Part shown: positions 1-32,797 of the stretch, piece after piece | Layout: every line of letters starts with the position of its first letter | Numbering within the stretch: the stretch's first letter is position 1 | From: an uncultured Erysipelotrichaceae bacterium | Lineage (GTDB): Bacteria; Bacillota_I; Bacilli_A; Erysipelotrichales; Erysipelotrichaceae | Length of the DNA: 32,797 nt | Direction: 5' to 3' | Assembly (NCBI GenBank): GCA_944327135.1 | Contig: CALVGQ010000088.1 | Location: 1 to 32,797 of the forward strand | Notes under the pieces: generated by a model | What the model was told of the DNA's origin: nothing | Database searches by the model: none | The model's input: only the letters and a program-made list of their open reading frames with translations | Position numbers and translations under genes: made by a program

Positions 1-818
1 TTTTGAATGAAGAACAATTAAACGAATATGATCCGAAACGCCGTCAAGGAATCCGCGGTCTGGCAATCCGGACCCTGGGTAAAAAGCATCAAGCAGTTCT
101 GGTCAGTGGTGAAGAAACGATTCCTGATAAGGTGATTCAAAAAATCATGGCCCTGCCGGGAATGGTTTCATTGATGCAGAATCGAAATACAAGCACGAAA
201 ACGGTTCCGTTTTTTTCTCAACAGTGGCGCCTTTTGGCAGGGAGCAAATCCTTGGTATTGGAACATGCAGAATGGAAGCTGAAGCTGAGTCCGCAGGCTT
301 TTTTTCAGCTCAACACCGATCAGGCCTTTGTGCTTTATCAAACCGTCAAACAGCTGATCCCGGCTTGTGATCTTCTGGTGGAGGCTTATTGTGGAATTGG
401 TACCATGAGTCTGATGCTGGCACAGCGGGCCAAGGAAGTTATTGGAATTGAGATCGTGCCTGGGGCGATTCATAATGCCAAGGAAAATGCGCGGTTAAAT
501 CATCTGGACCACGTTCATTTTCTGGTTGGGGATGCAGCAGAAAAAATGAAGCAGATTGCCAAGAAACGAACGATCGATGTACTGCTGATCGATCCGCCGC
601 GCAGCGGCATGGCTCCAGCAATGCTGGAGTGCATCTTGAAGGCTAAACCCAAGACGATCGTCTATGTTTCCTGCAATCCGGCAACCCTGGCTAAAAATCT
701 GGCAGAATTGTCCGGGCTGTATCAGCTGGAGCGGGTTCTTCCATTGGACATGTTCCCCAATACGCCTTTGGTAGAGACGATCGCTTTACTGACGCTCATC
801 CATCAAAAAGGAAGATAA
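1..818 (+). CDS. rlmD: 23S rRNA (uracil-C5)-methyltransferase, RlmD/TrmA family (3' part)
   Basis: The gene enters from the left edge, so its start is missing; the frame is open from base 3 and ends at 818, giving about 271 residues. Numbering from base 3, the SAM-binding loop is EAYCGIGTMSL (about 127-137), DPPRSG is at about 197-202, the catalytic Cys lies in VSCNPATLAKNL (about C224), and the general-base Glu is in FPNTPLVET (about E258), where family members usually read HVE. These are the hallmarks of RumA/TrmA enzymes, which transfer a methyl group from SAM to C5 of a uracil in 23S rRNA or tRNA. The lost part would hold the TRAM domain and probably the Fe-S cysteines. RlmD and RlmCD cannot be told apart here. 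A T-tailed hairpin follows at 877-903. Confidence 0.85.
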   Translation, partial: LNEEQLNEYDPKRRQGIRGLAIRTLGKKHQAVLVSGEETIPDKVIQKIMALPGMVSLMQNRNTSTKTVPFFSQQWRLLAGSKSLVLEHAEWKLKLSPQAFFQLNTDQAFVLYQTVKQLIPACDLLVEAYCGIGTMSLMLAQRAKEVIGIEIVPGAIHNAKENARLNHLDHVHFLVGDAAEKMKQIAKKRTIDVLLIDPPRSGMAPAMLECILKAKPKTIVYVSCNPATLAKNLAELSGLYQLERVLPLDMFPNTPLVETIALLTLIHQKGR

Positions 819-876
819 ACAAATAGAAAAGGTTCTGGGATTTTAAACCGGCGCTTTCCTTGTTGTCAATAGTCTA

Positions 877-903
877 GATATCACGCTTGTGATGTCTTTT
901 TTT
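877..903 (+). terminator. intrinsic terminator after the RNA methyltransferase
   Basis: An 8-bp stem (877-884 with 889-896, one G-U pair) closes a GCTT loop and is followed by seven T. It separates the methyltransferase from asnB. Confidence 0.8.
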
Positions 904-972
904 AAAAGGATTCTTTCGTCACACCTTTTTATTCAATGAATATACTGATAACGTAAGATCGAGGTGGAATAC

Positions 973-2808
973 ATGTGTGGAATTGCCGGTGAATTGAACT
1001 TCAACCAGAGACGGTTTCCAGAAGATGTTTATCTTTCGATGCGCCGGACGCTGAAAAAAAGAGGTCCGGATCAGGATGGAATCTTCATGAATGACAGTGC
1101 GGCGCTGGTGCATACCCGGCTGGCCATCGTGGATCTGGAGCATGGCCGACAGCCCATGATCGAGACTGTGAATGGGCAGCAGATTGTTTTGGTTTATAAC
1201 GGAGAATTGTACAATACAGAAGAAATTCGAAAGGATCTTTTACGCTGCGGATGGTCTTTTCGAGGACACAGCGATACCGAGGTTGTATTAAAAAGCTACT
1301 TGGAATTTGGCACGCAGTGCGTCGAGCGAATGAATGGGATCTTTGCCTTTGCCATTCTGGATGAACGGTTTCAAACTTTGTTTGTGGCGCGGGATCGAAT
1401 GGGAGTCAAACCCTTGTTTTACTATTTGGATCACGAATGTTTTTTGTTTGGATCTGAGATCAAAGCGCTGTTGGCTCATCCATCCGTCGAGCCCATCATC
1501 ACTCGGGCTTCTTTGAAGGAATTGATCTGTATCGGTCCGGGACGAACGCCTGGCCAAGCCATTTTTAAGGGGATCCAGGAATTGCTTCCGGGGGAATGCG
1601 GAATCGTTCATGAAGGAAAACTGAAGCTTTGGAAATATTGGGAGCTGAAAGATCGTCCTTGGATCTATGATTTTGAAACGACCAAAGCACTGGTACGAAA
1701 GACCGTTACGGATGCTATCGAGCGTCAGCTGGTTTCTGATGTTCCGGTTTGTACGTTTTTAAGCGGCGGCCTGGATTCCAGCTTGATCAGTGCGATTGCG
1801 GCGCGAAAATACAAAGAGAACGGAAAGGTCCTGGATACGATTTCCGTAGAATATGCAGAAAATGAAAAATTCTTTAAACCAAGCTTTTTTCAGCCAAATC
1901 GGGATGATCATTATGTTCAGATCATGGTTGATGCGATCGGCTCACGCCATCATTCGGTGATCCTGGACAATCAGGATCTGGCCTTGGCGCTGTATGATGC
2001 TGTAGAGGCACGTGATCTTCCGGGGATGGTGGATGTGGATTCTTCTTTGTTGCTTTTCTGTCGAAAAATCAAGGAAATTGCCAGTGTGGCGCTGTCCGGC
2101 GAATGTGCGGATGAGATTTTTGGGGGGTATCCGTGGTTTCGCGATCCGCGTGTTCTGAATTCTCCTTATTTTCCATGGTCAGGAGATCTTTTTAATCGCA
2201 TGTCCTATCTCAGGGAAGAATTCCGAAATTTTGATGCAGGTCAATATGTGCTGGAGAGGGTCGAGCAGACACGCCATCTGGCGGAAAAATTGCCATTCAA
2301 TACACCAGAGCAGCGAAAGATGAAGGAAATGATGCGATTGAATTTGGATTGGTTCATGCAGACCTTGCTGGAACGTAAAGATCGCATGAGCATGGCCAGC
2401 GGATTGGAGGTTCGGGTTCCATTCTGTGATTGGCGGCTGGTAGAGATGCTGTATCATATCCCTTGGGAGATGAAAAACTGGCAGGGACGAGAAAAGGGCC
2501 TGCTGCGGGAAGCCTTTTGCGATTGTCTGCCTGAGGAAATTACCTGGCGTAAGAAAAGCCCTTATCCTAAAACGCATCATCCGCTTTATTCTGCTCAGGT
2601 TCGCCAGATGCTTCAGGAAATTCTGGATGATCCTTCTTCTCCACTGCTGCAGTTTGTGGATTCTTCCCGTTTGCAGCAGTTGCTTCAAGAAGAGACCGCA
2701 ATCCCATGGTATGGTCAATTGATGCTGACCCCGCAAACGATGGCTTATTTTGTTCAGATCAATTATTGGCTGAAACATTATCACATTCGATTTGAAGACT
2801 GCGAGTAA
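973..2808 (+). CDS. asnB: asparagine synthase (glutamine-hydrolysing)
   Basis: This 611-residue protein makes asparagine from aspartate, glutamine and ATP. The chosen ATG at 973 puts Cys2 (MCGIAGE) at the N terminus, as required for the class-II glutamine amidotransferase nucleophile after Met removal; a GTG at 964 would bury it. AGGTGG about 6 bases upstream supports this start. The glutaminase domain carries RGPD, the VYNGELYN motif and GHSDTEV. The synthetase domain carries the ATP pyrophosphatase loop SGGLDSS at residues 264-270 and SGECADEIFGGY. Length is normal for AsnB. It appears to stand alone, with terminator hairpins before and after it; no convincing -35 box was found upstream. 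Confidence 0.95.
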   Translation: MCGIAGELNFNQRRFPEDVYLSMRRTLKKRGPDQDGIFMNDSAALVHTRLAIVDLEHGRQPMIETVNGQQIVLVYNGELYNTEEIRKDLLRCGWSFRGHSDTEVVLKSYLEFGTQCVERMNGIFAFAILDERFQTLFVARDRMGVKPLFYYLDHECFLFGSEIKALLAHPSVEPIITRASLKELICIGPGRTPGQAIFKGIQELLPGECGIVHEGKLKLWKYWELKDRPWIYDFETTKALVRKTVTDAIERQLVSDVPVCTFLSGGLDSSLISAIAARKYKENGKVLDTISVEYAENEKFFKPSFFQPNRDDHYVQIMVDAIGSRHHSVILDNQDLALALYDAVEARDLPGMVDVDSSLLLFCRKIKEIASVALSGECADEIFGGYPWFRDPRVLNSPYFPWSGDLFNRMSYLREEFRNFDAGQYVLERVEQTRHLAEKLPFNTPEQRKMKEMMRLNLDWFMQTLLERKDRMSMASGLEVRVPFCDWRLVEMLYHIPWEMKNWQGREKGLLREAFCDCLPEEITWRKKSPYPKTHHPLYSAQVRQMLQEILDDPSSPLLQFVDSSRLQQLLQEETAIPWYGQLMLTPQTMAYFVQINYWLKHYHIRFEDCE

Positions 2809-2817
2809 GCAGTCTTC
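2794..2817 (+). terminator. hairpin spanning the asnB stop codon
   Basis: Perfect 9-bp stem (2794-2802 with 2809-2817) whose 6-base loop contains the asnB TAA (2806-2808). The downstream tract is U-rich at best, not a clean T run, so termination may be leaky. Confidence 0.5.
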
Positions 2818-2844
2818 TGTTGTATAATAAAAAAGGTGAGAACA

Positions 2845-3765
2845 ATGCTGATAAAAATTGAAAGGCCATGGCTTTATTGCAACAGTGAGGTTGAAGGGAC
2901 CGTTCAGGAATGGTTTGATTTCTATCGGATCAATCCTAAAAAAAGAAGGGCCCTGCTGAATAACGAAGGGATGAGGATCAACGACCAGCTGGCATCGGTG
3001 TCAGATCAAATCTGTTTGGAAGATGAGCTGGCCTTGCGGATCTTGGAAGAAAAAAAAGAAACGGGGGTGATCAAGGCGAAGCCCTGCCGCATTCTGTATG
3101 CGGATACGTTTGTGCTGGTGGCTTCTAAGGAGCCGGGAATCATCATCCATGACGATGGAAATGATTCTTTGACGCTGGATGCTCAGGTGTCTGCCTGGTT
3201 AAAGGCGCATCAAATGGATCAAAGCTTTGCCCATCTGCATCGGCTGGACCGGGAAACCAGCGGATGTGTATTGTATAGCCGGTGTGCTTTCTTTCAGCCT
3301 TTTTTGGATCATCAGCTGTATGAAAAGCAAATTCATCGGGAGTATTTTGCCCTTTGTGAGGGAGTGATTCCGTGGCAGCATAAAACGCTGGAGGGAGCAA
3401 TTGGCCGAGACCGCCATCATGCAGGAAAACAGCGGATCTCCAAGACCGGCAAGCCCGCAGTGACCCATGTCGAAGTGCTTCAAAGAAATCCGCATAAAAA
3501 AACGACGCTGGTGCGCTGCGTTTTGGAAACAGGAAGAACCCATCAGATTCGGGTTCATTTGGCTGCAGCAGGGTATCCGCTGTTGGCAGATTCCCTGTAT
3601 GGACGGCCTAGTCGTTGGATTGCCCGATGTGCCTTGCATGCAGGTTCGATTACATGGATCGATCCGATTTCCTTGCAGATGAAAACGGTCCATGATCCGC
3701 TTCCAAAAGAATTTTTTAATGGTTTGGACGAAACTCAGGGGTCACCTTTTGACAGAAAAAAATGA
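2845..3765 (+). CDS. RluA-family pseudouridine synthase
   Basis: A 306-residue enzyme that isomerises specific uridines of rRNA or tRNA to pseudouridine. The ATG at 2845 is preferred over the in-frame GTG at 2836 because AAAGGTGAG lies just before it. The N-terminal 60-70 residues resemble an S4-type RNA-binding region (RALLNNEGMRINDQ, then an acidic strand). The catalytic motif HRLDRETSG starts at H132, making D135 the expected nucleophilic aspartate. GRTHQIRVHLAAAGYPLLADSLYG is the conserved C-terminal RluA block. The exact uridine target (RluD-, RluC- or YtzF-like) cannot be read from sequence. It lies between asnB and the CarD-like gene on the same strand. Confidence 0.9.
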   Translation: MLIKIERPWLYCNSEVEGTVQEWFDFYRINPKKRRALLNNEGMRINDQLASVSDQICLEDELALRILEEKKETGVIKAKPCRILYADTFVLVASKEPGIIIHDDGNDSLTLDAQVSAWLKAHQMDQSFAHLHRLDRETSGCVLYSRCAFFQPFLDHQLYEKQIHREYFALCEGVIPWQHKTLEGAIGRDRHHAGKQRISKTGKPAVTHVEVLQRNPHKKTTLVRCVLETGRTHQIRVHLAAAGYPLLADSLYGRPSRWIARCALHAGSITWIDPISLQMKTVHDPLPKEFFNGLDETQGSPFDRKK

Positions 3766-3816
3766 TAAAATAAGCAGGAACCACAGATCAAAAGATCAGA
3801 AAAAGGGGGAATGCGA

Positions 3817-4326
3817 ATGTTTGAAATCAACGAAGTGGTGGTCTATCGCCAGGAGATATTTCGAATCATTGACAAAAAGAAGCAAGGACCCAGTCAACAA
3901 GAAGTACTCGTGCTGGCTCCCTATCAGGAGCAGGAAGGACTGACAACACGGCTGCAGATTCCCGCGGAACAACAGGATCGTCTGCTGCGCCGCTTGAGCA
4001 CGCCAAAACAGATCCAGGCTCTGATCGAAAGAATTCCAAAAATTCCTTTGGTGGAAGGGAATAACCGGATGATCGAGAATGATTATCGTCAGCTTTTGAA
4101 AAAAGGGGACTTAGATGGATGGGTTCAGATCATCAAAACAACCTGGGTACGCAATCACCAACGGATCCAGGAGCATAAAAAAAGCGGAGCGATCGATGAT
4201 AAATATTTTCATGAGGCTGAAAGGCTTTTGTATGCAGAAATCGCGGCGGTTTTCCAATGCAGCTGGAAGGAAGCCAGAGAAAGGGTGCTGACTGCGATGC
4301 AGGAGGGTGAAAAAAATAGGGCGTAA
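3817..4326 (+). CDS. CarD/CdnL-like RNA polymerase-interacting transcription factor
   Basis: A 169-residue protein whose first 55 residues (MFEINEVVVYRQEIFRI, then a strand pattern ending in LQIP) match the Tudor-like RNA-polymerase-interacting domain of CarD/CdnL and TRCF. A helical C-terminal part follows (about 60-169; WVQIIKTTW, EAERLLYAEIAAVF), as in CarD, where it contacts promoter DNA. I choose ATG 3817 because AAGGGGGA is only one base from the alternative ATG at 3811. CarD proteins usually stabilise the open complex at sigma-A promoters; that role here is inferred. The N-terminal match is moderate. The stop codon sits in the loop of a terminator. Confidence 0.75.
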   Translation: MFEINEVVVYRQEIFRIIDKKKQGPSQQEVLVLAPYQEQEGLTTRLQIPAEQQDRLLRRLSTPKQIQALIERIPKIPLVEGNNRMIENDYRQLLKKGDLDGWVQIIKTTWVRNHQRIQEHKKSGAIDDKYFHEAERLLYAEIAAVFQCSWKEARERVLTAMQEGEKNRA

Positions 4327-4337
4327 GCTCTTTTTTT
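4318..4337 (+). terminator. terminator with the carD-like stop codon in its loop
   Basis: A short 5-bp stem (4318-4322 with 4327-4331, one G-U pair) has a GTAA loop holding the TAA stop (4324-4326), followed by a T tract to 4337. An A tract lies upstream. The short stem makes its strength uncertain. Confidence 0.55.
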
Positions 4338-4369
4338 ATGGGTGTAACAAATGAAAATTTTCTGTAAGA

Positions 4370-4398
4370 TTGCCTTTTTGTTTCAGACATGGCATAAT
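4370..4398 (+). promoter_or_regulatory. sigma-A type promoter for the amidohydrolase
   Basis: TTGCCT at 4370-4375 and CATAAT at 4393-4398 are separated by 17 bases, about 28 bases before the start codon. Confidence 0.65.
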
Positions 4399-4426
4399 AA
4401 ATGCAACCATGGAGGGGGAAAATAAC

Positions 4427-5617
4427 ATGAAAGAAAAAATGGTGATTCAGGCCGGATGGGTCATTGATGGCTGCGGCGGATGCCGAAGAGATCAGTCGAT
4501 CTGGATCACGGAGGGCAAGATCGAAAAGATCAGCGAACGCAAGGAAGAAATTCCGTCGGAATATGAATGCATCGACGCAAAAGACAAGGTCGTCATGCCG
4601 GGTTTGATCAACTGCCATGTGCATTGTTTGAATGCGGTGGGATTGCCAGGGGATGCGGCTGATCGTCTGACAACGATGGAACGGGCCTACTGGGGATTGC
4701 GCAATCTGCAGGCGTATCTTGCCAGCGGAGTCACGACCGTGCGCAATCTTGGAACGATGAAAAATTATGATTTGGAAATCAAAAAAGCGGTGGAAAGCGG
4801 ATTGATCGAAGGACCGCATATGGTTTGTTCCGGAAGCTGCATCTGCATGACGGGCGGGCATGGCTGGAAAAGCGGATTGGAGTCGGATGGCGTGGATGAA
4901 TGTCGCAAACACGCCCGGCAGCAGCTAAAAGCCGGAGTTGATCTGATCAAGGTCATGGCGACAGGCGGTGTCATGACAGAAGGGGTAGAACCGGGTTCTG
5001 CTCAGCTGAGCGAGGAAGAAATGCGGGCCGTGATCGAAGAAGCGCACAAAGCCGGAAGAAGGACCGCAACGCATGCTCAGGGGACCGAGGGCATCAAAAA
5101 TGCCCTGCGGGCAGGAATCGATTCGATCGAGCATGGTATTTTCCTGGATCAGGAATGCATCGATCTGATGAAAAAGAACGGCGTCTGGCTGGTGCCGACC
5201 TTGGTGGCTCCGCAGTGCATTGTGGAAGCGGGATTGGAAAAAGGACTGCCGGATTATGTCGTACGCAAGGCGAATCTGGTGAAGGATGCGCATGTAGACA
5301 GCTTTAAGCGGGCTTATGCGCAGGGAGTCAAAATTGCGATGGGAACTGATGCTGGGACCCCGTATAATTTCCATGATAATTCCGCTTATGAATTGGAGCT
5401 GATGGTGCGTTATGGGGTTTCAGAAATGGATGCCTTGGTTTTTGCGACGCGCAACAGTGCGGATTGTCTTGGAATTTTGGATCAAACTGGAACGCTGGAA
5501 GAAGGAAAACGGGCGGATATTTTGATTTTAAATGAGAATCCGTTGGAAAAAATCGACAATATCCGAAGTGTCTGGATGGTTTTGAAATCCGGAAGACCGG
5601 TAGTGAAAAAGGCCTAG
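4427..5617 (+). CDS. metal-dependent amidohydrolase (imidazolonepropionase/prolidase-like)
   Basis: A 396-residue amidohydrolase-superfamily enzyme. ATG 4427 follows GGAGGGGG and fits the promoter at 4370-4398. Visible metal-site residues are the HxH pair H64/H66 (NCHVH), K175 in DLIKVMATGG (probably the carboxylated bridging lysine), H216 (ATHAQG), H236 (SIEHG) and D308 (GTDAG). This order is typical of the binuclear subgroup that includes Xaa-Pro/Xaa-Arg dipeptidases and imidazolonepropionase-like proteins. There is no signal peptide, so it is cytoplasmic. It lies 26 bases upstream of a gamma-glutamyltransferase gene, which suggests a shared role in peptide or gamma-glutamyl compound breakdown. 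The substrate cannot be assigned. Confidence 0.88.
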   Translation: MKEKMVIQAGWVIDGCGGCRRDQSIWITEGKIEKISERKEEIPSEYECIDAKDKVVMPGLINCHVHCLNAVGLPGDAADRLTTMERAYWGLRNLQAYLASGVTTVRNLGTMKNYDLEIKKAVESGLIEGPHMVCSGSCICMTGGHGWKSGLESDGVDECRKHARQQLKAGVDLIKVMATGGVMTEGVEPGSAQLSEEEMRAVIEEAHKAGRRTATHAQGTEGIKNALRAGIDSIEHGIFLDQECIDLMKKNGVWLVPTLVAPQCIVEAGLEKGLPDYVVRKANLVKDAHVDSFKRAYAQGVKIAMGTDAGTPYNFHDNSAYELELMVRYGVSEMDALVFATRNSADCLGILDQTGTLEEGKRADILILNENPLEKIDNIRSVWMVLKSGRPVVKKA

Positions 5618-5630
5618 GCCTTTTTCTTTT
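5606..5630 (+). terminator. palindromic terminator or attenuator between amidohydrolase and ggt
   Basis: 5606-5625 is a perfect 20-base palindrome (A5-GGCC-TA-GGCC-T5), folding as an 8-bp stem with a CTAG loop that contains the TAG stop (5615-5617). TTTTTCTTTT follows. The ggt ribosome-binding site starts a few bases later, so any ggt transcript from the upstream promoter must read through it. Confidence 0.75.
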
Positions 5631-5643
5631 CAAGGAGGAGAAG

Positions 5644-7251
5644 ATGAAATTTAATTGTATTGATCAGCCGTTTGTTTCCAATCGTTTTTCGATCCCGGTC
5701 AGTCATGGCATGGTATGTACCGGCAATCCGCTGGCTTCCTCAGCGGGATTGCAGATATTGCTGAAGGGGGGAAATGCAGTCGATGCCGCCATCGCGACAG
5801 CAGCGGCTTTAACGGTCGTTGAGCCAACGGCCAATGGTTTAGGCTCAGATGCATTTGCAATCGTTTGGATGGATCAGAAGATCTATGGATTAAATGCCTC
5901 TGGGGTGGCCCCGCAGGCTTTGTCGATTGAAGCGGTGAAACAAAAACATCCCGAGGCAACCATGATGCCAAAGTTTGGCTGGACTCCGGTAATGGTGCCG
6001 GGGACACCTAAAGGCTGGGCAGCGTTGAATGCCCGATTTGGCAAGCTGAGCTTAAAGGAATGTCTGCAGCCAGCGATCCAATATGCCTCAGAGGGGTTTC
6101 CGGTTGCGCCCGAGACCGCGCGTAGCTGGAAACGCTCGCTTGCCCGTTATGATCAAGATGATCCGCAGTTTGAGGCATGATTTCGTACGTTTACGATCCA
6201 TGGGAGGGCCCCGGAGCCTGGTGAGATCTTTCGGATGCCGGGCCATGCGGCTACGCTGCAACAGATCGCTCAAACGCAGGCAGCAGCGTTTTATCATGGC
6301 GTACTGGCGGATCAGATCGATCTGGAAAGCCGAAAATATCAAGGCTTTTTAAGAAAAAGCGATCTGGAAGCCTATGACGTTCAATGGGTGACGCCGCTTT
6401 CAATAGATTATCATGGATATTCGATCCTGGAGCTGCCGCCGAATGGACAGGGCTTGGTAACACTTCTAGCGCTGAATACCTTGCGGCATTTTGAGCCGAT
6501 GGCATGGAATCAGCAGGAAATGGTTCATCGTCAATGGGAGGCAATCAAAATGGCTTTTGCGGATGGCCAGGCGGCGATTACGGATCCCCAAGAGATGCGG
6601 GTTTCCCTAAAGACTTTGCTGAGTGAGGATTTTGGCCGGCGGCGGGCGGCTGAAATTGGAGCAAAGGCCCAGCTGGCGAAACCAATGGAATTGGGCAAAA
6701 GCGGAACGGTGTATCTGTGTACGGCCGATCAGCAAGGCAACATGGTTTCCTACATTCAAAGCAATTACATGGGATTTGGTTCCGGTATTGTTGTGAAAGA
6801 AACCGGGATCGCTTTGCAGAACCGCGGGGCAGATTTCAGCTTGGATCCACACCATGTCAATGCGTTAAAACCGGGGAAAAAGACTTATCATACGATCATT
6901 CCTGGATTTTTGATGAAAGGACAGCGGGCTCTGGGCCCTTTTGGAGTGATGGGCGGAACGATGCAGCCGCAGGGACATTTGCAGGTGGTCATGAACCTGA
7001 TCGATTTTCATTTCAATCCACAGATGGCCCTGGATGCTCCGCGATGGCAGTTTGTCTCCGGAAAGAAGTTTTTGGTCGAGCCACATTTTGATCGAAATTT
7101 AGCACGTTTGCTGAAAGAGTGCGGCCATGAGGTGGAGATCGCCTTGGAACCCGGCGGATTTGGACGCGGACAGATCATCTTACGCATGGAAAACGGCACG
7201 TATTGGGGTGGCTGTGATTCCAGAACGGATTCTAATATCGCCTGCTATTAG
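5644..7251 (+). pseudogene. ggt: gamma-glutamyltransferase interrupted by an in-frame TGA
   Basis: The frame from ATG 5644 (after AAGGAGGAG) is a gamma-glutamyltranspeptidase of the YwrD-like type, 536 codons with the stop and thus near normal length. It is broken by one TGA at 6178-6180 (codon 179). Homology runs straight through: GGNAVDAAIATAAALTVVEP before, GRAPEPGEIFR and QTQAAAFYHG just after, in the same frame. The probable autoprocessing and catalytic Thr is T355 in KSGTVYL; GPFGVMGGTMQPQGH is the C-terminal substrate loop. The TGA falls where relatives commonly have Trp, so one G-to-A change would explain it. Other genes here end in TGA, arguing against code reassignment. Translation might restart at ATG 6235 (GGTGAG nine bases before), giving a fragment that keeps T355. 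A sequencing error is possible. Confidence 0.85.
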
Positions 7252-7268
7252 GAAAGGCTTAGTGAACA

Positions 7269-7297
7269 TTGTACTTCCATGGATTTTGTGATACACT
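7269..7297 (+). promoter_or_regulatory. promoter of the lipoprotein gene
   Basis: TTGTAC at 7269-7274 and TACACT at 7292-7297 with a 17-base spacer, about 28 bases before the start codon. GAGGGGG at 7310-7315 is the likely ribosome-binding site. Confidence 0.6.
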
Positions 7298-7325
7298 GAG
7301 GACGGCATGAGGGGGAAAAAAGAAT

Positions 7326-8042
7326 ATGAAAAAAACGATTGCGATTCTTCTGGCAGCTTTGCTGCTGATGGTTTCCGGATGTTCATCGACGGTTGACGTT
7401 GAATCTTCGTATGAAAATGTTCAGGCCTATGCGGAGTACCTGAAGAAAGCTAAAGGGGATGAAAATGATATCGAAGGATACATCGATGACTCCACAGGGG
7501 AGTACATGGTGGATCTGATGAACAACAGTGATTATTTTTGGCGAGGCGAAATCATCGTCATGGATGCGGAGAACCAGCGAATTGGCTCTTATGAGACGAC
7601 CTTGGTCCGTCCGCATGGTTATTATCCAAGCTATGATGTCATGGAGGGGGTTCCGGATACTTTCATCAATAAAGAAAATCAGTTTTATGAATTTACATAT
7701 CCAGATGCTTCTGTTGAGTATGAACTGATTTATGACATTACCAGCGATTATGCGGAAGAATGGTACAATGTGCTGATGGGTGAGGGCTGTTCTTTAGAGA
7801 ATGTAGAAGCGGCTGCAAAATATCAATATGCTGCCAACGTGATCACGGATGAATATTTCGCAAGTTATTTCTTTTATGACGAAAATTATACGACCTATTT
7901 TGATGAAGAATATGAAGAGGATTATCCTGATACCGATTCTGCGATTTATGGAGCCGGAATGGATTATTCCGCAAAGACGATCACGCTATATGAAAACAGC
8001 AGCAGCGGCTGGACGCAGATCAGCACGATCACGATGGAATAA
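7326..8042 (+). CDS. unrecognised acidic lipoprotein
   Basis: A 238-residue protein with a classical lipoprotein signal: positive N terminus (MKKT), a hydrophobic stretch and the lipobox VSGC with Cys19 as the lipidation site. It should be anchored on the outer face of the membrane. The mature part is rich in Asp, Glu and Tyr, with a strongly acidic Tyr-rich run near residues 170-210. A central segment (STGEYMVDLMNNSDYFWRG, and DAENQRIGSYETTLV) resembles a small beta-sandwich of the kind seen in uncharacterised lipoproteins. I do not recognise the family and assign no function. It has its own promoter and a strong terminator, so it is probably monocistronic. Confidence 0.8.
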   Translation: MKKTIAILLAALLLMVSGCSSTVDVESSYENVQAYAEYLKKAKGDENDIEGYIDDSTGEYMVDLMNNSDYFWRGEIIVMDAENQRIGSYETTLVRPHGYYPSYDVMEGVPDTFINKENQFYEFTYPDASVEYELIYDITSDYAEEWYNVLMGEGCSLENVEAAAKYQYAANVITDEYFASYFFYDENYTTYFDEEYEEDYPDTDSAIYGAGMDYSAKTITLYENSSSGWTQISTITME

Positions 8043-8061
8043 GTTTAAAAATAAGAAAACA

Positions 8062-8097
8062 GAGAAGGGTAAAGGAGAATTTACTCTTTTCTTTTTT
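8062..8097 (+). terminator. intrinsic terminator after the lipoprotein gene
   Basis: A 12-bp stem (8062-8073 with 8080-8091, with two G-U pairs) closes a GGAGAA loop and is followed by TTTTTT. Confidence 0.85.
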
Positions 8098-8137
8098 CTG
8101 TGGTACAATACAGATAATAAAATCAGGACGGTGGCAT

Positions 8138-8491
8138 ATGGAATTTTACGAAGAATTGGAAGAAAACGAAGGTCATCAGGAACTTATTGACCAGGTGCTG
8201 GCAACGATGCCAAGCGAGGATGAGTTTGCCGATCTGGCGCTTCTTTTTAAGATGTTTGCGGATGAGACACGCTGCAAGATCCTGAAGGCGCTGTCGGTCA
8301 AAGAGCTGTGCGTAGGAGAGCTTTGTTTGATTTTGCAGTTATCGCAGTCCGCCGTTTCTCATCAGCTGGCTTCCTTAAAGAAGACTCGGCTGGTACGTTC
8401 CCGTAAACAAGGGAAAACGGTGTATTACAGTTTGAATGATCAACATATTTTTGATCTGTTCCAGATTGCCTATGAGCATATTTCAGAATGA
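8138..8491 (+). CDS. ArsR/SmtB-family transcriptional regulator
   Basis: A 117-residue winged-helix repressor. The DNA-binding part reads LFKMFADETRCKILKAL, then ELCVGELCLIL, the recognition helix around LSQSAVSHQLASLKK, and the wing RLVRSRKQGKTVYYSL. ELCVGEL is the position of the alpha-3 metal site (ELCVxDL) in ArsR/SmtB/CadC proteins. The Cys is kept but Asp is replaced by Glu, so metal sensing is possible but not proved. The tail has one His (DQHIFDLF) in the region used for alpha-5 sites. About 30 residues at the N terminus are acidic and not typical. The stop overlaps the start of the exonuclease gene (ATGA), so the two are translationally coupled. A TACAAT box lies just upstream. Confidence 0.88.
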   Translation: MEFYEELEENEGHQELIDQVLATMPSEDEFADLALLFKMFADETRCKILKALSVKELCVGELCLILQLSQSAVSHQLASLKKTRLVRSRKQGKTVYYSLNDQHIFDLFQIAYEHISE

Positions 8492-9069
8492 AGCGGCTGG
8501 TTGCGATTGATTTTGAAACGGCCAACGCGATGCCGGAAAGTGCCTGTGCTGTGGGGGCGATCGTCTTTGAGGATGGGGTGGAGCTCGATCATTTTTCTAC
8601 GCTGATCAAGCCGCCTGCTCCTTATGATCGATTTGATGCGCGGAATGTCCAGATCCATCATATCACTGCACAGGATGTTGCGGATGCACCGGGGTTGATT
8701 ACGGTATGGGAATGGCTGAGACCGTACTTTAAGGATGCAGTGTTTGTGGCACACAATGCGGATTTTGATATGATGGTGCTGGCTCGCGGCTGTCGTGTTT
8801 GTCAGCTTCCTGTACCAGATCTTTCGTATTTTTGCACGGTTCAGCTGACGCGCCGGATGTTTCCGTTTTTGCCTCATCACCGGCTGAATGACTGCTGCGA
8901 ATATATGGGAATTGAACTGGATCATCATCAGGCGCTTAGCGATGCACAGGGATGCGCGCAGATCGTTCTGAATTGCATGGTCTTAGCAGGAAAAACCGAT
9001 CTGGAATCTTTTTTGTCGGAATGTTTGGTGACGGTCAAAAAACTCAGTGAGAAGTTTCCGACGGAATAA
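8488..9069 (+). CDS. DEDDh 3'-5' exonuclease, DNA polymerase III epsilon-like
   Basis: A 193-residue exonuclease domain protein. The Exo I motif is AIDFETA with D8 and E10; Exo II is FVAHNADFDMMVL; Exo III is HHQALSDAQGCA, the DEDDh His-Asp motif. It should hydrolyse single-stranded or mismatched DNA 3'-5' using two metal ions. It lacks the extra domains of PolC or DinG and is best seen as a stand-alone epsilon-like exonuclease. The ATG overlaps the arsR-type stop (8488-8491), so both come from one transcript. Pairing with an ArsR regulator is unusual, and the biological role is unknown. Confidence 0.88.
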   Translation: MKRLVAIDFETANAMPESACAVGAIVFEDGVELDHFSTLIKPPAPYDRFDARNVQIHHITAQDVADAPGLITVWEWLRPYFKDAVFVAHNADFDMMVLARGCRVCQLPVPDLSYFCTVQLTRRMFPFLPHHRLNDCCEYMGIELDHHQALSDAQGCAQIVLNCMVLAGKTDLESFLSECLVTVKKLSEKFPTE

Positions 9070-9093
9070 GGAAGGAAGCAGACGGAAATTGGC

Positions 9094-9122
9094 TTGAACT
9101 TGCTCAGGCAGGCTTCTATAAT
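9094..9122 (+). promoter_or_regulatory. promoter of the FMN dehydrogenase gene
   Basis: TTGAAC at 9094-9099 and a consensus TATAAT at 9117-9122 with a 17-base spacer, about 36 bases before the start codon. Confidence 0.75.
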
Positions 9123-9158
9123 AAAAAGAGTAAAGGAATTGAAGGGGAGGAAATCGAG

Positions 9159-10172
9159 ATGGATGAAGTGCGTGAAAAAGCAAAAGCGCTGTGTACCCGC
9201 TGCCGGGTCTGCCCGGTTTGCAATGGACTGGCTTGCAAAGGCGAGATCCCAGGAATGGGCGGAAAAGACAGCGGCAGCACCTTTATTCGGAATGTTGAAA
9301 AGCTGCGGGAAGTGAAAATCAATCTGGATGTCATCGCGGAAAACAGGGAAGTGGATCCGTCCTCATTTTTGTTTGAAACCCGGGTCAGCTGTCCGGTCTA
9401 TTTGGCGCCGATTGCAGGGATCACCAACAATTATGGGGCGCCTATTTCTGATGAGGAATATACCCGCCGGACCCTGGAGGGCTGTCAGGCCGCGGGAACA
9501 TTGGCCTTTACAGGTGATGGCGTTAAACCAGAAATGTTTACTGGCCCGCTGGAAGAAATCGACCGACTGGGAGGCTGGGGAATTGCTACGATGAAGCCGT
9601 GGCAGAAGCCTGGAATCGAGCTTCGAATCGATGCCTTGCGACAGAAAAAAGTGCTGGCCCTGGCAACCGATATCGATTCAGCGGGACTTCCGCTTTTGCG
9701 CCACAGTGCAATTCCGGTGGAAAATAAAAGTGTAGAACAGCTCAAAGAGCTGAAGCAGATGCTGAACGTACCGCTGATCATCAAAGGGATCATGACCGAA
9801 GCCGGGGCCTTGAAAGCATTACAGGCCAAAGCCGATGCGATCGTCGTTTCCAATCATGGCGGTCGGGTTCAGGATGAAGGGCTGGCAACCATTGAAGTGC
9901 TGGAATCGATCGTTAAAACGGTCGATCATCGTATGACGGTCTTGATTGATGGCGGATTCCGGACCGGGGTCGATGTCTTTAAAGCGCTGGCTTTGGGAGC
10001 AGATGGCGTCTTGATTGGCCGTCCGCTGGGCCTGGCGGCTATTGGCGGCGGCAAGGAAGGCGTGACTGAAGCCATCAAAACGATCCGGGAAGAGCTGCGC
10101 CAAACGATGATCATGACAGGCTGCCATACGATCCATGAAATCACGCGGGACAAGGTGACGGTTTGTTTCTAG
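9159..10172 (+). CDS. FMN-dependent alpha-hydroxy-acid dehydrogenase/oxidase family protein
   Basis: A 337-residue TIM-barrel flavoprotein of the lactate oxidase/glycolate oxidase/LldD family. Family marks are VYLAPIAGI, LIIKGIMTEAGA (the FMN-contacting lysine strand), VVSNHGGRVQDEG (catalytic His and substrate Arg), LIDGGFRTGVDVFKALALGADGVLIGRP (FMN phosphate site), and a C-terminal TMIMTGC helix. The N terminus has Cys at 12, 15, 18, 21 and 26 (CTRCRVCPVCNGLAC), a feature I know from clostridial members but not from classical lactate oxidase; it could bind metal or an Fe-S cluster. The substrate is probably a 2-hydroxy acid, with the electron acceptor unknown. The start follows GGGGAGG and its own promoter. 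Confidence 0.85.
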   Translation: MDEVREKAKALCTRCRVCPVCNGLACKGEIPGMGGKDSGSTFIRNVEKLREVKINLDVIAENREVDPSSFLFETRVSCPVYLAPIAGITNNYGAPISDEEYTRRTLEGCQAAGTLAFTGDGVKPEMFTGPLEEIDRLGGWGIATMKPWQKPGIELRIDALRQKKVLALATDIDSAGLPLLRHSAIPVENKSVEQLKELKQMLNVPLIIKGIMTEAGALKALQAKADAIVVSNHGGRVQDEGLATIEVLESIVKTVDHRMTVLIDGGFRTGVDVFKALALGADGVLIGRPLGLAAIGGGKEGVTEAIKTIREELRQTMIMTGCHTIHEITRDKVTVCF

Positions 10173-10202
10173 GAAAGATCCGGTTTTCTTCGCTGGATCC
10201 TC

Positions 10203-10231
10203 TTGCATTCTTGAAAAAACTATGATACGAT
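10203..10231 (+). promoter_or_regulatory. candidate promoter of the mntP riboswitch transcript
   Basis: TTGCAT at 10203-10208 and TACGAT at 10226-10231, spacer 17. A start near 10238 would place the 5' end just before the riboswitch P1 strand. Confidence 0.5.
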
Positions 10232-10237
10232 TCCCCC

Positions 10238-10366
10238 GTCTTTCATGAGGGAGTAGTTTGCATACAGCGTATGTGACAAATCAACACAATGATCACTGGA
10301 TCTGGTTTGTCTTAATGAACAAGACTCATGGATAGTCATTTTGAATGTCTATCCGTGAGTCTTTTT
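10238..10366 (+). promoter_or_regulatory. yybP-ykoY manganese riboswitch with intrinsic terminator
   Basis: The leader of mntP holds the conserved pieces of the yybP-ykoY element in order: GGGAGTAG (10249-10256), TCAACACA (about 10281), and TGAACAAGAC (10316-10325). A 7-bp P1 helix (10242-10248 with 10326-10332) closes it. Directly behind is a terminator, 10321-10335 with 10349-10363 (about 14-15 bp) plus a T run. The P1 3' strand is part of the terminator 5' strand, so the two folds exclude each other. Known members of the class bind Mn2+ and turn expression on; here Mn2+ should stabilise P1, block the terminator and switch on the exporter. Confidence 0.88.
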
Positions 10367-10386
10367 AATCAAGAGAGGGTAGAAAA

Positions 10387-10956
10387 ATGGATGGATTGAC
10401 TTTGGTTCTTTTAGCCTTGGGCTTATCGATGGATGCTTTTGCGGTCTCGATTTCCAATGGAATTGCGTACGGCGGAAATACACGGAAAAAGATCGTGATG
10501 ACTGCGGCAGCGTTTGGCTTTTTTCAGGGAATGATGCCAGTGCTGGGATATTTTGCCGGAGTGGCTTTGAGCGATCTGATCAGCAGCATCGACCATTGGA
10601 TTGCCTTGGCCCTGTTGGGATTTATTGGCGGCAAGATGATCCTGGATGCCTATCAAGAGGCCGAGGATCCGATCGAGGCGTGCGAGAGCTGTGAGCTTTC
10701 AGTTAGAACGCTGCTGCTTCAAGCGATTGCGACCAGCATTGATGCGCTGGCAGTAGGAATCAGTTTTGCTGCATTGAAGGTAAATCTTTTTTCAGGAGCG
10801 ATGTTGATTGCATTGATCACCTTTGGCTGCTGCTTGATTGGCGGAGCGGTGGGTAAAAAATTCGGAGAATGGTTTGCTTCCAAGGCTACGCTGCTGGGAG
10901 GCATCATTTTGATCCTGCTGGGGATCAAGATTTTTTTCGAGCATATGTTTGGCTGA
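10387..10956 (+). CDS. mntP: manganese efflux pump MntP
   Basis: A 189-residue integral membrane protein with six predicted helices in two repeats, each carrying the family signature: LGLSMDAFAVS near residue 11 and ATSIDALAVGISFAALK near residue 115. The intramembrane Asp residues are those needed for Mn2+ export in MntP (formerly UPF0059/YebN). Length matches the family. A cytoplasmic acidic and Cys-containing loop (EAEDPIEACESCE) joins the halves. The start follows GAGAGGG. Regulation by Mn2+ through the leader riboswitch is strongly suggested, and a bidirectional terminator follows. Confidence 0.95.
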   Translation: MDGLTLVLLALGLSMDAFAVSISNGIAYGGNTRKKIVMTAAAFGFFQGMMPVLGYFAGVALSDLISSIDHWIALALLGFIGGKMILDAYQEAEDPIEACESCELSVRTLLLQAIATSIDALAVGISFAALKVNLFSGAMLIALITFGCCLIGGAVGKKFGEWFASKATLLGGIILILLGIKIFFEHMFG

Positions 10957-11031
10957 ATCAAAAAGAGTTCTGAGCGTCCCATTTTGAAGTGAGTTTCACT
11001 TGCGGACTGATTTCAGAACTCTTTTTTGATT
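10956..11031. terminator. bidirectional terminator between mntP and citXG
   Basis: Nearly perfect arms of about 18 bases (10956-10973 with 11013-11031) flank a loop that itself holds a small AAGTGA/TCACTT hairpin. A and T tracts at the outer ends give T runs on both strands, so it can end both converging transcripts. Confidence 0.85.
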
Positions 11032-11039
11032 GTACGGAT

Positions 11040-12389
11040 TTAGATAAGCTTATGCTGCTTTCGTTCAATAAAGTAACAGAAAAGCGTCAGAGCCAACAGA
11101 TCGGCGGAGCCTCCTGGGCTCCAGTGATTTTGGCTCATTTTTTGATCAAGCTGTTGGACAAAGGTCAATAACTCGCACTGGTTGGGGCGCAAAGAAAGAA
11201 AGTTTCTGATTTCGTTTTGCAAAGCAAAAATTTGATCCGGTGCGGCATGATGCAATAGAGTGCTGTCTTCAGTAGTGACGATCAGCTGCAGTAAAGTGTT
11301 CAAAGCAGCATTTTCCAGTGTCCAGCCCTGTGCACGAAGCCTTTTGAGGGTGGGCAGTCCTGTTTCAAAAACACTCGGGTAGCCGGCTCGGGCTTCATGA
11401 AGAATCCCGCCGATCTGATATTGTTTTTCAATCCGCCGGCCATAACTGTCTGGCCGAAAAAACGAATCTTCCTGCAAAAGCAGCGTCTGGATCCATTGGC
11501 GTACCGCTTTCCAGCACAGCGGCTGTTGCTTCTGTAAAAGAGCGCCCAACGCTGCCAAAAATAAGGCAAAACTGAAATTGGCCCCTTTGTGAGTGTTGAT
11601 TCCTTCGGTGGCCTGAAACAGCCGGGCTTCCGCTTGTCTTCCGGCCGTTCGCAATGCCTGCATCAGGGCCTGAGGTTGATTGAAAGCAAAACGGCTTCCA
11701 ATTTCGACGTACTGTTCAAAAGGAGCAATCAGGGCAGCACTGCTTTGAAGAAAGGTAAAAAGATCCATGTCCTGATGAGCCCCGGCATTCAAGCGATCGA
11801 CCAGTCCTGGTTTGGGGGCGATGGCTGCTTCTGTAAGCAGCGCCAGGATCGCATTTTGACATAGCAGGTGTTTTCGCTTTTGCTGAAAGTAACGGGTCAT
11901 GATTTGTTGGCTGCGGCCGCTAAGCGCTTCGATCGAGTGACGGCGGCTGCGGGCGCAGACCGCGGCCTCGTTTTCGCAAAGAAGACAGCGGCGCGGCGGT
12001 AAGTTGAATTCCTGTCGGGACAGCTTGTCGCCCTGGGGGCTTAGTACATCCAGATCAAACAGCCTGGTCAATTCATTTTGATCCTCCAAAGCGATCATCA
12101 GCTGTTTGATGTCAGCCGGATTACCATTGCAGCAAAAATAGCCTTCCGGCCCGCTGTTACGATCATGAATCTCACTGTACAGACAGGAAATGCCGGCCGC
12201 TTTTAGCTGATTTTGAAGCAGGAGCGCTCCTTCCTGAAATGCTTTTTTGATGAGCGGGCTGGTCTTGATAGGGCCGGCGATATTGAGTGTAAAACAAATC
12301 AGCGTCCTGCCTTTTTGCTGCAGCTTTTTTTGTCGCAGGAATCGCTGATCGCGGGCAGCCATCATTTCTTCAACGCTGACTTCATGCAT
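11040..12389 (-). CDS. citXG: bifunctional CitX-CitG fusion, citrate lyase prosthetic-group synthesis and transfer
   Basis: A 449-residue fusion. Residues 1 to about 160 are CitX (apo-citrate lyase phosphoribosyl-dephospho-CoA transferase), with FDLDVLSPQG, LPPRRCLLC and CARSRRHS. Residues about 165-449 are CitG (triphosphoribosyl-dephospho-CoA synthase), with EAAIAPKPGLVDRLNAGAH and GINTHKGANFSFAL. Together they make the 2'-(5''-triphosphoribosyl)-3'-dephospho-CoA group and attach it to the acyl carrier protein CitD. Fused forms are known in some lactic acid bacteria and Haemophilus. It is the last gene of a leftward operon; its start overlaps the citC stop by 8 bases. Confidence 0.92.
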   Translation of the reverse strand: MHEVSVEEMMAARDQRFLRQKKLQQKGRTLICFTLNIAGPIKTSPLIKKAFQEGALLLQNQLKAAGISCLYSEIHDRNSGPEGYFCCNGNPADIKQLMIALEDQNELTRLFDLDVLSPQGDKLSRQEFNLPPRRCLLCENEAAVCARSRRHSIEALSGRSQQIMTRYFQQKRKHLLCQNAILALLTEAAIAPKPGLVDRLNAGAHQDMDLFTFLQSSAALIAPFEQYVEIGSRFAFNQPQALMQALRTAGRQAEARLFQATEGINTHKGANFSFALFLAALGALLQKQQPLCWKAVRQWIQTLLLQEDSFFRPDSYGRRIEKQYQIGGILHEARAGYPSVFETGLPTLKRLRAQGWTLENAALNTLLQLIVTTEDSTLLHHAAPDQIFALQNEIRNFLSLRPNQCELLTFVQQLDQKMSQNHWSPGGSADLLALTLFCYFIERKQHKLI

Positions 12390-13374
12390 GATGGCTGCCT
12401 TCTTTCATGGCTAAGATCATTTGGCTGACTGGTTCAGGAGTCAGTCGGGCGGCGGCTTCATATTGCTGCTGGGCAATCCGTCTTCTTACTTCTGAGGCAG
12501 AAAGGATGGTTTGATCAAGACAGAAGCGCGGGCATTCGATAAGCGTTACCGGTGTTCCCTGAAATCCTTTTTTCATTAGGGCGTTATAAGCGGCGGTGGT
12601 GGGATCGAGCGGTTCACTGCCTACAAAGCGCCGGGTCAGATTCAATGCTGGAACAAAATGATGCAGAAAGACCGCAAGATCCAGCTCAGCCTGGATCGTT
12701 TGTTTTGGGGCCTGGGCTTTTAAAAAGTAATCAGGAAAGGTAGCGGAGGAAATCAGATAAGGACCGGTCGAATGAACGCTGATTTGATGAAGAGAACAGG
12801 TACTCTGGCGGACAAGCTCGATCCGCGTTTGGAAAGGCCATTCGCTGCGGTCTTCTTCGACGACAAAAAGGTACAAATGATCACATTGCTTCGCTGCCCA
12901 GCGGACCAGCTGAAGATGACCGAGGGTCATGGGGTTGGCATTCATGACAATGCAGCCGCAGACCCCTTCAAATTTGGGCAGCTGAGCTAAAAAACGTCGA
13001 ATGCCTTGCGGACGGTTTTCCATAAAGAGCACGGTTTCATTTTGCTCAATGACGCTGAAACCCAATGCTTCCAGACGTGCGCGGTTTTGCGGCTTGGTAA
13101 ACAGGGTCAGATGTGTGATCCCGGCTTCTTGAGCAAGCTGAATCAAAATCGAAATCAAGGTGGCAGAGAGCCCTTCCTGCTGATGCGCCGGGGCAACCAT
13201 CAGATCCTTGATCACGCCATGGTCCAATCCTCCGCAGGCAAGGATCCGGTCAGATTCATCTAACAGACAGACCATTTTTTCTATTCCTTCATCCAGGACT
13301 AGGTCGCCTTCGCGCAGAAAGGCGATCAGTTCTTTTTTTCGTTGGGGTGTAAAAGGGGATGTGATCCATTTCAT
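12382..13374 (-). CDS. citC: [citrate (pro-3S)-lyase] ligase
   Basis: A 330-residue enzyme that acetylates the prosthetic group of citrate lyase with acetate and ATP, making the active form. The N-terminal 130 residues are GNAT-like (IKDLMVAPAHQQEGLSATLI). The C-terminal part is a nucleotidyltransferase fold with the HxGH-type motif NANPMTLGHLQLV and a late LSASEVRRRI block. ATG 13374 follows AAGGAGGT and overlaps the lysR2 stop as ATGA. Length is close to the usual 340. Expression should be coupled to the two upstream LysR genes. Confidence 0.93.
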   Translation of the reverse strand: MKWITSPFTPQRKKELIAFLREGDLVLDEGIEKMVCLLDESDRILACGGLDHGVIKDLMVAPAHQQEGLSATLISILIQLAQEAGITHLTLFTKPQNRARLEALGFSVIEQNETVLFMENRPQGIRRFLAQLPKFEGVCGCIVMNANPMTLGHLQLVRWAAKQCDHLYLFVVEEDRSEWPFQTRIELVRQSTCSLHQISVHSTGPYLISSATFPDYFLKAQAPKQTIQAELDLAVFLHHFVPALNLTRRFVGSEPLDPTTAAYNALMKKGFQGTPVTLIECPRFCLDQTILSASEVRRRIAQQQYEAAARLTPEPVSQMILAMKEGSHHA

Positions 13375-14165
13375 GAGAATACCTCCTTGAGCAGATTGAT
13401 GATCGGGGAGTTGGCTTCCTTGTTTTGAATCAGCCATCCCAGCTTTCGTGGTCTAAGTTCAGGATATTCGCGCTGCCAAGAGATCATGGAGGAAACCATT
13501 TGACTTTGAAAGATCAAAACCGCACTTTGATTCAACCGTGCCTGCAGCTGGGCAACTGCGGCATTTTCGGCCCATTCCAGCGTTTCAAAAGCGGAAAGTT
13601 TTTCAGCAGCGGATCTTAAACAAGCTGGCGCATACAGGGTCGTACTGGACTGTCCCTTGGGATAAAGCAAAAGCAGCGGATCAGACTGAATAGAAAGAAA
13701 AGTCAGACCATCCTTTTTCAGCTCCTGAGGAGCTAAGACGGCATCCAGCCGCAGCAGCTGCAGGGCTGATTGCCACTCATCGGCTCTTTTTTGATGTAAA
13801 GAAAGCGGCAGATCCGGCAGGCTTTCTTTTAGCCGAAGAAGCAGCGGTTCGACGGCGCTGATTTCCAGTGAATCCTCCAGGGCCAAGCGCAGCTGAGGAA
13901 AAAGGGGCTCTGGCTGCTGTAATTCCCATAGAAGTCGATCTTGAATGGCTAAAATTTCGCGGACAATTTTCAGTGCCCGCTGTCCGCGATCGGTTTGTTT
14001 AAGCCCGGCAGGGGTCTCTACAAACAGCTGAGCATGGAACTCTTTTTCAAATCGGGCGATGCAGCGGCTCATCGTGGAACGATCGATCTGACAGCGACGG
14101 GCAGCTTCGCGCATGCTGCCGCATTCAGCGAAAGCGCTCAGATAACGCAGTTCTTCTGTTTTCAT
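13371..14165 (-). CDS. LysR-family regulator, short (second of a tandem pair)
   Basis: A 264-residue LysR-type protein, shorter than the usual 290-310. ATG 14165 overlaps the stop of the first LysR gene (ATGA) and begins MKTEELRYLSAF, the normal LysR start; in-frame codons upstream lie inside the neighbouring gene. The helix-turn-helix is CGSMREAARRCQIDRSTMSRCIARFEK-like, followed by LFVETPAGLKQTDRG. The effector domain (about 90-264) is divergent and short: RLALEDSLEISAVEPLL opens subdomain I. It sits directly before citC, overlapping by 4 bases, so it is made with the citrate lyase activation enzymes. Whether it forms homodimers or mixes with LysR1 is unknown. Confidence 0.82.
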   Translation of the reverse strand: MKTEELRYLSAFAECGSMREAARRCQIDRSTMSRCIARFEKEFHAQLFVETPAGLKQTDRGQRALKIVREILAIQDRLLWELQQPEPLFPQLRLALEDSLEISAVEPLLLRLKESLPDLPLSLHQKRADEWQSALQLLRLDAVLAPQELKKDGLTFLSIQSDPLLLLYPKGQSSTTLYAPACLRSAAEKLSAFETLEWAENAAVAQLQARLNQSAVLIFQSQMVSSMISWQREYPELRPRKLGWLIQNKEANSPIINLLKEVFS

Positions 14166-15073
14166 CCGTTTCCCTCCAGCTGAGCGGCAGTGGTTTTCAG
14201 CATTTGCACTAAAATCTGAGCTGGATAGGAAAGGCTCCAGCCGGAAGCATAACCGGCGACCAGTGTCCATTGGGCCTTGAGATGATCTGGCAAAACAAAG
14301 CACTGAAGGCCTTGGCGGCTTCCGAAAAAGTGCAGATAATCCTGCGGAAGAAAGGTGGCTCCGATCCCGGCTGCGGCGAGGTTGCGGGCAGTTTCAAAGC
14401 TGCGGGTCAGCATTCGGATTTTCGGCGTGAAGCCGCAGACCTGAAAGATTCGATCGGAAATTTGACGGATGCGCTGCTGCGGATACAGCAGGATCCACTC
14501 CTGATTACGGCATTGTGAAGGATCCAAAATGGATTGAGAGCCAAACGCTGCAGCGGAAGCCTGATCCATGGCCACCACAAACGGATGGGTAGTCAGCGGG
14601 ATCATGGTAAAGTCGACCGATCGAAGCGGGGCATGCAGGATCCCAATGTCGACCCGCATGGTCCGGATCATTTGTTCCAAATCATCTGAAGCGGCCTCTT
14701 GAATGACAATTTCCATATTCGGGAAGCGCTGTTGATAAGCTTGAAGCAGATCGGGCAGGATCATTGCACCAAGATAATTGGTAATGCCCAAAACCAGGCG
14801 GCCTTTTAATTGGGAGTCGGGAATTTCGGCTTCATTTTCCAGCTCACGTTTTAATTTCAGCATCTTCCAGCAGGCGGAGGTTACTTTCCGTCCAGCCGGG
14901 GTGAGCGAAAGCCCGCTGTGACGGCGGTCAAAAAGCGGCTGCCCAATTTCCTGCTCCAATCGCTGAAGAGCCTGAGAAAGGGCTGGCTGAGAAATATAGA
15001 GCCGTTGGGCGGCCTGGGTCAAGCTGCCGCATTCTTCCAGTACGGTCATCATCTGCCAGTCTCGTTCATTCAT
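14162..15073 (-). CDS. LysR-family transcriptional regulator at the divergent cit promoter
   Basis: A full-length 303-residue LysR protein. The winged HTH is at the N terminus (CGSLTQAAQRLYISQPALSQALQRLE, then LFDRRHSGLSLTPAGR), followed by a periplasmic-binding-like effector domain from about residue 90 (GRLVLGITNYLGAMILPDLL). ATG 15073 follows AAGGAGA. It is transcribed away from citDEF across a 161-base intergenic region, the classical LysR arrangement, so it probably controls both directions, with citrate or a related organic acid as candidate co-inducer (inference). It is the first gene of lysR1-lysR2-citC-citXG, so it controls its own operon. Confidence 0.88.
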   Translation of the reverse strand: MNERDWQMMTVLEECGSLTQAAQRLYISQPALSQALQRLEQEIGQPLFDRRHSGLSLTPAGRKVTSACWKMLKLKRELENEAEIPDSQLKGRLVLGITNYLGAMILPDLLQAYQQRFPNMEIVIQEAASDDLEQMIRTMRVDIGILHAPLRSVDFTMIPLTTHPFVVAMDQASAAAFGSQSILDPSQCRNQEWILLYPQQRIRQISDRIFQVCGFTPKIRMLTRSFETARNLAAAGIGATFLPQDYLHFFGSRQGLQCFVLPDHLKAQWTLVAGYASGWSLSYPAQILVQMLKTTAAQLEGNG

Positions 15074-15097
15074 TGTTTTGATCTCTCCTTTTTAAGT

Positions 15098-15125
15098 ATT
15101 CTACCATTCCTGTGCTGAAAAACAA
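15098..15125 (-). promoter_or_regulatory. promoter of the lysR1-lysR2-citC-citXG operon
   Basis: On the minus strand TTGTTT (15120-15125) and TAGAAT (15098-15103) are 16 bases apart, about 25 bases before the lysR1 start. Confidence 0.6.
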
Positions 15126-15154
15126 TGTTCTTATTTAAAAATGTGCGAATTGCT

Positions 15155-15208
15155 TATAATTAAAGTGCAGCTTTGGTATTTCCCTGAGCATGGAGTTAAT
15201 TCTATAAT
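15155..15208 (+). promoter_or_regulatory. citD promoter region with a possible LysR box
   Basis: TATAAT at 15203-15208 lies 26 bases before citD. The -35 position (15180-15185, TTCCCT) is poor, which fits an activator-dependent promoter. Upstream, AAAG and CTTT (15162-15174) form a small dyad inside an AT-rich LysR-box-like stretch. A second TATAAT at 15155-15160 has no good -35. The operator assignment is tentative. Confidence 0.45.
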
Positions 15209-15234
15209 AAAGAAAAAGGCAGGAGGAAGATAGC

Positions 15235-15510
15235 ATGGAGGTAAAACGAACCGTGGTTTCCGGGACCTTGGAGTCCAGTGATATCATGATCACTCTGGAA
15301 AAGGGGAACGGGACGATAGAGATCGAATTGGATTCAACGGTGATGAAGCAGTTTGGCAGTTCGATCCGTCAGGTCATTGAAGAAACATTGCGGGAGCAGG
15401 GAATCGATTCAGCATTGGTCATTGCCCGGGATCGGGGAGCATTGGACTGCACGATTCGCGCCCGAGTACAAGCCGCGATTGCCAAGGCTCAGGAGGAAAA
15501 TGCAGCGTGA
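15235..15510 (+). CDS. citD: citrate lyase acyl carrier protein (gamma subunit)
   Basis: A 91-residue acyl carrier protein. SGTLESSDIMITLE near residue 10 contains the Ser that carries the dephospho-CoA-derived prosthetic group (the Ser pair at about 14-15). KQFGSSIRQVIEETL and DRGALDCTIRARVQAAI are the other conserved blocks. The thioester on this subunit carries acetyl and citryl groups during the lyase cycle. The start follows AGGAGGA. Its stop overlaps the citE GTG start (GTGA). It is first in the rightward citDEF operon. Confidence 0.95.
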   Translation: MEVKRTVVSGTLESSDIMITLEKGNGTIEIELDSTVMKQFGSSIRQVIEETLREQGIDSALVIARDRGALDCTIRARVQAAIAKAQEENAA

Positions 15511-16382
15511 ATTTGTTGAGAACGATGATGTTTGTCCCGGGAAATAATCCGGGAATGATTCAGGATGCCGGGATCTATCCGTGTGATGCCCTGATGTTTG
15601 ATTTGGAGGACAGTGTTGCACAGGCCTCGAAAACGGATGCGCGGTTTCTGGTGCAGCAGGCCCTGATGCATTTGGATTATCCGCAGCGGCTGGTCGTTCG
15701 CATCAATGATCCGAGCACTGATTTGGGGAAAAAGGATCTGGAGGCCATCGTTCCGTGCTGCAAGGCGATCATCCGTCTTCCAAAGACGGAAACGGCAGAC
15801 GATGTCCAGCAATGCGCCGATTACATTGAGAAATTGGAGCAACGGCGGGGGCTTCCTGTGGGGAAGACCCAGATGATGGCGGCGATTGAAGGACCGGAAG
15901 GGGTGCTCAATGCTCGTTCGATTGCTGCAAGCAGTCCGCGCTTGATCGGCATCGCTTTAGGAGCCGAGGATTATGTTACAGCGATGAAAACGACGCGCGG
16001 GGCGGGTGAGGAATTATTTTTTGCCCGCAGCATGATCCTGCATGCAGCCCGGGCAGCGGGTATTGCGGCCATTGATACGGTTTATTCGGATGTCAACAAC
16101 GAGGAAGGGTTTATTCAGGAGGTCGAGCTGATCCATCAGCTGGGATTTGATGGAAAATCGATCATTAACCCCCGGCAAATCAAGCCGGTCCATCGCATCT
16201 ATACCCCTAGCGAAAAAGAAATTGAGAAAGCCTTGGCAGTCAAAGCAGCCATCGAAGAGGCAAATCGCCGGGGCTTAGGGGTAATCAGCTTGAATGGAAA
16301 AATGGTAGATAAACCGGTTGTAGAGCGGGCTTTGAGAACCTTGGCTTTGGCCAAGGCCAGCAAAGCTTTACAGGAGGACTGA
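15507..16382 (+). CDS. citE: citrate lyase beta subunit (citryl-ACP lyase)
   Basis: A 291-residue TIM-barrel lyase of the CitE/HpcH family that cleaves citryl-S-ACP to oxaloacetate and acetyl-S-ACP. Visible marks are RTMMFVPGNNPGMIQDA, the metal/substrate region DALMFDLEDSVA, RLVVRIND, and GIALGAEDYVTAM. The start is GTG 15507 with AGGAGG at 15491-15496 and a 4-base overlap with citD. Length matches the family. CitF follows two bases after the stop. Confidence 0.95.
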   Translation: MNLLRTMMFVPGNNPGMIQDAGIYPCDALMFDLEDSVAQASKTDARFLVQQALMHLDYPQRLVVRINDPSTDLGKKDLEAIVPCCKAIIRLPKTETADDVQQCADYIEKLEQRRGLPVGKTQMMAAIEGPEGVLNARSIAASSPRLIGIALGAEDYVTAMKTTRGAGEELFFARSMILHAARAAGIAAIDTVYSDVNNEEGFIQEVELIHQLGFDGKSIINPRQIKPVHRIYTPSEKEIEKALAVKAAIEEANRRGLGVISLNGKMVDKPVVERALRTLALAKASKALQED

Positions 16383-16384
16383 CG

Positions 16385-17839
16385 ATGGAAAAAAAGACAA
16401 CATCATACAAAACAGACAAGGTCATTGGCAGTCTGAAGGAAGCTATTATCAAAAGCGGACTGAGCGATGGAATGACGATTTCCTTTCATCATCATTTCCG
16501 AAATGGCGATGCGGTCGTGAATCAGGTGATGAAGGAAATCGCTGAGCTGGGAATCCGCAATCTGACGCTGGCGGCAAGTTCATTGATCGATGTTCATGAA
16601 CCACTGATCGAACATATTCGAAATGGCGTCATTGCGAAAATTGAAACGAGTGGAGTGCGCGGACGTTTGGCGGAAGCGATCTCACAAGGGCTGATGCAGG
16701 AGCCGGTGGTCTTTAGAAGCCATGGCAACCGTGCTGCAGCCATCGAAAGCGGAGAACTGAAGATCGATGTGGCCTTTTTAGGGGTGCCTTCCTCCGACTG
16801 CCGAGGCAATGCGAATGGCTTTAGCTGGGATGAAAGCTCAGAACTGCTTTGCGGATCGATCGGATATGCCATGGTCGATGCTCGTCATGCGGCCAAGACA
16901 CTGCTTCTGACCCCGCAGCTGGCGCCTTATCCGAATACCCCGGCCGCCATTACGGAAGATGAGGTCGATGCCGTTGTTTTAGTGGATTCGATTGGCGATC
17001 CAAAGGGAATCGTGAGCGGGGCGACCAGATATACGAAAAATCCGAAGGAATTGCTGATGGCAGAGCAAACGGCGGAGGTGATCGAAGCAGCAGGAATTCT
17101 GCAGGAAGGATTTTCCATGCAGATGGGAACTGGCGGCGCTTCGTTGGCAACGGCGCGATTTATTCGAAACAAAATGATAGAAAAGGGAATCAGCGCAGAT
17201 TTTGCGCTGGGTGGAATTACCCAGCAGATCGTTCAGATGCATGAGGAAGGATTGATTCAAAAAATTCTCGATGTCCAGTCATTTGATCTGGGATCGGCTC
17301 GTTCGGTCCGGGATAATCGCTTCCACACGGTGATTTCGGCCAGCCAGTATGCCAGTCCTTCACAAAAAGGGGCGGCGGTCAATGCGCTGGATGTCGTGAT
17401 TTTATCGGCTTTGGAAATTGATACGGAGTTTAATGTCAATGTGCTGACCGGCTCTGATGGCATCCTGCGCGGGGCTATCGGCGGACATCCGGATACGGCG
17501 GCCGGAGCCAAGTGTGCGATCATTGTGGCGCCGCTGACGCGTGGCCGGATTCCAACGGTAGTACGTCATGTGGACACGGTAGTCACTGAAGGAAAAACGA
17601 TCGATGTGCTGGTCACTGAACGGGGGATCGCGGTCAATCCAGGCCGTCCGGATTTAAAGGAAAAACTGGAAAAAGCCGGACTGCCGGTAAAAACGATTGA
17701 AGAATTGCGACAGATGGCCGAACAGATCGTGGGATGCCCTAAACCGATTGAAAAAACCGATCGAATCGTGGGACTGGTGCTCAATCGCCAGGGAGAAATA
17801 CTGGATCGAGTTTATCAGATCAAGGAGGAAAAAGCATGA
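16385..17839 (+). CDS. citF: citrate lyase alpha subunit (citrate:acetyl-ACP transferase)
   Basis: A 484-residue subunit that swaps acetyl for citrate on the acyl carrier protein. Characteristic stretches are GMTISFHHHFRNGD near the N terminus, TSGVRGRLAEAIS, FLGVPSSDCRGNANG, QMGTGGASLA and GGHPDTAAGAKC. It is somewhat shorter at the N terminus than the roughly 510-residue enterobacterial form. The start follows AGGAGG, and the stop overlaps the malic-enzyme-like gene (ATGA). Confidence 0.95.
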   Translation: MEKKTTSYKTDKVIGSLKEAIIKSGLSDGMTISFHHHFRNGDAVVNQVMKEIAELGIRNLTLAASSLIDVHEPLIEHIRNGVIAKIETSGVRGRLAEAISQGLMQEPVVFRSHGNRAAAIESGELKIDVAFLGVPSSDCRGNANGFSWDESSELLCGSIGYAMVDARHAAKTLLLTPQLAPYPNTPAAITEDEVDAVVLVDSIGDPKGIVSGATRYTKNPKELLMAEQTAEVIEAAGILQEGFSMQMGTGGASLATARFIRNKMIEKGISADFALGGITQQIVQMHEEGLIQKILDVQSFDLGSARSVRDNRFHTVISASQYASPSQKGAAVNALDVVILSALEIDTEFNVNVLTGSDGILRGAIGGHPDTAAGAKCAIIVAPLTRGRIPTVVRHVDTVVTEGKTIDVLVTERGIAVNPGRPDLKEKLEKAGLPVKTIEELRQMAEQIVGCPKPIEKTDRIVGLVLNRQGEILDRVYQIKEEKA

Positions 17840-18978
17840 AAGATGTATTTGAGCTGCATCAAGGCGGCGGCGCCTTGGAAATTCAGGCTAAATTGCCGGT
17901 AACCAACAAAACTGAATTGGGGCTGGCTTATACTCCGGGCATTGCGAAGCTTTGTTCGGCAATCGAAAAGGACCCGAAAGCAGCAGAGGAATATACCTTA
18001 AAAGGTAAATTGGTGGCTATCATTACGGATGGCAGTGCCGTTTTGGGACTTGGAAATATTGGCCCGATGGCAGGGCTTCCGGTTGTCGAGGGCAAGGCGC
18101 TGTTGGATAAGCAGCTGGCTGGGATCGATGCGATCCCGCTTTGCATCCGGCAAGCCCCTGTTGAGCAACAAGTAGAAACGATTGCCAATCTGGCAGACAG
18201 CTTTAGTGCCATCCATCTGGAGGACTTTAAGGCCCCGGAATGTTTTGAACTAGAGCGTCAGCTGCAGGAGCGGCTTTCTATCCCGGTCCATCACGATGAT
18301 CAGGATGGCACTTCGATTGCGGTGCTGGCGGCACTGATCAACAGCTGCAAAGTAACCGGCCGGACGCTGAAGGACTGCCGCGTGGTGATCTGCGGTGCCG
18401 GAGCAAGTGGGATTGCTACGGCAAAACTGCTTTTGGAAGCGGGAATAACACAGATCATCCTGACCGATCTGAATGGCATCCTTCATCCGGAATTAAAAGG
18501 AATGAATGCTGAGCAGGCAGCGATGGCCAAACAAACGAACCCAGAAAGAAAAACGGGAAGTTTGAAAGAGGCACTCGTTGGAGCAGATGTGTTTATTGGA
18601 TTGAGTACGGCAGATGTGATCAATGAAGAAGAGGTCCGCAGCATGAGTCCCAATCCGATCGTTTTTGGACTTGCCAATCCGAATCCGGAAATCGATCCAG
18701 CACTGGCGAAAAAGGGCGGTGCGGCCATCATTGCGACAGGGGGCAGCAAGTATCCGAACCAGATCAACAATGTTTTGGTTTTCCCTGGCTTGTTTAAAGG
18801 TCTATTGAAGACTCGACAGCGTTTCATTTCCAAGGAAATGAAGATTCGGATCGCTCAGGCTTTAGCGGCTTTGGTTGAGAATCCTACGGCAGATGATGTG
18901 ATTGCGGACGTTTTTGATCCGCGGGTAGTCGATGCTGTGGCCCAGGCCGTGGTTCAATGCCAGAAAGATCCGGCATGA
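17836..18978 (+). CDS. malic enzyme family protein, probable oxaloacetate decarboxylase of citrate fermentation
   Basis: A 380-residue malic-enzyme-family protein. YTPGIAKLC holds the catalytic Tyr region, GKALLDKQLAGIDAIP the catalytic Lys and metal region, HLEDFKAPECFELE the acidic metal ligands, VVICGAGASGIATAKLL the NAD(P)-binding loop, and GLANPNPEI and NQINNVLVFPGLF the C-terminal blocks. Coupling to citF (ATGA) suggests it acts on oxaloacetate from citrate lyase, like the soluble CitM decarboxylase of lactic acid bacteria, giving pyruvate and CO2. Ordinary malate oxidation cannot be excluded. The usual HDDQHGTA reads HDDQDGTS here. A strong terminator ends the operon. Confidence 0.88.
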   Translation: MKDVFELHQGGGALEIQAKLPVTNKTELGLAYTPGIAKLCSAIEKDPKAAEEYTLKGKLVAIITDGSAVLGLGNIGPMAGLPVVEGKALLDKQLAGIDAIPLCIRQAPVEQQVETIANLADSFSAIHLEDFKAPECFELERQLQERLSIPVHHDDQDGTSIAVLAALINSCKVTGRTLKDCRVVICGAGASGIATAKLLLEAGITQIILTDLNGILHPELKGMNAEQAAMAKQTNPERKTGSLKEALVGADVFIGLSTADVINEEEVRSMSPNPIVFGLANPNPEIDPALAKKGGAAIIATGGSKYPNQINNVLVFPGLFKGLLKTRQRFISKEMKIRIAQALAALVENPTADDVIADVFDPRVVDAVAQAVVQCQKDPA

Positions 18979-18980
18979 CG

Positions 18981-19009
18981 AAAAAGGACAGAAATTATCT
19001 GTCCTTTTT
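18981..19009 (+). terminator. terminator of the citDEF operon
   Basis: Perfect 12-bp stem (18981-18992 with 18998-19009) with an AATTA loop; the 3' arm ends in TTTTT. Because the 5' arm is A-rich it could also work on the other strand. Confidence 0.9.
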
Positions 19010-19173
19010 ATATACCTGCTTGTATAAAAAGCAGTGCAGTACTGTATGCTTTAGAGGAATTTTTCTTTGATGCGGGTAGGTCTCTTTTTCATGTTTGATG
19101 GATGAAAAGACAATCAAATTGGTTATTGAAGCCAATGGATCAGACTAAAACGTCTGAATCCGATCCAGCCTTT
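19010..19173. other. intergenic region between converging cit and mgtE transcripts
   Basis: About 160 bases without a credible gene. The only structure is an imperfect hairpin near 19138-19164 (TCAGAC...GTCTGA core) that could end the mgtE transcript, but it lacks a T run. Confidence 0.4.
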
Positions 19174-20517
19174 TTAAATCAGATAAGGCAGCATCAGTGT
19201 GGCGAGTCCAAGAAAGACAAAGAAGCCAAGGACATCCGTTGCCGTGGTGACGAAAATGCTGGAAGCGAGGGCCGGATCAATGCTGAATTTTTCCAGGATC
19301 AAGGGGACGCTGAAACCGGAAACGGTCGCAATGATCAGGTTAGTAAGCATCGCGAAGCCGGCAACGATGCCAAGCATGGGATTGCCATAAATCCAAAGGC
19401 AGCCAAGGGCAACAATAGCGCCTAATGAAAGCCCGCAGAAAATTCCAACACCAAATTCTTTTAAAAAGACCCGAAGCGCATTTTTGCCGCTGAGCTCGCC
19501 CAGTGCAATTCCGCGTACGATCAGTGTAAGCGATTGGGTTCCGGCGTTTCCGCCCATCCCGGCAATGATCGGGTTGATGGCAGCCAGTGCAACGACCTGC
19601 TCAATGGTTCCAGAAAACAGGGCAACGACGGCAGCGGCCAAGACTGCAGTGACCAGATTGACCGTTAGCCAAGGCAGGCGGGAGCGAATGGAATCTTTCA
19701 AAGACCCATCCACTTTTTCTTCTTCATCCAAGCCGGCTAGACGATGAATGTCCTCGGTCGTTTCTTCCTGAATGATATCGATGACATCATCAACGGTAAT
19801 CACACCGCAGATCACATTTTCATCGTTGACAACAGGCAGCATCAAATAATCGTATTTGGCAAAAACATTGGCGACTGCTTCCTGATCGTCGTCGACATGG
19901 ACACTGACGACATGCGGATTGGTGATTTGAGCGATACGGGTGTCGAAATCACTGGCGACGATGTCGCGCAGCGAAACAACTCCTTTGAGATGATCCTGAC
20001 GGTCGATGACATACAAATAATAGACCATTTCGGCATCTTCAACGGCCGTATGCAGGTATTCCAGCGTCTTTAAGATCGTTTTGTTTTCGCGGATGCTGAT
20101 GAATTCGGTGGCCATCAGGGATCCGGCTGATTTGTCATGATATTGGAGCAGTGCGGAGACTTCTTCACGGTCCTCCTGGTTCATTTTTTCCAGCAGGTCC
20201 TGTTTTTCTTTTTCATCTAGATTGTGGACCAAGCCGGTGATTTCGTCGCTGGACATTTCTTCCAGGATCGTTTTTTGTCTTCGGGCAGAAAAGTGCATGA
20301 GCAGCTCATATTTGTCTTCATCCTCTTCAAAGTCCATCAAAAGAGCGATCGTTTCATCGGGAAGCTGATTGAGGATCGATTCTGCTTCGTTAGGAAATTC
20401 ATGAAGCACGCTTAGGATGTCTACCGGATGGATATATTCCAGCTGTTCTTTGATAAAGGAAGGATCGGGGTGGAGCAATTGTTCCTTGAGCTGATTGAGA
20501 TCGTTTTCAGACGGCAT
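19174..20517 (-). CDS. mgtE: magnesium transporter MgtE
   Basis: A 447-residue Mg2+ channel/transporter. The N-terminal superhelical domain (about 5-125) is acidic, with LLMDFEEDEDKYELLMHF. Two CBS domains follow (about 135-250; VVSLRDIVASDFDTRI and LMLPVVNDENVICGVITVDDVIDII) and a five-helix membrane domain from about residue 275 with GMGGNAGTQSLTLIVRGIALGEL and the Asp-containing helix TTATDVLGFFVFLGLA. In known MgtE the acidic cytoplasmic part senses Mg2+ and closes the pore. ATG 20517 is preferred, with AGGTG six bases before it, over the GTG at 20526 that overlaps this site. A minus-strand TATAAT is at 20541-20546. Confidence 0.95.
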   Translation of the reverse strand: MPSENDLNQLKEQLLHPDPSFIKEQLEYIHPVDILSVLHEFPNEAESILNQLPDETIALLMDFEEDEDKYELLMHFSARRQKTILEEMSSDEITGLVHNLDEKEKQDLLEKMNQEDREEVSALLQYHDKSAGSLMATEFISIRENKTILKTLEYLHTAVEDAEMVYYLYVIDRQDHLKGVVSLRDIVASDFDTRIAQITNPHVVSVHVDDDQEAVANVFAKYDYLMLPVVNDENVICGVITVDDVIDIIQEETTEDIHRLAGLDEEEKVDGSLKDSIRSRLPWLTVNLVTAVLAAAVVALFSGTIEQVVALAAINPIIAGMGGNAGTQSLTLIVRGIALGELSGKNALRVFLKEFGVGIFCGLSLGAIVALGCLWIYGNPMLGIVAGFAMLTNLIIATVSGFSVPLILEKFSIDPALASSIFVTTATDVLGFFVFLGLATLMLPYLI

Positions 20518-20559
20518 GAGAATCACCTGCTTTCGTTTTTATTATACGCAGTTTGAGTG

Positions 20560-20590
20560 AAAAAGAAAAAAGAAAGCTAATCAAGCTTTC
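20560..20590 (-). terminator. terminator of the tgt-queA-queH operon
   Basis: On the minus strand a 7-bp stem (20584-20590 with 20572-20578) is followed by a long T-rich tract (20560-20571). The queH TAG stop lies at the loop/stem boundary. It separates the queuosine operon from mgtE. Confidence 0.75.
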
Positions 20591-21230
20591 CTTGAACTTT
20601 TTTTTGGGCCTGGCGGATTGTCCAGGAATACACGCAGCCGCAATAGTCCTGCCGATACATGTGATTTTCGCGGATCAGGGCGTTGGCTTTTAAAATGCCA
20701 TCGGCTTTTTTAAAGTCTGAGTGAAAATAGCGGACGCTTGGGAAATCCTGAGCCAGCTGAGCTCCGATTTCATTAAGGACCTGGCTGTCTTTTTGCCGCG
20801 AGATGGTCATCACCGTGGTCATATAAGAGAAGCCATGATCAGCGGCGTACCGCAGGGCTTCCTGGATACGCAGCCGGTAGCAGAGCCAACAGCGTTTGCC
20901 GCGTTCCGGCTCATCTTTCAATGGGGCCAGTTTAGCGGTGTAGGCGGCGTTGTCATAAGGTGGAACGATCAGCTCGATGGGCTGATCCAAGGTTTGATTG
21001 CGCCGCTTGAGATAGCGTTGGAGCTCTTCTAGCCGGCGCTGGTATTCGGTTTGCGGATAGATGTTGGAGTTGTTGTAAAGAATGGTGATTTGAAAATAAG
21101 GCAGCAGAAATTCTATCGGCCAGATCGCGCAGGGACCGCAGCAGGCATGCAGCAGCAGCGTTGGCTTTCCTTGGCTTGGATCAAGCTCAGCTAAGGTTTG
21201 AAGACTTTGCTGGTAATAATTAATCTTCAT
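20577..21230 (-). CDS. queH: epoxyqueuosine reductase QueH
   Basis: A 217-residue protein of the QueH (DUF208) family, the non-B12 enzyme that reduces epoxyqueuosine to queuosine in tRNA. Conserved parts are [11 protein letters not shown] (C30, C31, C34), [38 protein letters not shown], and a C-terminal [10 protein letters not shown]. The cysteines serve a 4Fe-4S cluster and a neighbouring metal site in the known enzyme. I use ATG 21230, overlapping the queA end by 11 bases; ATG 21248 is also in frame and neither has a clear ribosome-binding site. It is last in the operon. Confidence 0.92.
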
Positions 21231-22254
21231 TATCAATGAACATCGCATCGCCGAAGGAAAAAAATCGATAATCCATCTTTACTGCGGTGTTGTAAGCCTG
21301 CATGATGTGATCTTTGCCAGCAAGAGCGCTGACGAGCATGATCAGCGTGCTTTTTGGAAGATGAAAATTGGTAATCAAGGCATCGATGGCGCGAAACTGA
21401 TAACCGGGATAAATAAAGATATCAGTATTTCCGCTGCAGGCTTCAAAATGACCATCAAAGCGCTGAGCGACCGCTTCCAGGGTACGGCAGCTGGTGGTTC
21501 CAACCGCAATGATCCGGTGTTTTTCTTGTTTGGCCTGATTGAGCAGATCGGCGGTTTTTTGCGGCATGCTGTAGTATTCTGAATGCATGATATGATCTTC
21601 AACATCTTCTTGACCCATTGGCCGAAAGGTGCCCAGCCCGACATGCAGCGTCAGATCCGCGATCTGGACACCCTTGGCTTGCAGCTGATCAAAAAGCTCC
21701 TCGGTGAAATGCAGCCCAGCTGTCGGAGCGGCGGCGCTGCCCTCGATCTTAGCGTAGACGGTTTGATAGCGCTCCTTATCCTGAAGCTTTTCATGGATGT
21801 AGGGCGGCAGCGGAACATTTCCTAACTCTTCCAGGATCTCCATGAAAATGCCTTCATAAAGCATTTCAAAAAGGCGAATGCCTTCCGGGCGAACCTCAAT
21901 GCAGCGAGCTTGAAGGCGGCCATCCCCAAAGGTGATCATGGTTCCCAGTTTGACGACCTTGGCGTTGCCCACCAGACATTCCCACACACCGCCAGTTTGT
22001 TTTAAAAGCAGCAGTTCGACATGGGCCCCGGTTTCTTCCTTGATGCCAAATAAGCGGGCCGGGATGACCCGGGTGTTGTTGCGGACAAGGACATCTCCGG
22101 CATGCAGATAGTGGACAAGATCATAGAAATGACGATGCTCCATCTTACCGCTGTAGCGGTGCAGGATCAGAAGACGCGATTGGGTTCGGTCGCTAAGCGG
22201 AACCTGAGCGATGCGATCTTCTGGCAGAAAATAATCAAAATCACTGGCTTTCAT
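21220..22254 (-). CDS. queA: S-adenosylmethionine:tRNA ribosyltransferase-isomerase
   Basis: A 344-residue QueA that builds epoxyqueuosine on tRNA from the preQ1 base and the ribosyl part of SAM. Typical segments are [24 protein letters not shown] at the N terminus, [32 protein letters not shown], and [18 protein letters not shown] near the end. Length is normal. It starts two bases after the tgt stop, behind GAGGG, so translation is probably coupled. Confidence 0.96.
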
Positions 22255-22256
22255 GA

Positions 22257-23408
<1,152 letters not shown>

Positions 23409-23508
23409 TCACAGAAAATCAATTTTTGACAGGAAAAGCACGATTTGAAGAAGCGTTTCGAAAAAGAGCGGTTTTGGCTGAAATTTGAATGCGGTACATG
23501 GGGGTTTA

Positions 23509-23517
23509 TGGTAAAAT
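23509..23517 (+). promoter_or_regulatory. extended -10 promoter for the two-helix membrane protein gene
   Basis: TGG followed by TAAAAT (-10 at 23512-23517), 19 bases before ATG 23537. No good -35 box is seen, which is usual for TGn-type promoters. Confidence 0.45.
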
Positions 23518-23536
23518 AAACACAAAGAGGTGCCCT

Positions 23537-23998
23537 ATGAAATCAAAGGAATTGAAAATTTATAATATTCCCCGGGAAAAACCGCCGCTTTTGGCGATGA
23601 ACATCAAGCCGCGCAAGCTGCTTTTTGTGCTGCTGTGGATGGCTCTTCTTTTGTTTTGTTTCAGTCCGACCTTTTCGGTGCTGGGCTTGGTGGCGAGTGC
23701 AATTTGTTTATTTGCCTTGGTGGCAATGCCGGATCGGCCGCTTTTGGATATCTATGAAACGATGCTGGTGGTGTATGATGATCATCTTCCGGATACGTGT
23801 TTTTGTATCTATTGGGATGAATTGCTGAGCTGGCAATACATCCGTACCCAGCAGACCGATCGGCTGCGGCTGGAGCTGGTGGATGGTCAGCATGTGGAAT
23901 GTGATATTTTCCGCAGCCGTAAATTGTTTTTTTATCTGAATCTTTTGGCCCATGGCAAAGAGAAGAAGCTCATTCGGAAAAGAGGAAAGAACGGATGA
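23537..23998 (+). CDS. small membrane protein with two helices and a possible PH-like tail
   Basis: A 153-residue protein of no certain family. ATG 23537 follows AGAGGTG. Residues about 27-65 form two hydrophobic helices (LLFVLLWMALLLFCF and VLGLVASAICLFALVAM) with a short turn. The remaining 85 residues are cytoplasmic by the positive-inside rule and read like a bacterial PH/YcxB-like fold (LLDIYETMLVVYDDHL, CIYWDELLSWQYI, RLRLELVDGQHVECDIF), but this is a weak match. It overlaps the next gene by four bases (ATGA), so the two probably work together. Confidence 0.72.
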   Translation: MKSKELKIYNIPREKPPLLAMNIKPRKLLFVLLWMALLLFCFSPTFSVLGLVASAICLFALVAMPDRPLLDIYETMLVVYDDHLPDTCFCIYWDELLSWQYIRTQQTDRLRLELVDGQHVECDIFRSRKLFFYLNLLAHGKEKKLIRKRGKNG

Positions 23999-24450
23999 TC
24001 CTGTTGTGCGGCTTGCGCAGAAAAAAGATCCGTGGTCGTTATCTGGGCATTCGCTATTGTCGGCGCTGCGGACGTTTTCAGCATTTTTATCTGATGCGAT
24101 TCAACAAGCAGCTGACATTGTTTTTTGTTCCGGTTTTTTGGTGGACGGAAATGACGTGGGTCGGCTGCGGGATTTGTAATCAGGGCTTTCAGATCGATCA
24201 AAAAGAAGCCAAGCGGCTGGATGAATGCTATGTTTCTTTTCCAAACGAAGAAAAGGGGCGAAGAATTTATGAATTTTGTGTGGACCACGCATGGAACCAG
24301 GAAAATTGTCCGAAAAATTGGGATCGGCTGTTTGAACAGGTTAAGGAACGATTTGCGCTAAACGGATTCGACGATGATTTTAAAAAGCTGATTCGCAATA
24401 TTTTTGCTGTTCAGGAGGCGGCACGCTGTCAATCCAAGATCGTGGATTAA
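23995..24450 (+). CDS. zinc-ribbon protein of unknown function
   Basis: A 151-residue protein. Cys pairs C22/C25 (YCRRCGR) and C58/C61 (GCGICNQ) frame a hydrophobic segment (LTLFFVPVFWW), the pattern of small zinc-ribbon proteins in which the ribbon is joined by a membrane-facing hairpin. The C-terminal half is soluble, charged and helical (DRLFEQVKERFAL, FKKLIRNIF). No enzyme motif is visible. It is coupled to the upstream membrane protein gene by an ATGA overlap; the amidase gene starts 15 bases after its stop. The three may form one operon. Confidence 0.7.
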   Translation: MILLCGLRRKKIRGRYLGIRYCRRCGRFQHFYLMRFNKQLTLFFVPVFWWTEMTWVGCGICNQGFQIDQKEAKRLDECYVSFPNEEKGRRIYEFCVDHAWNQENCPKNWDRLFEQVKERFALNGFDDDFKKLIRNIFAVQEAARCQSKIVD

Positions 24451-24465
24451 GCAGAAAGAAAAAGC

Positions 24466-25149
24466 ATGTCACAGAAAAAAAAGAGAAGAAAAAAGAAATA
24501 TCGGCTGAAAAAAGAGGTCAAACGAAAACTGCAGATCATTGCGGTTCTTTTTTCGCTGATTAGCTTGATCGTGCTGGTATTTACAGCGTTTGGTTCTCGT
24601 CAAAAGGATGCGGCCGTCAGCCAGGGCGTCTGGCTGGATGAAGCGCTGGGAGTTCCGGTGATCCAGCAGATCATTCCGGAAGGAAGTCAAAACCGCCCGG
24701 GAATGATACGAAAGATCCGCTGGATCGTGATTCATGAGACGGATAACTTTGAAGCCAGTGCCGATGCTCGCCACCATGCTGATTACTTGTGCGAGAACAA
24801 AACAGAGATCAACTCGTGGCATTACACGGTGGACGAGGCCGTGATCGTGCATACGCTTCCCGATGAAGAGGTTGGCTGGCATGCCGGGGATCAGCAGACT
24901 CCTGGCGGCGGCAATATGAGCGGGATCGGGATCGAAATGTGTGTGAATGAGGGCAATGATTTTTCGAAGACTTTGGACAATACAGCGAAATTGGTGGCGG
25001 TGCTGTTGAAGCAATACGGACTGTCTTTAAAGGCGGTTCAGAAGCACCAGGATTTTTCTGGGAAAGACTGCCCGGCCCATCTTTTAAAGGAAGCAGACTG
25101 GCAGCAGTTTCTGGATCAAATCCAAGCGTATTACGATCAGCTTGAATAA
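24466..25149 (+). CDS. membrane-anchored N-acetylmuramoyl-L-alanine amidase (Amidase_2)
   Basis: A 227-residue cell-wall hydrolase. A very basic N terminus (about 1-22) is followed by one hydrophobic anchor (IIAVLFSLISLIVLVFTAF, about 26-45), then an extracellular T7-lysozyme/AmpD-like domain. Zinc ligands appear as His in WIVIHETDN, and His and Cys/Asp in QKHQDFSGKDCPAHL; the HYTVDEAVIVHTLPDEEVGWHAGD segment is the substrate-groove block. It should cut the bond between MurNAc and L-Ala. The ribosome-binding site is weak (AGAAAG), so it may depend on the upstream genes. Confidence 0.9.
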   Translation: MSQKKKRRKKKYRLKKEVKRKLQIIAVLFSLISLIVLVFTAFGSRQKDAAVSQGVWLDEALGVPVIQQIIPEGSQNRPGMIRKIRWIVIHETDNFEASADARHHADYLCENKTEINSWHYTVDEAVIVHTLPDEEVGWHAGDQQTPGGGNMSGIGIEMCVNEGNDFSKTLDNTAKLVAVLLKQYGLSLKAVQKHQDFSGKDCPAHLLKEADWQQFLDQIQAYYDQLE

Positions 25150-25235
25150 GTAGTATCAAGCTTTTTGACGGGGAATGGAAGCTTTTGTGGAAATTCATCG
25201 CAGTTTGGAGTACAATGGAAAGCGGTGATAAATAA

Positions 25236-26108
25236 ATGAGCAAATTGGGATTAGTGCTGGAAGGCGGCGGCATGCGTGGCGCCTATACGGCGGGCTGTCT
25301 GGCTTGGATGATCGATCAGCAGCTGGAAGTGGATTACGGTGTTGGCATTTCGGCAGGAGCAGTGAATATCTGCGCTTACTTTTTAAAGGATAAAACCTTT
25401 CTTCACGACATCATGGTCAAATACATGTCAGACAAAAAGAATGTGGGATGGATTCCGTTGCTGAAAGAGCACCGGTATGTCGGTTATGATTATATGTTTG
25501 ATCATCTGCTTCCGGAGGTGGTGCATTTTGATGTTTCGCCACTACGAGAAGAAAAAGCGAATCTGGAATTTGGAATTTATGATCTGAATCGCTGTCAGAC
25601 CGATTTTTATGGCTCGGAAAGTTTGGATGATGGCTTGCGGATGATCAAGGCGGCCTGCACGCTGCCGATTGCTGGTCGGATCGTGGATTATCAGTCCCAT
25701 CGTTTTTTGGATGGCGGTATTTCCGTAATGATTCCACTGGAGCGGGCTTTAGAGAAAGGCTGCGATCGCAACATCGTGATCATTACCAAGCCGGAAGGCT
25801 ATGTCCGTAAACCGGCTGGTGCATTCATGCGCTGGCTGATGAAATTTAACTATCCGCACTATCCGAAGATGGTGTACGACTACACCCATCGGCATGAAAA
25901 TTACAACAAGCAGATGGCTCGGATCGAGGAAGAAGTCAAAGCCGGACGCAGCGTTTTGATCCGTCCGTCCAAATCGATTCCTGTCAAACGGTTCAGCGGC
26001 GACCCGGAAAACCTGAAAAAATTATATGAGCTGGGTTATCAGGATATGGAAGCCCATCGTGAAGCGATTTTTGCCTTGCGCCAAAGCGGAGAAAGTAGCG
26101 ATCGATAG
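25236..26108 (+). CDS. patatin-like phospholipase (RssA/YjjU type)
   Basis: A 290-residue patatin-family lipid acyl hydrolase. The oxyanion loop LEGGGMRGAYTAG is at residues 8-20, the nucleophile elbow is GISAG (Ser near residue 40), and the catalytic Asp is in LDGGISVMIPL near 165. There is no signal peptide or membrane helix, so it is probably cytoplasmic or peripheral. GGTGA precedes the start; a TACAAT box is at 25211-25216 with a poorly spaced TTGTGG. The stop lies in the loop of a T-tailed hairpin. The natural lipid substrate is unknown. Confidence 0.9.
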   Translation: MSKLGLVLEGGGMRGAYTAGCLAWMIDQQLEVDYGVGISAGAVNICAYFLKDKTFLHDIMVKYMSDKKNVGWIPLLKEHRYVGYDYMFDHLLPEVVHFDVSPLREEKANLEFGIYDLNRCQTDFYGSESLDDGLRMIKAACTLPIAGRIVDYQSHRFLDGGISVMIPLERALEKGCDRNIVIITKPEGYVRKPAGAFMRWLMKFNYPHYPKMVYDYTHRHENYNKQMARIEEEVKAGRSVLIRPSKSIPVKRFSGDPENLKKLYELGYQDMEAHREAIFALRQSGESSDR

Positions 26109-26119
26109 ATCGCTTTTTT
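26097..26119 (+). terminator. terminator with the patatin stop codon in its loop
   Basis: A 7-bp stem (26097-26103 with 26108-26114) with a GATA loop and six T. The TAG stop (26106-26108) is in the loop and first paired base. Confidence 0.8.
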
Positions 26120-26129
26120 AGTAAGCAAA

Positions 26130-26190
26130 AAAAGAGTTCGATCTTGAATTTGACTTTCCTAAAGGAAACCATTCGCATCGAACTCCTTTT
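26130..26190. terminator. bidirectional terminator between patatin gene and adhE
   Basis: A 9-bp stem (26134-26142 with 26177-26185) encloses a smaller TTTCC/GGAAA hairpin. An A7 run on the left gives a T7 tail on the minus strand after adhE, and TTTTTA follows on the plus strand. Confidence 0.75.
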
Positions 26191-26201
26191 TATCTTTTTA
26201 T

Positions 26202-28811
26202 TTATTTGCCTTCGTAGCTGTCCTTGAGGATCTGGATCATGTCTTGGACCATCGGGACGCGAGGATTGGCTGGAGAGCACTGATCTTCATAAGCCAGATA
26301 AGCGATCTTTTCCAGGGTGCTTTCCCATTGAGCGGCATCGATGCCTTGATCTTTGAAGCTCATCTTGATTCCGCAATCCAAGGCCAGTGATTTGCACGCC
26401 TGTGCATAGGCCTCGACCCCTTCTTGAACGGTATTGAATTTTAAACCGATCAAACGCGCCAGCTCGCAGTATTTTTCATCCGCCTTGTAATAATTGTACT
26501 TCGGCCAGATGCCTGGTTTTTCCGGTTTGGTGCCGTTGTAGCGAATGACATAAGGCAGTAAGATCGCATTGGCCCGGCCATGAGGAACATGGTATTCGCC
26601 GCCGATCTTGTGGGCCAGTGAGTGATTGACGCCCAGGAAGGCGTTGGCGAAGGCCATTCCGGCCAGTGTGGCGGCGTTGTGCATCTTTTCGCGCGCTTCC
26701 GGATCATTTTTGCCATTGGCGACGGCTCTTGGCAGGTATTCAAAGACCATTTTGACGGCCTGCAGTGCCAAGCCATCGGTGAAATCCGAAGCCAAGGTAG
26801 AGACATAGGCTTCTGTGGCATGGGTCAAAACGTCCATTCCGGTGTCGGCCGTGATGGAGGCAGGCAGGCTCATTGTCAAGGCCGGATCAACGATAGCCAC
26901 GGTCGGAGTCAAGCTGTAATCGGTCAGCGGGTATTTTTTGTTTTCTTCTTTATCGGTGATGACGGCAAATGGCGTGACCTCTGAACCGGTTCCTGAGGTG
27001 GTTGGAATGCAGACCAGCTTGGATTTTTTGCCAAGTTCCGGATAACGGAAGGCCCGCTTGCGGATATCCATGAATTTCTGCTTCAGATCATCAAAGTTGA
27101 CATCCGGCTGTTCATAGAAAAGCCACATGCCCTTGGCGGCGTCCATGCTGGATCCTCCGCCGATGGCAATGATTGTGTCCGGCCGGAAGGCCTGCATCAG
27201 ACCGAGCCCTTTTTTTACGGTTTGGATGGATGGATCCGGTTCAACGTCACAGAACAGCTGGACCTGGACCTTGTTGCGGCGCTGTTCAAGCTGATCAGTA
27301 ACGCGGGTCACATAACCGAGGTCGACCATCGAGCGGTCGGTGACAATGAAGACCCGTTCCACATCGCGCATGCTGTGAAGATATTCGATCGAATCCCGTT
27401 CGAAATAAATTTTGGATGGAACCTTGAACCACTGCATATTGTTTCTCCTTTTTCCAATCTTTTTGATGTTCAAGAGATTGATGGCACTGACGTTGTCGGA
27501 AACTGAGTTGTGACCATACGAACCGCAGCCCAGCGTTAAAGAAGGAATAAATGCATTGTAGACATTGCCGATCCCGCCGAAGGTGCTTGGCGAATTCCAG
27601 ATGATGCGGCAGGCCTTGATCCGTTCGCCAAATTTTTTGGCTAACTCGCTGTTGGCCGTATGAATGGCGGCACTGTGTCCGACGCCATTAAACATGACCA
27701 TCGCTTCTGCTTTATTAAAGCCGTCTTCTACCGAATCGGCCTTGAGCATGGCCAAGACTGGACTGAGCTTTTCGCGGGTCAGCGGTTCATTGGGTCCGAC
27801 TTCCTTGCACTCAGCAATGATCAGACTGCAGCGCGGATGAACAGCGAAGCCGGCTTGTTCGGCGATCCAGGCGGCAGACTTTCCGACGATGTCCGGATTC
27901 AGCTTGGCATTGGCGGCATTTTTGGTGTAGCTTTTAGCGTTGAACATGTATTGTTCCAGCAGCTCTTTTTCTTTTTTGGTGGCAAAGTGGACATTATAAT
28001 TCTTAAATTGTTCCTTGACATCGTCATAGATCTCTTTATCGACGATGACGGCCTGTTCAGAGGCGCAGATCATGCCATTGTCAAAGGCTTTGGATAAGGC
28101 GATGTCGTTGACGGCTTGTTTGATATCGGCCGTGGTTTCAATGTAGGCAGGAACGTTGCCGGCTCCGACGCCCAGTGCTGGTTTTCCGCAGGAATAGGCG
28201 GCCTTGACCATCTCATTGCCGCCGGTGGCTAAAATGGTGGCGACTCCTGGATGATTCATGAGGGCGGAAGTGGCTTCCATGCTTGGATGCTCGATCCATT
28301 GAATGCAGTTTTTTGGTGCCCCAGCTTTGATCGCAGCTTCATAGACGACCTTGGCCGCGGCGATGGAGCATTGCTGTGCCTTAGGATGAAAACCGAAAAT
28401 GATCGGATTGCGGGTTTTCAGGCAGATCAAGCTTTTAAAGATGGCGGTGGAAGTTGGATTGGTGACCGGGGTAACGCCGGCGATGACGCCGACCGGTTCT
28501 GCCACATAGGTCAGTCCCTGGACCTCGTCCTCCTTGATGATACCGACCGATTTCAAATGTCGCATGTGATTGACGACGTATTCGCAGGCAAACAGATTTT
28601 TGGTAGCTTTGTCTTCAAAGACTCCGCGGCCGGTTTCCTCGATGGCCAGCCGGGCCAGCTCGCCGTGTTTGTCCAAGGCGGCAACCGAACATTTGGCGAC
28701 GATATAATCTACCTGATCCTGATCCAGTTTTAAAAATTCATCAAGGGCTTTTAAACCGTTTTCGACCAGCTGATTGACTTCTGTTTGTGCAGGGCTGAGT
28801 GTTTCTTCCAT
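26202..28811 (-). CDS. adhE: bifunctional acetaldehyde-CoA/alcohol dehydrogenase
   Basis: An 869-residue AdhE, full length. The N-terminal aldehyde dehydrogenase domain (about 1-440) has TPVTNPTSTAIFKSL and the catalytic Cys in NGMICASEQAV. A linker is followed by the iron-dependent alcohol dehydrogenase domain (about 450-869) with IAIGGGSSMDAAKGMW, PTTSGTGSEVTPFAVI and the metal-binding His stretch HSLAHKIGGEYHVPHGRANAILLP. It reduces acetyl-CoA to ethanol with two NADH, a main redox outlet in fermenters; AdhE proteins often form spirosomes. ATG 28811 follows AAGGAGG. Regulation by Rex and CcpA is suggested by sites in its leader and upstream region. Confidence 0.97.
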   Translation of the reverse strand: MEETLSPAQTEVNQLVENGLKALDEFLKLDQDQVDYIVAKCSVAALDKHGELARLAIEETGRGVFEDKATKNLFACEYVVNHMRHLKSVGIIKEDEVQGLTYVAEPVGVIAGVTPVTNPTSTAIFKSLICLKTRNPIIFGFHPKAQQCSIAAAKVVYEAAIKAGAPKNCIQWIEHPSMEATSALMNHPGVATILATGGNEMVKAAYSCGKPALGVGAGNVPAYIETTADIKQAVNDIALSKAFDNGMICASEQAVIVDKEIYDDVKEQFKNYNVHFATKKEKELLEQYMFNAKSYTKNAANAKLNPDIVGKSAAWIAEQAGFAVHPRCSLIIAECKEVGPNEPLTREKLSPVLAMLKADSVEDGFNKAEAMVMFNGVGHSAAIHTANSELAKKFGERIKACRIIWNSPSTFGGIGNVYNAFIPSLTLGCGSYGHNSVSDNVSAINLLNIKKIGKRRNNMQWFKVPSKIYFERDSIEYLHSMRDVERVFIVTDRSMVDLGYVTRVTDQLEQRRNKVQVQLFCDVEPDPSIQTVKKGLGLMQAFRPDTIIAIGGGSSMDAAKGMWLFYEQPDVNFDDLKQKFMDIRKRAFRYPELGKKSKLVCIPTTSGTGSEVTPFAVITDKEENKKYPLTDYSLTPTVAIVDPALTMSLPASITADTGMDVLTHATEAYVSTLASDFTDGLALQAVKMVFEYLPRAVANGKNDPEAREKMHNAATLAGMAFANAFLGVNHSLAHKIGGEYHVPHGRANAILLPYVIRYNGTKPEKPGIWPKYNYYKADEKYCELARLIGLKFNTVQEGVEAYAQACKSLALDCGIKMSFKDQGIDAAQWESTLEKIAYLAYEDQCSPANPRVPMVQDMIQILKDSYEGK

Positions 28812-28824
28812 GTTGTCTTCCTCC

Positions 28825-28842
28825 TTGTGAAATAATTCACTT
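28825..28842. promoter_or_regulatory. Rex operator in the adhE leader
   Basis: TTGTGAA-ATAA-TTCACTT matches the Rex consensus TTGTGAAnnnnTTCACAA at 13 of 14 fixed positions. It lies about 10-25 bases downstream of the predicted adhE start and next to the ribosome-binding site, so bound Rex (low NADH/NAD+) should block transcription. Confidence 0.8.
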
Positions 28843-28857
28843 CAACGTGACGAGGGC

Positions 28858-28886
28858 ATTATAGCACCCCGAAAAGGGGATGACAA
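28858..28886 (-). promoter_or_regulatory. strong adhE promoter
   Basis: On the minus strand TTGTCA (28881-28886) and TATAAT (28858-28863) are 17 bases apart with a TGn extension. The spacer contains CCCC/GGGG inverted arms. Confidence 0.85.
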
Positions 28887-28909
28887 GAGGTTTTGTTAAA
28901 AAAATCACA

Positions 28910-28944
28910 TGTAAACGCTACCAGTTGAAATGACACCGCTTACA
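28910..28944. promoter_or_regulatory. two cre-like CcpA sites between adhE and the peptidoglycan-binding gene
   Basis: 28931-28944 read on the minus strand (TGTAAGCGGTGTCA) fits the cre consensus TGWAANCGNTNWCA fully; 28910-28923 on the plus strand (TGTAAACGCTACCA) fits with one mismatch. Their centres are about 65 and 87 bases upstream of the predicted adhE start, positions compatible with CcpA activation. They could also act on the rightward gene. Confidence 0.6.
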
Positions 28945-29035
28945 GCATTCTTTAAGGAGGCTTCTTTGGGTGGGAAACGTTTTTTTGCCCAACGGGAAGA
29001 TGATCAATCGAATACACTGCAGTGGAGGTGAAACG

Positions 29036-30904
29036 ATGTCACAAGGAAAATTGCAGATTATTACCACCACCGCCAGCAAGGCTTTACCGCTGGAGGGGGT
29101 ATCTTTGTCTGTGTTTGATCCGGTAACGGAAAAAGTTTATGAACTGACGACGGATGCGGAGGGCTATGCCGAAGCGATTTTGATTGACGCTCCGGATCGG
29201 GCTTTATCTCTGGATGCCAGCTATGAGGGAATTCCGTATTCCAAAGTGGATCTGACTGCCTTGAAAGAGGGATTTCAGCAGATTTCCATTTTTGGGATCC
29301 AGATCTTTGCACAGGAAACGGCTTTGATGGAATTGGATATGACGCCGATTGCGGAAAGTCAGTTTCGCACTACGATTATTGAGATTCCAGATAATCAGCT
29401 GGTGAGGACAATGCAGCGCTCCAGCAATGATCATGCCGAGGAAGATCTGATGACTTTTGTCTTGGATTATCCGATCATTCCGAAAACGATCACAGTTCAT
29501 TTGGGAAGGCCTACGGCGAGTGCTCAAAATGTGACGGTGACGTTTAAGGATTATATCAAAAACGTGGCTTCTTCGGAAATTTATCCGACCTGGCCGGTGC
29601 AAAGTTTGCGGGCCAATATTTACTGTCAGATTTCGCTGGCTTTGAATCGGGTCTATACGGAATGGTATCGCAGCAAAGGATATAGCTTTGATATTACCAA
29701 TTCGACTGCTTATGATCAATATTTTGTGTATGGACGGAATATCTTTGAAAGCGTGAGCGTGATCGTGGATGAGATCTTTAATGAATATATCCGAAAGAAA
29801 AACACGATCAATCCGTATTATGCGGAATACTGCGATGGAAGAACCGTTTGGTGCAATGGATTAAAGCAATGGGGGACGGTCTATCTGGCGAATAATGGAA
29901 ACAATGCCTTTGAAATTCTGACCTATTATTATGGAGAGGATATCGAAATCGTCTCGACCGATCGGATCGAAGGGGTAGCTGGATCTTTTCCAGGGATGAA
30001 TTTGAAGGAAGGGGTTCGTTCGGATGCGGTGGCAGTGATTCAAAATCAGCTGAATCGGATTGCCGTGAATTACCCGAATATTCCTACGATCTATCCGGTG
30101 GACGGTATTTTTGGTCCGCAGACCAAGGCGGCGGTCATCACCTTTCAGAAACAGTTTAATCTGACAGCGGATGGCATTGTTGGCAGTGCGACCTGGTATC
30201 AGATTTCCTATATTTATGTCGCTGTGAAGAAACTGGCAGAGCTGACTTCAGAGGGCATTGAGGATCGGCTTCAGTACGAATATCCGGGGACTCCGATCCG
30301 TCAGGGAGATCGTAATGTCTATGTGCAGGAAATTCAGTTTTTCCTGCAGAAGATTTCCTTATTTACCAGTGCTGTTCCTTCGGTGAAGATCGATAGTTCT
30401 TTTGGCAGCAGCACGAAGGCAGCTGTGATGGCTTTTCAGCGGCTGGCGGGACTGAGTGCCGATGGCATTGTTGGCCCTGCAACCTGGAATGCTTTGGTGA
30501 AAGCCTACCGGGATACTTTGAATGTTGCTGTGCCGGATCAAACATTGATGCCGGCCTATCCGGGAACGGCGCTTAGGATCGGCAGTACCGGGGAAAATGT
30601 ACGGATCGTACAAAATGCCTTGAATGTCATCAATCAGGCGGAGGGCAATCTGTCTTTGATTGCCGTGGATGGGATTTATGGCAACGCGACCGCTCAAGCC
30701 GTTCGAAACTTCCAAAGCCGTAATGGTCTAAGCGTCGATGGAGTGGTTGGCCCGGCGACCTGGAATGCCTTGCGGAACCAGTATACTGCGGTACGAGCCA
30801 ATCCGATTGCCTTTTCAGCAATCAATTATGAGCTGTTTGAGATGCTTTATCGCAATTATACCAGCTTGATGTACAACATCGACAACGAAGAGAAAAATCT
30901 GTAA
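29036..30904 (+). CDS. SpoIID-like domain protein with three peptidoglycan-binding domains
   Basis: A 622-residue protein. Residues about 1-105 look like a prealbumin/carboxypeptidase-regulatory beta-sandwich (GVSLSVFDPVTEKVYELTTDAEGYAE). Residues about 160-310 resemble the SpoIID lytic transglycosylase domain; ASSEIYPTWPVQSLRAN aligns with the SpoIID ExxxxxxxEALKAQA region, with E181 the candidate catalytic Glu. Three PG_binding_1 repeats follow (about 325-390, 417-490, 510-580), each with DGIFG-, TKAAV-, FQ- and DGIVGPATW-type motifs. ATG 29036 follows GGAGGTG. No signal peptide, anchor or sorting motif is visible, so export is unexplained. Relatives in clostridia are annotated as spore cortex-lytic-like proteins; a sporulation role here is unproved. 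Confidence 0.82.
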   Translation: MSQGKLQIITTTASKALPLEGVSLSVFDPVTEKVYELTTDAEGYAEAILIDAPDRALSLDASYEGIPYSKVDLTALKEGFQQISIFGIQIFAQETALMELDMTPIAESQFRTTIIEIPDNQLVRTMQRSSNDHAEEDLMTFVLDYPIIPKTITVHLGRPTASAQNVTVTFKDYIKNVASSEIYPTWPVQSLRANIYCQISLALNRVYTEWYRSKGYSFDITNSTAYDQYFVYGRNIFESVSVIVDEIFNEYIRKKNTINPYYAEYCDGRTVWCNGLKQWGTVYLANNGNNAFEILTYYYGEDIEIVSTDRIEGVAGSFPGMNLKEGVRSDAVAVIQNQLNRIAVNYPNIPTIYPVDGIFGPQTKAAVITFQKQFNLTADGIVGSATWYQISYIYVAVKKLAELTSEGIEDRLQYEYPGTPIRQGDRNVYVQEIQFFLQKISLFTSAVPSVKIDSSFGSSTKAAVMAFQRLAGLSADGIVGPATWNALVKAYRDTLNVAVPDQTLMPAYPGTALRIGSTGENVRIVQNALNVINQAEGNLSLIAVDGIYGNATAQAVRNFQSRNGLSVDGVVGPATWNALRNQYTAVRANPIAFSAINYELFEMLYRNYTSLMYNIDNEEKNL

Positions 30905-30908
30905 TAAA

Positions 30909-30926
30909 GGCGGCCAAATGGCCGCC
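30909..30926. terminator. GC-rich hairpin between converging genes
   Basis: Perfect 7-bp GC stem (30909-30915 with 30920-30926) with an AAAT loop. The better tail (TTTATT) is on the minus strand, so it probably ends the acylphosphatase transcript. Confidence 0.6.
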
Positions 30927-30938
30927 TGCATGCATGGG

Positions 30939-31208
30939 TCAATATCGGATAGTAAATCGGTCCTCCTGCTGAAGAGGAATTTCTTTGAGGACATAGTCAT
31001 CGACCCGAATGAACATGTTGCCTTCCTTGAGAATACGAAGGATGTGATCGATGTCTGCGATTGAGCCTTGCAGTTCCATTTCGACTTTTCCGTTTTCCAT
31101 ATTGCGGATCCAGCCGGTACAATGATGCGTGATTGCCTGCATCTGAACATAGGATCGAAATCCGACCCCCTGGACTCGGCCGTCAAAAATGATAAAATAA
31201 CGTTTCAT
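30939..31208 (-). CDS. acyP: acylphosphatase
   Basis: An 89-residue acylphosphatase that hydrolyses acyl phosphates such as acetyl phosphate. The phosphate-binding loop GRVQGVGFRSYV (catalytic Arg near 19) and the Asn-containing strand GWIRNMENGKVEMELQG (catalytic Asn near 36) are both present. Size is typical. The start is preceded by AGAGGCG. It is leftward and convergent with the SpoIID-like gene. No clear promoter was found. Confidence 0.93.
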   Translation of the reverse strand: MKRYFIIFDGRVQGVGFRSYVQMQAITHHCTGWIRNMENGKVEMELQGSIADIDHILRILKEGNMFIRVDDYVLKEIPLQQEDRFTIRY

Positions 31209-31270
31209 GGCGGCGCCTCTCTTTCTGATTATCAGTATATCGTAAAAATCAAGGCGGCGCTATGCAAATT

Positions 31271-31300
31271 CATAATAACGCTTTGTAAAGCCTTATTGTG
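31271..31300. repeat. 30-base imperfect dyad, possible operator
   Basis: The arms CAnAATAAnGCTTT and AAAGCnTTATTnTG face each other around GT; only two pairs fail. No T run follows, so it looks more like a protein-binding site than a terminator. Confidence 0.5.
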
Positions 31301-31322
31301 AAAACGACGGGGTGAAAATCAG

Positions 31323-31350
31323 TTGCATTTGAGGAAATAATGGGTATAAT
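31323..31350 (+). promoter_or_regulatory. promoter of the candidate RNA / lipid kinase leader
   Basis: TTGCAT at 31323-31328 and TATAAT at 31345-31350, spacer 16. The predicted start near 31357 coincides with the first base of the RNA closing helix. Confidence 0.75.
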
Positions 31351-31356
31351 TTAATT

Positions 31357-31457
31357 AGAAGTGGTGCTGTAAGCAACCAATATTATCTTATCCCTTTATT
31401 CATCGGCTTATAGGATCACTTCTACCGGGAGGATAACAGGCAGCTGCCTGTTTTTTT
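31357..31457 (+). ncRNA. candidate structured small RNA or attenuator leader, unassigned
   Basis: An RNA of about 100 nt with its own promoter and terminator. The 5' end AGAAGTG (31357-31363) pairs with CACTTCT (31417-31423). Across a 3x3 internal loop CTGTAAGC (about 31367-31374) pairs with GCTTATAG (about 31406-31413), giving a 15-bp interrupted helix with a roughly 30-nt pyrimidine-rich loop. TTATCC in that loop (31388-31393) is complementary to GGATAA (31431-31436) just outside the helix, a possible pseudoknot touching the terminator base. It matches no riboswitch or housekeeping RNA that I recognise. It may be a free small RNA or a regulated leader of the lipid kinase gene 70 bases downstream. 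Confidence 0.6.
31435..31457 (+). terminator. terminator of the candidate small RNA
   Basis: A 7-bp stem (31435-31441 with 31446-31452) with an AGCT loop, followed by T to 31457. Confidence 0.85.
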
Positions 31458-31525
31458 ATAAAGAAAAGTCTTGAAAAAAGGACTGTTCTTAGATTTTTGA
31501 TTTTAAAGAAAAAAGGGGGTGCGGT

Positions 31526-32407
31526 ATGAAAAAAGGCGTTGTGATTGCGAATATTCGAGCAGGAAGGCAAAAGATCAAGCATCAGCTGGCAGAGGTTTTG
31601 AATTTGCTGAATCAGGCGGGCTATCGCTGTGAAGTATGGATCACCCAGTATCCGCATCATGCGCTGGAGTTGGCAGAGCAGCTTGATCCGATGACGGATT
31701 TGGTGGTGGTCTCGGGCGGAGACGGGACGTTGAATGAAGTGATCAATGGCTTGATGCGTGGAAATTTATCGATCCCATTAGGGTATCTTCCCTCTGGAAC
31801 GACCAATGATTTTGCCACGTCCATGGGGATTGGAAAGGATTGTGTCAAAGCGCTCACCCAGCTTTTGAATGGCTCCGAGGTACAGATCGATATCGGACGG
31901 ATGGCAGAACACTATTTCAGCTATGTGGCTTCCTTTGGCGCCTTTACCGAGAGTGTTTACCATACCGATCAGTCGCTGAAGAATGTGCTGGGCTATGCCG
32001 CCTATCTTTTGGAGGGAGCGAAAAGCATCGTGGATATCCGGCCGGTGAAAATGAAAGTCATCACCGAAGCGCTGACGCTGGAAGAAGAGTATTTGTTTGG
32101 TGCAGTGGCCAACAGCACCTCGATTGCCGGATTTTTGAAGCTGGACCAGCGGCTGGTCAGGATGAATGATGGCTTGTTTGAGGTGCTGCTGATTCGCTGC
32201 CCGAAAGATTTGGCTGAGATTGCCAAGGTGGCCAATTATATCAATCAGCGCAACTACAATAATGAATTTATTCGATTGATCCAAACCTCCTGGGTAAAGA
32301 TCGAATGCAGAAAAAAAGTGGATTGGAATTTTGATGGAGAACGGGTGCCGGGACAAAGGACGATGATGTTTGAGGTCGTTCCGGATGGCTTGCGCTTGCG
32401 AAAATAA
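31526..32407 (+). CDS. diacylglycerol/lipid kinase, YegS/DgkB family
   Basis: A 293-residue lipid kinase of the DAGK catalytic fold. VVVSGGDGTLNEVINGL contains the ATP-binding GGDGT at residues 64-68; PLGYLPSGTTNDFATSMGI is the second conserved loop, and WNFDGERVPG is the C-terminal GE motif. The usual N-terminal NPxSG is replaced by ANIRAGRQK, a mild divergence. In Gram-positive bacteria such enzymes (DgkB) recycle diacylglycerol from lipoteichoic acid synthesis to phosphatidic acid; this role is inferred. The start has GGGGG six bases upstream. Transcription may come from 31323-31350 by reading through the small RNA terminator. Confidence 0.9.
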   Translation: MKKGVVIANIRAGRQKIKHQLAEVLNLLNQAGYRCEVWITQYPHHALELAEQLDPMTDLVVVSGGDGTLNEVINGLMRGNLSIPLGYLPSGTTNDFATSMGIGKDCVKALTQLLNGSEVQIDIGRMAEHYFSYVASFGAFTESVYHTDQSLKNVLGYAAYLLEGAKSIVDIRPVKMKVITEALTLEEEYLFGAVANSTSIAGFLKLDQRLVRMNDGLFEVLLIRCPKDLAEIAKVANYINQRNYNNEFIRLIQTSWVKIECRKKVDWNFDGERVPGQRTMMFEVVPDGLRLRK

Positions 32408-32431
32408 AAGTCATCGCGGGATGACTTTTTT
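32406..32431. terminator. bidirectional terminator after the lipid kinase gene
   Basis: A 10-bp stem (32406-32415 with 32420-32429) with a GCGG loop and a T6 tail; the stop TAA (32405-32407) overlaps its foot. The minus strand has a TTTTATTTT tail, serving the converging gene. Confidence 0.85.
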
Positions 32432-32437
32432 GATGTT

Positions 32438-32797
32438 TTAATAATTGTTGATGTGATAGGCTTCGTCCATCGTGGTGGTATAGAAACCGCCGATGTACAG
32501 GATCAGATCAAAATCGGTTTCCTGAAGAGCTTGGACCAGATCGAAATACTCGTTAAATTCACCAAGATAGTGGCGCAGATCGATATAAACAGTCTGATCG
32601 AAATGCGAGGAGAGCACCGGTTTGATGGCATTGGAATAGGAATCGCTGAGGATCAGGGCGTTGAGTCCGGTATTGTTTCCGAAGTTGTAAATGACTTCGG
32701 CCGAGTCCTGTCCAAAAAATTCCTTGTAATGATTGATCGTTGGATCTGAAGTATCAATTTCACCGGCAGCATAGGCTGAACGCTGGCCGTATTCTTC
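32438..32797 (-). CDS. C-terminal part of a DHHW-type (AlgX/SGNH-like) protein
   Basis: A minus-strand frame is open from the right edge to a TAA at 32438-32440, giving 119 residues; the start is outside the window. The sequence runs EEYGQRSAYAAGEID, then ALILSDSYSNAIKPVLSSHF (the conserved SDS-type block), QTVYIDLRHYLGEF, and DFDLILYIGGFYTT. This pattern (DSY/F, then iDLRhY) is typical of the C-terminal half of DHHW-motif proteins and relatives of AlgX/DltD that act with MBOAT acyltransferases in cell-surface polysaccharide acylation. The catalytic region and any partner gene lie beyond the edge. Family naming is by pattern memory. Confidence 0.7.
   Translation of the reverse strand, partial: EEYGQRSAYAAGEIDTSDPTINHYKEFFGQDSAEVIYNFGNNTGLNALILSDSYSNAIKPVLSSHFDQTVYIDLRHYLGEFNEYFDLVQALQETDFDLILYIGGFYTTTMDEAYHINNY

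Follow-up and report, generated by a model that had tools for sequence, protein, structure and literature searches.

Small pseudoknotted transcriptional riboswitches, among them the preQ1-I type, have a short leader in which the loop of a hairpin pairs with the 3′ tail beside the terminator. Classical attenuators require mutually exclusive folds. In the Firmicutes, small RNAs with C-rich loops are exemplified by the Rsa RNAs of Staphylococcus, which combine a stable hairpin, an exposed UCCC-containing loop and a terminator. For RNA control of a lipid kinase, a literature search gave a single paper, on mammalian RNA switches. Here we describe a promoter-hairpin-terminator element from an uncultured Erysipelotrichaceae bacterium, located in the 317-bp gap between an acylphosphatase gene (minus strand) and dagK (plus strand). 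The element falls outside all Rfam families tested, and neither constrained folds nor the genomes searched revealed a riboswitch-specific feature. Most probably it represents an ordinary terminated leader or small RNA that is specific to its lineage.

The window, that is the whole stretch of 32,797 nt that was analysed, carries the dagK/yegS-type lipid kinase gene at positions 31526–32407 of the plus strand (293 aa; Pfam DAGK_cat, 1e-34, and YegS_C, 2.3e-6). Its ATG start codon at 31526 is situated 68 nt beyond the terminator of the element and its Shine-Dalgarno region AAAGGGGG was read in the sequence at 31512–31519. The acylphosphatase gene (89 aa; Pfam Acylphosphatase, 1.2e-21) is divergent and occupies positions 30939–31208 of the minus strand. 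Farther upstream, a gene for a PG-binding protein ends at 30904. Between this gene and the convergent acylphosphatase gene there is a GGCGGCC-AAAT-GGCCGCC hairpin (30911–30928), which has a T-rich tail on the minus strand only and no T run on the plus strand; plus-strand transcripts of the PG-binding gene may therefore continue into the acylphosphatase gene in antisense orientation. No plus-strand gene lies from the PG-binding gene to the terminator of the element, so this terminator implies a transcript that either starts or passes here.

The predicted sigma-70-type promoter (31323–31350, plus strand) consists of TTGCAT at 31323–31328, a 16-nt spacer and TATAAT at 31345–31350. With an approximate sigma-A matrix, built from general knowledge of the consensus, it came 12th when all 327,570 placements in the window, both strands included, were ranked. 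The −35 hexamer agrees with TTGACA at three of six positions only, which is why a stricter consensus scan did not return this promoter. The expected start is A31357. An earlier note on this DNA had placed the start of this promoter on the first base of the stem, and its coordinates are right, as A31357 is the first paired base.

From this base extends a hairpin (31357–31423, plus strand) whose strands, 31357–31374 and 31406–31423, pair with ensemble probabilities of 0.89–1.0. Of the 18 positions of the stem, 17 are paired and one is a G·G mismatch. The mismatch (31366/31414) separates an outer helix of 9 bp (31357–31365/31415–31423) from an inner helix of 8 bp (31367–31374/31406–31413), which closes a loop of 31 nt (31375–31405). 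Both the closing and the second helix of the earlier note thus fold, but they include two G·U pairs (31364 and 31369) instead of one. The 5′ end of the hairpin coincides with the predicted first base of the transcript, and an 11-nt linker (31424–31434) connects its 3′ end to the terminator. This terminator (31435–31457, plus strand; AACAGGC-AGCT-GCCTGTT followed by T7 at 31451–31457) is canonical, with a 7 bp stem and a 4-nt loop, and was correctly recognized in the note as an ideal intrinsic terminator. Several genomes of the family contain terminators of this type, AACAGGC-N4-GCCTGTTTTTTT or a near variant (here at 31435–31457; elsewhere at L120, L121, L122 and L220). A second hairpin is located at 31461–31490 of the plus strand, between the terminator and the ribosome-binding site of dagK, with a U-rich stretch next to it; its energy of −10.4 kcal/mol was equalled by 1 of 1000 mononucleotide shuffles. 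It is possibly a weaker second terminator or an mRNA-stabilising 5′ hairpin.

For the 104-nt transcript, the minimum free energy is −34.6 kcal/mol (z = −3.9), which none of 200 dinucleotide shuffles reached. The hairpin alone has −22.5 kcal/mol compared to a mean of −8.8 kcal/mol for mononucleotide shuffles (z = −5.2). About 4% of the 67-nt stretches in the window reach this energy or better. A scan for inverted repeats in which 16 of 17 positions pair gave 17 raw matches in the window, forming five clusters including this one; shuffled whole windows yielded between 0 and 14 raw matches each at the same quality. Because comparable energies and inverted repeats arise elsewhere and in shuffled sequence, the hairpin is notable chiefly for its position. 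On the plus strand, the hairpin departs from a perfect palindrome by a G·U pair, the G·G mismatch and a second G·U pair, and the minus strand folds more weakly (−14.9 kcal/mol), which fits a plus-strand RNA. In constrained folds, when the 3′ arm of the terminator was blocked, the 5′ arm found no other partner and the upstream hairpin kept its fold, and the terminator still folded when the 3′ strand of the hairpin was blocked. Since neither constraint altered the other structure, the hairpin and the terminator are independent and no switch is visible.

We tentatively favour a short transcription unit that forms the leader of dagK: it would yield a terminated RNA of about 100 nt, and read-through would express dagK. 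This reading is supported by the strong promoter, whose start is on the first paired base, and by the hairpin and terminator being highly probable and independent of each other. From the promoter, hairpin and terminator, all present as sequence, we infer transcription, termination efficiency and read-through as follows. Transcription would begin at about 31357 and give an RNA sealed at its 5′ end by the hairpin. Most polymerases would halt at the terminator near 31457, thereby freeing a stable RNA some 100 nt long, and the fraction reading through would express dagK, the terminator setting a low basal level. The leader would be constitutive; a regulated switch is neither needed nor indicated. 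Read-through is suggested because the matrix scan found no comparable promoter between the terminator and dagK, where the best placement was TTGAAA-19-TTTGAT at a rank of about 155 with the same approximate matrix. Even so, dagK may itself carry a weak promoter. If the element is only a terminated leader it would be ordinary, but it would explain the absence of a strong promoter specific to dagK.

The leading alternative, which we consider rather unlikely, is an independent small RNA acting in trans, whose pyrimidine-rich loop UUAUCCCUUUAUU would pair with purine-rich ribosome-binding sites and for which dagK would merely be the next gene. Its size, the hairpin sealing the 5′ end, the exposed C/U-rich loop and the terminator would all fit such an RNA, and for three ribosome-binding sites in the window, that of dagK included, the energies of the duplex with the loop lie between −14.6 and −14.9. 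However, the pairing was no better than that of shuffled loops. Against the 28 ribosome-binding sites of the window, a sample of the window rather than the genome, the loop was average (P = 0.30 against shuffled loops). The match of UCCCUUU to the ribosome-binding site of dagK, to which the earlier note had drawn attention, was within chance as well (P = 0.28 and 0.16 in shuffles, 0.11 by duplex energy). The complementarity between loop and Shine-Dalgarno sequences is at chance level and gives no evidence of function. The searches of the order, which yielded no convincing homologue, also count against a small RNA of this kind.

Searches for relatives of the element covered Rfam, the genome itself, the family and order, and mobile elements. 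With Rfam 15 there were no matches in the window at the gathering score; at a lax threshold only streptococcal sRNA and snoRNA models appeared, far below their gathering score (best E = 0.057). No second copy was found in the genome, in which the element is single copy. A covariance model, which was run with strict filters and has limited reach because it was built from one sequence, gave no convincing match among 273 family genomes or 316 genomes of the order. Most of the top matches inspected rested on the common AACAGGC-type terminator; L132 and L135 showed better hairpin-like pairing, but sit within protein-coding genes or at their ends. DNA searches of the order gave short A/T-rich or terminator-like matches only. 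The matches L210–L218 overlap the hairpin but have no matching helix, and several are in open frames. Two of them, L210 and L211 in genome G107, belong to a shared repeated element of non-coding appearance with a 23-mer close to the loop, also without the helix. In the phage and plasmid collections no match to the element was obtained; an exact 16-mer occurs 15 times in IMG/VR, but the covariance model finds no element there.

The search was extended to dagK homologues, of which the genome contigs contained 80 loci with no more than 44% identity. No matching leader was detected near the homologues at 99 loci from the family and GTDB (identity up to 44%). Some homologues of the Blautia group have an upstream terminator, and those inspected mostly follow tRNA genes. 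One relative, G034, has clear synteny in the neighbourhood, with an AdhE 91% identical over the part compared. In the corresponding slot of this genome, the divergent partner of the acylphosphatase gene is a P-type ATPase gene, whose leader resembles a manganese riboswitch and is not this element. That leader (L184, 5966–6125, minus strand) matches the manganese (yybP-ykoY) riboswitch with 17.6 bits (E = 0.0058; gathering score 45) and carries the motif GGGGAGUAGC; judged by its sequence, it is probably a divergent member of the yybP-ykoY riboswitches below the Rfam cut-off. The earlier note had looked to conservation of the helices, and neither Rfam, the covariance model nor the upstream regions of dagK homologues revealed a conserved helix in the relatives searched. 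For the element and its link to dagK, conservation was thus not detected at the level of the family. Because this genome is the sole member of its genus among those compared, this negative result is not a full refutation of the feature.

The lack of detected conservation is in line with the second alternative, less likely again, in which the locus makes no functional RNA: the inverted repeat of the hairpin would have arisen by chance, and the terminator would only shield dagK from upstream run-on. Similar inverted repeats in shuffled windows and the four other clusters in the window agree with it, and the terminator at 31435–31457 might instead halt run-on transcripts from the PG-binding gene, which has no clear terminator on the plus strand. 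However, chance would then have to place within 100 nt a promoter of top rank, a hairpin that begins on +1, G·U pairs specific to one strand, and a terminator.

Lowest among these alternatives, and doubtful, is an attenuator of dagK controlled by a ligand or a protein (a riboswitch or a leader bound by a protein), in which a pseudoknot between loop and GGATAA would be the sensing fold. The earlier note had suggested a small RNA or a ligand-controlled attenuator; the short promoter-hairpin-terminator unit is borne out by the anatomy, but the attenuator is not. The promoter, the structured leader, the terminator, a start codon 68 nt further on and the lack of a better promoter for dagK would suit it, as would a 6-bp complementarity between loop and linker, in which TTATCC in the apical loop (31388–31393) can form six Watson-Crick pairs with GGATAA at 31431–31436. 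Yet the constrained folds of the leader showed no antiterminator pairing and no mutually exclusive folds, the 5′ arm of the terminator staying unpaired, so a riboswitch-type attenuator is unsupported. The complementarity claimed as a pseudoknot does exist, but when both sides were shuffled, six or more Watson-Crick pairs arose with P = 0.067, and with P = 0.45 if G-U pairs were allowed. The energy of the loop-linker duplex (−10.4 kcal/mol) was matched by 11% of shuffled loops and by 1.7% with both sides shuffled. The TTATCC/GGATAA pseudoknot is therefore not significant and within chance, and provides no evidence of function. If formed, it would break no more than two A-U pairs of the terminator, at its base, where GGATAA shares two A's with the stem; sensing via the pseudoknot is conceivable, but would reach no further than these pairs. 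The upstream terminators of the Blautia group, of which those inspected mostly follow tRNA genes, and the lack of an Rfam family or of such a leader near the dagK homologues searched also speak against an attenuator. It is very improbable that the element represents a regulatory RNA of a new class confined to the genus, either a riboswitch or a small RNA, which would control a YegS/DagK-type lipid kinase and combine a long hairpin with a pseudoknot between loop and tail beside the terminator. Were further species of the genus to show compensatory changes both in the helices and in the pairing of loop and tail, this would mean RNA control of a lipid kinase.

Compared to known systems, the element is similar to small terminated leaders and to hairpin small RNAs. 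In outline it also resembles the preQ1-I-type riboswitches, with its short leader and a loop that could pair with the tail beside the terminator. It differs from these riboswitches in the 17-pair stem, the 31-nt loop, a pairing not above chance, the absence of an overlap that would prevent the terminator and the absence of an Rfam match. With 6S RNA (RF00013) it shares a long, imperfect hairpin whose loop is open, but it is about half the length and has no RF00013 match; the 6S gene of this genome is on another contig (C73:26746–26905, 49 bits, over the cut-off). Unlike the Rsa RNAs of Staphylococcus, it has no sequence match in Rfam and a ribosome-binding-site pairing that does not exceed that of shuffled loops, but it shares with them the stable hairpin, the exposed UCCC-containing loop and the terminator.
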